The translations under genes and the position numbers were made by a program. From positions 9,134,001 through 9,198,000 of the forward strand of contig NC_087109.1 of assembly GCF_963855985.1 (NCBI RefSeq): a stretch of DNA of 64,000 nt. The letters are read 5' to 3'. Positions 1 to 64,000 of the stretch are shown piece by piece. Under the pieces are notes generated by a model. The model ran no database searches and was not told the origin of the DNA. It worked only from the letters and a program-made list of their open reading frames with translations. Source of the stretch: Ostrinia nubilalis. Taxonomy: Eukaryota; Arthropoda; Insecta; Lepidoptera; Crambidae. Within the stretch, counting starts at the first letter, position 1; the number at the start of each line of letters is the position of its first letter.

Positions 1-213
1 GCAGAATGCCTCTCAAGAATTTCCCGAAGATTTATCAAAATGCCTGCAACATTGATAGATCAAGAAGAGAGTATGAGGAAATTCCGAAGCATAGCTGGCT
101 TTCCTATGGTAATAGGTGCAATAGATTGCACTCATATAAGAATAAAAAAAGTGAGCGCCGATGGGGGTCAATTGTACATCAATAGGAAAGGATACCCTTC
201 AATTAATGTATAA
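1..213 (+). pseudogene. PIF/Harbinger transposase fragment (DDE region)
   Basis: Frame 1 is open from the window edge to a TAA at 211-213. It encodes a piece of the HARBI1-type nuclease, recognisable by the block GFPMVIGAIDCTHIRI followed by YINRKGYPSIN. In Harbinger transposases the Asp of GAIDCTH is the first catalytic residue and the RKGYPSIN block follows it. The usual next residues (a Q and the second Asp block) are missing because the frame stops, and A-rich sequence follows. This is therefore a 3'-truncated, non-functional copy; its 5' part would lie outside the window. Confidence 0.85.
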
Positions 214-935
214 GAGTCTAAGCCCAAATTAAATAAAAAAAAAAACAAAAAAATATAACTATAAAAATATTTGAGTTTTGAGTGTACCTATCAGTGGGTA
301 GACACTTCTCATTCAAAAACTAGTCTCTATATGTAGCAATTGATATACAACCTTATCCCTTAAGCAATAAAGTGCATTTTGGATTGATTTCACTACAGCA
401 GGGGAACCCGCGGATCAATACCACCATACTAAAAATAATTGTTAGTGTCCTTATGTTGGTAGTATTGTTAGTTTGACAAATGAAAAAAAATGTCTGTCAA
501 TTGAGTTTGAGTTTTTAACCGGCGAATTGATTCGTGTGAAGTTATTTTCTCAGATTTGGTGCAATATTACTGTAAATAAACTTTTCTGTCGTTTACGTTG
601 AGTTGATTAAGTTCCTCCGTATCGGGCGTGATAAAGTTTGCTGTTCAGTGTTATGTTTTTTGTGAGATAGAGACTCTTTTAAATAAGCTGTGTTTCAACT
701 TCTACAGAAGTTTAAACTCTTATTTACTTTTCTGTTTCATGGGTATGTTATCTACTTACTTGAAATATTAGATCTATTACAAATCTATTATTCATTAAAA
801 ACAACCCTATGTGATGAAAATGTAAATGTACTTTCAAAACTGGTAAATGCATGAACCAGGGCATTGACACTGGTTGGAGAGAAATTATAGGCTTTGTTTA
901 ATTAATACCTATTTCATTTTAGGCTTCTACTGATA
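214..935 (+). other. 5' leader region of the P-like transposon
   Basis: No coding region is seen here. A good 3' splice acceptor ending in AG at 921-922 lies 13 bases before the transposase ATG. This suggests a non-coding first exon somewhere in about 480-750, but its donor could not be fixed. The left half of a direct repeat (TTATGTTGGTAG, 451-462) and of an imperfect inverted repeat (about 404-430) also lie here and are candidate element boundaries. Confidence 0.4.
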
Positions 936-3900
936 ATGGAGAGTAGAAACAACAAGAAGTGCGTTATTTGTAATAAGAGGCGAAGTCGTGGTGGATCACC
1001 CTTACTTTTGAGTAGGTTTCCTCTGGATTCTGACCGGTAAGTTTCTAATAACACTCATTTATTACAAGATAATTTTACTGATTGTGTAAACTTAAAGGCT
1101 GGGATTAATATTTTTAATCATACAGTAAATAACCATAACCAATTTTTAATTTCAGTATTTTGTTTCGTACTCTGTAAATGAATTGCATAACAATACTAAA
1201 AGAAATTAGTTGATGAATAAATTTCAGTTTGTTATTCTTTTTCTTTTCTAATAGGTATTTCTTATTTCAGTTGTCGAATGTGGGTTAAAAATGCTGGCAT
1301 AGAAGACTTAGCATATGTACCTATTGAAAAGTTACACCAACTGAAGTTTGTTTGTGGTGGGCACTTCACTCCTGAATCCTTCAATGCCAAAGGAACTCGG
1401 CTGAAGAACTCAGCTATTCCAACACTGGAATTGAGCAATCCCATCTTGCCAGATGAAGTTTTGACAGAGTTTCCTCTTCATGTAAAAGACTCCAATAAAG
1501 AAAACCTCAAGACAGGTATGATGATGACTTCAATTATTTTTTTTAAATTTAATTTACTATCAATTTTTCTGAATTATTTAGATGTCTTAATTAATTTTCT
1601 TTGGTTTCCAAAACAAACCAACCGAATGCAATTTAACAAGGTTCTTTCTTTGTAACCACAAACATGTGTTGTATGCTTATCAATAAATAATATATAATTT
1701 CAATTATTAATTATATCTATACTTTGTTACAGTTCTTTATGATCATTCATATTGCATTCCAAAGAAGTCAAATCCAGTTGAACGAGGTATGTTTATCTAA
1801 AATTATACTAATAATATAAAAAGGAAATATTTAATTGTTTGTTTGTATTTGATCGGCTCCGTAACTCGAAGCCAAGATAGCCTAAAGTGCGGGTTAGAAC
1901 CCCACAGCTTGAATATTGTAGTAAACCCACTCGTAACACAATTTAGCTTAGAATGTGTGTTGAGTTAGAGGGACTTTAGTAATTTGTGTAATACAAATTC
2001 TTCAAAAAAAGTACCGGACCAATTTGAAAAATTTTAGGCAATCTACATTAATTAGCCAGGTCAGCTAGTTTAATAATATTTATAAGCTAGTAATTTTTAA
2101 TGTGAGCAAGACATGTACTAGACTGATTGTACCCTAAAGTTGGGTAAGAACATGACATTTTATTACCCAATTCACATTTCATTATCTGCTTTCAGTTCCC
2201 CTTACAACTACAACCAAACAACTAAATTCAACATGTTTGGGAGCTGTGGATATACCAGATTCTGGTATTTCTGCGAAAACAACTTTTGAACCTCTTCCTT
2301 CTACTTCCAATGCACCAGAACATATGACCTATAAACCCATTACTCATGGTAAGTGTACAAACTAATTATTTACCTTCTAAAATATGCCTTCCCTCAAACT
2401 AAAGAATGCCACCCTGGATGCGTTCTGCAGTCTGCAGTCAGGTCAAAATGAACTTATATGTACAACATTCTAGGTTTCTGTACATTTTATATTAATGCTA
2501 TTTGACCGTGCGGATACGAACAAAGAACGCAAAGCACACGTGACTGATTGCCTTATCACGACCACTTACAGATTGTCTTGACATACCCGCAGACCGCATC
2601 CAGAATGCAGAACATTAAAACCTCTAAATGCCTTTAATTTAATATTATGTCATTGTTATTGAAGGTGGGCCCACGCTTCATATTTTATGAGAAGAGCTAT
2701 CATTATCCTGTCTTTGCATTTTTTTAAAACTTGATAATGATTGATTGATTTGGAAATAATATGTTTCATAAAACAACAAAATAAATTTTAAACTAATTTG
2801 CATATTTATAATATTTCAGATGATAAAAACATTTGCCATCAAGATGCACAGGCAGAAATATTAGTCCACAGTTATAAAAGACCTAAGAAAAACATTGAAA
2901 TGAAAGGTAAGATAAAACATCCTAATTTAAAAAACTAAGTAAAATTGCTGATTAATTAACCAATATTCAATTCAATTTGCTTTAATGTTGTTTTTTTTAC
3001 TAATGGAAATGTTTTTATTACAGACACTTCATCAACATTTACAATTAAAGAGAAGAGGCTTTGGCGACAGTTACAAAATGCAAAAAAAACAATAAGGAAT
3101 ATAGCGAAGTCAAGAGTGAATTTAGACAAGTTAGATTCGGAAGTGCTGACATCGTTAGTAAAGGATGTAGTGCAGAATAACAAAAAAAAGTCACAAGGAA
3201 AAAGGTGGACTTTAGCCAACAAAATATATGCTTTGGCTATATTTAAACGGTCCCCTAAAGCATACCGCTATATGCAAAAGCTGTTTACGCTACCAAGCAC
3301 TAAAACGCTCCAAAGGATTTTAAAAAATATACCAATGGAGCCTGGTATAAATAAAAATATAATTGATATGTTAGAGGCAAAAGCATCAAGTATGCCAAAG
3401 GAAAATAAATATTGCTCGTTAATATTTGACGAGATGGCGTTAAAGAAACGGATAATTTATAACGAAATTGCTGATAAAGTGGATGGCTACGTGGATTATG
3501 GTGAGGGCGAGAACATGGGACGAGAAAAGAAAATTGCAGACCATGCGTTAGTGTTTATGATACAGGGTGCTAAACATAAATACAAACAATATATTGCGCA
3601 CTATTTTGTGGAAGGCACAATATCAACAGCAAAACTGGCAAAAATTATATCGGACATCATCAAAAAATTAAAAGAAATCGGATTTATGGTTCTAACAACA
3701 GTTTGTGATCAGGGATCTACAAATATAGGAGCTCTTAACATGTTAAAAAGAAACTGTGGACAAGGCATAGATAGCAACTTTTTCTCTGTAAATAATGACA
3801 AAATTTTTATAATCTATGACATCCCTCACTTGTTCAAATCATTACGAAACAATTTCTTTAAAAGTGGAAATATGTCTTTCGATGGAAAAATTGCACAATG

Positions 3901-5176
3901 GAGGCATTTGGTAGTTGCAGAAGAACACAACAGAAATTTTTTAAATTTTAAAAAACTGAATAGTACCATTGTAAATCCAACATTCAAAACTAAGATGAGG
4001 GTGAAGTATGCTGCGCATGCTCTGAGTAATGCCGTGGCAGCTATTTTAAAAATGATGGCATGGAAAGAAGTTTCTGATTGCAATGATACAGCATTTGTGA
4101 TTGAACAGTTAGATAAACTATTTGATTGTACAAATGGTCCATCATCTTTAAATGACGTAAAGAAAGGGATCCGGGAAAATGTTTCTACATCAAGTAATCA
4201 CATTGAGTCTTGGACCTTTTATACTGATAAGTTAAAAACCATAAAATTTATAACAGCAGAAAACACGATACTAAAAAATGTTAAATGCGTAAAGGGATAT
4301 CAAATATCTATCAAATCCTTAAACGATATTTGGGAAAAGTTAAAGAATGAAGGGTTTAAATATATGAACCTTAGACAGTTTAACCAAGACTCTCTGGAAA
4401 ACTTATTTGGAATCATTAGGCAACACAGTGTAACCAATAGAAATCCCACTATCACGCACTTTACTGCAGCGCTTAAAACAAGCATGGTTACTGGGCTGAA
4501 AGTGCCTCATAGCAGAAGTGCTAATTGTGAAGCAGACAACAATAAACATATGCTGGAATATAAAGACATTTTAAAAACTAATTTAAAAACAACAGAAATA
4601 AAAATTAATGTTCAAGATTCCACAGACACTGAATTTTATCCTGTGTTGTCTATCCCGGACCCTGAAAACTTAGAACAGCCCATTGAAAATTTGTGTAGCC
4701 TTGAAAACCAACCAGTAGTATATGTAAGCGGGTATTTAGCTGCCAAACTATTACAGAACAGTTCTTGTTTAATTTGTGAAGAGTGTTTGAGCGTGAAAAC
4801 TCCTGTTGACAATGATTTGTATGCATATATATCTCTTCGCGAATGGTGGCATGATAAAAAAAGTCTCGTTTATCCAACAATTCAATTATGTACCACCGTA
4901 AATGAAGCTAAACAATTTTATCATGACCATATTGCCGACCAGATATATATGGAAAATGTTGGAAAATTCATTTTCTTAATGTTGAGTACAAATTGTAATT
5001 TTAGTTGGTTTAAATGTCAACAACATAATAAAGAAATTTATGATAAGATGTTTAAAATATTAAGTTACCTTTTTCTAAGAAAAAGTTGTAAAATCATTAA
5101 TGACAGCTTCATAAAAAGTGAAAACAATTTTGCTGACAAAAGTAAAAAAGCACAGCAACAAAGCATTGAAAAGTAA
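936..5176 (+). CDS. P-element/THAP9-like transposase (6 exons, THAP + RNase H-like core)
   Basis: Exons are 936-1036, 1271-1515, 1733-1786, 2196-2348, 2820-2906 and 3024-5176. Every intron starts GT and ends AG, phases join, and the total is 2793 nt (930 codons plus TAA). Residues 1-80 form a THAP zinc finger with C2CH ligands C9, C12, C62 and H65; THAP fingers bind the transposon ends. The last exon carries the catalytic core: IFDEM (Asp349), VCDQG (Asp442), the DIPHLFKSLRNN block (about 479), and SLENLFGIIR (Glu672). These match the D, D and E positions and the GTP-binding insertion region known from Drosophila P and human THAP9 (903 aa). The length fits the family. No stop, frameshift or missing key residue is seen, so the protein could be active. 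The start is the first ATG after the acceptor at 922 and sits directly before the first zinc ligand. Confidence 0.9.
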
Positions 5177-5226
5177 TCTTGAGGCTGAGGTTCGATCAGC
5201 TGATAAGAAAATTAAAGATGTTTATA

Positions 5227-5232
5227 AATAAA
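5227..5232 (+). terminator. AATAAA polyadenylation signal after the P-type transposase
   Basis: AATAAA lies about 50 bases after the transposase stop codon, a normal position for 3' end formation. A further AATAAA-rich stretch is present near 5380. Confidence 0.5.
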
Positions 5233-5620
5233 AATCCTATTTTTTCTTAGAAAAAGTTGTGAAAATAAAAGTTTACAAAATTATCATTTCTGTACTTTGT
5301 TATAATTTTCAATAATTCCTCATGCCTACAACTGCTATGTCATGTTCAATACTTATTGTAATATACCTATTTTATTTCGAAATAAATAATTTACGTTACA
5401 AAACTTCGTTTTACTTACACATAGTATAAAATAAAAATAGTAATCATTAAAATATTGAAGGTTCCTATACTAGATATCGATATGCAATTACAACCCTAGC
5501 AAAGTATCGATAATCGATAAGTTATTACGAACGTCACTAATACTGTCAGAAAATAAGGCATTATGTTGGTAGCTCCGCCTGTAGTTTGTGCGGTTGGTAA
5601 AGATTTGCGGGTCGTTCTCT

Positions 5621-6932
5621 AAAATGCATATGTGTGCGTGAGCTCAAAAAATATCTATGGAGTGCCGTCTCTTACTCTTTTATGCTCTTTGGTACCTATC
5701 ATTACTAATTTCATTTTTGATGGCAACTTTGTTCCTTAAATGCGAATATGTTATATCCAGGTATACAGGTGGTGTAGAGCAGGATTTGTACGTTTATCAC
5801 GCGATCACTAGCCACCTGACAGAAAATGCCGCGTCTCGAATCATTGCTGCATTTCATCGGACACCGTGGAACATGTACCAGTAATTCACTTGCCCGAATT
5901 ACCTACCAACGCGACGCTATCTGGTGCACTCGCACTCAACATGCACGGAATGACTTGTACAAGTAAATGTCATACGCATTGAAAAAATTCGATAGTAAAT
6001 ATTGGCAACTTGGCAAGCGAAGGAAAAAGTTTCCCCATCCCCGATCTAGATGATAAACAAAACAATAGAATCAGAACAAAACAAAAGAAAGGCAGCATTT
6101 ACTCCATTGGAGACTAGAAAGCGCATTATCATGCATACTGAAAAAAAAATATTGAGGACCCCAGTCTTTCCAACGCCTCTCGAGACACGCGGCCGCGGTG
6201 GTGTCACAATGTTTTCGTGTGTGTCATAGTATTACTACATTCAAGCATACCGAAGAGCAATGTCCAAATGTGAGTCAAGTTAGAGAATAGCAGCGTCAGG
6301 CGACGCCGCACGATCACGCCACCGCTGACACCGCAACTTACCGCGTCATCGGCGCGTTTTCCTTTAATATTTCATCTTTATTAAACTTACTTTTCATCTT
6401 ACATTGATAGGGTCAACTAGGCTTAGCAACTAATTGAAATAAGTTTTATTTTAAATTAAATTTTATAAAATCATTTTGGTTTTTCTTTTGGAGCCTTCGG
6501 CTGTGACCTCTATAATTTGTGTCACAATGATTTGTGTAAATTCAGTGTAATACGTATAACAATGAAGAAAACCCAAGGCATGGTTAAACTCTTGTGTGTA
6601 TATCAAATACTAAACGCAATGATCATGTCAATAACATTACATTACACAATACAAAATAAAGATAAATACTTGGAAATGTTGGTAAGTTATGCGCGTATGT
6701 ACGCTCGGAAAAACACCAGGCGTGAATTACTATGTATATTGATTCATTTGCGATGGTAAAAAGGAAACATAGCGAGGATAAAGCCAAAAAGATCAAGAGA
6801 AAAGTAGGAAAATGGAAGAAGCTACTTCTTCAGTCGCTTAGAATGGACGAGAGGGGGAGCAATACGAGCACGCCAACAAATTCAAATTACCGCCCATACT
6901 AAAGGCACGTACTAAATTCGTCAAGCACGATC
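5621..6932. other. No recognisable gene
   Basis: The short open frames here (for example 5657-5884 and 6517-6759) show no domain, no family motif and no splice context. A short GC-rich patch (6180-6350) is present. Nothing further can be supported. Confidence 0.5.
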
Positions 6933-7587
6933 ATATCGCACCCTTAGAATGAAAGTGACCTAACTCAAAATTCCTGTTACTCTCGATTTCACCATAAACT
7001 GACCTTATAAAGCATGCTCTATATCCCTGTATAGATAAAGTGACCTATCTCTTAGTAAAGGCAGAGCAACGCATACTTCGGTCTCTTTCACTAGTCCCGC
7101 TTTTCATGTATGCATATTGTGTGAAAGAGGCAGAACTAGTTTTACGTCGGCGGTGCTTGCGAGTGTACGTGTAAAATATCGGCGGATCTCGAATTGTATC
7201 TGTTTATTACAAAAATACTGTAAAGGTAAGTTCATGATTTTTTTGTCATAAAGTGACCTTTTAATAAATAGGTCTGTATTTAAACTAAATATGTTAGAGT
7301 ATTCAGTGTTCATTTATGGATTCGGTCTGTTTAGTTAAAAATATAAATGAAGGATACACGTCACTTTTACGAATAGGACTATTTATGACTGAACTAACCT
7401 AAGTTAGTTTTGATATTTTTGATGTTGCGCCTGTGTAGAAGAAAAAATAAAAAGGACCGATTAAAATATTTTTGGAATATGTCGCTTTAATATAAAATTT
7501 GTTTAAGATATGTATAAATTTATGTACTTAAGAGTTTCATAAGTTGTGTTGTTTCAGACTTTACTTCACAAGTTTACTAGTAAACTA

Positions 7588-7908
7588 AGAGCTAGTGAAC
7601 GCCAGACCTACGTCAATTTATAAAAGCTGAAAGTTTGTCAGCGTATGCTCCCAATATAGGTTATAATGTTGCTGAATTATGAAGTTTGGGTCATCGTGAC
7701 TTTGGGAGCTTTAGAGCTACCCTAAAAAACTGTCTGGCAAGGAGTTGGAACTGTCAAAACTGTGTGAGTGTTGGGGAAAATATTTCTAATTATTGCCAAA
7801 ATATTAAACAAAAAAAATCAGATTTTATAGTATATCCTATATTGGGAGCATACGCTGACAAACTTTCAGCTTTAATAAAATGACGTAGGTCTGGCGTTCA
7901 CTAGCTCT
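7588..7908. mobile_element. MITE, Tc1/mariner type, TA target duplication
   Basis: Arms of about 73 bp are near-identical inverted copies, starting AGAGCTAGTGAACGCC and ending GGCGTTCACTAGCTCT. TA flanks both ends (7586-7587 and 7909-7910). The interior of about 175 bp has no coding capacity. Confidence 0.8.
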
Positions 7909-7949
7909 TACTCTATAGTCAAAATAACATCAAGACGAGTTAGTTCAAG

Positions 7950-8730
7950 ATATGTTTAGTTTGATGGTAATAACACCTCCAAACATGCAAACTGATAATG
8001 AAAACAAAGACAGGGAGCTTTTTTTCCCTCGGGGATGACGGAGTCAAACAGCTTCTGAAGAGCCTTTAAAGCCGGCGCTCCACCTGCTTTCAGAAGCTCA
8101 GCCGTGATTCCATCATCACCCTGTACCTTGTTGTTTTTCAGGTGTTTGAGAGCCATTCTAATCTCGCACAGACTGACGTCCGAGATATCTTATAGTGTCG
8201 GGTCAATCTAGCTCTTGGGTTTTCGGCTAGATTTGTGATCAGGTGTGCGTACACTCGTGATAATTTTCCGTAGAACCTCAACCTCTTCCAATATCTCAGG
8301 CCCCGACGAGATGACTCTGCCATCCTCGGTCTTCAGCTTGGTCAGTTGGCTTTGGCCAACAGACAGATCTCTTGCTATAGAGCCCTTGTTACGCTCAGTC
8401 GCCTCTTTAATTGGGTCTGTATCAAATTGGCGTAGGTCGCGAGTTGAGTATACTTGCAGAACCAAGTTTCTTCTCTCTTCCATAAGTTGGTGAGGTCAGA
8501 GATCTTTTTGGTTTTTTTTGAACGACGGGTTTTCATGAACTTAGACCCAGTCGTTTGGACAATTCCTACGAACCTGTCATTGCATTCGTCCACATTTCCG
8601 TAGTCTCCTAGGCATTTGAAAAGATTTTGCAATTCGAGATAAAACCTTTCGGGGTTTTGGAGCTGGATGAGCGCTAGGCAGAGCGAAGACTTCATCACCT
8701 TCATTGGATTCGCGGAAGATATGGCTTCTC
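7950..8730 (-). pseudogene. RTE-type LINE fragment, inverted 5' part
   Basis: Minus-strand frames give pieces of an RTE-like ORF in the order from the endonuclease/RT linker to the RT fingers. Readable blocks are SQLTKLKTEDGRVISSGPEI and GDDGITAELLKAGG, the latter matching the RT block where RTE elements read GxDGIxAELLK. Several frameshifts and stops separate them. It abuts the plus-strand 3' part of the same element near 8735, the arrangement left by 5' inversion (twin priming). Confidence 0.7.
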
Positions 8731-8739
8731 GATGTATGA

Positions 8740-9412
8740 AGAGCTTCTCAACAAATGGTTCTTAAAATGAACATGGACAAGACAAAAATCATGTCAAAAT
8801 ATATCCGTGTTGTAACCCACACCTCTGAAAGTTAGAGACTACACTCGAAGTTGTTGACAATTAAGTGTACCTGGGACAATCCAGTTAGGTAGGTCCAACT
8901 TCGAGAAAGAGGTCAACCGTCGAATTCATCTCGGCTGTGCTGCGTTCGGGAAGCTTCGCAACATTCTCACGTCCGAAATGCCGCAGTGTCTCAAAACAAA
9001 AGTCTTTGCCCAGTGTGTGTTGCCAGTGACAACTTAAGGATCTGAGACGTGGTCGCTTTCTATGGGCCTCATAAGAAGGCCCGAGGGCGATGGAGCAATG
9101 AGAGAAATGAGAAGATCCGCAGTAGAACCAAAGTGACATAGCACGCAGAATCGCTAAAATCATGTGGCAGTGGGCGGGGTACATAGCTCACAGAGTTGAT
9201 GGGCCGCTGGGGCAAAAAAGTTCTGGAGTGGCGACCACGAGTTGGAAGACGTAGTGGCAGGCCCTCCACTAGGTGGATCGACGATCTGGTGAAGGTCGCG
9301 GGAGGTGCCTATGCGGGCGGCGCAGGACCGGTCGTTTTCGAAATATTTGGAGTAGGCCTTTGTCCAGCAATAAGTAAACGTCATTCGGCTGAAACGAACG
9401 ACTAAGAAGCAA
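8740..9412 (+). pseudogene. RTE-type LINE fragment, RT C-terminus and 3' end
   Basis: Plus-strand frames give the end of an RTE reverse transcriptase: KTKIMSK, a valine/tyrosine-rich segment, then frames matching [17 protein letters not shown] and [14 protein letters not shown], ending in the family tail that codes for [13 protein letters not shown]. Stops and frameshifts are frequent. The same tail recurs at about 40.1, 48.9, 56.0, 61.3 and 63.4 kb. It forms one insertion with the inverted segment at 7950-8730. Confidence 0.75.
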
Positions 9413-10103
9413 ACTATACCCTTGGGCTATACCTCGGTTAGTTTTTTTCATACAAAAAGGCTACCTTATAGCACCCAATATCTGAATGTGTAATTCGAAT
9501 TATCCGAATTATCCAACACTGTCTTATTGCTCTGCTCACCTACCTACACCAAGAAATCTTTCACCCAAAAAGTAGTTGGTAGTGTACATCGTATTATAGT
9601 TAGTACCTAGATAATTATTTTTTTAGGTTTGGTTAGGTACCTGACAGGTTAGAGCACTTGCCCCACCCTGCCCCACCGTGGCTACGCCCATGTTCACTAC
9701 CTTATATTCACATAACATTAAGTATAGTAATGACTTATGTCAACAGATTCATTTGCAATATGCGTCATAAACAGACTTAATTAATAAAAAATCTCATCAG
9801 TTTCAAAAGTATTTTGTAATAAAGTGACCTAATTTAGAAGTACTTTATATTTTATGTCAAAATATATACTAAATAAAGTATAATTACAAAAAATTCTCTG
9901 CCAATGTTAACTCAAAAGGTTAATCAATAAATCTACTTAAAATCAATAAAATGCGACGGAACACGAAAGAGATATAGTAAAATGTATTCAAGACTACACT
10001 TTTTTGAAGACTTTCTTGTTCATTTACCACAAATTGCATTTTTTGGATTCGGTCACTTTCATTCTAAGGGTGCGATATTATGGTAAACACTTATTTTTCA
10101 GTT

Positions 10104-10377
10104 CAGTGCAAGTGGGTGTTGAAGAAAAAACTCGATAGTGACAATAAGGTGAGGTATCGTTCGAGGCTTGTGACTAAAGGATACTCCCAAAAGCAAGGTA
10201 TCGAACTATCGATTATACTGAGACATTTTCACCTGTTGTACGTTATTCATACAACTCTCATTATTTGATCTTGCAGTTCAGTTAAAACTAAATGTGACAA
10301 ATTAAGATGTGAAAACCGCATTTTTAAATGGAAATTTAGAAGAATTAATCTATATGCAGAAGCCAGAATGTTATGAA
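10104..10377 (+). pseudogene. Ty1/copia reverse transcriptase fragment
   Basis: The translation reads CKWVLKKKLDSDNKVRYRSR and LVTKGYSQKQGI, then after a frameshift ETFSPVVRYS, then DVKTAFLNGNLEELIYMQKP. These are the classic consecutive blocks of the copia RT (KWVxKxK, ARLVAKGxxQ, FSPVV, DVKTAFLNGxLxEEIYM). A TAA just before DVKTAF and the frameshift make it non-functional. No LTRs, integrase or protease were seen nearby. Confidence 0.85.
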
Positions 10378-10379
10378 AG

Positions 10380-11740
10380 GCACTGGGGTTAAATTTCTAA
10401 TCATTTGAATTTGACTTAAGATATCTCTTCTAAAGTATGACTTCTCAGTCGTCTCGATGATGTCAGCAGAATTCCACCGTAGCGAGAAAAATAAATTCTG
10501 GACAAGAAATCGCTCGACTGAATCACGATGTGATTGAAACACTAAGGATCGTAGGAATCCGCGATAAATGACCAGTTCCCCATGCTTTGACTGTATGGTT
10601 TAAACACATAACGCTGTTCTTCAACTCTCAGCAGAAGAATTTTCAGAAGGCACTGGCGTTAAATAACTTATCGATCGAATCAAGATGTGATTGAAAATTT
10701 GTTTGGGATTTATAGACTTAATAGGAAATAGTTTGACTTCTCATTCGTCTCGATAAAGTCAGCAGACTCCCATCGTAGCTAGAAAAGTAAATTCTGAACA
10801 AGAAATCGCTAATAATTTATCGATTGAATCAAGATGTGATTGAATTTTTTTTTGGGATTTACTGATTTGGAGGGATGAAGCGATTGTTTTATGATTATAA
10901 AGAGGATCAATAAGGATCGTAGGAATGCGCGATAAATGACCCATGCTTTGACGGTATGGTTTAAACACATAACGCTGTTCTTCAACTCTCAGCAGAAGAA
11001 TTTTCAGAAGGCACTGGCGTTAAATAACTTATCGATCGAATCAAGATGTGATTGAAAATTTGTTTGGGATTTATAGACTTAAGAGGAAATAGCCTGACTT
11101 CTCAGTCGTCTCGATGATGTCAGCGGACTTCCACCGTAGCGAGAAAATTAAATTATGGAGCAGGAAGCGCTATTAACTTACCGATTGAATCAAGATGTGA
11201 TTGAATTTTTTTTTGGGATTTACTGATTTGGAGGGATGAAGCGATTGTTTTATGATTATAAAGATCACTAAGGACCGTAGGAATCCGCGATAAATGACCA
11301 CTTCCCCATGCTTTGACGGTATGGTTTAAACACATAACGCTGTTCTTCAACTCTCAGCAGAAGAATTTTCAGAAGGCACTGGCGTTAAATAACTTATCGA
11401 TCGAATCAAGATGTGATTGAAAATTTGTTTGGGATTTATAGACTTAAGAGGAAATAGTCTGTCTCTTAGTCGTCTCGATGATGTCAGCGGACTTCCACCG
11501 TAGCGAGAAAAGTAAATTATGGAGCAGGAAGCGCTATTAACTTACCGATTGAATCAAGATGTGATTGAAAATTTTTTTGGGATTTACAGTCTTAGAGGAG
11601 GGATGTATTTTTTATTATTATACAGAGGATCACTAAGGATCGCAGGAATCCAAGATAAATGACCCAGCCCCCATGTTTTGATGGTATGGTTCAAACAATC
11701 AACGCTGTTCTTCAACCCTCAGCAGAAGAATTTGAATTAA
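10380..11740. repeat. Tandem repeat, unit about 361-366 bp, about four copies
   Basis: The block CTCAGCAGAAGAATTTTCAG recurs at 10626, 10987 and 11353, with a shorter match at 11718, giving spacings of 361, 366 and 365. Each unit also contains ATCAAGATGTGATTGAA twice and a GTCTCGATGATGTCAGC segment. Units differ by small indels. The array starts directly after the copia fragment, so it may be derived from an untranslated part of that element or be a local satellite. Confidence 0.8.
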
Positions 11741-11861
11741 TTCCCGTAACATATCAAACCTAATAATTTAAGTAAATCATTCCATTAGTATTACCGTTTT
11801 ATGCATACTAGTATAAATACATTCAGAAAATTCACAAAAGTATTCTTGATGAAAAAATAGA

Positions 11862-12100
11862 AAAAATATTTTTGAGGTGAACTTCTAACTTCTCTGATAA
11901 TGAGCAATAACCAGTGTGTCAGTGTATTTTTTTCATCATCTCATGATAATGAAAATGACTTAGATTGTCCATATTTTGATAATATTTTAATTGAAACATG
12001 TGAAAAAGTTGAAGCAGCTAATAATGGGGAAGAAGATTTCGATCCATATTTTGACAAATACATCGGTTTGAAACGCCCAGCTAAAAGCAAGCAAGACATT
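11862..12100 (+). repeat. Repeated ORF-bearing segment, copy A
   Basis: An ATG at 11900 opens a frame starting MSNNQCVSVFFSS, rich in Asp/Glu (for example NENDLDC and EEDFDP). The same start and context recur at 14041 (copy C), and a decayed middle part recurs near 12350-12520 (copy B). I do not recognise the protein. It may be the 5' end of the hAT-like fragment that follows at 12107. Confidence 0.6.
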
Positions 12101-12106
12101 ATAAAG

Positions 12107-12275
12107 AAGGTCCGGCATTGTCCGATTCTTTAAGAAAAGCCATCAAGCTACCGAAAAGCTTCGGAAATATCAGAAAAATGAAAATGAGCTGAAACAGGAC
12201 ATGCCTACAAGATGGAACTCCACGTTCCACGTGATCAACTGATTCGTGGAACTGGAATCGGCAGGGTAAGCCACT
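12107..12275 (+). pseudogene. hAT-superfamily transposase fragment
   Basis: One frame reads RFFKKSHQATEKLRKYQK followed by LKQDMPTRWNSTF. The block LKQDxPTRWNSTF is a hallmark of ZBED/hAT transposases, located before the C-terminal dimerisation region. A stop follows soon after (VIN then TGA). The usual catalytic and C-terminal regions are absent, so only a fossil remains. Confidence 0.75.
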
Positions 12276-12349
12276 TCAGCAGTATTATGCAAATATTTGC
12301 CTATACTTAGTTTGCTTACTCTGAAGCTGACAATGGGCGTAGATGGATT

Positions 12350-12528
12350 TTAAACCACATGATATTGTCAATTTTTAAATTGAAACATGTAAAAGTTTAA
12401 GAAACAACTAATGGTGAAGAAGATTCCATATTTTGGCAAGTGTGTGAAGAAATAGAAAAGTTACACAACAGCATCGGTTTGAAATGCCGAGCTAAAAATA
12501 GTCTATGTCCAAACATTACGTTCACATA
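12350..12528 (+). repeat. Decayed copy B of the MSNNQ-type segment
   Basis: The segment shares TTGAAACATGT, GGTGAAGAAGATT and CATCGGTTTGAAA with copies A and C but has no open frame. It ends near the shared phrase TAGTCTATGTCCAAAC, which reads TAGTTTATGTCCAAAT in copy C. Confidence 0.5.
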
Positions 12529-13125
12529 TCTAATTTGACAGTTTCCACCTCTCCCGCCTTCCGTACTTCTGCCTGTTGATCTGTCAAAATGAAAGTGATG
12601 TTTGTTGATCAGTCAAAACTTGATCGAGTGAAGTTCTGGGTTGATTTATTCTCGTAACTTATCCTCTCAATTTCTGAAGCTGTAATATTAACGTGCATAA
12701 TGTACAACGTGCTGTGACCTTTATAGGTAACATTAATAAAATTAACAAGTGTACATCTTGGTAGAAAGTTAAACAAACGCTCATTGACATATCAGTCAAT
12801 TAACTTATGTCGCACTACCGAAGAAGCATTGCTTGCAAAAGTAATGTACATTTATTACATGAACATGTTCGGGACATGCTCTACTATACCGTCATGCTAG
12901 TAGAAATTAATTTTAATTGGTGGAGTTGTAACCAACACCATCACACTATAAAGAACATGATGACAAAACGACTTAGTTGAATTTTATTTTATAATTTAAA
13001 CGCAAACAAAATAGCAACAGGTTATAAGAACTTTCTCTGGTAGGTCGAGGAACCAGGGTCATAGCCGTGCGGCGAAAAAAAATACATTTTCCACCAGCTT
13101 TGCTATTTTTAACACAGTTGATTCA
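12529..13125. other. No recognisable gene
   Basis: AT-rich sequence without domain-bearing frames, clear inverted repeats or RNA signatures. Confidence 0.45.
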
Positions 13126-13128
13126 TTA

Positions 13129-13769
13129 GAGCTCTTACACACGAGCAGCACATTGACGACAGCAAAGGCGACCGCAGTCGCCGTCACTTGTCGGCAGCTA
13201 GCCGTCGACGTGCCCGCAGCAAGCTGTCGACACGTCGACGTCTGCCGTCGACGAGTCGACAGCTTGCTGCGACGACCGTGTCGGCGTACGTCTTTGTACA
13301 GGAGCCAGCCAGTTGAAAATGGATTTCATTGAAGAAACACTGTTGTTGCATTTACTCCGTCGTCGTCGACGAAAGAGAAAGAACCGGTCATTGTGGGTTT
13401 AAGAAATGTTATTGAATAGAGAACGAGACTACACACACCGACGCCCATGCTCTATTTTTTAATGTTTTATTATGGTAGTCTTATGGTATTCGAGTTCCAT
13501 ATTATTTCATTGTTTTTGACAGCACTAATTTTTTAGCAATTCCGAATCAATTTGTTCGGAACTCATTAGGTGTGCGTGTAAGCTCCTGGACTACTGACTG
13601 ACAGTTGACCTTCAAAATGGCGGAGGCGGCTAGCTGTCGCCACCTGCCGGCGGCGGCCGCGAACGCGTCGACAGCACGTCGGCAGCATGTCGACAGCTAG
13701 CCGTCGCCTTCTGACGTCGACTGCAGTTACATGCGTCGACAGCAAAATGCTGTTCGTGTGTAAGAACCC
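13129..13769 (+). mobile_element. PIF/Harbinger deletion derivative, TTA target duplication
   Basis: The 641-bp element is flanked by TTA at 13126-13128 and 13770-13772. The ends match as inverted repeats: GAGCTCTTACACACGAGCAG on the left and GGGTTCTTACACACGAACAG on the reversed right. GTCGAC-rich subterminal sequence fills both sides. An ATG at 13319 opens 27 codons starting MDFIEETLLLHLLRRRRRKR and stopping at 13402. That Arg-rich start resembles Harbinger transposase N-termini, so this is an internally deleted relative of an autonomous element. Confidence 0.8.
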
Positions 13770-14004
13770 TTAGGGTTTAAAAAATAAAAAATCTCAATGA
13801 TTTGGAAGACTGAAAAGCAAATTACAAATAAAGATTCTAAGGAGGATTTAAAATTAAAATTAAGTGGATTATGCTCAAAAGGTAAAGGCACTACAAGTGC
13901 GTACTTCATGTAGAAGTATTGTTTGATATCAACACCGACACTCAAATTATTTTTATTTGGTATTTTTGAGAAGTATAACATCACAACTAACTGTTCTCTA
14001 GAAA

Positions 14005-14285
14005 AAAATAATTTGTGGTGAACTTCCAACTTCTCTAATAATGAGCAATAACCAGTGTGTCAGTGTATTTTTTTCATCATTTCATGATAATGAAAATGAC
14101 TTAGATTGTTCATATTTTGACAATATGTTAATTGAAAACTGTGAAGTAGTTGAAGAAGATTTCGATCCACATTTTGATAAATACTTCATCCAAGTGTGTG
14201 ACGAAATAGGAAAAAAGTTACCCAACATCGGTTTGAAACGCCCAGCTAAAAATAGTTTATGTCCAAATTCAACACTATTTCGGTG
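14005..14285 (+). repeat. Repeated ORF-bearing segment, copy C
   Basis: It matches copy A (11862-12100) from GTGAACTTC through the ATG at 14041 (MSNNQCVSVFFSS) and onward to KRPAK, with small in-frame indels. Function is not recognised. The Harbinger derivative at 13129-13769 lies between copies B and C. Confidence 0.6.
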
Positions 14286-14289
14286 ACGG

Positions 14290-14789
14290 CACTTTTAAAT
14301 GTTGCCTACCAACTATACACCATACATGGAGATATACAGAATGACTGGTTTAATTTTGTAAATAAACTATTTTCATCACATATCAAATGGACACAAATGA
14401 AGAAGCCCATATCGGGTGCAATATCCTACAGCGCTGGGCTAGAACTCAGAAGCCTGACCGGCGCGGCAGAACGAGAAATTACAAAGCTCACATAATACGA
14501 CGATTAAGAGAGGAACTTTGAGGGAATAAAGACATCAATTAGCGAGTTAACATCTTTAACTAGGGCGTGAACGGAGATATACCAATATGGATTGCGACAG
14601 TTTATTATTGAACTTTGCAAGTTTAATCCATGCAGACATAAAGGCCTTTTGAAAACAAGCCGCAACAAAACTGTACGAATTCGCGACCGTTGAAAAAATA
14701 AAGGATTCCGAGTAAGGGTGCTTTACCACCATTGATGGTAATCTCCCAGAGGTGAATATTTTTCCTCTGGTGATATTTGGCTGGTCCCC
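14290..14789. other. No recognisable gene
   Basis: A short frame at 14259-14495 has no recognisable motif. The stretch may belong to the decayed retroelement whose gag piece follows. Confidence 0.35.
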
Positions 14790-14967
14790 GTTACAACAAT
14801 TACTGGTGGCACGACGATCGTTTACGGACACTGCGCAACTATGGCTTCGAGCTGAACGTCCATTCAAAAGCTGGGACGATTTAAAAGCCGCAGTAACCAA
14901 AGAGTTCCCAGATACAGTAGACGTGAAAGCCATACACGAGCTCATGAGCGCCAGGACGAAGACTAAC
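14790..14967 (+). pseudogene. Retrotransposon gag (capsid) fragment
   Basis: The frame reads LLVARRSFTDTAQLWLRAER, then SWDDLKAAVTKEF, then KAIHELMSAR. This fits the capsid region of insect LTR retrotransposon Gag proteins, where a TGTAxxWxRxE block is followed by SWxxLKxxLxKEF and a HELM segment. It is cut at about 14967, where a MITE-like piece begins. No protease, RT or LTR is visible. Confidence 0.65.
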
Positions 14968-15440
14968 TATAACGATAACCGGTGTTTTTTGTATGGAGTT
15001 TGACAGATTTTTAATGTTTGTCAAAGTTAAAGTAGTACAGTAGTCAAAGGAAAAGCACAAAACACAGCGAGCGAGTCCTCGTGTCCAGTCTCATAGAATA
15101 GAATGGAGTGCTAACGGATTGAGTTTTTTGATTGAAGCAGATTTAACGAAAGCACAACATTTTTACTTTAGAAATTTAACAAAGGGAACTGTTCTATAAT
15201 CCCAACATATTATAAGATACAAGCGATTAAACCTGAAACACAGGTTTTAACCTAGCTCAGGCTAAAAAGACTATAAACTAATGTAAAATCTAGCATAATA
15301 AGTTCTCATAACGCTCTTATTTTTTTTAATGAATAAACTATTAAAACTATTTAAACAAACCTGATATCCAGACTTTAACGATTGAAATACAATCATAAGG
15401 CGCAAAAGTAGTAAAACTATAAGATTTATTACACCACAAC
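14964..15440. other. MITE remnant (14964-15045), then unannotated sequence
   Basis: Bases 14964-15045 are an inverted match to the inner part of the MITE at 41727-42031 (ATAACGATAACCGGTGTTTT). The rest to 15440 shows nothing recognisable. Confidence 0.5.
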
Positions 15441-15445
15441 TGCAG

Positions 15446-15760
15446 CGAGAATTTCGACAAATCTATACGGGTTTTCTAACACACATGGGTCCGTTGCATG
15501 GAAATAACAGACACATAATATTGTACACAGATGGGTGTACATACCAAAACCGAAACGTCATCTTAAGTAATGCTCTCTTCAACACAGCCATGCTGTATAA
15601 TGTAACAATTGAGCAAAAATATTTAGAAGTAGGCCATACCCAGATGGAGGTAGACAGCATGCATGCAATGATAGAAAAAAAACTAAAAAAGCAAGGTTCT
15701 AAAGGACCTAAAAAAAATAAAAAAATCCTGACCGCGAAGCATAATACCTTCGGAGAATCG
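15446..15760 (+). pseudogene. Fragment of an unnamed transposase-like domain (DG-QN / GHTQME motifs)
   Basis: The frame reads ILYTDGCTYQNRNVILSNAL and VTIEQKYLEVGHTQMEVDSM, then HAMIEKKLKK. Proteins with a DGCxxQNRN block, a GHTxME block and a following IE are repeated in insect genomes and look like an RNase H-fold nuclease, but I cannot name the superfamily with certainty. Only about 100 residues remain. The end is a shared repeat (15688-15788) also found at 16606-16702. Confidence 0.5.
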
Positions 15761-15788
15761 AATGTCCTGGGTACCGCCTGTTGCAAGA
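15688..15788 (+). repeat. Direct repeat pair, first copy (second at 16606-16702)
   Basis: About 95 bp recurs almost unchanged near 16606-16702: GCAAGGTTCT, CCTGACCGCGAAGCATAATA and GTCCTGGGTA in the same order. The duplicate lies after the MADF fragment, which suggests a local duplication or two copies of one element. Confidence 0.75.
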
Positions 15789-16184
15789 TAAGGAATAAAT
15801 TGACGTCCGCAACGTTGTTGTAGTGGTGACAAGGTGGTAATTTCACCCTTCTTTTGTAGTCTAACTTGCCCTGTTTTTCTTGCTGCAACGGAAAACACAG
15901 GGCTAAAAGTATTCACAGACGATCGAACTTGGTTCGGAACGGACCACGAACATATTGCGCTCTGAACCAAATTCGATCGTGTGGCGCACGGTCCGCCGGA
16001 CATTATTATTATTAATATCGGTACGGCTGGTTCGGAGCGCTTGCATATCGAACGCGGTGCGTTCCGAACCGATTCGATCGTGTGGACGGCGCACCGAACC
16101 AAATGTCAGTTTAGTCGCAATTGAGCCTCCGTACACGCAACACGTAACGTGTTCACAGACATAAATTCGGCACGACGCCATGAA

Positions 16185-16440
16185 GACATCGTTAGTACCG
16201 AGAAAAAAGCTGTTATAGAGCTGTTGGAGTTGTATAAAGACCTTCCATGTTTGAGGAATACCGCACATAGCCTTTATTGTAATAAAGATGCACGCAATCA
16301 AGCATTTCAAATACTTTAAGAAAAATGGAAGTCATATTACCCCCTTGCGACTATTACCGAAATTAAGAAAAAAATAGAACATCTCAGAGCTGCCTATAGA
16401 CGAGAACGGAATAAGGTAAGAAACAGGTCAGAGACAGGTC
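16185..16440 (+). pseudogene. MADF-domain fragment (Harbinger-associated type)
   Basis: The frame reads VIELLELYKDLPCL, then YCNKDARNQAFQIL, a stop (TAA at 16317-16319), then EKWKSYYPLATITEIKKKIE and HLRAAYRRERNKVRNR. This follows the MADF domain pattern (LIxLYxxxPxLW ... A ... I ... W ... IKxKIxxLRxxYxRE). MADF genes are often the second gene of Harbinger elements. GC-rich inverted motifs around 15905-16165 (GATCGAA/TTCGATC with GGTTCGGAACG) may be part of the same element. Confidence 0.65.
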
Positions 16441-16605
16441 CTGTGCCCAACTCATTGTTGGTCTTTAGCACTAAATCGAAAATGGTAGACTACCACCATG
16501 ATATGAATGCCTCATACTTTAACAAATGGCGAAGGGATGCAGTGCAGTACAACAACAATATTATTGTAATTGCTGGAAGCAGTACAGCAGTAGTTTTTAT
16601 TTATA

Positions 16606-16702
16606 GCAAGGTTCTGAAGGACCTAAAAAAAAATAAAAAAATCCTGACCGCGAAGCATAATACCTTCGGATATTCGAATGTCCTGGGTAACGCCTTGTGC
16701 AA
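16606..16702 (+). repeat. Direct repeat pair, second copy
   Basis: This is the counterpart of 15688-15788; the two differ by a handful of bases. Confidence 0.75.
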
Positions 16703-16705
16703 GAT

Positions 16706-16985
16706 CCCAGCCGGTATTGGCGCTAGCGAAGAGTACGACGACCGCCGGCGCTAGTGCCGAATAGAACTGGCTTTGAAAATGTATTTAACAGGTTATTTCT
16801 TTCCAGGAAGTTGGGCGGACAGGTTAAGCCACTATCTTTACGCCACCCAGCAGGTACTGGCGCTAGCGAAGAGTACGACGAGCGCCGGCACTAGTTCCGA
16901 ATAGAACTGGCTTTGGAAAAGTATTAACAGGTTATTTCTTTCCAGGTATTTGGGGCGGACAGGTTAAGCCACTATCTAGCGGAGA
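16706..16985 (+). repeat. 140-bp tandem repeat, two copies
   Basis: CGCTAGCGAAGAGTACGACG occurs at 16721 and 16861, exactly 140 bp apart, with matching sequence through GGTTAAGCCACTATCT. A diverged third start (GAGAGTAGGCGAGCGGCGGC) follows at 16981. Confidence 0.8.
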
Positions 16986-17454
16986 GTAGGCGAGCGGCGG
17001 CGCTGGTTCAGACGAAAGAAAAACGAAAAGGAAGTACCGAGCAACTCTGAAACGTTCAATGTATTTGATTTCTTTTCACAAGCAACTTCTTACCACTGTA
17101 CCATAGAAACTTAAAGCTTCAAAGCTTTTTATTTTAATATGGACGCATTTTTCGACAACAATATTAAACTCGTTGGAACAAACATTCAACCTCAAGCGCG
17201 CATTGTCATCAACAATGTGCTAATTAGCGGAATTAAATGATCCCAAAAAATGTAAGACGACCAATTTCAGTCAAGTATGACCTTACAGCCAAGATTTGTG
17301 TATTCAGTTTGGAAATTGTAGGGAGCACCAAACAATGCATCAACGAAAGCATTTTGCCACGTCCAGTGAAAGATATAGATGATTTCGATAAAAGTATGAT
17401 TAAGATAGACTGTTTTAAAACACCAGTATCAGTCTCCTGTCGATAAGAGTCGGT

Positions 17455-18240
17455 ATACCAAGAATACGCGTCTGGAGAATATTGAAAAGAGAAGGTCTGC
17501 ATCCGTATCATTTCCGGCGTGCTCAACATCTGGGGGTTGTCGATTACCGTGCGAGATCTGTCTTTTCTGGCTGGATAATTACACAGCAACGAAACAACCC
17601 ATTTTACACATTTTATGAAAAACATTTTGTGGACAGACGAAGCCACATTCACCAGAGCGGGTATCACCAACCATCGAAATTTACATGTCTGGGCCGCTGA
17701 AAACCCTCACGTAATTAGAGAGACATCTTTCCAGACTCAATTCTCGTATTTGGACTTCTTAACAAATACGTTGCCCTTGCTTTTGGGTGACGTTCCATTA
17801 GCGACGAGAAGGCGAATGGTGTTGCAGTTAGATGGAGCTCCAGCACATTTTGCACGTACAGTTCGTGATTATTTAAATGAAAAGTGGGTCCAGTGGATCG
17901 GTAGAGGAGGACCTATTTATTGCCTGGCCGCCAAGATCTCCGGATCTTACACCATTAGATTTTTATTTTTGGGGGTACATGAAACAGAAAGTGTACGCTG
18001 TGCCCATAGAAAGCCGCGAGCAATTGACGGCTAGAATTTTCACAGCTGCAGCAGAAATAAAAGAAAATCCTGCAGAATTGCGTCGAATAACACAAAGTGT
18101 TGCCATGAGGGCCATTGTGTGTTTACAGGAGGGTGGGGGCCATTTTGAAAATTTAATTAATATTTTTTTTTTATTTTATGATGATTTTGATGATTTGTCA
18201 CGGCTTTTTGAAATCAAATCAAGGAATTTTGTTTTCTAAT
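17455..18240 (+). pseudogene. Tc1/mariner-superfamily transposase pseudogene (DD40-41D-like)
   Basis: In order, the frames give a helix-turn-helix remnant (GIPRIRVWRILKREGLHPYH), the first catalytic Asp (LWTDEATFTRAG), a HVWAAENPH segment, the second Asp (VLQLDGAPAHFA), and, after a frameshift near 17920, WPPRSPDLTPLDFYFWGYM with the third Asp. A second frameshift lies near 17600. The spacing between the second and third Asp is about 40 residues, which recalls the rosa-like DD41D group more than DD34D mariners. The C-terminus runs to TAA at 18238-18240. Confidence 0.75.
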
Positions 18241-18613
18241 TAAAGGCCATTTTCCCCTCACCAATTTGATTTTTATTTCAAAAAATCCTCTTCAATTACA
18301 ACTGTCTACAGTATTTTTGCGCACGGGTTATGCATGGCTCATTTTTATTGCTTTAATACCTAGAAATAAGAATAACAACAAAAAATTGTTCTGAATTTGC
18401 TTTTATGTGTAAAAAATTTAAAAATTCATATCAATGAATGTATGAAACATGGACGTAGAGATGATTTAATTTGTTGCCAAATATATTTTTTTCTTTCTAA
18501 TTATTAAAATATACCAAACATCCATTTCAGATTCATTCTCACGTGAGAAGTTTTAAAATAGTCCAAATATTTATTTAAAATGAAATGTTCTACTTTCCTG
18601 TCATGTTCCATAG
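18241..18613. other. No recognisable gene; ends in a splice-acceptor-like tract
   Basis: AT-rich sequence. The last bases, a pyrimidine-rich stretch ending CCATAG at 18613, fit a 3' splice site for the frame that follows. Confidence 0.35.
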
Positions 18614-19090
18614 AAGATTACTAATAATAGCAAAAATAATAAAAAATACAAAGGAAAAGGTGTAGGGAAAAAAACTAAAACACAAAATCAAAATACTGCT
18701 GAAAACGAAAATAAAGAAGAAAACGGACAAGGCAGTGAAAAAATACTCCTACTTAACACATTCAATGATCAAAATATAGCTGTAAAAGAAAATAAAGAAG
18801 AAAACGGAGAAAACACTGAAAAAATATTACTTGACACACTAAATGACTTTGATTTTATAGCAAGTAATTCAATAAAAACAATGCCTATCATATTTGACGA
18901 CATGTTACTGTGTGAAAATGAAATTGTTATTAATGACATACAAATAAACGAGATGCAGAATGAAACCGTTACAAAAATAACGAGTCAACAAAAAAATACA
19001 ACGGAAAATAAAGCAAATAAACTGAAAATTTTGTCTAATGAAAAGATATCAGACATTAAAACTATGGAAAAAGTTACTTTGAATAAGTGA
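18614..19090 (+). CDS. Candidate terminal exon, Lys/Asn/Glu-rich protein of unknown function
   Basis: The frame is open for 158 codons from an acceptor-like AG at 18612-18613 to TGA at 19088-19090. The protein is rich in K, N and E. It has an internal repeat, ENKEENG followed by EKILL and a TxND turn, present twice in adjacent stretches of about 25 residues. No domain is recognised. It may be the last exon of a gene or of a transposon whose other parts were displaced. Low-complexity AT-rich DNA can also give long frames, so confidence is modest. Confidence 0.3.
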   Translation, partial: KITNNSKNNKKYKGKGVGKKTKTQNQNTAENENKEENGQGSEKILLLNTFNDQNIAVKENKEENGENTEKILLDTLNDFDFIASNSIKTMPIIFDDMLLCENEIVINDIQINEMQNETVTKITSQQKNTTENKANKLKILSNEKISDIKTMEKVTLNK

Positions 19091-19275
19091 GAAAAAATAA
19101 ATTTAAATTCGCGGCTTTAACTTTTTACGAAGACTACTGATATGTAGTAATATGGATGAAAAGATATCAGACATTAAAACTATGGAAAAAGTTACTTTGA
19201 ATAAGTGAGAAAAAATAAATTTAAATTCGCGGCTTTAACTTTTTACGAAGACTACTGATATGTAGTAATATGGAT
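19039..19275 (+). repeat. 118-bp exact tandem duplication
   Basis: The stretch starting TGAAAAGATATCAGACATTA repeats after exactly 118 bp (19039 and 19157) with no visible difference. It covers the end of the preceding frame, its stop codon and the ATG of the next short frame. Such identity implies a recent event or an assembly duplication. Confidence 0.85.
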
Positions 19276-19380
19276 GGTCCTGGTCCAAGTGGTTTACAAA
19301 ATATCCGAGCTCGGCGAAAATCCTACTACAAAAATGATGATGATATTCTTAAAGAATTAATGAACGACGATGATGAATGA
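19270..19380 (+). CDS. Short ORF, 36 codons, unknown
   Basis: ATG at 19270 to TGA at 19378 gives a small acidic peptide starting MDGPGPSGLQNIRARRKSYY and ending in Asp/Glu. Acidic starts of this kind are common at the beginning of transposase genes, so it may be a broken first exon. No family was recognised. Confidence 0.25.
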   Translation: MDGPGPSGLQNIRARRKSYYKNDDDILKELMNDDDE

Positions 19381-20613
19381 TGTAACCCCAGATTATACCT
19401 ACTTTGATTTGACTGATTCAATATTTGTATGAAGGTGCCTACCTCCTACTTTATGTTCATAACAGTAGTACTTACATAATGACTGAGTAATTTTATCTGT
19501 GATGCTATTGTTAAACAGAGTAACTGATTAATTTAGTTTACCTAGTTTTAAATAATGATTATTGAAAAGTTAATCAATTTTAATAAAACCCAACTAAATT
19601 AGTAGATTGGATTATGGAAAAAAATTAAAAATATGAGTTAATTATCTGACGGACTAAATAGAATTTCAATTTAATCACCCAGTCATCATCCCTATTGTAA
19701 AAATTTATTTAGATTAGCAAAATAATTAATAGACGGAATTGTAAAAACTATAATCACTGAATTCAAACCAAATAAAAACACCAGCACACAAAAGAGAGAA
19801 ATTGTACTTAAATATGGTGTTTGAATATATGAAATATCAGTGTATTATATTATTAATACACCTTATTAAACCAGGTGTGTTGCAACGTTGCAAGACAGTA
19901 GGTAGTAATTTATTTTTAGCATTAACTAACAAATATTGACACCTGCTTCAGCACATGTATTTATATCGTTCTAGATACGTTTTATATCCGTATGATGTTG
20001 CCAGATGTATAAGTAACTTCAATATTATTGAAAATAGGTACTATCAATTTTTATCTTTTAATTGATGACAAAATACACTTTAATACTGAACAGTGTAACA
20101 TGTTTTTACTATCATTAGATAAGAGCAACATAATTGATAGAAACAGGACTTCGTTTATCCTACGGAAAGTCTATGTTTATTAACAAGTAAGAAGCTGAAT
20201 GCTAAAGCATTAGTCTTTGAGGTATGTGATGCACCATTGAGGTGAACTTTGTGTCAAGAAAAAATAGGACTATTTTCTGTGGTTACACAATATCTATGGT
20301 AGGACCAACAATTGACTATTCAATTTACTTACTACTATTTTTCAAAAAAATGTATTTAAAAACACAAAATTTAATAATATGAATCTGAAAGCAAGTCTAT
20401 ATTATATGAACATGCTCATCTTCACTTTAGAACCCTCCACCTCCAATAAATAAGTCAATGAATACACCAAACAAATGTCTCACAGTTTATACCTATGTCA
20501 GAAAATAAAAAGATATGATGAAGGATGTACAACACTATGGTAGCTATTTCAATATTGGACAGAGCAGACAATGGAACATCTTTGTAAATACAATTTAATT
20601 ATGTATGAAATAC
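19381..20613. other. No recognisable gene
   Basis: AT-rich sequence with stops in all frames. No paired repeats were noticed. Confidence 0.45.
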
Positions 20614-21865
20614 AATTCGATGGGTGCCTGGAATAAAGCCGCAATAGCCATAGCAGCAGTTTTCCGATTAAGCGATTTTCGTAATCTGGGGGTCCCTATA
20701 CACCTTGTGATTTTTTTTCAGAATTTTATCTTTGAAACTGGCTGATTTACCAAAAGCACTATGGATATTGAATCGTTATTCCCGGAAATTTGTTTACCAG
20801 AATAATCGTGGCATGTTCAATGTTAAAAGTTTTATTTCAAACTTCTACAAGTAACGGCCATTGCGGCTTTGTTCCCTGAAACAAACTATGTGTACCAAGT
20901 CACAATAAACATTACCTACTTGTACAATTTCTTTAAACTTTCTTAAGTAATAATACTTCATGGTGTTCTTCTATGCAATAAAAATATGTTGATTGAATTT
21001 ACATCAAGCAATGCTGTGTACCTACCTGACAACTGCTGGAACACAGTAATGCTGTCAACATTATTGTTATGGCGACAGACTTAGGAAGATAATGGGGACT
21101 TAGGAAGAGAAGAAGGAGGGATATTTGGTTTATGTTCATTAAAGCTTATTTATAATAACAATATGTTTCGGCATTGGAGGTAGGAAGCCATAGTTTCTCT
21201 GTAGTTGAAGTTTCCTTCTACCTTGAGCCTGATCACAGTTTCCACCAGGTGTGATAAAGGGCAAAAGCTTCCTTGCTGAGAATAAAAACATGTTCTGTTC
21301 AGTTATTGTCTCTAAATCTGTTCTACCTACGTAATGTAAACTTAGAAGATTGCCCATATTAATTCACTTTAAGAAAGTCAAAAACATTTAGCGACTTACC
21401 ACTTTAGTGGAGCGATTACAAAAATAGTGGCCTATTAAGTACATGTTTTTTTTGTATTATTATGAATGTCCAGAAAACTGCGCAGTTTTTAAAATTATTT
21501 TAGACCTATGAAAGTTCTAATTTTTTATTATTTAAACATTTAAGTTGAAATTTTGAGAATGTTCTGCTAAAAGCATTTTTTTTATGTTACTAGCAAAAAT
21601 TTTGAATCTTGCATCAAAGATAGGAAGGTGAATATTTTTTTCAAACATTTGCAATTAATAGCGATATTGTCAAAATAAAGAAATCTGAGATAAGTCTACC
21701 CGAAATAAAGATAAGTTTTCTTAAAGCCTACTAGGTCATGAAATTGAAAAAAAGTTACAAAATTATTGATAACTTCTAAACTACGAAAAAGCCGCGGGCA
21801 AAAGCGTGTAATATTATAATATTATCATTATGTACTAATGAATTCCACTACTTTATATAAAGATA

Positions 21866-22046
21866 CTAGCGTTCCGCCCGCGGCTTCGCCCGCGTGGAAT
21901 TTTGTCTGTCACAGAAAAACTTTATCGCGCGCGTCCCTGTTTCAAAAACCGGGATAAAAACTATCCTATGTTCTTTCCCGGGACTCAAACTATCTCTATG
22001 CCAAATTTCATCAAAATCGGTTGCGAGGTTTAAGCGGGAAAGCGTA

Positions 22047-22103
<57 letters not shown>

Positions 22104-22134
22104 GTTACTTTCGCATTTATAATATTAGTTGGGA
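21866..22134 (-). mobile_element. Non-autonomous Helitron (269 bp)
   Basis: Read on the minus strand it starts TCCCAACTAATATTATAAAT next to an A. It ends with a hairpin (CGCGGGCGAAGCCGCGGGCG) plus CTAG before a T. TC at the 5' end, a 3' hairpin, CTRR and insertion between A and T are the Helitron rules. The sister copy at 56571-56839 has the same length. Confidence 0.8.
22049..22102. repeat. (ACAG)n microsatellite inside the Helitron
   Basis: About 13 uninterrupted ACAG units. The equivalent (CTGT)n tract sits at the same place in the copy at 56571. Confidence 0.9.
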
Positions 22135-22610
22135 TTAACGAAACACTCTAGATATTCAACTTTGTACTCATTTCGATACGGACCATATGAACATATAATG
22201 TACACAGCATTCACCAGTACATTTTCCAAGTCGATCATTAAATTCAAGCAAACCGCTATTACTGTATTCGCCATACATCCTTCAGATCAGCGCACAACGC
22301 TGCAATGCACTATTGCTGTATGATTACTTTTGCACTTTTTACCGGAATAAAACCACAATGGACTCTTACGGAACCGACTTTCAATGTATGAAGCGGCAAT
22401 ATGTATTTCTACCTTTTTTAAGGTATATTCTAAGCACTATAACCTTATGCACATTATATGTTACTCCAGAAAAAATAACGCATCGTTTGATATACAAACC
22501 ATTTGGATACGCCTCGTAGTTTAGTTATTATTCAAAAATTTCACTAAATCTCTTCTCCTGTAAAATTGTGTTTTATCGATTGCGGCTTTATTCCAGGCAC
22601 CCATCGAATT

Positions 22611-25067
22611 ATTATGCAGAGAATACTACGCACATAAGATTTAAATCATCTTTTCCTTATTCGGATATTCATATTACCAATATGCTGAAATGCCAAAACA
22701 AAACCAAAGAAATATCAACCATTTTATAGAACATTCAAGAACCTTAAGTTACTCCAACCATAATATCTCATTTACGTTTCAAAGCTTTCTTTAAATATGA
22801 TGTTTTGCTGACTTTGTGTCATGTACCTCACTTGAAGGTAAATCTAGAAAAAACCAGTCTGGTACATATTAGGTGAGTAAGCATGCATGCTCTCCCGAAA
22901 TTCCCAGATATCTACGTACATAATAATTTGAAAGTAATTTGTGCTGAAAAACCATTACATTTTTTTATTTATTACAATTTAAAACCACACACATTTCTCT
23001 TGTGGTAAAATCACAGATTTAATAAGGTTTACCTAATTTTATGATGCTAACTTGAAAAACATCCATTATCGATCAATGACCTTAATATTGTGTTGTTGTT
23101 AAATGAATTTTTGACACAACTACCGTATTAAAAGACATCCAAGACATTTTGACTACCTGCTGCCCTAACCTCTGACCACCATGTTACAAAACTTTAAAAC
23201 CACCAACCTACCTGACATTTGAAATGCAAAAAAATCCACCCTTTTCTCTCCTTCTTAGTACAGTAAATAATTAGGACAAAATCAACCAACGACAGACACT
23301 TCACAAGTAAATGATAGAAATGTAAAGTGTAAACCACTGAATACTTATTTAGACCAAATTAAAAACGCCAGCTCTGTGTCACAAGGTCAACTCAATTTCA
23401 GATGAAAATCAATAACCATCAGGCAGACACAGTTAGTATTCATGGCAATGCACATAAAATAGCATGTCATTGTATTTTACAGTATACGAAAGGTGTCAAA
23501 CTCCATCATGTGCACCGTGTAACTGTCACCTCATCATAGATCTAGACAAAGCTATTAAAATGCCCATTTGAACACAAAATCATGTGTAATTTTTGTGATA
23601 TGAGATAACAACGTTAATACTGCAAAAATTACAGCAAGAAATAAACAAACCACGCGACCAGGGTTTGGAATCGTCGACTCTCATTATGATCACTTTTCCA
23701 CAACAATGATAACCTAAACTAAGACCAGTGAGGCTGTAAATTCAGTCAATAATTCAGACAAATCTTTCAAAAATCAAGAAATATTGGGAGAAAAACAACA
23801 AAAACACAAGCCAACGTTGATGAAGCAAGTATGAAAATGAACGAATGAAATTGAAATTGAATGAATGATTAATAGCAATGACAAGCAACGTGCAATGAAT
23901 TAAGGATGTTCAATATGTGTCGAAATGGATCGATTCAACTCGATTTTTGTACCATTGTCCGATACAGTAGTATATTCGATTCGTTGGTGGATCGATAAAC
24001 GTGTGGATAAACAAGAATGTTTAGGTCGAGGAAAGAACATTAATTAATTTTATATCAAGCGTAAACGTAGGTACCGACCGTATTTTCACGAGAGTTACTT
24101 TAGCATATAACTTTGGCATATTTATAACAAAAAGTATTTAATTCCCCACCTCTTCATAGCAATGCAATGTCAATAAACGACATGGTTTAATTAAAGTGGA
24201 CTGATGCAGTTTTTTTATGATTCATTGTCATCCAGAATATCGATATAAGGTTACCGGATTGAACATCTCTACAATGAATGAATGATGTCTGAGCGAGCCA
24301 GGAGCCGAGCCGGCCGGTTTTTTGACATTAGCAGTGTTGCCTCATTACATGACTTGCACTCCCAACATCCGATTTTGCATCTGAAGAAATATTGAACCTA
24401 GGTAGGGGAGTTTCTACATTGTCTGGCTTGCTACAAGTAGGGAAGTTTTGGGACTTACTTGGCCAACGCTGCCGGGCGACGCGTCGCTTACTTGCAGTCG
24501 GGTTTTTTTCAAATTGCTCGGCCGGGGCTTACATCCAATAGCTTTATTAGGTCTTTCTGCACTCACAAATACCTATTCACTCACAACTCACAATTCACAG
24601 TATATTTATTGAACACAGCAGGTCTTTACACTGGATGGAGGATTTTGACTGAACGAAGCAGCGCCCTCTCATGACGTATTTGAGTACTAATTTTTGGTTG
24701 CTCAAAGAACTTGGATTAAGGGATGCGTAGCCGGTCGGTATAGTTTAATCGTTAATTTAACTTTATTGATTAAGTATTATTATACTAATTTAATCTTGCT
24801 AAGTATAAGAATCTGGTTTTGACATAAGTTAGAATATAAATAATTGATTATTTGTAAAATGTTTGAATAATTAAAATTCAAATAGGACCAAAGTAGGACA
24901 GAGCTTACTTTGCTAATCGACTTTATAGGACTAAAAATTATTAACAAGGTATTTATTTTCCCATATTTTTGGGAGTGAAATTGTGCGTTGGTATCACTTT
25001 CAGTAAAAAAAATAGAGATCCGTTTCCGTCCATAGTCTACCTTGTCTGTGGGTTCCAATAATTTCCG
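22611..25067. other. No recognisable gene
   Basis: Long AT-rich stretch. The short frame 24459-24674 has no motif or splice context. No RNA gene signature was seen. Confidence 0.45.
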
Positions 25068-25519
25068 TTATAGTAGGCGCACACCGTTGATTTTTAGGGT
25101 TCCGTAGCCAAATGGCAAAAAACTGAACCCTTATAGATTCGTCATGTCTGTCTGTCCGTCCGTCCGTATGTCACAGCCATTTTTTTCCGAAACTATAAGA
25201 GCTATACTGTTGAAACTTGGTAAGTAGATGTATTCTGTGAACCGCATTAAGATTTTGATGCAAAAATAAAAAAATAATAATAAATATTGAGGGCTCCCCA
25301 TACTTAGAACTGAAACTCAAAAAAATTTTTTTCATCAAACACATACGTATGGGGTATGGGTAGAGATGGGTAAGTGCTAATAATCCGATTAATAGCAATT
25401 GGCTAATAACGGATTAAAAGCAGTTATTAGCCATTAATAGCCAATAATAGCCGATTTCAGATGGTAACCCTGCTATTAATGTTATACTAATGATTAAACA
25501 TATCCCTTCATAGTTTACA

Positions 25520-26574
25520 AATTTAACACTTGAAATTTGGAAGGGACGTAGCTTAGGTACCGTAGAGGTGCATTAAGAAAGGAATACCCGAAATTCCCAC
25601 GGGCACGGGAATCAGCCGGAAAATCCTTTTGTATGAAAAATCTAAACCATGTAAGATAGACGCTCGAAATTTGGCATGCAGGTACCTTAGTAAACTCAAA
25701 GCTTAGTTACAAGAGAATATTGCAAACTTCCCACGGGAACGGGAGTTAGCGGGAAAAAACATTTGTATGAAAAAATCTAAACCACGTAAGATAGACGCTT
25801 GGAATTTGGCATGCAGGTACCTTAGTAAACTCAAAGCTTAATTATAAGAGGATATTGAAAAATTCCCACGAGAACAGGAGTTAGCGGGAAAAAACAGTTG
25901 TATGAAAAAATCTAAACCACGTAAGATAGACGCTTGAAATTTGGCATGCAGGTACCTTAGTAAACTCAAAGCTTAGTTACAAGAGGATATTGCAAAATTC
26001 CCACGAGAACGGGAGTTAGCGGGAAAAAACATTTGTATGAAAAAATCTAAACCACGTTAAAAGGAGAAACTGACTGACTTAGTGACATATCAACGCACAG
26101 CCTAAACGGCTAAACGTATGCACTTGAAATTTGGAAGGGACGTAGCTTAGGTACCGTAAAGGTGCACTAAGAAAGGAATTCCCGAAATTCCCACGGGAAC
26201 GGGAATTAGCGGGAAATCCCTTGGTATGAAAAATCTAAACCGCTTAAGTTAGACGCTTGAAATTTGGCATGTAGGTACCTTAGTAAACTGAAAGCTTAGG
26301 TACAACAAGGAATTCCCGAAATTCCCACGGCAACGGGAATTATCGGGAAAATCCTTTTGTATGAAAAATCTAAACCGCTTAAGTTAGACGCTTGAAATTT
26401 GGCATGCAGGTACCTTAGTAAACTTAAAGCTTAGTTACAACAGGATATTGCAAAATTCCCACGGGAACGGGAGTTAGCGGTAAAAAACATTTGTATGAAA
26501 AAATCTAAACCGCGTAAGATAGATGAAGGGGGTAAAACGGGATCCTCGCGTACGAAGTCGCGGGCGGCCGCTAG
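25520..26574 (+). mobile_element. Helitron-like unit(s) with internal ~130-bp tandem repeats, plus orientation
   Basis: The 3' end reads GAAGTCGCGGGCGGCCGCTAG before a T at 26575, a Helitron hairpin and CTAG end. The body is built of repeated units carrying TTGGCATGCAGGTACCTTAG, TTCCCACGGGAACGGGAGTT and GTATGAAAAAATCTAAACC. An internal 5'-like start (AAAAGGAGAAACTGACTGAC) lies near 26058, so 26050-26574 may be one unit and 25520-26050 part of another. Confidence 0.7.
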
Positions 26575-26737
26575 TACATTGTGAGTCTTAAGAAAGTGCA
26601 CATACGAAAATAGGCGAAACTACTAAACCTATTTTTATCGACAAAAAAAGTAAAAAAATATGTGAGTTTTTACTATTTATGGACATTTTCTGGGTATTTT
26701 ATGTACCTATTTTTTTAGTGTCGCCTGTTATTAAGCA

Positions 26738-27396
26738 CTAACGGCCGCCCGCGACTTCGTACGCGTGGATCCCGTTTTACCCCTTCATCTATCTTACGCG
26801 GTTTAGATTTTTTCATACAAATGGTTTTTCCCGCTAACTCCCGTTCCCGTGGGAATTTTGGAAAATCCTGTTGTAACTAAGCTTTAAGTTTACTAAGGTA
26901 CCTCCATGCCAAATTTCAAGCGTCTAACTTAAGCGGTTTAGATTTTTCATACAAAAGGAGTTTCCCGCTAATTCCCGTTCCCGTAGTAATTTCGGGAATT
27001 CCTTGTTGTAACTAAGCTTTAAGTTTACTAAGGTACCTACATGGCAAATTTGAAGCGTCTAACTTAAGCGGTATACTTTTTTCATACAAAAGTATTTTCC
27101 AGCTAATTCCCGTTCCCGTGGGAATTTCAGGAATTCCTTGTTGTAACTAAGCTTTAAGTTTACCAATGTACCTACATGCCAAATTTCAAGCGTCTGACTT
27201 AAGCGGTTTAGATTTTTCATACAAAAGGATTTTCCCGCTAATTCCCGTTCCCTTGGGAATTTCGGTAATTCCTTTCTTAGTGCACCTCTACGGTATTTAA
27301 GCTACGTCCCTTCCTTTCGAGTGCCTACGTTTAGCCGTTTAGGCTGTGCGTTGATCTGTCACTAAGCCAGTCAGTTTCTCCTTTTATATATTTAGA
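26738..27396 (-). mobile_element. Helitron-like unit, minus orientation, facing the previous one
   Basis: On the minus strand it starts TCTAAATATATAAAAGGAGA and runs through the same repeated units. It ends at 26738 with the hairpin and GCGGCCGTTAG, where CTAG has mutated to TTAG. With 25520-26574 it forms a large palindrome; the two 3' ends are only 163 bp apart. Confidence 0.7.
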
Positions 27397-28141
27397 TTCT
27401 TTTTTAACTACAATATCGTTTATATAAATTACATTGATGTTTTTTTAGTTCTTTTTTGTTTCTTTGAGTAATATTTGATTTTAATATTGATTTGATTTTA
27501 AAGGTGGAAGAAAAAACGTAAGAAACTATTAATAGCAGGGTTACTAGCCAATGGATGGCTATTAATGGCTATTAATAGATAATAATCAGTTATTATCCAA
27601 ACTAGCTGGCTACAAACCCATCTCTAGGTATGGGGTATCTATGGATAGGTCTTAAATTATATCGAGGTTTCTAAAATATTTTTTTTCTAAACCGAATAGT
27701 TTGCGTGACAGACGCTTCCAAAGTGGAAAAAAGTTGGTCCCTCCCCCCTCTAACTTCTAAAATAAGAAAATGAAAAATCTAAAAAAAACATGATGTACAT
27801 TACTATAAAAACTACCAACGAAAATTGTTTTGAAAGAGATCTAGTAAGTAGTTTTTTTTAATACTTCGTAAATCGTAAACCGCTTATTACCGCTTAATCT
27901 TTCTTACAAATAAATAAAAAAAAAATCATAAATCAATGGTACGGAACCCTTTGTGCGTGAGTCCGACACGCACTTGGCCGGTTTTTTTAGTTTGCCGATA
28001 GTTGTGCCCGATTTTAATTTGTATGAAGAATCGGCCAAATCGAATCGGCATAGTGTGCGCACTCCCATACATGCCCATACTGATCAACTGCCCGACTAAA
28101 CTATCGGCCGACGAAAAATCAACGGTGTGCGCCTACTCTTA

Positions 28142-30802
28142 AAATATTTTATGAAACAGTAGGGGAAACAAAAGAAATCATATTAGCAAAAAATAATGTC
28201 CACGACATGACCATAAGAACTGAACAGCACATCAGAAATATTCGTATTGCAAAAATTAGGACTTAGTCCCAGTAATACCTTTTCGTCATACTTGTCGTAG
28301 TAAGCTAAATACATACTTGTGTTTCTAGTGAAGTCAAGTATGAATTATTTTCATGTTTAAGTAATCGTACATGCCAGATTTTTTAAAATTATTACCTAAG
28401 CCCCCTTGCTTATTTAGACGCAATTAAACAAAAAAGCCTTTAAATAACCTTTATTGATTACCAAGATTACATTACAACAATTTATACAATCATAACTGTA
28501 GTATATTTTTTACATAGATACACTCTTTTAATTTTATTCACTCTTATTTACTTTTTACAATTTCCATAGTCTTATAGTATTCAATTAACCTACAAACTAT
28601 AATCGTTTTTTGGTTGCGATCAATCAATTAAAAAAAGGATCGATAGCTTTTTTATTCAATCGCAACCAGTTCATGACAATTTCGTATAATAATTAAAATA
28701 CTGTTAGACACTTAACAAGAATATATTGTGACATCGAAACTCAAATACGTACTATCTCCAAAACAACAACCAAACTAAATTGTGGTTTTAAGCATTATTT
28801 TTAGTCTTTAGTTAATAATGCTAGCGATTGTGTTTAGTAGATATTTACTATAATAATAAAATGATATGTTGAAGAACCTGCCTCGTTTATAAAATAAAAA
28901 ATAGTGAAATAAAACCAACCCTTCAAACAAAACATAACTGTGCACGTCTTTTAAAATTAAATAAAGAAGCGACAGTCTCCGTAAACCAAGTAGGTAAGTG
29001 TGGAGAAAAGATAATATGAAAGCAATGGTTGCATCGTTTACCATCACAAGAACGTTATTGCCCGCTTGCCATAATTAATCCTAATCAAAATCCGTCATCA
29101 ACTGGCAATTCCAATCCGTTTTCGATCAAATATCCACAATTTTCGATGCTTTTACTTACACTTACATTCTTCTTCTTCTTAAAGTGTCGACAAAAAACCT
29201 ACATAGTGTCAGCCCAAAACTCCGATACAAGAGTGGCGTTGTCAGCAGCATTCATTAAATCCTGAGTGCAGTTGCTCGGACACTCAGGGTACGACATAAT
29301 GTGCTTCATCGACTTACATAGTCGTAAAAACTATATGAAAATGTAAAAGCATTGAAAATGTGGATATTTTGACCAAAAACAGATTGCAATTTGAAAGTTG
29401 ACGGATTTGGATTGGGTTTGATTATGGAAAGCAGGCAAAGATGAGGAGTTTTTTTAAATAGTTTCATATGCATACTTAGGTATGTAAGAGACGAAGTAAT
29501 TTATTAAAATGTATGTCTTTCTTAATATAAACAAACAATAGTTCTAGTGTAGATAAGTGAATTACATGAGAAAAATAAGGAATGGCCGTAACATCATTAG
29601 ATATAATTCATTAAAATAACTTAATTTCTACGGAAATAATGAAAGGTATTTTTTACAAGTAAAACTAAGGTATTAAGTACGTGCTCCAAGATATATTATT
29701 AACTTTGCAACGAAAAAAGAGAGATAAACTTAAAAACAGTAACAATAAAGATATAGATAAGATATATTATAACCCTTTGGAACATCATAGCCGAGATTAG
29801 GTCCCCATAATCTAAATATATATTTAGGAACCTAAATATATAATAGTTGCGTATGCCAGAGCACAGCTTCTGTTCAGAATCCACGACACGCGACATGAAA
29901 AAATCGTTTTAATCCAAATTATTTTCTTAATTTTACTTTATAATAACAAAAACGTTTTCCTTGTTGTGGAATCATGATCTTTTTCACACTTTCAGCAGTT
30001 TAATACTAAATAGAGACGGAATATAATCTATAACGTGTTTGGGATTGAATCTTTAACACTAATACGCAATCTAGATAACAGATGGCGTTGTAAGTATTAA
30101 AATAGCTAAAAACAAAAAACAAAGCTCAATGGCTATCGTATGACTAACGCCATCTGTTGAAAGCTGGCGGGAATGAATTTTTAACGTATGCACAGTGATT
30201 GATAACGTGATGGTAAGATTTCGTTAATAAAAGATAGTGTTCTTACCTACCTAAATACTACGGATAAAGGCAGTCTATCCATTAGCTATCTATGTAAAGA
30301 TTCGTATCTACATCACATTTACTATAAGCTGAGATGCAAGCGATTCGGCGAATATTATGTCATCAATAACATTTCTTCTCAATCCAATGCAGTAGGCAGC
30401 AACTTTAGTTTGATTTAAAAATAAAAAGTATTTTAGTCTATGGCGCACCGACTTTTTACGCGGGAAAATCAAACAGCACAGATAACGTTGTCCTTGTCCT
30501 GTAATCTGTCTTCTTGTAAAATTATTAAAAAGACAGACCAAGTCAAGAAATATTAATATTATTTACATAGCCTAAAAAAATGCTGTTATTCATGCATTTA
30601 AAGCTTGTCTGTGCTCTGTTAGACATTGCCTCGACTTTTTGTTGAAAATCTGTGGTTTGAAATCTGTAAGTACCTACTGCCTACCTTGATAACGTTCGTA
30701 AAGTAAATTCTATCACTGAAACTTAGTTCAATTAAGTAACTGAATTAAATTTCAGTACTAGAATCTTATTTAATTTTTATTGGAAAAGTTTGTCTAGAGA
30801 AC
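28142..30802 (-). other. Gene-poor stretch, possibly 3' UTR or 3' flank of rhophilin
   Basis: No coding region was recognised. On the minus strand an AATAAA lies at 28450-28455 and another at 30891-30896. Either could end the rhophilin transcript, whose stop codon is at 31308-31310. The choice cannot be made from sequence alone. Confidence 0.35.
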
Positions 30803-30805
30803 TTA

Positions 30806-30939
30806 GTGCCGATTTTTCAATCGTCGGATAACTTTTAACTGAAGAAGTTTGGTACATTGACAGTTTGGGAAATATGTCAAAAGGACAAGATTTATTCTTT
30901 AGTTAATACATAGATATCTGACGATCGAAAAATCAGCCC
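30806..30939. mobile_element. MITE, 134 bp, TTA target duplication
   Basis: TTA flanks both ends (30803-30805 and 30940-30942). The ends GTGCCGATTTTTCAATCGTC and, reversed, GGGCTGATTTTTCGATCGTC pair over about 25 bp. The TTA target fits a Harbinger-type MITE. It carries the minus-strand AATAAA at 30891. Confidence 0.75.
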
Positions 30940-31307
30940 TTAGAAGACTTTTTTCGCCCGACATCTCTGCTAACCCACTGTGCACCGATAGAGGTCCTTT
31001 TACATTGCGACTTTTTACAGCATCGATACAGTCGCAAAACATGTCTTTACACACACGCGACTGTAAAACGCGCGTTTATACCGCTGCAATGTGTAACCGT
31101 TTCATCCACGAAGACGCGCCCCACCAATTTTTGGTCGAAGGAACGCGGGGTGCGGGGAATTTAATCCGAGCAATCCGAGCGTCATTATTGTAGTGTGCGT
31201 GTGCACTCATGGATAATTTAGCGTGTACCGATAACACTCGAACATTAGCGGAAGAATGGTGGGGCGCGACTTCGTGGATGAAACGATCCATAAGCTCCCT
31301 AAAAACA

Positions 31308-31508
31308 TTATCTGAAAATGACGTTGCTGGTATGCGATCCGCGATGCGAGCTGTTGTCGCGCGCTGTGTGACGTCGGAACGGGTTCCAAGATGGCGCCCG
31401 TCTCGCCGAAGAGCGCGCGGTGACCGCTGTGGAACCGCTGGACGCTGTCGACGCTGCTGATACGGATCCCTGGTTGGAGTTCGACTGCCGAGGGGTCTCT
31501 GGGGACGC
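31308..31508 (-). CDS. Rhp: Rhophilin exon 15 (Ser-rich C-terminus and stop)
   Basis: It codes for [20 protein letters not shown], then [20 protein letters not shown], ending SNVIFR and TAA at 31308-31310. The acceptor is TTTTCCAG. The tail is Ser/Ala/Arg-rich and carries no domain. The exact last residues could change if a further downstream splice is used, but the frame is clean to the stop. Confidence 0.8.
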   Translation of the reverse strand, partial: ASPETPRQSNSNQGSVSAASTASSGSTAVTARSSARRAPSWNPFRRHTARDNSSHRGSHTSNVIFR

Positions 31509-34500
31509 CTGGAAAACGTTTGAAATACAAGTATTAGAGCGCTTTCACATTTAGATGTCAGAAGCGCGACAGCAGCTTTTTTATAATGTGAAGGCAGGCA
31601 TCATCTGTCATGGGCTCTTTACCGACTATATTAGTTTTTTAGGTGTAGCGCTTATCTCACGCCCGTATTCACAAACATTACTATGAGGTCTCACAGTGCA
31701 CGTGGACGCACAGGGTGACACATGAAACAATCACAGAGCTCTATTCATCGCTGTGCGTTCGAATTGCTGCTTCACTTAAGCAAGAATTGTTTGTGAATAC
31801 GGGCGTCAGTCAGTGCCTGAGGAATAGGATGGGAGCGGCACGGGAGGGGTGATGTTGACATAATTATGACGTGATAGAGCAGGGTTTCCCAATTTTTTTT
31901 TGCCAAGGAACCCTAATTTATTATACTTTTCCTAGCGGAACCCCCGTACTACTCCGCCCGCACGCCCTGCCCCTCCCTTGTGCGTAAACAAGTCGGTGCG
32001 CGCGAACAACGTCGGTCACTAAACGTGGGATAATATTTTATACGGAACCCTTGCGGCCTTTCCACGGAACCCCAGGGTTCCGCGGACCACCTTTCGGGAA
32101 CCGCTGTGATAGAGCATACAAATCAGTCTCGCTGATTGTTTAAGACCTTTACAACCTAGCACCCATAACACAACATAAGTTGCTTACTTTGGGGCTAAGT
32201 AGATGGCGCTGTGTGGAATTGTCCAAAAATATTTTTTTATGATGATGTTACCTTCAACAAGCTCTTATCCATGGGCGTCGCGAGCCGCATGGTGAGGGTG
32301 TCTCCAGCCTGCTGTATGAGTCGCACCACCTCCTCATGGGAGCTCCACTTGACATCCTTTTCGCCTATGGAGATTATGAAGTCGCCTTCACGCATACCGC
32401 CAATCTGGAACGAAAGTCTTTATTAGCTCTTAATAAGGTACAGATTTGTTTAAAAAAATAATTTAGAAACATGTGTGAAGGTGCTAAGCCTTAGTAGTTA
32501 TACACTAGCGGCCGCCCGCGACTTCGTACGCGTGGATCCCGTTTTACCCCCTTAGGGGTGGAGTTTCGTAAAATTCAGTCCGATCCGTCCAGTGGTTTGG
32601 GCTGTGCGTTGATAGATCACTATGTCAGTCAGTCAGTCAGTCACATATATTTAGATTTCTTGTCAAACCAAGAACGGTTTGATTTCTGCATTGTAAAGGA
32701 ATGTAATTTGCTGCCAATACTTAACTGCCTTTCCAGTTTTCCATCTATTATCACAATGCAGTTTTGTTTTTATTATTGCTTAATTTTTTGGGCAAATTGA
32801 CTAACACCCGTTCATACACGATGCAACATTGTAAGCTATAATTTATACTTAACGATCTTTATCAAACTGAATTTCATGAGAGCAAAAACTAAACAAAAAT
32901 CATTCCTGTAGGCCTAGGATGCGTGCTGCGATAAACGTTTATTGAGGCATTTTATCGATATTGCGCGATAAACCCATACATTTGTCGTATGGTCGATAAG
33001 ATTTTATCTAGCCAGATTGAAACTACTGACTCGTACATCAGCCAAAGAGTTGGGCTCCACCGCCGCCATGGCGAAAAAGTTGTCTTAAGGGATTTTTTTA
33101 TTTATTGGTATCAAGCTGCCCTTTACTTGACTTATGCCCGTTTTCACCATCAATTCCTAATTTTTAAGTGACCCCTATGGTAGGTATATTCATAGGGTCA
33201 CTTAAAAATATGGGATTGATGGTAAAAACGGGCATTAATGTCCTATGTCCCCTAGATGGGGCAGACGTCCACAACAGTCCTCCATCGCGTTCGGAATTGA
33301 GCTTCGCGTTTGATCTCGCTTGCTCTAAAGGCTGGATTTACACGTATTAAGTAGCTAAGTAGGTAACTTTAACTTAATTTTAAGTGATTAATTGCGTGTA
33401 AACACACAATTTAGTAGTAAATTGCAAGTTAGGTAGTTGGCAACTAAATAAGTAGTAAGTACTGTTTACATGCAATTTAATCGCGTAAAATAAAGTTACG
33501 TGTAAATTAGCCTTAAGTCTTGCCGATTTTCTTCTTCTTATCTGCTACAGTGCGCCGCCAAGTTTGCGTTTTGGTGCCCTATTGTATTGAGGGGTGAGGC
33601 TTTGGGTCTACTACTTATATTGCGCGCGGCAGGTCGCCCATGCGCTGGACTGACCAGTTCAAAACCGCACTCAATAGTCCACTCTACGAGTGCACAAGAA
33701 AGGCTGCAGTGCGGGAGGATACAATACAAAAATACAAAATTGTTGATTCAGAATCAGGTTTAAAAAAACAGGGTTTCGATTGGGGTTTTCTTTTAAGTAT
33801 AAGTAGATACTTGTGTTAGAAAACCCCGCTCTCCAATGATTTACATTATGAAATTATACAGCTAGGAAATACCATTGCATATCTATTGACTTATTTTAGT
33901 AGGAACTGAAAAAAAGTATGTGTGTGTGTGTATGTGTGTGTGTGTGCGTGCGTATGTGTGCGCGCGTGTGTGTGTGTGTGTGTGTATGTGTGTGTGTGGT
34001 TATTATGTAGTAGTAATTTTGCTAATTTATTTAATGAAAAGTTAAGTTAAGTTATGTGATTGCATATTATTTAATTAATATTAATTTTAGGTTAATTTCG
34101 TTTAGGGAAGCCTATATTGTAAATTATATTAGATTTAATTTTTTAACTTTACCTTAGTTTATTTCATGCAAACATGTTTCAGTCTTGTCATAGCTCCAAG
34201 TTTTCAGCAAAGTCGTAAGATGCATTTTGCAAGCATAGTGATTCATAGGGTAAGTAGATGTCAAAGATGAGGAATGGCGACGGATTGTGAGGCTTGTCAC
34301 CGGACCTGGTGTGACGACCACGACCACTCTAGCAAGAATGTAGCGACGAAGAGAAGTAACTACTTACATCAGCCAAGGAGTTGGGCTCCACGGCTGCTAT
34401 GACGACGGGCGCGTCGCCCCTCACTGAGAATCCGAAGCCCTCGTCGTCCGTCTTCGAGTTCGACACGTTGTATTCGCTGGCCACCCGACGCAGGTCGCCT

Positions 34501-37500
34501 TTTCGCCTCTCCCTCCCATTTTTGGTAGGCTGGAAAGAGATAGGTTTTATACGAAAATTATTGAAGTTAGCCGAGAGTAAGCCCTTTGACTCGGCGACAG
34601 CAATCTGTTATCGGATGTTGAGTTTGCTCGAGGCGAAGTGAAATGCGTGTCTACCTACACTATCTTACTTCGGCCAACTTCGCGAGTAGTGTAGCTGAGG
34701 TATTAAAGAATTGAAGACTCTACTCAAACCGTCTACACGTCTGTCTAATGCAGGCCAAATCCTTCATTAGCAACTCGTAAAATTAAGAAGATTGCGGTCC
34801 GTCAAGACTCTAAATTACCTGATAATTAAGTTATGGGGAGTGTAGGTCGATTTCTCTTGAATCATTTTAAGGGAAAAAATAGGTACACAGGAATGCTCTT
34901 AAAACGTGTATTTAAAGAATCCTTTTTTTAAAACATTACAGTCAAACAAAAGAGCGTAAAAATTGCTCTGAATTACACTTACCTTGCCATTAACATCGCC
35001 ATTCTTCACACCGTTCTCCTTAACGAAGGTATCATTCACATTATTCCTATACGAATTGGACTCGTAATCCAGCACTTTCGGATGATACTCGTAATTATTA
35101 TTGTTATTGTAACTGTTGATATAAACCCCGTTTTGTTTCATCACCCTGTGCAGTTTCTTCTTGTCGTATTCTTCTGTGTATTTCTCGTCGCTTCTGATTA
35201 TTTGGTTGTAGTACGTGCTATTGTCTTCTGATCTATCCCGTTTCTCGCTCTTTCTTGATTTGTCTTCTGTGTATTCGTCGCGGCCGTTCCGTATTCTTCT
35301 GGATCCTGAAATTAAAAGTTTATGTAAAAAATACAAAGACATTTCACGATATTTTATGAAGTCAAAAATCCACTCGGCATGGGGCACACTGAAAACCAGC
35401 GTCGTGGCCTTCCTCGCCGAGGGCCACGGCATATGCTGAGTACGGTTCCATCACAGTAAATACATTTAAATACTGTGGTCCCATTGCGATGGGCATCGCT
35501 GTTGCGACAGGGTGAAACTGCTCAGTTCACTTTTTTTTCCTTGTAATATTATTCATAATTAGGAAAGTGATGTTCATCGTAATAAATGTAAGTTTCTTTT
35601 TTTCTTTCTTTCAAAATGTATGAAAAACTGGTTAGTCACGAGTACCATGAGTAAAGTCGTGTTACAACACAATCTAATTATCGCGGTCAAGCTGTAGATC
35701 CTGGCTACACAGGAGTTGCAGCACTTAGATGAGTGTTTTTAGTATGGTTACCTCGCTTATCTTGCTTTTGAACAGGTCGTCCTAGGTGCTGGGCGAAGTC
35801 GGGAGGAGTGAGTGCAGTCGGGAGGAGTGAGTGCAGTCGGGAGGGGTGAGTGCAGTCGGGAGGGGTGAACCCAGTCGGGAAGGTCGTACGCAGTTGGGAG
35901 GGGTGAACGCAGTTGGGAGATGTGAACGCAGTCGGGGTGAACGCAGTCGGAAGAGGTCAACGCAGTCGGGAGGAGTGAACGCAGTCCGGAGGGGTGAACG
36001 CAGTCGGTAAAGGTAACAGCAGTTGAGAGGGGTAAACGAAGTTCGGAGGTGTGAACGCAGTCAGGAGGGGTGAGCGCAGTCGGGAGGTGTGAACGCAGTC
36101 GGCAGGGGTGAACGCAGTCGGGAGTGAATACAGTCGGGCGTGAACGCAGTCGGCAGGGATGAGCGCAGTCGGGAGCGAACGCAGTAAGGGGGTGAACGCA
36201 GTCGGGAGCGAACGCAGTCGGGAGTGAACGCAGTCGGCAGGGGTGAATGCAGTCGAGAGGAGTGAACGCAGTCGTGAGGGGTTAACGCAGTCGAGAAAGG
36301 TGAACGCAGTGGGGAGGGGTGAATGAAATCAGTAAAGGTGAACGCAGTCGGGAGATGTGAACGCAGTCGGGTGAACGCAATCGTTTGAACGCAGTCCGGT
36401 GACGCAGTCCGGTGAACGCAGTCGGGGGTGAACGCTACAATTGAGCGTAGATGAGTGTTTTTAGTATGGTTACCTCGCTTGTCCTGCTTCTGTTACCTGC
36501 GTGTTGTAGTTACCTCGCTTGTCCTGCTTCTGTTACCTAAGTGTTGTAGTTACCTCGCTTGTCCTGCTTCTGTTACCTGCGTGTTGTAGTTACCTCGCTT
36601 GTCCTGCTTCTGTTACCTAAGTGTTGTAGTTACCTCGCTTGTCCTGCTTCTGTTACCTGCGTGTTGTAGTTACCTCGCTTGTCCTGCTTCTGTTAGCTAA
36701 GTGTTGTGGTTACCTCGCTTGTCCTGCTTCTGTTACCTGCGTGTTGTAGTTACCTCGCTTGTCCTGCTTCTGTTACCTGCGTGTTGTAGTTACCTCGCTT
36801 GTCCTGCTTCTGTTACCTGCGTGTTGTAGTTACCTCGCTTGTCCTGCTTCTGTTACCTGCGTGTTGTAGTTACCTCGCTTGTCCTGCTTCTGTTACCTAA
36901 GTGTTGTAGTTACCTCGCTTGTCCTGCTTCTGTTACCTGCGTGTTGTAGTTACCTCGCTTGTCCTGCTTCTGTTACCTGCGTGTTGTAGTTACCTCGCTT
37001 GTCCTGCTTCTGTTACCTAAGTGTTGTAGTTACCTCGCTTGTCCTGCTTCTGTTACCTAAATGTTGTAGTTACCTCGCTTGTCCTGCTTCTGTTACCTAA
37101 GTGTTGTAGTTACCTCGCTTGTCCTGCTTCTGTTACCTGCGTGTTGTAGTTACCTCGCTTGTCCTGCTTCTGTTACCTGCGTGTTGTAGTTACCTCGCTT
37201 GTCCTGCTTCTGTTACCTGCGTGTTGTAGTTACCTCGCTTGTCCTGCTTCTGTTACCTAAGTGTTGTAGTTACCTCGCTTGTCCTGCTTCTGTTACCTAA
37301 ATGTTGTAGTTACCTCGCTTGTCCTGCTTCTGTTACCTAAGTGTTGTAGTTACCTCGCTTGTCCTGCTTCTGTTACCTAAGTGTTGTAGTTACCTCGCTT
37401 GTCCTGCTTCTGTTACCTAAGTGTTGTAGTTACCTCGCTTGTCCTGCTTCTGTTACCTGCGTGTTGTAGTTACCTCGCTTGTCTTGCTTCTGTTACCTAA

Positions 37501-40500
37501 GTGTTGTAGTTACCTCGCTTGTCCTGCTTCTGTTACCTGCGTGTTGTAGTTACCTCGCTTGTCCTGCTTCTGTTACCTAAGTGTTGTAGTTACCTCGCTT
37601 GTCCTGCTTCTGTTACCTGCGTGTTGTAGTTACCTCGCTTGTCCTGCTTCTGTTACCTGCGTGTTGTAGTTACCTCGCTTGTCCTGCTTCTGTTACCTAA
37701 GTGTTGTAGTTACCTCGCTTGTCCTGCTTCTGTTACCTGCGTGTTGTAGTTACCTCGCTTGTCCTGCTTCTGTTACCTAAGTGTTGTGGTTACCTCGCTT
37801 GTCCTGCTTCTGTTACCTGCGTGTTGTAGTTACCTCGCTTGTAACTACAACACGCAGGTAACAGAAGGGAGGGGTGAACGCAGTCGAAGGGGTAAACGCA
37901 GTCGGGAGGGATGAACGCAGTTGAAAGGGGTGAACGCAGTCGGGAGGGTGTGAACGCAGTCGAGGGGTGAACGCAGTTGGAGGGTGAACGCAGTCAGGAG
38001 GGGTAAACGCAGTTGGGTGGGGTGAACGCAGTCGGGAGGGTGAACGCAGGCGGGAGGAGTGAACGCAGTTCGAAAGGGTGAACGCAGTCGGTAAAGGTGA
38101 AAGCAGTTGAGAGGGGTAAACGCAGTCGGGAGTGAACGCAGTCGGCAGAGGTGAACGCAGTCGGCAGGGGTGAACGCAGTCGGAAGTGTGAGCGTTAGCA
38201 ACGCTATTATCAAACGTAGATGAGTGTTTTAGTATGGTTACCTCGCTAATCTTGCTTCTGGAGTAGAACCAACCGGGAGTACGACCCATTGTATGAGTGT
38301 AGATGAGTGTTAGCGGTACAAACACGAAACTGTATGACGCTCATATTCGATGCTTGTTTATGTGAAGCAGCAAATCGAACGCACAGTGTTGGATAGAGGT
38401 CTGTGATTGGTTCATGTGTCCCCCTGTGCGTCCACGCGCACTGTGAGACCTCATAGTAATGTTTGTGAATACGGGCGTGAGTGTTGTAGTTACCTCGCTT
38501 GTCCTGCTTCTGCAGCTGCAGCAGCCGCGGCGCGCTCCAGTGCCGCTTGGCCGAGAACACCGCGATGGGCCCGAGCGGCCGGAACAGCTCGTCCACGCGG
38601 TGCTGGGCGAAGTCCGGAGGAGTCAGCGCTAGCTGGAACTTCGATGATGCTGCGGAGGAAAATAATAATGTTGTAATTATTGATGGGATTGCTAGTACCT
38701 TAATTATGAGTTTCTGATATTTCGGCACTGTTGCAAGCGCCATGACAACTGTGGAAACTGGCGGGCAGACATTTATTTATTCAGGAAAACAAGGGTTTTA
38801 CAGTGTGTAATAATGACATAAGATAGGCAACAAGTAAACCACTTATAGGTTCCCACAGGAAAAAAACAATTTAAAAAATTAGTGAGCCTTTGCACCAGAG
38901 TTACTACATACTACCTCGCCACAGCAATGCTTAGTACAAATGATGTCGATCTACCCTCTTTCGCAGTCTTAAAACAATATAATAATGTTGTGGTTAAATA
39001 AGAGCACTGGACAAAGTTAAAAAAGTGACAGAACTTGTGATTTAGACATCATTTCGCTCTGGCGTTATTTTTGTAAGTATTGTGAAGCGATTTCGAAATA
39101 AAAACTGTCGCGACTGTTACTTTTTATAGGCCCACTGATTTCATTCCCTGCCATATTTATTGAGGTGATCGACACTATTTACAAATAATCGAGGATTGTC
39201 GGTCAGTTAGAGAAGGCGGTCATTCAAATAGCGACTTTATCCTCTTATGCATAAGGTTAAGGTACAGTCGCGGAATGAAAAGGTTCGTCACCTTAGTGTC
39301 GGTTTTCGCTTGCACTAGGTACTGTAAGAGTCAAACCTGCCAACCTAACAGTGCAAGAAACAGTGCTGCTAACATTGAAATAAATATGACGTTTGATAAC
39401 GAATAAGGTTTTGCTTGTTTAATTTTCTATCCCATGCAATGTTACAAAATGTAGTTTTTTTTTAATTTAATAGAAATAATAATGGCAGGTTGAACCAACA
39501 AGAAGGTTTTAGTTTATCAATCATAATAATCTTCTTGACAAGATACATCATCAAACAACTTTGATCTGAATAATTTTGAACTTTACTGACGAACAGTTAA
39601 AGATTATTTTCTCTAACTCGAGATTATTCTGTAACATAGTTTCAAAAGGTAATATGTGCTCGCAATTCGTTGAAGGAATCAATTTTAAAACTGACGAACC
39701 TTTTCATTCCGTGACTGTACAACGCATTATTCCGACGATTCAACATCTTCGTGAAGAAGATCTATACCGGTCATTCAAATAACGACTCTACTCTATCCTC
39801 ATACGTATAAGACTACTAACGCAGTGCGGCGCGACTGACATCTCGGCGAGGTTAAAGTTTGTCATTCAAAATTCGACTCTATTCTCATACACATAAGGTA
39901 CACTTCGGTCCACCTAGTAGGAGGCCTGCCCACGCTACGTCTTCCAGCCCGTGGTCGCCACTCGAGAACTTTTCTGCCCCAACGGCCATCGTCTCTATGA
40001 GCTATGTGCCCCGCCCACTGCCACTTGATTTTAGCAATTCTGCGAGCTATGTCGGTTACTTTGGTTCTCCTGCGGATCTCCTCATTTCTGATTCGATCAC
40101 GCAGGGAATCTCCTACTAGGTGGACCGACGATCTGGTAAAGGTCGCGGGAAGAGCCTGGATGCGGGCAGCGCAGGACCGTTCATTGTGGAAAACCTTGGG
40201 GGAGGCCTTTGTCCAGCAGTGGACGTCATTTGGCTGAAACGATAAGGTACACTTACGCAGTATGTGCGGCGCGTCGATGAGCTCCGCGAAGTCTGGCTCG
40301 CGGCCGTCCAGCGCCCGCGCCGCCGCCGCGCGTTCCAACGCCGCCCGCACCGCTCGTGATAACGCCTCTTTGCCGCGGAGTTCCCTGAAAGCAGATAGAT
40401 TAATCATCATCATCATCATCATTTCAGCCATAGGACGTCCACTGCTGAACAAAGGTCTCCCCCAATGATTTACATAATGACCGGTTATTAGTAGCGTTTA

Positions 40501-43500
40501 CATCCACTTTACAGAAATGTTTTAGGAAAGTTATACGACTTTGTTATTCCAAAAGACAGCGCAGATTTTGGATTACAGTTTCGTTGATGAGTACAGTGTA
40601 TCACAATTCACAACAGATAAAAATTTAATTTTTCTTTACTATCATTATAGGTCCTTTACAGGGCAAAGTGGTAAACAACCACTTCGGGACAACATACAGG
40701 ATCGGGTTGAGAAGAATTTAAAAAAAGTTATGCAATAAGTGTGAACTAGCCAGGCAAAGTCCATTCACTATCCATTATTTCTGAAGCAGTGTACACGTAC
40801 ACTCCATTGTGGATGAAAGTTCTTCTTATCCAGAACAAGGCAGGTATGTGACTGAAATGGAACCTGATGTTCAGTGAGATGCAGTCTAGGATGGTAGGGT
40901 GCATTCTGCCCTATTCACTCTCGCCTTGAAGAGGCCTGATTATAGTGCTCGGGAAAGACAGTAGCAACAAATTCCAGTCCCTAGTTTTTCGCATTATAAA
41001 AGATGGATAGTGTTGAATTACCTGCACATTCTCTGCAGCCTCAGCGCTTCCTCATACAAGGCCAGTGCTTCCACCAGGTGAGCTCGTCCCAGCGCCATGT
41101 AGTCCAACTCCTGGTCCTTCAGCGAGGGAGGGTTGGCTGAGCCTGGAATGTTGAAATAAATATTACAACCAGCCTAGAAAGCATAGTATTTCTCTATGGT
41201 TTGAGCCCTAAGAGCTTGTTCATACTTGTCAGGTGACGGGCCGGATCTTAACCAGGCATCGGCGGTTCTGTTCACACCACTCCAGTCGAGCTGGTTGGTG
41301 CCATTTTCACGGAAGCGACTATATACGATGGACGTCGACGAATCTCTTGTTGAATTGTAACACCTACTGATGTAAATCCATTTTAGCAAAATATTATAAT
41401 TTGAATTTGCGATAATGGCCCCGACAACCGACAATTGATGTGGATAGCGTTATAGTTACTCCTATGGCGTAGTACACTTTGCCGAACTTGATCGAATCAG
41501 ATAGTGTAAACACGTTCAGTTCGTTTTGCCGTGCGTTGCCCGTACTTTTGTGCACGTTTTTGCGCAAGTTTCTATCAAGTTCGCGCATAGTGTAACTGCG
41601 CCAATCGGCGAGCGAGATCCGAAACGTTTTTTTTTTTTTCAAAATTTGGAAAACACCCGACATTTGTTTTCGGCGCCTACAAAGAAATGTCGGGTGTTTT
41701 GTCTTGAATCTTTTAATATATTATTAGGCTGGGTTGCACCATCTTACTTTAACCTTAACAAAGGTCAATAATATGTCATAATCCATATAAAAACACCGGT
41801 TATCGTTATAGTTACGGTCAAAGCTTCTTCTCAGCACTTGCCAAATGTTGGTCTCGAAGCGCTGGTAGGGTAAAAAGATTATGAGACATGTAGAGGCTCC
41901 TTAAGAGCAATATGACGATTTGTAAGAACTATTTATTAGTCTAAACAAATAAAGAAATTTTGACTTTGACTTTGACTTTTGAAATTTTGACTTTGACTTT
42001 GACTTTGAAAGTTAGGTGGTGCAACTCAGCGTTAGTTTTCACTCACCGTTGTCGACGTTTCTATCCCCGCCTGGCGAGTACAGAGCCGCGAGCCGTTCCC
42101 GCGCCCTGACACCAGATGGCGCGTTCAGCAAACCAGTTGCACAGTATTGGTGTGCTAGCGCTGAAATAAGAATAATAAATCATTTATTTACTGACTAAAA
42201 AAATATCTGGGTCATCATTATCAGGGCATGTAATGTCCAACGAAATTAATCGAAGAACACAGGACGACTTCGAAGTTGAGGATCGAATTCCCACCTGTGG
42301 AAAACGGATGACCGGTCACAAAAAAAAGGTTTAGGCATGACCGGGTTGGGGAGACCTGGTGTTCGCATATTTCTCCCTCAGTCGCCTCCAGTGAAATCCA
42401 CGGGATGACCGGGGTGGTTCTATCTACACTAATGGAATCACACGGCTGTACCGGCTGTTTTGAATATAGAAGAGAAATATAAAAATAAATCTTTAGAAAT
42501 ATTATGTAGGTACCTTTATAATATTCAGTCTTGACGTGGACCAGGGAGACCCACGAGTATGGCACGTAGTTGAACACACCCTCGGATTGCATCTGGAAAG
42601 CATAATAAATAAAGACGTCAAATTGGATTGGAAAACTTTTAATATTCTTGGACATTGTAAAATTGGGAGCGTATAGATATTAACGCTCGACTCTGTGAGA
42701 TGGAGGTTGCTACGTAGTAGTCTGCAGTCTGTATAAGGGGGGGGGGGGGGGATCTGCCTATATGGGGTATTCTGTCTATGGAAGAGGGAGGGTTTTGCCA
42801 AAGTGGGGGTTCTGTCTATGTAGATGCCACACTGGCGAATTACATGCGGTTTCAAAGCGGAGCGGCGATGCGCCGCGGATGCGCAACGTTTTCGCGAGTC
42901 TCCGCTCAGCTTTGAAACCGCTTGTAATCCGCCAGTGTGCCAACTGGCAAGGCCCTAAGGGTTCTACCTAGTGGGGGGAGAATTCTGCCTATGTGGGGGA
43001 GGGAGGATTCTGTCTAGGTGGAGGTGTCAAGGTTTCTGCCTTTATGCAAGGTTTCTTTCTATGTTTCTACCTTCTCGTAGAGCTGCGTGTAGGTGTGCGC
43101 CAGCTGCGCGCTCTCCTGCGCCAGGTCGAGGCACATGTCGAGGTCGTCTTATGTCTCGCTTCGTAATTATGGAAGGAGGGTTCTTTCTATGAAGGGGAGG
43201 GTTCTTTCTTTGAGGGTGGATGGTTCTGCCTTTTTGCCTATGTGGGAGGTTCTTTTGCCTAGGGCGATGTCACTATACAGGGTCCTTCTAAACTAGCTAC
43301 ATTCCTTTTAATGGGGGCATCTATACGGTACACTGAACAAGTTCACCAAATTTGAGTATGTGTTTTATAATGATTTTACAAAGTTACATTTTCTAACAAA
43401 AATAAAAATTCATTTCGTCTTACATAATGGAACATGCTGTATTTTTTACTCACACAACAAAGCTGTAGTGTATTCATTCTGCACAGGAACACGAGACACA

Positions 43501-46500
43501 ACACACACAACGCTCACTACCACTGCACACTTTTTTGTTGTTTACACTCACGTCATAACAACTCACAGCAGTCGTCACAGCTGATAGCCGATTAAGCTGA
43601 TCGACTGATTGGGCGAGCTATCACTTCAATGTTGCAGGCCTACTCTCATATCGTTGTCTATCCTTATTATCTTATGTTAATCACAGTAAAACGAACTCAC
43701 GATACCATCGAAAAATCAACCAGCAAAGGCCATGATTTTTAAGGCGCGTTTTAGTAAATTTATTTGCATTTGTGCATCTGTGCGTCATAGTTCACTTCAC
43801 GAGCACTACAAAACGCACCTTCACACAAGAAAGCTAGTCAAAAACTGAATTAAATCAAAGCGCACGCGCCGACAAATGCCGACAAGCCGCACGCCTTTTG
43901 TTGACACAAAGACGCCGACGCCGCCAAAGCAAGAGCCGAAAAGTTGGCATAAGCGTACAGTCGACAAAAAAGAAACTTATTTGTTTATTATTTTATCTGC
44001 TTGCTTTCGATTTCAATTGATTCGAATCTAAATTATGGTGTTGAGTATTTCATGGTAAAATATCCTATAACAGATAATAATTAAAAATTAATCGAACTTA
44101 TTGTTTTGTGAAGGTAATTCAATGGCCTAGTCAAATATTTAGAAACATGAAATTAGACTATTGAAGCAAATAAAACTCTTCAATTTGTTTGTATTGATAT
44201 TCCATTTATCCTAAATCAAAGTCCATTCTTAAATTAATCGTTAATGTCATCATTTCTATTACAATAGAAAAGTAGATGAGGTAGGTAGGTACCTAATTAG
44301 TTAAATAAAATTTCCGAATCATTTCCGTTCCAACTTGGTATTTATTTATGACCTATCTTATGTACCTGTGATTTAACAATAAACACAATTTTAATTTGAA
44401 TAGTAAAAAAAAGTTTGTTGCATTTCTTAATTTTATTTTGGTGAGTGTACATTGCGCTAGCCGGCGGCCGGCGGCACGTGTCAAAAGGCGGCGGCACGTG
44501 TCTAAAAGTTCGTTTGCTGCGCGCCGGCTAGTGTTGTACGATACGACACTCGAGTCTTGGAATCTTACTTATTAAAAGTTTGAAGAAAATAAAATAGCTA
44601 TGAATTAAGACTGTGTGTTTATTATTTTATTGGACCGTTTTAACTTTTTGATTACGAAAATCGTCAGTCTTTAGATGGATACTTCTGATTCGATTATTTG
44701 CGTTTAATGCAATTTTATTGATATTACATTTGTATTGTGCGATTTATTTTATTTTCAATTAGTAAGGATATAACATACGGATGATGATATGAAATCACTC
44801 ATTATTGCCTATTAGTATACACCAACTAAGTTCATGTCATGATTCAGTCTAGCTCAAAGAACTTAAAATACTCGAAAGGACTCGGAAGACTCAATTATTC
44901 CCTTATTCATGTGACTAACGAGTCCTAGTCTTAAAAATAAACTCAAGTCTCAAAATAAAGACTTTAAAGACTCGAGGTTCTTACTTACAACACTAGCGCG
45001 GTCGGCTATTGTGAGGGACGGCTGTCTTTGATACCACCGACTCCGCCACGCATAAATAAGGATGTCAACTCCAAAATTCTTTCTAATCTTAATAATAATA
45101 AAACTATCATTATTTACTTTTATAATTTTTTTTTTGTTTCTACGATGATTTTAATGATTATTATTTCAGTTTAAAATTGATAGTTGGGAACAATTATTTA
45201 CTTATTTACTTCGGAATACTAAAGCCTGCCGATAATCACAGGTAGATAATTCGATAGCGTTTAGTTTCTGCTATGATCGAGTCAATTACGAATCACATTT
45301 TTAATTTGCTAAGGGGATATTAAGCGATTAAAATTAACATGAAAAATGTGCCTGCTTTATCGTAATAATAACCGTAATTCTAAATTTCATAGTCATGGTA
45401 ACTATCCCATTTGTGTATGGCATAAAAATAAGTCATTGATTTCGGCAACTAACTTTTTTGCTTCGTTTCGTTGCTACGTCTGAAATAAAAGATTTTTACA
45501 AGCGCAAAAGTATTTTAACGAACTTTTGAATAAACATCATTCCATTAAGGCCACTAAATAAGTACTTACCACATAAGATTTTTTTATGTTACCAAAAATA
45601 AATAAACTTTAATTTTCTGCTTAATTTAATTCCTTAAATAACTAGTAGTAGCCCTAGAATAGCTTGTGTGGCGCCCGGTCCGTCGTCCGGCGGCACTCTT
45701 GTGTTCGCGGCCAGTGGCCCAACGGCAGCACAAGCGCAATGGCGGCCATTACGTAAGCTCGTGTGCGTGCGGATTTTTGTCAGTGTAGTAGTGAATCAGC
45801 TGAACAGGGTGTTGTATTGGGTTGATAAGAAATGAAGTTGTTTCCTTAATTATCTCGGAAACTAGCCTGAATTTTTGGCTCAAACTTTGGGAACGTATTC
45901 AGTGTGACGTATACATGCTCCCATTAAACGGAACGTAGCTGATTTAGAAGGACCCTATATAAGGGGGAAGGTTCTGCCTCTGTTTGGGGGAGGGTCCTGC
46001 TTATGGTCCTACCTTCTCGTAGAGCTGCGTGTAGGTGTGCGCCAGCTGCGCGCTCTCCTGCGCCAGGTCGAGGCACATGTCGAGGTCGTCGTGCAGCTTG
46101 CGCTTGCGCCCTACTTACTATCTATAGAGGAGTGTTCTGCCTATGTAGGAGAAGGTTCCTATGTGGGGTGAGGGTTCCTTTATGGGGAGATGGTTAAGGT
46201 TCTGTCTATGTGGCAGAGAGAGAGTTTTGCCAATTTGGGGGTTCTGTCAATGTAGATTAAGGGGTTTACCTAGTGAAGGGAGAATTCTGCCTATGTGAGG
46301 AGAGAGAGGATTTGTCTAGCTGGGGGAGGGAGGATTCTGTCTAGATGGGGGAGGGAGGATTCTGTCTAGGTGGGGGAGGGAGGATTCTGTCTAGATGGGG
46401 GAGGGAGGATTCTGTCTAGGTGGGGGAGGGAGGATTCTGTCGAGATGGGGGAGGGAGGATTCTGTCTAGATGGAGGAGGGAGGATTCTGTCTAGGTGGGG

Positions 46501-49500
46501 GAGGGAGGATTCTGTCTAGTTGGGGGAGGGAGGGTTCTGGCTAGATGGGGGAGGGAGGATTCTGTTTAGATGGGGGAAAGAAGATTCTGTCTAGGTGGGG
46601 GAGAGAGGGTTCTGGCTAGGTGGGGGAGGGAGGGTTCTGGCTAGGTGGGGGAGGGAGGGTTCTGGCTAGGTGGGGGAGGGAGGGTTCTGGCTAGGTGGGG
46701 GAGGGAGGGTTCTGGCTAGGTGGGGGAGGGAGGGTTCTGGCTAGGTGGGGGAGGGTTCTGCCTATATGGGGGGAGGGTTCTGCTTTATGTGGGGGAAGAA
46801 TTCTGCTTACGCATGGGGAAAGGCTTTCCTTATATGTGGGGGGAAGGGGGAGGGTCCTACCTTCTCGTAGAGCTGCGTGTAGGTGTGCGCCAGCTGCGCG
46901 CTCTCCTGCGCCAGGTCGAGGCACATGTCGAGGTCGTCGCGCAGCTCGCGCTCCCGCCCTACTTAGTATCTATAGAGGAGTGTTCTGTCTATGTAGGAAA
47001 AGGTTTCTATGTGGGGTGAGCTTTTCTATGTTCGATGAGGGTTACGGTTCTGTCTTTGTGGGGAAGGTTCTGTCTTTGAGGGTGGATGGTTCTGCCTAGT
47101 TAAGGGAGGGTTATGTCTATGAAGGAGAGGGTTCTATCTTTGAGGGGGGGATGGTTCTGCTTAGTTACGGGAGGGTTCTGCCTTTTTGTTGTGTGTTGTT
47201 TCTGATTTTTTGTGAAGGGTGTCTATATGGGAGGTTCTTTTGCCTAAAGGGAGTGTCTATCTTGCGGGGAAGGTTCTGCCTTTTCTACCTTCTCATATAG
47301 CTGCGTGTAGGTGTGCGCCAGCTGCGCGCTCTCCTGCGCCAGGTCGAGGCACATGTCGAGGTCGTCGCACGCTTCGTATTTATGGAGGGAGGGTACTGTC
47401 TATGAAAGTGGGATGGTTATGCCTAGTTAGATGAGGGTTCTGCATTTTTGTGGGGGGAAGATTATGCTTATGGGAGGTTCTTTTGCCTAGGGGGGGAGTT
47501 TATGTAGGGGGAACGAGGAGGGTCCTACCTTCTCGTAGAGCTGCGTGTAGGTGTGCGCCAGCTGCGCGCTCTCCTGCGCCAGGTCGAGGCACATGTCGTG
47601 GTCGTCGCGCAGCTCTCGCTTTATGAGGGGAGGCTTATGTCGCGATTCGTATTTAGGACGGTTCTTTCTATGGAGGGCAGGGTTCTTTGAGGGAGGATGG
47701 TTCTGCCTAGTTGAGGGAGGATTCTGCTAATGGGGGGTGTCTACGTGGGAGGTTCTTTTGCCTAGGGGGTTTCTATTTTAGGGGGTGGTTGCCTATCCTA
47801 CCTTCTCGTAGAGCTGCGTGTAAGTGTGCGCCAGCTGCGCGCTCTCCTGCGCCAGGTCGAGGCACATGTCGAGGTCGTCGCGCAGCTCGCGCACGCCTCG
47901 CGCTACTTACTATCTATAGAGGAGTGTTCTGCCTATGTAGGAGAAGATTTCCATGTGGGGACAGGGTTCCTATGCGGGAGAGAGTTAGGGTTCTGTCTAT
48001 TTGGGGAAGATTCTGCCTTTGTGGCGTAGGGTTCTGCCATTTGTCCTATTTTGGGGGAGGGTTCTGCTATTACGGGGGTTCTACCTGTGTGGGGGAGGAT
48101 TCTGCCTATATGGGGAAGGGTTCTTGCCTCTAAATGCACCCATATAGAGTGGGTAAGGGTTCTGCCTACATGAGGTGTAGGTGTGCGCCAGCTGCGCGCT
48201 CTAATGCGCGAGGTCGAGGCACATATCAAAGTCGTCGTCTATCTTCGAGGGGAGATGGTTCTGCCTATGTTGGGAGAGGGTTCTGCCTATACATGAGAGG
48301 GGAGGGTCCTACCTTCTCGTAGAGCTGCGTGTAGGTGTGCGCCAGCTGCGCGCTCTCCTGCGCCAGGTCGAGGCACATGTCGAGGTCGTCGCGCAGCTCG
48401 CGCTCGCGCCCGCACGCCTCGCGCGCTTGTAGTTGCAGCTTCTCGAACAGGCACTCGCGGGCTTGGGCCTGGAACATATAGATAATAATTTTAACACAGA
48501 AAGCCGGGATTTACTACGATAAGATCGCTTCAAATGTGCCGCTTTAGTAAGAGTAGCGAGAACTGGACAAGATCCAGTAAAGATATTAACAAGATGAGAA
48601 GATTCGTTATAAGTGCAACCAGTACCAACTAGGCGTCCACAGCCAGGTCCATAGACGGTACTTTGGTTAAGTTCTCATAAAGGTTCTTATCATCATCATT
48701 TCAGCCACAAGACTTCCTCAACTGAACATACTCGTAGGTCTCCTCCGATTATTATTTCCAGATTGAACTTCGTTCGTCTGTTACAGAAAAATTACGTCCA
48801 CTGGATAAAGGTTTTACCCAAGGATTTTAACAACAGCTGCTCCTGCGCTTCCTGCATCCAGGTACTTCCCACGACCTTCACCAGATCGTCGGTCAGGCCT
48901 GTCAAGGACCACTTGCCACTCGAGAACTTTTCTGCCCCAACGGTTATCAGCTCTACGAGTTATGTGCCCCTATGTATCTCAGGGTGTCCATAGATAAGAT
49001 CGGGAATCTCTTACCGTCATGAGCGCCCCCAGTACCAGCAAGGTGTCCGCAGCCAGGTCCACAGACGGCGCGTTGGTGAAGTTCTCGTGTATGTAACTCA
49101 AGGAGTAGTGCGTCTACCACGTCGTCCAGGCTTGTTTTGGTTCAAAGGGAGCCCCTAAGTATGATGAGGAGACTCTTACCGTCATGAGGGTCCTCAGTAC
49201 CAACAAGGTCCATGTATCTCATCATCATCATGTCTGTCACAGTCTAGGGGAGCCCCTAAGTATGATGAGGAGACTCTTACCGTCATGAGCGCCCCCAGTA
49301 CCAACAAGGTGTCCGCAGCCAGGTCCACAGACGGCGCGTTGGTGAAGTTCTCGTGGATGTAACTCAAGGAGTGTAGCGCGTCTACCGCGCCGTCCAGGCC
49401 TGTGTTCGATCCTAGGGAAGCCCCTAAGTATGATGAGGAGACTCTTACCCTTATGGGCGCCTCCAGTACGCGCCAGGTCTACAGACGGTGCGTTGGTGAA

Positions 49501-52500
49501 GTTCTCGTGTATGTAACTCAAGGTGTAGCGCGTCTACCGCACCGTCCAGGCTAGTTTTGGTTCTAGGGAAGCCCCTAAGTATGATGAGGAGTCTCTAACC
49601 GTCATGAGCGCCCCCAGTACCAGCAAGGTGTCCGCAGCCAGGTCCACAGACGGCGCGTTGGTGAAGTTCTCGTGGATGTAACTCAAGGTGTAGCGCGTCT
49701 ACCACGCCGTCTAGGCCTGTGTTTTGGTTCTAGGGGAGCCCTTAAGTATAATGAGGAGACTCTTACCGTCATGAGCGCCCCCAGTACCAGCAAGGTGTCC
49801 GCAGCCAGGTCCACAGACGGCGCGTTGGTGAAGTTCTCGTGTATGTAACTCAAGGAGTAGTGCGTCTACCACACCGTCTAGGCTTGTGTTATGGTCCAAA
49901 GGGAGCCCCTAAGTATGATGAGGAGTCTCTTACCGTCATGAGCGCCCCCAGTACCAGCAAGGTGTCCGCAGCCAGGTCCACAGACGGCGCGTTGGTGAAG
50001 TTCTCGTGGATATACCGCAGCGTGCCGGCGGCGCGGAGCAGCGCATCCACCGCGCCGTCCAGGCCTGCACATGTGTTTCGGTCCTGTAACCATCAAAGTT
50101 TATGAGAAATTTCGTGATTATGGCGCTTGCAACAGTGCTGAAATATCGGAAACTCGAAATTAAGGTTCAGCAACAGTGTTAACTGCCCCTTGCCGGTCAT
50201 GTCGTCTCGTTCTATCGCAAAGAATCACCATTTGATGAGAGCGAGAGCAAAAACGGTAATGGATAGTAATTATTCAGAAACGCTTTTATCTGCGATATTG
50301 TGCGCTAGGATTTTGATCCTGTACAAACCAACCAACCTACGCACCGCGCTGGAATGCGGCTCTCCCTCCGACTTATTCGCACATCGTACCAGAACGTCGA
50401 TGTGACCTCACGGGTACCAGGTGCGCAGTTAACTCGACCGGGTTTTTTGCAAGTATCCTTCTTCGAGTCGAGATACTATCTCTGCTGTAAGTCAACTAAA
50501 GCCTGGTCCGTGAGCACGTAGAATCCCGTCCAATGACCCCAAGCTGCCCATCCTTGTCGCTCGCACGTAATTATGTTGCTGTCGCACTTGCACACTCACT
50601 GCGGGCGCGCGTTGCACAGTCGCGACAGCAATATAATTACGCGCGAACGATAAGGATGGGTAGCTTGGGGTCATTGGACGGGATTCTACGTGACAGGCTT
50701 TAACAGTTTTACTTTCGCAGATTTTTAGATCACATCGAAGAACCATGGTATAGGTACGCTACTATTGTGCATTGAATTTGAAAACTATACTTAACCACAG
50801 AATAATAATAAGTACTAGACATTTAATTTGAAATAAATGTTTACCTGTTTAGCGCCAATTTGTGTGTAGATTCCAGCCATGTTGAACAGGACACAAGCTT
50901 TCTCGAAAGCCACTGTTCTTTGACACGATGGGACTCCTGGTAAAAAGAAATAGAAATACATTATGTAAAAACTTTATTGACATAAAAGCATAAAATATGT
51001 TAACTAGGTACGAGTATAATTAAGATTTTTCATTTGTATTATTATCCCTTTTTAAGGAACACGTCGTCGTAATACGTCTGTTAGCATAATTTTCTACGTT
51101 TTCTTAAACATTTCCACAAAATGTACTATTGGTTCCACATTCACAAGTTTAGAACACAGAACACAAAAAAATATACAAAAAATAAATATAAAAAGGAATA
51201 CCTACTTACAGGAATAAAAAAAAAATTCAATAATAAAGGAAAATTAATAAAATAACAATAAAATATACCTGTTAACGAATCGAACCACTCGAAGTAGACG
51301 CCGAGGGATCGGTCCGGGGGGAAGAACCGCCTCTCGATGTAGTACAGCTGGTTGTAGTACTTGAACAGCAACGCCACACCCGCGGTGGAGCGGACTGGCG
51401 TTCGCATAGCCTGGAATAAAACCATACTAAGTATCATAAAAGCCCACTGAGTCCACCATGGTCCAATGTACTCGCGACGCCTCTAACCGTCAGAAATGGA
51501 AGCACATCGCCAGGAGAGCTACCCTCGGAGATAACGTCACCCCACCATGTACCTCGTCAGCTCAACCACGACCACTCTGACAAGAGTGCCCGACTAAGAA
51601 GAAGAATTATCATAAATGCAAGAGCTTTTCATGCTTTAAACCACTGAACCTATTCGGATGTAGGTATATTATACAGATTGACTACAAAAACATTATCCAT
51701 TTTTTTTAAATAAGCTCTATAGAACAATTTAAAACAATACTTTATCTTCATTATTTTTATATTCTTCAGTATTTTTCGCGAAAAAAAAATGAAAATCTAA
51801 TTCGCGGGTGGGTGCCCAAGCCCATATCTTAATTTTTAAAGGTTAAGGCTTATTTTCGCGCACCATTATGTCTATTATGCTTTACAGTTAGCAGCTGTGT
51901 ATACGTATTTTTCTATGAACGAAGTAAATTATCCACGTGTACCCATTTTGAAACCGCGCGCTGCCATAGAGGAATTCCTCTAATTAAATATGAAAAAAAA
52001 AAAAAGATTTCTTTACGTAAATCAAAAAAGAAGAAGAGGAGAGAAGAAGTTAAAAAGATTCATCATATCCATTCCATCAAGTCTGTTAAGGAAACTTTGG
52101 ATGGCGCTTGGAAGCTGACAGCGCATAACTGATTGTCGTAGAAACCCTTGGGGAAGGCCTTTCCAGCAAAGTGTCCAGGGTCCACAGCCATGTCCACTGC
52201 TGAACATAGGCCTACCTCAATAATTTCCTCATTGGCCGGTTGGTAGCAACGCATCCAGCGTCTTCTTGATTAAAATTAAAGTTGGCATCTTTACCTGTCT
52301 CATATCCATGAAGTCTGATATGGCATCCTCATACGTGGCCGGGTCCTCGCTGTAGTGCTCCATGATGAAGTCCTTGAACGGCTCCCTGAAGTCCACCTCC
52401 TTGGTCTCCTTCAGGCCCAGGGGGATCATCGGCATCACGCATTCTTTGCTGCAGACAAAGGTTAAACATATGTAAGTCATAAGATCTATTAACAAAAAAA

Positions 52501-55500
52501 AAAATAAGGGGAAAACTAGATAATTTTCAAGTTTGTCTATGTTACCGGTAATTTGTATAATTCAGGTATTCTATACAATAACTAAAGCCTGGTCCGTGAG
52601 GACGTAGAATTTTGTCCAATGACCCCAAGCTGCCCATCCTTATCGCTCTTTAGTATAAAATGCAGTGTTCGTGTATTAAAATGCTGTGGTCGTGTTCAGG
52701 TGACTTAAACGCATGGTGAACTTAAATTATTTTTTACCTACCCATTTTTTTTTTAGATTTTTGTGATGGCTAGAAATATCCCATTCTCATCCATTACTTT
52801 TTGAACACCCCTAGTACAGTCAACAGCACATCGATCAAAAATAGACCCTATTACATCCACTTAAAATGCCACAGTGTTTACCTTGATGTGCTGTCGTCCG
52901 TACAACCGACAGATCTCTTCATGTAAAAGCTTCACTTTAATACTGTAGTTTTTTTCTTACAAAAAGGCAAGTTGATAATTGAGGGAAATGTGTACAAAAG
53001 AGCCGCTTCTAATTAAGAGGCAGTATTAAAAAACAGTACGTTGTATGTACGACGTACGCTAGCTAAGGGTGCGATTGAAAATTGGATCTTATTTCTATGA
53101 CGATTGAAGCATTTTTTCCCTCGTGATTTTCATACCATCATCCCGTACTTTGAATGATTATACTATCGTATAGAGATGGGTTATACTAGGTAAATTTGAT
53201 ACTAGGTGCACCTATTCCAAGTATTTATTAATACTCGATCCAAATACCTGTTCCACCTAGTACGTAGTAATTTAGCATACTTGACGCGACTAGTGCGGAC
53301 TAATCCAAGTAATATGACTTTAAAATACAATTTTCTTTGAAAAGATACAACCGTAGTATGAATAATGCAATTTGAAATTGAATAATAATATAATTCCTCC
53401 CTTCATACTTCAACAGGCTTTGGACTGTCAACTTAAAAGTTGGCGTATTTAAAAGATATCAATTTCATAAAAATATTTACATACTTTTTTCGTATTTACA
53501 TGAATATGGTTTGACTACGTTTGTGTGCGTTTGCTTCGTCGCGCTCAAATTTGTTTGGTTAGACCTGAGGGTTAGACAGAGACGGAGTGAATCTCTACGT
53601 TCGCACATAAGCTTAGCGAGAAATACTAGGTGCGCGTAATACACGACTACGGATTACGCAATATTAATAACCTCTATTACTTTCAGGGTAGGGTCGGAAA
53701 TCGTGTAATTTATAAAATACTAGGTGGATCAAGTATTTTTTAAAATGGAATAGGTGCCGCCTAGTACTGTAAAATACCTAGTGTGTGGATCTGTTCTAGT
53801 AAATACGTCTCATCTCTACTATCGTATCGGTCTTTAGTAAAATATTAACAGCCTTTGAGAAAAATAGGTGCCAAAATGATTTACTTATACACATAAGGTT
53901 TGTTTAGAGAAAATATAATCCAAAAACTGAACTTTCATTGAATGGAACAAATGGAATTCCCGCGTATGTCATACCAGTCATACCCACAGCATCGGCACAG
54001 AAGGTCTACTACTAATTTACTTTACTTTGCTAAGTAGGCACAGACGACAGTCCATCAAGCTAAAAACTTTTTTTATCGTCAGGAAAATACATACTGAATA
54101 CCCACCGGTCACGGGGGCAGCTAGTGGATTATGTGGGGCTGTCTCTGCCAGAAGGGCAGGGACTACCCACTAAAAACCTAACGCTGCCCTCGGTGAGCCA
54201 TGAGCCGAAAACGCGGGACATCACTATCGGCCCTAAGAAGTTTGCCCCAAGAATTCGTTCGTTCCTGTTCGGAATTCGGCTCGTTTAGTGTGGGGCCCCA
54301 ACCAAGTCGTTACGCCTTCAGCACCCTTCAGCCTCCACCAGACATCCTCGTATCTGTGGCCGAGGCATGGGCGTACCCAGCTGCCCTTCCCTGCCCATGG
54401 AAATCTCGCAGAAAATTTATGAACTCGCCTAATAGCGCTACAGTCCCTTTGAAGGAGCTAAGTCAAACGACTGGGTATGGCTTGCCGGTCCGATCACAAT
54501 GTGGTCAGAGGCTGGGCACGCCCATGGACCGAGGCCTATTATCAAGTTAAATACTGTAATGATCTTAAATTATTTTTCATACTTTGGCAAGACCGGTCCC
54601 ACTGTTCACAAATACAATATGGCGGCGGCGAGCGCGGGAAACCACAACAATGGCGGAAATAGAACTTTTTACACGCTCTTTCTTAATTGTAATTGCCTCC
54701 GTGAACGGATTAATTAAATAAATACGATTTCTTGCAGAGATTAATTTTTCATGGCAACAATACTGGGCTATGCGAAGAATTCTGTTGGTGGATTTTTTAA
54801 AGAAACGACATAATTACGCACTGCGAAGTAAATTATGAAGAATACAGGCACAAAAATATGTAAGCATTTGTCTCTTTAATATAAATAAGTAAGTGCAGTG
54901 TTATGTCGTAGGTTTAATGTAAGTATACATACATATGCATTTATTTCAATAGAAAGGAACATTATTTTTGAGCGATTACTAAATAAATACTTTAGTAGTA
55001 GGTATATCATATTGTCTGTGGTAGTATTAGTACATTTAGTACTAGTATAGTACTCACTATAGCCTTTTTAAATCCACGAAGGCAAAGCCGCAGGCAAAAG
55101 CTACATAATATCAATCAAACCAATAAAACAACGAAAATATTGCCTGAAACCAAAATTAAGTCCCGCAACATAGTAAAATTAAATTGGCAACACTGACTGA
55201 CGGACGCATTACCTGTGGCATTATTATTATGCCTATTACCACATTGGCGCGAATGTGTCGGGCAGCCAAGGGCAAGGGCTTCTTAAACGCTGCGGCCCAT
55301 TATGTGCCATTTCGAGTTTTTGTAAGCCCGCCACAGGAGATTGTAGTGAAGGGTGCGTGTCACTTGATATTTATTAATTAAAGTACAGTCACGGAATGAA
55401 AAGGTTCGTCAGTTTTCAAATTGATTCCTTCAACGAATCGCGAGCACATATTACCTTTTGAAACTATGTTACAGAATAATCTCGAGTTAGAGAAAATAAT

Positions 55501-56601
55501 CTTTAACTGTTCGTTAGTAAAGTTCAAAATTATTCAGATCAATGTTGTTTGACGATTTATCTTGTCAAGAAGGTTATTATGATTGATAAACTAAAACCTT
55601 CTTGTTGGTTCAATCTGCCATTATTATTTCAAAAACTATTGTCAATTGGTCAATGTCATCATTGCATTGCACTGATGGGATAGAAAAATAAACAAGCAAA
55701 ACCTTATTCGTTAGCAAACGTCATATTTATTTAAATGTTAGTAGCACTGTTTCTTGCACTGTTATGTTGGCAGGTTTGACTCTTACAGTACCTACTTAGT
55801 ACAAGCGAAAACCGACACTAAGGTGACGAACCTTTTCATTCCGCGACTGTACATAACAGCAAAAGTTACAAGGCAAGGGCTGTTTCTTAAACGCTTCGGC
55901 CCATTATGTGCCATTTCGTTTTTGTAAGCCCGCCACAGAAGATTGCAGTGAGGGGTGCGTGTCACTTGATATTAATTTATTTAAGTTACCTACATCAACA
56001 ATAACAGCAGGAGGGGCGCCTGGATGCAGGCGGCGCAGGACCGGTCTTTATGGAAATCCTTGGGCGAGGCCTTCGTCCAGCAGTGGACAAAGGCATCATT
56101 CGGCTATAACGACGACGACGACATCAACAGTTACAAGGCAAGGACTGCGCTTTAAACGCTGCTGCCCATTATGTGCCATTTCGTTTTTGTAAGCCCGCCA
56201 CAGTGGCTTGTAGTGAGGGGTGCGTGTCACTTGATATCTTGGCATTGGTCTATTACATAATATTTATATTTTATTTATTTAATTTCACAGATTTTAGGCC
56301 TTATTTAATTAATATAAATAAGCAAGTTTCTGAGTTCGTTTCTTTACAGAAAATTTTAAAACATGTTTACGCCCGTATTCACAAAAATTACTATGAGGTC
56401 TCACAGTGCGCGTGAACGCACAGGGTGACACACGAACCAATCACAGAGTTCTATTCAACGCTGTGCGTTCGATTTGCTGCTTCACTTAAGCATGCACCGT
56501 TTGTGAATACGGGCGTTAGAAACCAATGATTGCATGAATATAATGGCAATTTGCCATATAAGAAACATAATCCCAACTAATATTATAAATGCGAAAGTAA
56601 C

Positions 56602-56658
<57 letters not shown>

Positions 56659-59600
56659 TACGCTTTCCCGCTTAAACCTCGCAACCGATTTTGATGAAAT
56701 TTGGCATAGAGATAGTTTGAGTCCCGGGAAAGAACATAGGATAGTTTTTATCCCGGTTTTTGAAACAGGGACGCGCGCGATAAAGTTTTTCTGTGACAGA
56801 CAAAATTCCACGCGGGCGAAGCCGCGGGCGGAAAGCTAGTGCTTACTAAAGTCAATACAAGCTTATATCACTTATCAATCATTAATAGCCTCGGAAGCGA
56901 TAAAGACAAGTGGGCAAATGGATTTCCCTGTTTCAACAGAAAATAGCTTTTCGCCATATAGGAAATGTGGGTGAATGAGTCGTTAGAAATAATTGCATAA
57001 CTGTGGATGGATATTTGTGTTTTGCGAGTGAGTGTATGTTATCATTGTTACACACAGGACAGGATGTATTACGGGCGAGTGATATTTATACATCAAAGCT
57101 TCTTTTTAAGGCATCAAGAAACTGACAAGCCATATATTTTTTTAAGTTCTTTTTTTCTTAGAATTAAGTAAGCTCTTGGCCTGCATCTCATCTGATGGAA
57201 AGTTATGTTCAGGCCAAAATAAAGAAGTTTTTCATGATAAGAAGATGAGAGAGAAAAACGTGAAGTATCGTGTATAATATTGCTTTTTAAAACATTGAAT
57301 ACTTTCAATTGTCACAGTTACTTTTGTACCTGTTCCAAGTGACACCATTCACAACCCTAACGTAGTTTTGGTTGATTTTTTCCGTAATCGTCCTTATTAG
57401 GTATGTAAATTTCAGAATACTAAAATGAGTACCATGATTACGCATCCAAGAGGATTTTCCCTTTCATGTTGAACAAGTGAGTTTAAAAATATTTTTCAAT
57501 GTAATTTTTCAAACCTGTATATCGAGAAGTATTATTTATTTATTTATTTTGAGGACTTAGGTACCCTGTAAATGTTTATACTATAGTCTGGTCTGGTCTG
57601 TGAGCACGTAGTCGCGACAGCAACATAATTACGCGCGAGCGATAAGGATGGGTAGCTTGGGGTCATTGGACAAAATTCTACGTGCTTATAGACCGGGCTT
57701 TAGGCCTAGGTACATTTTTGTTTTATGTCTTAGAAATATTTAGTAAATAATTATTACGGTTTCTTTTTTAAAGAGGCTATCGCTGAAAGCTTTGGGCAGT
57801 TTCAACAGCTTTAGCGGTCCTTGGACATTTTACACTGCGTTATCTAGTCTCAAATTAAAGCAAAGTATATACCTACGTCATGTACTGTTTACCTAGCACA
57901 ATTTATGGGCACAGATTACAGTACAAAAGTACAATTTATGGGCACAGATTACCTACATATACATATAAGTTGCCTATGAGTATCAGACAACGGATTTAAA
58001 CATATTACGTATTTATGTTGTTTTTTTAAATGTACTATAAAATAAAAATAAAACTTTTTTGTAAGGACATCATGAGTAATTTCTCAATTTCACTTAGAGG
58101 ATGACTAGCTTTCCGAGTGTAATGACCGTGTCTACGGTACAGTAAGTATGTATATGTTACGGTCAAAGTGATAAATGTAAAAATTATGAATAATCGCCGG
58201 TTATTATGAATAATTACCGCATGATTTGGTAAATGTGATTAATATGAGGTCATTTATGTGTGTATAAAACTAAATAGGCGGCTTAGGGGTGGCCCAAGGG
58301 CCACCCCCGCCGCACCTTAACCTATTTTTCACTTTAAGTCAAAACATTATGTTATAGGCATCATGGAAAAGTAATATTATGCAAGAAACACTCCAAACTC
58401 ATTATGCCAAATTATATTAATATATGATATCAAAACGTTCAAAAGGTTGGCTGTACACGAGCACGTACACAAGATGTTGTTCTCTTTTATGAAATTTGTT
58501 AGTACTAAGCTTGAATTATTAAATAATCACTGTTAAATGTGATTCATTTATCACTTTTACCGCGACTGTCGGTAATTATTCATAATAACCGGTTATTATT
58601 AATAATTTTCAATTTATCACATTAACCGTAACATATACATTTATGTACCATCTACCTATCACTTAGCTACACAAGTGGACACAGTAAATACACTAGTTTA
58701 GCGGACACACATAAAACTCGAAAACATGCAATTTGCCAGTTACATAAACAAGCGCGACGCGCCGCCGGCAAAACATAGCCGATATTTATGTTTCGACATT
58801 TCATCGACTATCAATCTACACTACAGACATACTTTCACATTCTTCAACTTACTTTGATATACGTACGTGTATTTACTTGAGCAAACTGGGTTAGAATCAC
58901 TTCTTAAAATCAGGTGTCGCCGCACAAGTCTTATTGGTATGATTACGGTTTTATAGACTAGTTTTTGCCCACGGCTTCGTTCGCAAGAATTTCTGTGTCA
59001 CAGGAAGATTTTTTCGCACATGTAATAAATAAATAAATATTCTTGGACATTTTACACTGTGCTTCTAGTTCCAAACTAAGCAAAGCTTGTACTATGGGTA
59101 GGTACTAGACAACGGATATAAACATACTTAAATACTTTTTTTTTGTAAATACAGTTTTGTAGTAGTACATAATATACTTAGAAAACAACCAGTCCAATAC
59201 AAACAAATATGTTCATGCACACAAATGTTTGTACTGTGCGGGAATCGAACCCGCAACCTCCGGAATAGTAGTCCGTCCATCATTATCATCATTTCAGCCA
59301 CAGGACGTCCACTGCTGAACATACGAGTAGGCCTCCCCCAATGATTACCACATCGCCCGATTGGTAGCGGATTGCATCCAGCGCCTTTCTGCTACCTTTA
59401 TGACCTTTATGAGGTAGCTCAGCTCATCATAGCGATTTTGTTTGCCTTTTTTATATGTGGTTGATACCATAAATGAAGTTCAAAGACACGACGAGAAGTT
59501 ACGACGTTAGGGAGAGAGGAATTTTTGAAGCGATAGAGGTTGTAAAGCGTAATGTTGGTACTATTACTTATTCTATGGTAATGTTATTAATTTAGACTGT

Positions 59601-60011
59601 GTGTCTCCTATAAACGGCTGCACAATTTATCATCATCATCATTTCAGCCACAGGACGTCCACTGCTGAACATAGGCCTCCCCTAATGCTTTCCACATCGC
59701 CCGGTTGGTAGGTAGCTGCCTGCATCCTGCGTCATCATGCTTACTAAAAAAATAATGTACTTTGTGGTTGCTTTCAGACGTTGACGTCGGCAAATGGCGT
59801 CTATAGGAACGTTTGACGCTAACTTTAGCGTTTAATACAAGACCATAGCCTTAATATCTATAAGGTTCAGAATCAGTTCTTACCTGTCACTTTGGTACAG
59901 CTCAACCGAGGAGTTGAGCTCAGCCAGCTGCTCCTTCAAGAGCTGGAGGTTTGAGTTCACGAAACTGAGCTCGAGTGCCACCGTCTCCCTGAGCTTTCTG
60001 TTCGTTGTAGC
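31308..60011 (-). CDS. Rhp: Rhophilin (HR1-BRO1-PDZ), 15 exons, 5' end missing
   Basis: Rhophilins are cytoplasmic scaffold proteins that bind GTP-Rho through an N-terminal HR1 coiled coil and carry a BRO1 domain and a PDZ domain. Fifteen minus-strand exons (60011 down to 31308) all have AG acceptors and GT donors with matching phases, totalling 2259 nt (752 codons plus TAA). Window numbering: HR1 end, residues 1-43 ([20 protein letters not shown]); BRO1, about 48-410 ([46 protein letters not shown]); the [15 protein letters not shown] block, about 445; an Asn/Lys-rich linker, 474-581; PDZ, about 604-680 (GFGFSVRG loop, [11 protein letters not shown]); then a Ser-rich tail. The order matches vertebrate RHPN1/2. 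The exon(s) for the N-terminus and first HR1 helix were not found up to 64,000. Introns are full of transposons and exon-derived repeats. Confidence 0.93.
31660..31805. mobile_element. MITE with CGCCCGTATTCACAAA ends, copy 1 (146 bp)
   Basis: TCA flanks both sides and the ends pair as inverted repeats (CGCCCGTATTCACAAAC). Copies of the same family lie at 38338-38477 and 56370-56515. Three-bp TTA/TCA targets suggest a Harbinger-like source. Confidence 0.8.
31880..32106. mobile_element. hAT-type MITE, 8-bp target duplication
   Basis: It is flanked by TGATAGAG at 31872-31879 and 32107-32114. The ends are CAGGGTTTCCCAA and its imperfect inverse TTCGGGAACCGCTG. It is 227 bp with no coding capacity. 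Confidence 0.85.
32252..32404 (-). CDS. Rhp: Rhophilin exon 14 (PDZ, second half)
   Basis: It codes for [40 protein letters not shown] and [11 protein letters not shown]. The GMREGDxIxSI and HEEVVxLI segments are standard PDZ elements. It is 153 nt, phase 0. Confidence 0.94.
32515..32655 (-). mobile_element. Short Helitron (141 bp)
   Basis: On the minus strand it starts TCTAAATATATGTGACTGAC and ends with the CGCGGGCGGCCG hairpin and CTAG. It is a short relative of the units in the palindrome at 25.5-27.4 kb. Confidence 0.75.
32923..33013 (-). mobile_element. MITE of the CCTAGGATGCG family, truncated
   Basis: It aligns in reverse with 63165-63290, sharing CCTGTAGGCCTAGGATGCG, CATTTTATCGATATT-like and CCCATACATTTGTCG segments. 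One arm is shortened. Confidence 0.65.
33033..33074 (-). repeat. Copy of the 3' end of rhophilin exon 13 with its donor
   Basis: On the minus strand it reads as the peptide [10 protein letters not shown] followed by GTACGAG, while the real exon 13 ends [10 protein letters not shown] then GTAAGTAG. About 40 nt match with a few changes. It lies in the intron directly downstream of exon 13. Confidence 0.8.
33135..33234. mobile_element. MITE, 100-bp hairpin, TTA target duplication
   Basis: TTA at 33132-33134 and 33235-33237. The arms TGCCCGTTTTCACCATCAAT and its inverse pair over about 45 bp with a very short loop. Confidence 0.85.
33329..33513. mobile_element. MITE, 185 bp, TAA target duplication
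   Basis: TAA at 33326-33328 and 33514-33516. The ends are AGGCTGGATTTACACGTA and, reversed, AGGCTAATTTACACGTAA. Confidence 0.75.
33915..33999. repeat. (GT)n microsatellite
   Basis: About 85 bp of TG with occasional TATG, GCG and CGCGCG interruptions. Confidence 0.95.
34240..34357 (+). mobile_element. LINE 3' tail fragment
   Basis: It shares CACGACCACTCT followed by A/GACAAGARTG and a GAAGARAA tail with 51515-51606. It looks like the end of a non-LTR element in plus orientation. Its tail stops about 10 nt from the exon 13 donor. Confidence 0.45.
34368..34529 (-). CDS. Rhp: Rhophilin exon 13 (PDZ, first half)
   Basis: It codes for a basic lead ([18 protein letters not shown]), then [20 protein letters not shown] and [13 protein letters not shown] is the PDZ carboxylate-binding loop. 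It is 162 nt, phase 0 in and out. A copy of its last about 40 nt plus a damaged donor lies downstream at 33033-33074. Confidence 0.93.
34983..35305 (-). CDS. Rhp: Rhophilin exon 12 (Asn/Lys/Asp-rich linker)
   Basis: The frame is open over 323 nt and in phase with both neighbours. It codes for a hydrophilic stretch with [20 protein letters not shown] and a poly-Asn segment ([10 protein letters not shown]). It is AT-rich, unlike the GC-rich exons 5-11, and is not a known domain. It separates BRO1 and PDZ and is probably disordered. It could be an insect-specific or alternatively spliced exon; skipping it would shift the frame (323 is not a multiple of 3). Confidence 0.8.
35748..36430. repeat. 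Exon-11-derived copy followed by 19-bp minisatellite
   Basis: Bases 35748-35800 resemble two pieces of exon 11: its donor end (GGTTACCTCGCTTATCTTGC) joined to GAACAGGTCGTCCTAGGTGC and TGGGCGAAGTCGGGAGGAGT. The last phrase then repeats as GTGAACGCAGTCGGGAGGG-like 17-20-bp units, about 30 times, with much variation. On the minus strand the units read as repeated [12 protein letters not shown] peptides, which is an accident of the repeat. Confidence 0.8.
36450..37841. repeat. 40-bp tandem array of the exon 11 donor junction (34 units)
   Basis: The unit GTCCTGCTTC TGTTACCT(AA or GC) GTGTTGTAGT TACCTCGCTT recurs at exactly 40-bp steps from 36481 to 37801 without an indel. TACCTCGCTTGTCCTGCTTC TG is the reverse of the last 19 nt of rhophilin exon 11 plus its GTA donor. 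Units differ mainly at AAG/GCG, with rare AAATG and GTTAGC variants in a non-random order. The array sits in the intron directly after exon 11. Confidence 0.95.
37807..37867. repeat. Perfect fold-back hairpin at the end of the 40-bp array
   Basis: CTTCTGTTACCTGCGTGTTG... (26 bp, 37807-37832) is followed after 9 bases by its exact reverse complement (37842-37867). The array orientation flips here for one unit before the minisatellite resumes. Confidence 0.9.
37868..38260. repeat. Second block of the 19-bp minisatellite plus an exon 11 donor copy
   Basis: GTGAACGCAGTCGGGAGGG-type units run to about 38190. At 38238-38262 the phrase GGTTACCTCGCTAATCTTGC TTCTG is one more diverged copy of the exon 11 end. 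Confidence 0.8.
38338..38477. mobile_element. MITE with CGCCCGTATTCACAAA ends, copy 2 (140 bp)
   Basis: TGA at 38335-38337 and 38478-38480. It is in the opposite orientation to copies 1 and 3 and its left end is more decayed. Its right target duplication lies 14 nt from the exon 11 border. Confidence 0.75.
38494..38649 (-). CDS. Rhp: Rhophilin exon 11 ([12 protein letters not shown] block); parent of two minisatellites
   Basis: It codes for [20 protein letters not shown], then [20 protein letters not shown] and [11 protein letters not shown]. Vertebrate rhophilins have the related FHRLGPLSVFSAKNRW here. Donor GCGAG|GTAACT. The last 19 nt plus donor form the unit of the 40-bp array at 36450-37841. 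The internal segment around GCGAAGTCCGGAGGAGTCAG resembles the 19-bp minisatellite at 35797-36430 and 37868-38190. Confidence 0.92.
38697..38745. repeat. Dispersed repeat (GGCGCTTGCAACAGTG), pair with 50110-50158
   Basis: The reverse complement of 50110-50158 matches this stretch over about 48 bp (TTTCGGCACTGTTGCAAGCG). It is part of an unidentified interspersed element. Confidence 0.6.
39265..39717. mobile_element. Tc1/mariner-type MITE, copy 1 (453 bp)
   Basis: The ends CAGTCGCGGAATGAAAAGGT and the inverse ACCTTTTCATTCCGTGACTG are flanked by TA. A reversed full copy lies at 55386-55849. Confidence 0.85.
39906..40241 (+). mobile_element. RTE LINE 3' end with inverted 5' part, 13-bp target duplication
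   Basis: ATAAGGTACACTT flanks the insertion (39893-39905 and 40242-40254). The left part (to about 40112) is the RTE C-terminal region on the minus strand ([35 protein letters not shown]). The right part is the following region on the plus strand ([33 protein letters not shown]). This is the twin-priming signature. The right duplication overlaps the exon 10 donor consensus. Confidence 0.9.
40257..40384 (-). CDS. Rhp: Rhophilin exon 10 (end of BRO1)
   Basis: It codes for [40 protein letters not shown] and IL, with an Ala/Arg-rich helix. Donor CTGC|GTAAGTG. Bases +3 to +15 after the donor form one copy of a 13-bp target duplication made by an RTE insertion. Confidence 0.9.
40406..40475 (-). 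mobile_element. LINE 3' tail with (CAT)n
   Basis: A (CAT)n run is followed by TTTCAGCCATAGGACGTCCA and GCTGAACAAAGGTCTCCCCC. Read on the minus strand this is the end of an RTE-like ORF (QQWTS.. type) with an (ATG)n tail. Related tails lie at 48687, 52160, 59280 and 59628. Confidence 0.65.
41022..41142 (-). CDS. Rhp: Rhophilin exon 9 (BRO1)
   Basis: It codes for [20 protein letters not shown], then [19 protein letters not shown]. The GRAHLxEAL..EEALRLxxLC pattern matches the LGKAHLxRA..EEALRL helix of rhophilins. It exits with 2 nt. Confidence 0.92.
41649..41701. repeat. Short inverted repeat (hairpin)
   Basis: AAAACACCCGACATTT and its perfect inverse AAATGTCGGGTGTTTT are separated by about 19 bp. 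It is possibly a MITE remnant; no other role is supported. Confidence 0.6.
41727..42031. mobile_element. MITE with GGCTGGGTTGCACCA ends, split by a SINE-like insertion
   Basis: TTA at 41724-41726 and 42032-42034. The ends GGCTGGGTTGCACCATC and reversed CGCTGAGTTGCACCACC pair. About 41815-42010 is a separate retroelement with a (TTTGAC)n tail. The right end is 13 nt from the exon 8 border. Confidence 0.75.
41815..42010 (+). mobile_element. SINE-like retroelement with (TTTGAC)n tail
   Basis: The segment CTCAGCACTTGCCAAATGTT ... TCGAAGCGCTGGTAGGG ... AATAAAGAAATTTTGACTTTG ends in tandem TTTGAC repeats, a 3' tail style common in lepidopteran short retroelements. The 5' end is not certain. Confidence 0.5.
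42047..42160 (-). CDS. Rhp: Rhophilin exon 8 (BRO1)
   Basis: It codes for [20 protein letters not shown] and [17 protein letters not shown], continuing the LAHxY helix seen in vertebrate rhophilins. Donor AACG|GTGAGTG. A TTA-flanked MITE ends 13 nt downstream of the exon. Confidence 0.88.
42514..42592 (-). CDS. Rhp: Rhophilin exon 7 (BRO1)
   Basis: It codes for [20 protein letters not shown] and KTEYYK, the conserved YVPxSWxxLVHVKxEY block. It enters in phase 0 and exits with 1 nt. The intron before it (42593-48312) holds exon-6 copies, a 2.7-kb transposon and a 25-bp minisatellite. Confidence 0.93.
42827..42941. mobile_element. MITE hairpin with GCCACACTGGCG ends
   Basis: The arms GCCACACTGGCGAATTACAT / GCGGTTTCAAAGC pair with the inverse at 42895-42941. 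It is 115 bp and sits within the G-rich repeat area of the intron. Confidence 0.7.
43068..43148 (-). repeat. Copy of the rhophilin exon 6 tail with donor (most distant)
   Basis: ACCTTCTCGTAGAGCTGCGT through ATGTCGAGGTCGTC matches the end of exon 6, including the GAGAAG|GTAG donor (here GTAGAAA). It is separated from the other copies by the 2.7-kb transposon at 43278-45957. Confidence 0.9.
43278..45957. mobile_element. 2.7-kb non-autonomous DNA transposon, TATA-flanked
   Basis: The ends CAGGGTCCTTCTAAACTAGC and reversed TAGGGTCCTTCTAAATCAGC stay paired for about 45 bp. TATA lies outside each end (43274-43277 and 45958-45961). No transposase is present. It has split the exon-6 repeat array. 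A hAT-like MITE is nested at 44529-44995. Confidence 0.75.
44529..44995. mobile_element. hAT-like MITE with TAGTGTTGTA ends
   Basis: The ends TAGTGTTGTACG and reversed TAGTGTTGTAAG, with ACTCGAGTC motifs inside both, suggest hAT. The 8-bp flanks (GCGCCGGC and GCGCGGTC) match only in part. Confidence 0.5.
45985..48237 (-). repeat. Array of exon 6 tail copies within GGTTCTGCCTATGTGGGGG-type repeats
   Basis: Copies of the exon 6 end with donor start at 46010, 46858, 47285, 47526 and 47798, plus one without donor at 48175. Each is 60-105 nt of the 156-nt exon, always its 3' part. Between them run irregular units of GGTTCTGCCTATGTGGGGGA. The copies keep the reading frame of the parent but lack its acceptor and first third. 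The plus-strand frames that cross them (for example near 46700 and 47711) are not genes. Confidence 0.9.
46300..46765. repeat. 25-bp G-rich minisatellite, about 18 units
   Basis: AGGATTCTGTCTAG(A/G)TGGGGGAGGG recurs at 25-bp steps (46381, 46406, 46431 and so on), with a shift from GATTCTGTC to GGTTCTGGC in the right half. The plus strand has repeated G-runs; the rhophilin transcript would be C-rich here. Confidence 0.9.
48313..48468 (-). CDS. Rhp: Rhophilin exon 6 (BRO1); parent of the GAGAAG|GTAG repeats
   Basis: It codes for [40 protein letters not shown] and [12 protein letters not shown]. It is 156 nt, phase 0 in and out, and very GC-rich. The 80-100 nt at its 3' end recur seven times downstream (43068-48237). 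This copy alone has the acceptor and the [10 protein letters not shown] start that follows exon 5 in rhophilins. Confidence 0.93.
48687..48760 (-). mobile_element. LINE 3' tail, decayed
   Basis: ATCATCATCATTTCAGCCAC and a diverged GGTCTCCTCCGATTATT. Same tail family as 59280 and 59628. Confidence 0.5.
48770..48970 (-). pseudogene. RTE LINE C-terminal fragment
   Basis: Minus-strand match to the RTE end: ACCAGATCGTCGGTC (DDLV), CCACTCGAGAACTTTTCTGC (KVLEW region). It lacks the central part present at 61223-61453. Confidence 0.7.
49934..50083 (-). CDS. Rhp: Rhophilin exon 5 (BRO1); parent of the ~165-bp repeats
   Basis: It codes for [40 protein letters not shown] and [10 protein letters not shown]. 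It is 150 nt, phase 0 in and out, with donor ACG|GTAAGAG. Its last about 100 nt plus donor recur six or seven times in the downstream intron (48617-49880). This copy is taken as the real exon because it alone has a clean acceptor (TTACAG), the full RAAGTLRY segment and a continuous frame to both neighbours. Confidence 0.92.
50497..50702. mobile_element. MITE with TAAAGCCTGG ends (206 bp)
   Basis: The arms of about 70 bp pair: TAAAGCCTGGTCCGTGAGCA ... ATTATGTTGCTGTCGC against the inverse. Partial copies lie at 52583-52648 and 57595-57702. Confidence 0.8.
50845..50936 (-). CDS. Rhp: Rhophilin exon 4 (BRO1)
   Basis: It codes for [20 protein letters not shown] and [11 protein letters not shown], the FEKxxVLFNxxAxYTQIGA signature of BRO1 domains. 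It exits in phase 0. Confidence 0.94.
51269..51410 (-). CDS. Rhp: Rhophilin exon 3 (BRO1)
   Basis: It codes for [40 protein letters not shown] and [11 protein letters not shown]1 helices typical of rhophilin and Alix relatives. It enters in phase 0 and exits with 1 nt. Confidence 0.93.
51515..51606 (+). mobile_element. LINE 3' tail fragment with GAAGAA tail
   Basis: It ends CACGACCACTCTGACAAGAG TGCCCGACTAAGAAGAAGAA, a tail shared with 34240-34357. Confidence 0.45.
52160..52262 (-). mobile_element. LINE 3' tail (RTE-like), decayed
   Basis: GTCCACTGCTGAACATAGGC followed by CATTGGCCGGTTGGTAGC and GCATCCAGCG, the tail family also at 59280 and 59628. Confidence 0.6.
52295..52448 (-). CDS. Rhp: Rhophilin exon 2 (start of BRO1)
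   Basis: It codes for [20 protein letters not shown], then [20 protein letters not shown] and [11 protein letters not shown], the conserved start of the rhophilin BRO1 domain. The acceptor at 52449-52450 was chosen over one 5 nt downstream because only it keeps the phase from exon 1. Exit is phase 0. Confidence 0.92.
52583..52648. mobile_element. Half copy of the TAAAGCCTGG MITE
   Basis: It matches the left arm of 50497-50702 to CCCATCCTTATCGCTC, then stops. Confidence 0.7.
53171..53818. mobile_element. hAT-type non-autonomous element, 8-bp target duplication
   Basis: CTATCGTA at 53163-53170 and 53819-53826. The ends are TAGAGATGGG and the inverse CATCTCTA. The inside is rich in CTAGGTG/CACCTAG motifs. 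It is 648 bp and non-coding. Confidence 0.88.
53827..55261. other. Intronic sequence; possible unidentified repeat at about 54040-54560
   Basis: The GC-richer part 54100-54560 (CGGTCACGGGGGCAGCTAGT ... GGCCCATGGACCGAGGCC) resembles a retroelement tail more than intron, but no domain or end structure was found. The rest is AT-rich and featureless. Confidence 0.35.
55386..55849. mobile_element. Tc1/mariner-type MITE, copy 2 (464 bp)
   Basis: TA-flanked; the ends match copy 1 (39265-39717) and the whole runs in the opposite orientation. Confidence 0.85.
56005..56115 (+). mobile_element. RTE LINE 3' end with (ACG)n tail
   Basis: It codes for [20 protein letters not shown] then QWTK, and ends in GGCTATAACGACGACGACGA. 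5'-truncated. Confidence 0.85.
56370..56515. mobile_element. MITE with CGCCCGTATTCACAAA ends, copy 3 (146 bp)
   Basis: TTA on both sides (56367-56369, 56516-56518). Same length and orientation as copy 1. Confidence 0.85.
56571..56839 (+). mobile_element. Non-autonomous Helitron (269 bp)
   Basis: Starts TCCCAACTAATATTATAAAT after an A, ends with hairpin GCGGGCGAAGCCGCGGGCGG and CTAG before a T. Contains (CTGT)n. It is nearly identical to 21866-22134 in the other orientation. Confidence 0.85.
56840..57594. other. Intronic sequence, nothing recognised
   Basis: AT-rich, with no frames or paired repeats of note. Confidence 0.45.
57595..57702. mobile_element. Partial copy of the TAAAGCCTGG MITE
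   Basis: Retains most of the right arm (CATAATTACGCGCGAGCGAT, GATGGGTAGCTTGGGGTCAT) and a short left end. Confidence 0.7.
57831..58060 (-). mobile_element. Decayed SINE-like element, same family as 59024-59277
   Basis: CTTGGACATTTTACACTGCG and, further on, AGACAACGGATTTAAACATA match the other copy in order. The B-box part is missing. Confidence 0.55.
58155..58633. mobile_element. DNA transposon/MITE with TGTTACGG ends (479 bp)
   Basis: TGTTACGGTCAAAGTGATAA and reversed TGTTACGGTTAATGTGATAA pair, with ATAACCGGTTATTATGAATA-type motifs in both arms. TA flanks both ends. A small internal palindrome (GGGTGGCCCAAGGGCCACCC) is at about 58285. Confidence 0.75.
59024..59277 (-). mobile_element. SINE-like element with tRNA-type B box
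   Basis: On the minus strand it starts near GGACGGACTACTATTCCGGA, then GGTTGCGGGTTCGATTCCCG, which contains a pol III B box (GGTTCGATTCC) in a T-arm context. It continues through TTTGTGTGCATGAACATATT and ends at AATATTTATTTATTTATT. It looks tRNA-derived and truncated at its 5' end; it is not a tRNA gene. Confidence 0.65.
59280..59400 (-). mobile_element. LINE 3' tail with (ATG)n
   Basis: CATTATCATCATTTCAGCCA, then ACGTCCACTGCTGAACATAC, CCTCCCCCAATGATTACCAC and GCATCCAGCGC. RTE-like end, minus orientation. Confidence 0.7.
59628..59733 (-). mobile_element. LINE 3' tail with (ATG)n
   Basis: TTATCATCATCATTTCAGCC, ACGTCCACTGCTGAACATAG, CCTCCCCTAATGCTTTCCAC and CGCCCGGTTGGTAG. Same family as the preceding entry. 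Confidence 0.75.
59884..60011 (-). CDS. Rhp: Rhophilin exon 1 of window (HR1 C-terminal helix)
   Basis: It codes for [20 protein letters not shown] and [20 protein letters not shown], the second helix of the Rho-binding HR1 coiled coil. The acceptor ends at 60012 and the donor is at 59882-59883. Entry is phase 0 and exit leaves 2 nt, which join with the C of the next exon to make Ser. Confidence 0.92.
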
Positions 60012-60303
60012 CTGGAAACAAAAGAAAAAAATATTATAAATAATAGAATAGTAGTACTTTCTATAATATTTCTTGTTCGTTTCAAAAGAGGAACTACTGA
60101 ACTGCCAGGCGTCTGCGTTTTCCGCGTCCTGCACTAGATCATAGGTCCATTGAAAGGGAGCCCTACCTACACTCAGTCCATGGTCGCTAGTTCGCTTCTT
60201 ACTATTTCTTGAGTTTTTCTTTATATTGTAAAGCTGTGTTTTAGATTTTTGGAAATTCCAAATAGCCAGTAAACTTTTTTACAGTCCCCGTAGACAAAAC
60301 TAC

Positions 60304-60625
60304 AAAATTTTATAAAAAAAAATAAAACCGACTCCAAAAAACCTACACTAAAACGTAGAAAAATAATTACTAATTACCTACTTATTTATTAGGACGAATT
60401 ATTAATATTTATGTAGGTATACCATGATTGATACTTCTGGAGTCGGTGCCAAGATTATGAAACATGTAAAGTTTGCCTGCACCGACTCCAAAAGTATCAA
60501 TCATGGTATACCTACATAAATATTAATAATTCGTCCTAATAAATAAGTAGGTAATTAGTAATTATTTTTCTACGTTTTAGTGTAGGTTTTTTGGAGTCGG
60601 TTTTATTTTTTTTTATAAAATTTTA
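60304..60625. repeat. Near-perfect palindrome with ~147-bp arms
   Basis: The left arm (AAAATTTTATAAAAAAAAAT ... GGAGTCGGTGC, to 60450) pairs with the right arm (GCACCGACTCC ... ATAAAATTTT, 60478-60625) with about one mismatch. The spacer is about 27 bp. Each arm carries the AACCGACTCCAAAAAA end of the repeat that follows. Confidence 0.9.
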
Positions 60626-60639
60626 CTTATTTTTTGCTT

Positions 60640-61105
60640 TTTAGTTAACTAATTATTACCTTGATGTTACCACTGAAGGTAGGCAGTACAATGAGACCAA
60701 AAAAAATTGGTTCATAATCGGCGGAGATATTGCGTATAAAAAAGTTCATCCCCAATTTTCCACCCTTGGGGGTGAAATATTTTCTTCAAATTCGCATGAA
60801 ACCACCCTTTTGATAATACCTATTCAACAAAAAAATAATCGTTCAAATTGGTTTATAATCGGCGGAAATATTGCGTATAAAAAAGTTCATCCCCAATTTT
60901 CCACCCTTGGGGGTTGTTTTTTTTATTATTAAATTTAAATGGGACCACCCTTGAGGTATTACCTATACGCCGAAAAAAGATTTGTTCAAATCGGTTCATA
61001 ATTGGCGGAGTTATCGCGTAACAAACATAGAAAAAAAAAAAAAAAAAAAAAAAAAAACATACGGGTCGAATTGAGAACCTCCTTTTTTGAAGTCGGTTGA
61101 AAAGG
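60640..61105. repeat. Lepidopteran GAAGTCGGTT repeat with internal tandem units
   Basis: GGTTCATAATCGGCGGAGAT and AAAAGTTCATCCCCAATTTT CCACCC occur two to three times about 140 bp apart. After a poly-A run it ends ATACGGGTCGAATTGAGAAC CTCC ... TTTGAAGTCGGTTG. With the palindrome's AACCGACTCC it forms a mobile unit whose left end has been duplicated in reverse. Confidence 0.65.
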
Positions 61106-61222
61106 ACACATCGTTTGTAATAATTCCGGAATCGCTTCGCTCTGGCGTAGGTAGTTATTTCGCGCCGAGAAGCGATTTAGAAATTAGAACTGTCACGAAC
61201 ACTACTTTGGTATACTTATTGT

Positions 61223-61453
61223 TCGTTCATTCGTTCCTTTCAGCCAAATGACGTCCACTGCTGGACGAAGGCCTCCCCCAAAGTTTTCCACAATGAACGG
61301 TTCTGCGCTGCCCGCATCCAGGCTCTTCCCGCGACCTTTACCAGATCGTCGGTCCACCTAGTAGGAGGCCTGCCCACGCTACGTCTTCCAGCCCGTGGTC
61401 GCCACTCGAGAACTTTTCTGCCCCAACGGCCATCGTCTCTACGAGCCCACTGC
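61223..61453 (-). mobile_element. RTE LINE 3' end, 5'-truncated, 12-bp target duplication
   Basis: TATACTTATTGT flanks it at 61211-61222 and 61454-61465. The minus-strand frame reads the RTE C-terminus ([15 protein letters not shown] region, [26 protein letters not shown]). It is among the least decayed of the RTE tails in the window. Confidence 0.85.
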
Positions 61454-61465
61454 TATACTTATTGT

Positions 61466-63164
61466 AAACTTTTTTATTTGAATAAAGTCAAATACCATAG
61501 AAGTTTTATTAACCCATTCACGCCCATACTCCCCAACAATGTCTTCATAGGATATTCCCTATCTCAGTAATCCGTCTAAATGGATTTGTGCAATTTCACG
61601 CGTAACCATAGAACAATGGCGGCGTAACATCCTGCGCGGGCGCTGCTGACGTCACCGTGAATGGGAAACCATTAAGAAAATCACCTTTCTTCGGTGCGTT
61701 GACCGGACGACATGGGTTCGATGATTGTTGTACGTTTTGGACAGAAGTGATTTGACCGGCCATAGTACCTAAACAGCAGTTAGTGATATAAGAAAAAATA
61801 TTTTAAGGAATATCAGTCCTATCTGAATAAATAGAAAAAATCCATTAGGTACTTTTCTGAACCATGAAAACGTTGGAAGAATTTATCGCGTTCCAGGTCG
61901 GCAATAAAAAAATTGTACGATAACATTTCCCTAGACTGCAGCTCTCCAACTCTCTCTCAACTCAATCACTATTATTTACTGCCTTTACTCTATCTTCCTA
62001 CTTGGAACTTTCCTCTCTTATTTCATCTGTGCTAGATCGCTTACAGAGATACTAAAATCTTCTGTTCCAAGACTGTTCGATTTTCAAATTATTTTATTAA
62101 ATGCGTAATACAGAACTGACTGTTCCATCATTTTCTCAAAATATATTTTTTAAATTTCACCTACCGCTTCTCTACACTATGCCAGATACGTTAGCCATCA
62201 TAACATAAACGCGCGACGGTCGAAACGCGCGCGCAAGTGTGCGTGACACCCTTTCTCGCTCGGTCTCTGAACCCTGACCTTGGTGAGAACCTAATTTACA
62301 TAGTCCTTTGTCTTCGCTGGTCTTTTTGGACTGTTGCTTAGAAATGGACTATGAGAGTATGTTTACATGTGTAGGGTAGAAGCTTTTTGATGTATTACCT
62401 AATGAACAGTAACATTGTGGGGTCTTATGTAGTTGTAATAGGTGCTATATTTCAACAAAAAGGGGAGACTGATGTGCTAAAAAAATAAATTCAGATAGCG
62501 TTGAGATGAGATTCTTATAATTATCGTTAGAAAACAATAACTAAGTACATAATACAGCCTAAATTTACAGACTACTAAATTTTTACTTTGTCCATAATAC
62601 GTCCAAATACATACACTCGAAAAACACAACCATCCTTTTGGCGCAGTCGGGTAAAAATTATGATTCTGCCCTGTAAGTGCCTAAACACTCTCGCCTTAAA
62701 AAGGCCCTTAAACTTTATAGTTTACTAGGCCTAGGAAGTTAAATAATATATGAGTTTATATTGTTTACGTCCTAAGACAAACAAGGTAATAAACTAAAAA
62801 TTACTAGGCTTATAACAGCTGTGTGAAAGGATTAGTTAATAACTTTATTAACAGGCGCAGCAAGCAGAAAATTTTATTTATTGTTAGACCTTAACACAAG
62901 GGCATAAGGTTCAAAACATGATGGCAATTCAGGAAACTTTATGAAGAGATTCAAATTGCAAACCTCTTCATAAAACAAGCATTATTAAAGGTTAAGCCTA
63001 AAGAACAAGTTGGAAGAAAGCTGCCCACATTATTTCAGTTTTTATAGCCTAAAGCTGGTCTCGATTAGTTGAGTTATGACTAAGTGGCGGTGAAAGTGTT
63101 AAGCAACAATGTTACGTGGCGACGATCAGTCTATCGGATGGGTCAAATAGAACGAACAGCCGAG
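61466..63164. other. No recognisable gene (probable intron or 5' flank of rhophilin)
   Basis: No exon coding for the missing N-terminal half of the HR1 domain was found. A CpG-rich patch lies at 62205-62265 (ACGCGCGACGG, GCGCGCGCAAGTGTGCG); a promoter there would be speculation. Confidence 0.4.
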
Positions 63165-63290
63165 CTAGGATGCGCGCCGTGATAAAATCTAATCGATAAT
63201 TTTAGGCGACAAATGTATGGGCTTATCGCGTAAAATCGATAAAATGACGTGATAAACGCTTATCGCGGCGCGCATCCTAGGCCTACAGGT
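63165..63290. mobile_element. MITE of the CTAGGATGCGCG family
   Basis: CTAGGATGCGCGCC at 63165 and its inverse ending at 63280 enclose AT-rich ATCGATAAA motifs. The right flank CCTAGGCCTACAGG is shared with the copy at 32923. Confidence 0.7.
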
Positions 63291-63307
63291 CATGTTCGTT
63301 TTTGTGT

Positions 63308-63465
63308 AGCACGCTCGTTCGTTTCAGCCAAATGACGTCCACAGCTGGACAAAGGCCTCCCCCAAGGATTTCTAGAACGACCGGTCACGGGCTACCTGCA
63401 TCCAGGTACTTTCCGCGACATTCATCAGATCGTCGGTCAACCTAGTGGTAGTAGGAGGTTAGCGT
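63308..63465 (-). mobile_element. RTE LINE 3' end fragment
   Basis: TTTCAGCCAAATGACGTCCA, GCTGGACAAAGGCCTCCCCC and CAGATCGTCGGTCAACCTAG, the RTE tail in minus orientation, 5'-truncated. Confidence 0.8.
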
Positions 63466-64000
63466 ACAATATTTCTTTAGGCCTTTATGCTAACAGTGTT
63501 ATAGCCGTCATGCGTACTTGGGTAAGTTTGGGTTTTAAGTAAAGTTTTAATAGGTGACCAAGCTGAAGATCCTTGGGGAGAATTTATAGCTGCGGAATGA
63601 AAATAAATGGCTGCACATCTATCTTCGTAATTTTAGGTCTATCTGTCACTGTTACTAATCCTGGCATCTCAATTTAAGTGAGAAGGATGGAAATATTCTT
63701 ATAATTGAATGACGTTGTTGGGAGGAGCGCGCACCCATTTTGAGGGTCTTCCCTTTGACCATGGATAAGATCACCTAGGTGATCAAAGTGACCTGTTCGT
63801 TATATCCAGGCTATGGCTGCGGCGACAATCTTCAGTCTATTTGCAGTGGTTTCACCGATTTGCCGAGGTGTGATGGCATTCCGTGTGGAATTGCAGGATT
63901 GCGGTCTGTAGTGGTTTTGCCTTTTATCGATCGACGCGAATTATCTATGATGTACGACTCGTGCGGTTTAAGAGTTATTGCATCCGACTTCGGACCGACA
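63466..64000. other. No recognisable gene at the window edge
   Basis: The GC content rises after 63715, but no frame with a known domain was read. It may continue beyond the window. Confidence 0.4.

Follow-up and report, generated by a model that had tools for sequence, protein, structure and literature searches.

Our analysis suggests that recurrent local duplication and re-copying of exon sequence reshape introns of the rhophilin gene of an Ostrinia moth and leave the protein unaltered. The gene lies on the minus strand of the window, that is, the whole stretch of 64,000 nucleotides that was analysed. Its 14 exons, bordered by GT..AG, splice into a single open frame of 686 codons, whose product contains BRO1 and PDZ domains together with an HR1 match just under the Pfam cut-off. 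The protein model of O. furnacalis agrees with the 14-exon splice and has no copy inserted. At the protein level, the sequence brought together across these introns corresponds to that of O. furnacalis; one difference lies in exon 11, where the window encodes DKR and the O. furnacalis reference protein has DRR.

Each exon with 200-nt flanks was searched by blastn against the whole window with E up to 0.01. Exon copies were found for exons 5, 6, 11 and 13 only, all on the same strand and in the next intron (Table 1); none was found upstream of these exons. Two inverted matches were left uncounted, one of exon 10 to its own surroundings (64%) and one of exon 6 to its own copy (68%, E 0.002). A sequence-only reading had reported about 7, 7, 34 and one copies for exons 5, 6, 11 and 13, placed downstream in transcript orientation; the numbers are correct to within one, and the placement was confirmed.

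Table 1. Parent exons, their intronic copies and associated repeats in the window.
Feature	Positions	Strand	Basis or remark
Exon 5 (parent), 150 nt	49934..50083	-	splice borders and open frame
Intron-5 array, six exon-5 copies	48982..49933	-	one copy shortened, one internally deleted
Degenerate exon-5 copy, donor lost	48605..48676	-	in-frame stop codon (frame by eye)
Exon 6 (parent), 156 nt	48313..48468	-	splice borders and open frame
Degenerate exon-6 copy, donor end lost	48170..48237	-	start approximate
Exon-6 tail copy with donor	47796..47896	-	98% over 101 nt
Exon-6 tail copy with donor	47529..47620	-	
Exon-6 tail copy with donor	47285..47368	-	97.6% over 84 nt
Exon-6 tail copy with donor	46861..46959	-	final 78 nt identical to exon
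20–25-bp minisatellite filler, densest stretch	46277..46755		exon-6 copies sit in filler of this kind
Exon-6 tail copy with donor	46013..46111	-	final 78 nt identical to exon
Exon-6 tail copy with donor	43071..43148	-	final 78 nt identical to exon
Exon 11 (parent), 156 nt	38494..38649	-	splice borders and open frame
Diverged exon-11 tail copy with donor	38221..38275	-	blastn
19-bp array matching exon-11 nt ~21–39	37867..38191		comparison by eye
Perfect inverted repeat, 27-nt arms, 7-nt loop	37807..37867		transcript-5′ edge of 40-bp array; by eye
Strict 40-bp array, 19 nt of exon-11 tail + GTAAC..	36469..37842	-	35 junctions, 68 AGGTAAC motifs
19-bp array matching exon-11 nt ~21–39	35797..36435		adjoins exon-11 5′ copy; comparison by eye
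Exon-11 copy, nt ~12–68 fused to last ~18 nt	35740..35823	-	internal deletion; donor retained
Exon 13 (parent), 162 nt	34368..34529	-	splice borders and open frame
Lone exon-13 tail copy with GT	33034..33074	-	88% over 41 nt

The same reading had described every copy as the 3′ part of an exon with its GT donor. The donor part of this description stood: GT is present in six of the seven copies of exon 5, in six of the seven of exon 6 (the degenerate seventh is without that end), at 35/35 junctions of the exon-11 array and in the single exon-13 copy. The motifs used to locate junctions for exons 6 and 11 themselves contain GT, yet the 40-bp array shows a spacing of exactly 40 nt without a missing step. 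The restriction to 3′ parts did not stand, since 5′ halves also occur in the downstream intron for exon 5 (score 50 against a maximum of 30 in 40 shuffles) and exon 11 (66 against 35, 40 shuffles). Shuffle tests gave no significant trace of the 5′ half for exons 6 and 13, and the acceptor, as the reading had claimed, was undetectable in any copy of the four exons. For exon 5, a first test that included 10 exon bases scored 31, above the shuffle maximum of 27; when the test was restricted to intron bases the signal disappeared, and 194 of 1000 shuffles scored at least as high. With no significant 5′-half trace in the copies of exons 6 and 13 and no detectable acceptor, an origin from whole exons is thus not shown. 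Two further rows were not counted, the exon-10 3′ half downstream and the exon-14 3′ half upstream, each scoring 35 against 30 (40 shuffles); the alignments are weak and gapped, and about two such rows are expected in 84 tests. If genuine, the exon-14 match would represent a copy lying upstream of its exon, which would speak against the pattern.

In intron 5 the main unit of about 167 bp consists of a diverged exon 5′ half, a near-identical 3′ half, the GT donor and a spacer of about 34 bp; TRF reports a period of 167 across 49472–50011. Variable sites are concentrated outside the exon tail, with 1/70 in the tail against 14/34 in the spacer across the exon and four of the seven copies (p = 2e-7), and 6/34 in the spacer without the last copy (p = 0.005). 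Among the copies alone, the tail varies at 1/70 sites and the 5′ halves at 15/60 (p = 5e-5). Copies 3 (internal deletion), 5 (truncation) and 7 (decay) are omitted from these tail counts and from the count of synonymous differences given below. By alignment, three of the four full copies have a 14-nt gap, a frameshift, and the fourth a 12-nt gap.

The copies of exon 6 start at variable exon positions, from about 41 to 78, and six of the seven end at the donor. Over the last 78 nt these six match the exon at 464 of 468 positions. In the three that share a flank, 1/78 core sites and 12/70 flank sites are variable (p = 0.0007), with 2 variable sites in the proximal 35 nt of the flank and 10 in the distal 35. 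The decayed copy is omitted from the identity, flank and synonymous counts. Filler-related sequence begins about 8 nt beyond the true exon-6 donor; by eye, the copies of exons 5 and 13 lie outside this minisatellite filler. The oldest copies of exons 5 and 6 are both decayed and contain one stop codon apiece (frame by eye).

A homogenised block beside diverged co-duplicated flanks, as expected under concerted evolution, was thus found for exon 5 and for exon-6 family A, in one haplotype. Counted by columns, the 40-bp array shows no significant difference of this kind (p = 0.19, first and last units omitted). Head-to-tail units in the minisatellite range of about 10–100 bp are present as 40-bp × 34.3, 19-bp × 31.4 and × 17.1, and 25-bp × 19.2. 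Among the differences between copies and exons, 9/16 are synonymous against about 25% expected (p = 0.007; exon-6 ranges chosen by eye), an excess expected if the differences originated in the exon or reached the copies from it. The four parent exons all have lengths divisible by 3, as do 6/14 of all exons (p = 0.015 for an idea that arose after the lengths were seen), and this is expected if early whole-exon copies were tolerable in frame.

The gene contains nine local direct-repeat clusters, of which four contain an exon with its donor, none an acceptor, and five no exon. The claim that this exceeds chance was supported: when nine segments of an assumed unit length are placed at random, at least four touch an exon with a probability of 0.02. 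Donor against acceptor, 4/4, gives p = 0.06 (one-sided), so that the donor bias within rhophilin alone is weak. The predicted rhophilin protein of a second moth, Phthorimaea, noticed after the fact and known via its gene model only, repeats the tails of exons 2, 8 and 14. All three repeated exons are represented by tails, and none is among Ostrinia's four. The repetition of other exon tails indicates that the phenomenon recurs. Adding these exons gives 7/7 and p = 0.008, post hoc and dependent on that gene model.

We favour local tandem duplication across donors, followed by array growth and gene conversion and filtered by splicing selection, and assign this reading a probability of about 0.58. 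The process would start with a local tandem duplication that spans the donor, with one endpoint in the exon or ahead of it and the other in the first part of the intron. This is based on copies that are same-strand, downstream, contiguous exon-donor-intron units and that for exons 5 and 11 include 5′-half sequence. The additional units would sit in the intron behind the true donor and be removed with it on splicing, as the copy-free O. furnacalis protein model suggests. Slippage at short periods, together with unequal exchange, may have enlarged the observed arrays. Better copies are near-identical to the exon in their exonic part and diverged in the adjoining intron or 5′ halves, a contrast pointing to ongoing exchange with the functional exon; recurrent non-crossover exchange would hold this block near-identical, and the 5′ halves, spacers and filler, which do decay, would escape overwriting. 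Copies retaining a working acceptor would be spliced in and purged by selection, leaving donor-bearing tails.

Several observations count against conversion or against this reading as a whole. The frozen block stops near the exon end, although tracts of DNA conversion would be expected to run on into the intron in many cases; the probability of no spill is P = 0.01 for three exon-5 copies, which are not independent, with parent constraint allowed for (copy 6 was left out of the exon-5 tail–spacer test). We also counted against it the little-diverged proximal flank of exon 6, the non-significant 40-bp array, the Phthorimaea exon-14 array, where two full units show 2 residue changes in the exonic part and 0 in the intronic part and the exonic part is thus not more conserved, and Phthorimaea exon 2, whose Ostrinia counterpart has a length that is not a multiple of 3.

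The sequence-only reading had proposed a mechanism tied to exon-donor junctions. A mutational mechanism acting at the 5′ splice site, through breaks, through template switching or through repair linked to R-loops or splicing, would copy tail and donor downstream. The donor is included in 4/4 exon-containing clusters, the three repeated exons of Phthorimaea are all represented by tails, and the inverted repeat bordering the 40-bp array resembles strand switching. The pattern therefore stands, but the mechanism is not established: 4/4 alone reaches only p = 0.06, and copies include the 5′ half in two of the four cases. The direction of the copies is no evidence for it, because a duplication spanning the donor necessarily puts copies downstream. 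In intron 6 it is the template strand that is G-rich, the opposite of the sense that classical R-loops require; an R-loop origin is therefore not favoured. Splicing selection can yield the same asymmetry between donor and acceptor, and a donor-specific copying mechanism is unnecessary for the data. We consider it unlikely. A broader proposal is that in moths the ends of exons, with their 5′ splice sites, preferentially seed satellites that enlarge introns. Tails would be recopied downstream, and conversion from the functional exon, perhaps through a spliced RNA or cDNA template, would preserve their identity as far as the exon border; the dozens of 5′ splice-site copies then filling the introns might serve as U1 decoys. 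We regard this proposal as quite unlikely.

Conversion templated by cDNA or mRNA, in which spliced transcripts repair or overwrite intronic tails, would explain why the near-identical block of exons 5 and 6 ends at the exon end or within a few nucleotides of it. However, the units carry GT and the intron start and hence derive from genomic DNA or unspliced RNA, the filler beside exon 6 evolves by indels that would mask any intronic tract, and the pattern is absent from the Phthorimaea array. This makes it very unlikely. A similarly low probability applies to one-sided homology repair, in which donor-adjacent minisatellite units recombine with units deeper in the intron and synthesis enters the exon from the donor-side repeat and stops at variable positions. 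The filler that adjoins the exon-6 donor and encloses its copies fits this proposal, as do the variable copy starts and the shared end at the donor, but the copies of exons 5 and 13 are not within such filler, and the shared flanks show that several exon-6 copies came from duplicating larger units. An assembly or polishing artefact, with exonic parts homogenised by mis-mapped reads whether or not the copies are real, would restrict identity to exon-like blocks of about 70–100 nt as observed; it is highly improbable given blocks shorter than ordinary reads with distinct flanks, private differences in some copies and decay in others, and a comparable repeat in the gene model of a second species. 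Given the frameshifts, the stop codons and the lack of detectable acceptors, we do not favour functional alternative exons.

If general, the preferred reading of duplication with continuing exchange would mean that exons are not passive in intron growth, as they seed intronic arrays and go on exchanging sequence with them. It would bear on intron lengthening and on the tolerance of splicing for dozens of intact donors copied behind the true one. It would also matter for gene prediction, as the Phthorimaea model joins such copies into the protein, correctly or not. The asymmetry between donor and acceptor ends is directly testable. Among the literature matches listed we found no earlier description of intronic arrays of exon tails, a weak negative.

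Mutually exclusive exon arrays such as that of Dscam consist of tandem exon copies in one intron, each with its own acceptor and donor. The rhophilin copies are likewise tandem in one intron and keep donors, but their acceptors are undetectable, three of the four full exon-5 copies are frameshifted and old copies contain stops. Minisatellites and VNTRs undergo gene conversion and have homogenised units. The rhophilin arrays (40-, 19-, 167- and 20–25-bp) are homogenised as well; they differ in being seeded by coding sequence and in apparently still exchanging with a functional exon. Local duplications covering parts of exons are described as frequent, with 624 of 1901 Drosophila duplications containing some exonic sequence and not a whole gene (cited in PMC2891723). 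Compared with partial exon tandem duplication and internal gene duplication, as far as that account characterizes them, the rhophilin copies also cover exon parts locally, but sit in apparently existing introns, always behind the donor, are amplified and have a near-identical exonic part. Intron gain by tandem genomic duplication at AGGT, as outlined in PMC3443670, shares with rhophilin the duplicated AG|GT in an exon-derived repeat, which the exon-11 array carries in its AGGTAAC motifs. In rhophilin the protein comparison gives no sign of a new intron; unlike in the gain outlined there, an intron is enlarged and the protein stays unchanged.

We modelled rhophilin on the minus strand as 14 exons with GT..AG borders, which give one open frame of 686 codons. 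Pfam placed BRO1 (50–461) and PDZ (607–675) in the protein, and HR1 scored slightly under the cut-off (29.5 vs 33.1 bits). The best protein match among those listed was Ostrinia furnacalis rhophilin-2 isoform X1 (P0001), with a reported identity of 100% over 100% of the query; two differing residues were read by eye. P0001 ends exon 11 in DRR, and both exon 11 of the window and the array-unit consensus read DKR. None of the intronic exon copies is present in this O. furnacalis model.

Every exon was then compared, together with 200-nt flanks, with the whole window. Exons 5, 6, 11 and 13 each have copies in the intron that follows, in the same orientation, as the sequence-only reading had described, and the other ten exons gave no copy among these matches. 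Inverted matches of exon 10 to its own surroundings (64%) and of exon 6 to one of its own copies (68%) were left uncounted. The GT donor is kept in 6 of 7 exon-5 copies, 6 of 7 exon-6 copies, all 35 junctions of the 40-bp array in intron 11 and the single exon-13 copy, the exon-6 and exon-11 junctions having been found by motifs that themselves include GT. Motif counts in the 40-bp array were 35 for GAGGTAAC, 18 for CAGGTAAC and 15 for TAGGTAAC.

Exon copies and other features in the window
Feature	Position	Description
Exon-5 copies		seven; main unit ~167 bp
Exon-6 copies		seven, embedded in 20–25-bp minisatellite
Exon 11	38494–38649	
Exon-11 copies	36469–37842 (−), 40-bp array	35 donor junctions at steps of exactly 40 nt, plus two outlying copies
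Exon-13 copy		one
Probable last rhophilin coding exon	about 31308–31508	..NVIFR, matches the P0001 C-terminus; outside the 14-exon model
Probable DNA transposon	43262–45960	~2.7-kb insertion within the exon-6 copy array, separating the last copy from the rest; inverted ends GGGTCCTTCTAAA..TAGCTAC / GTAGCTGATTTAGAAGGACCC (by eye)
Short element	38317–38483; 31650–31808; 56370–56515	inverted ends (CGCCCGTATTCACAAACATTACTATGAGGTCTCACAGTGC..), by eye; one occurrence immediately after the exon-11 donor
135-bp arrays	25591–27274	both orientations (AAATTCCCACGRGAACGGGA..), beyond the rhophilin coding exons

That only the 3′ part of an exon is ever copied did not hold, since 5′-half sequence of exons 5 and 11 also sits in the downstream intron. 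Full units in intron 5 contain a diverged but recognisable 5′ half of exon 5 (score 50 vs a maximum of 30 in 40 shuffles), and intron 11 contains exon-11 nucleotides about 12–68 fused to the last ~18 nt of the exon (66 vs a maximum of 35). Read by eye, the consensus of two 19-bp arrays (~960 bp combined) agrees with exon-11 nucleotides about 21–39 in 15 of its 19 bases. One of these arrays is contiguous with the 5′ copy. For exons 6 and 13 no 5′ half was significant in the downstream intron in the shuffle test. The intronic side of the acceptor was undetectable even for exon 5, 194 of 1000 shuffles scoring equally well.

Self-comparison of the gene revealed nine clusters of local direct repeats, which include an exon with its donor in four cases, no exon in five and an acceptor in none. 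Nine randomly placed segments, with unit lengths assumed, make at least four exon contacts with a probability of 0.02; the contact with exons exceeds chance as had been proposed, and donor instead of acceptor in 4 of 4 cases has p = 0.06. Because a tandem duplication across a donor must put copies downstream, their direction is no added evidence. All four parent exons have lengths divisible by three, compared with 6 of 14 exons in the whole gene (p = 0.015, in a test conceived after the lengths were seen), which fits an origin as whole-exon duplications tolerable in frame.

In the better copies, the exonic part varies little. When exon 5 is aligned with four of the seven copies, the last 70 exon positions contain 1 variable site and the 34 intron positions that follow contain 14, or 6 if the last copy is omitted; in their 5′ halves, the four copies alone vary at 15 of 60 sites. 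Over their final 78 nt, the six better exon-6 copies are identical to the exon at 464 of 468 positions. In the three that have a common co-duplicated upstream flank, 12 of 70 flank sites are variable (ungapped), 10 of them in the distal half, vs 1 of 78 in the core (p = 0.0007). The 33 inner units of the 40-bp array carry 1 change in 627 in the 19 exonic columns and 37 in 693 in the remaining columns, the latter mainly a single two-state dinucleotide, and tested by column the difference is not significant (p = 0.19). Of 16 differences between copies and exons, 9 are synonymous, with ~25% expected (p = 0.007). These results suggest that the exonic part was exchanged with the functional exon once the flanks had already diverged. 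Refreshed tails beside decaying 5′ halves would partly account for the earlier impression that tails alone are copied.

The donor-junction mechanism proposed earlier can be set beside a composite one, which we favour: a tandem duplication spanning the donor would start the process, the array would then grow, conversion from the functional exon would act on the copies, and splicing selection would remove those retaining an acceptor. A perfect 27-nt inverted repeat bordering the 40-bp array, read by eye, suggests that strands may have switched during array growth. For the conversion step, a cDNA template better explains a block that ends at the exon end, which under DNA conversion has P = 0.01, although this small sample consists of one exon and three related copies. 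As to selection in the favoured mechanism, a donor copy is transcribed later than the true donor and an acceptor copy earlier than the true acceptor. Combined with first-come splicing, as general splicing knowledge has it, this order should make donor copies better tolerated than acceptor copies.

We scanned the best 120 of 1133 rhophilin protein matches for internal repeats of at least 8 residues. Only one of these 120 contained any, the predicted rhophilin P0005 from Phthorimaea operculella, which belongs to a different moth family from Ostrinia. With exon borders transferred from the Ostrinia gene, P0005 repeats the ends of exons 2 (38 residues), 8 (22) and 14 (26), and the last repeat is followed by two further 16-residue tails, of which one is exact and the other carries two changes. 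The pieces are tails in 3 of 3 cases and never heads, and none comes from an exon copied in Ostrinia; exon 2, 154 nt long in Ostrinia, violates the divisible-by-three pattern. After the exon-final lysine the extra exon-14 tails continue with valine in two of three cases, as expected if the GT donor were translated, and with alanine in the third. P0005 is a gene model, so the repeats are only predicted to be part of the mRNA, but the underlying DNA should contain them. As a single control gene we used the 26-29-p protease family, which one Papilio model joins to rhophilin; such repeats occur in 0 of 119 proteins, Phthorimaea's included (the best 120 of 339 matches, the 120th being the query). 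The fused model is P0052 of Papilio machaon, in which the partner is the 26-29-p cysteine protease; the contigs that carry the O. furnacalis protease (P0132) and rhophilin are equally long, so the two are probably neighbouring genes.

Among the papers listed by our literature searches, none dealt with exon-tail arrays within introns. Tandem duplications that take in parts of exons are frequent (PMC2891723), and duplication of AGGT can lead to intron gain (PMC3443670). We file the intronic exon-tail copies under partial exon tandem duplication, as a variant of it.
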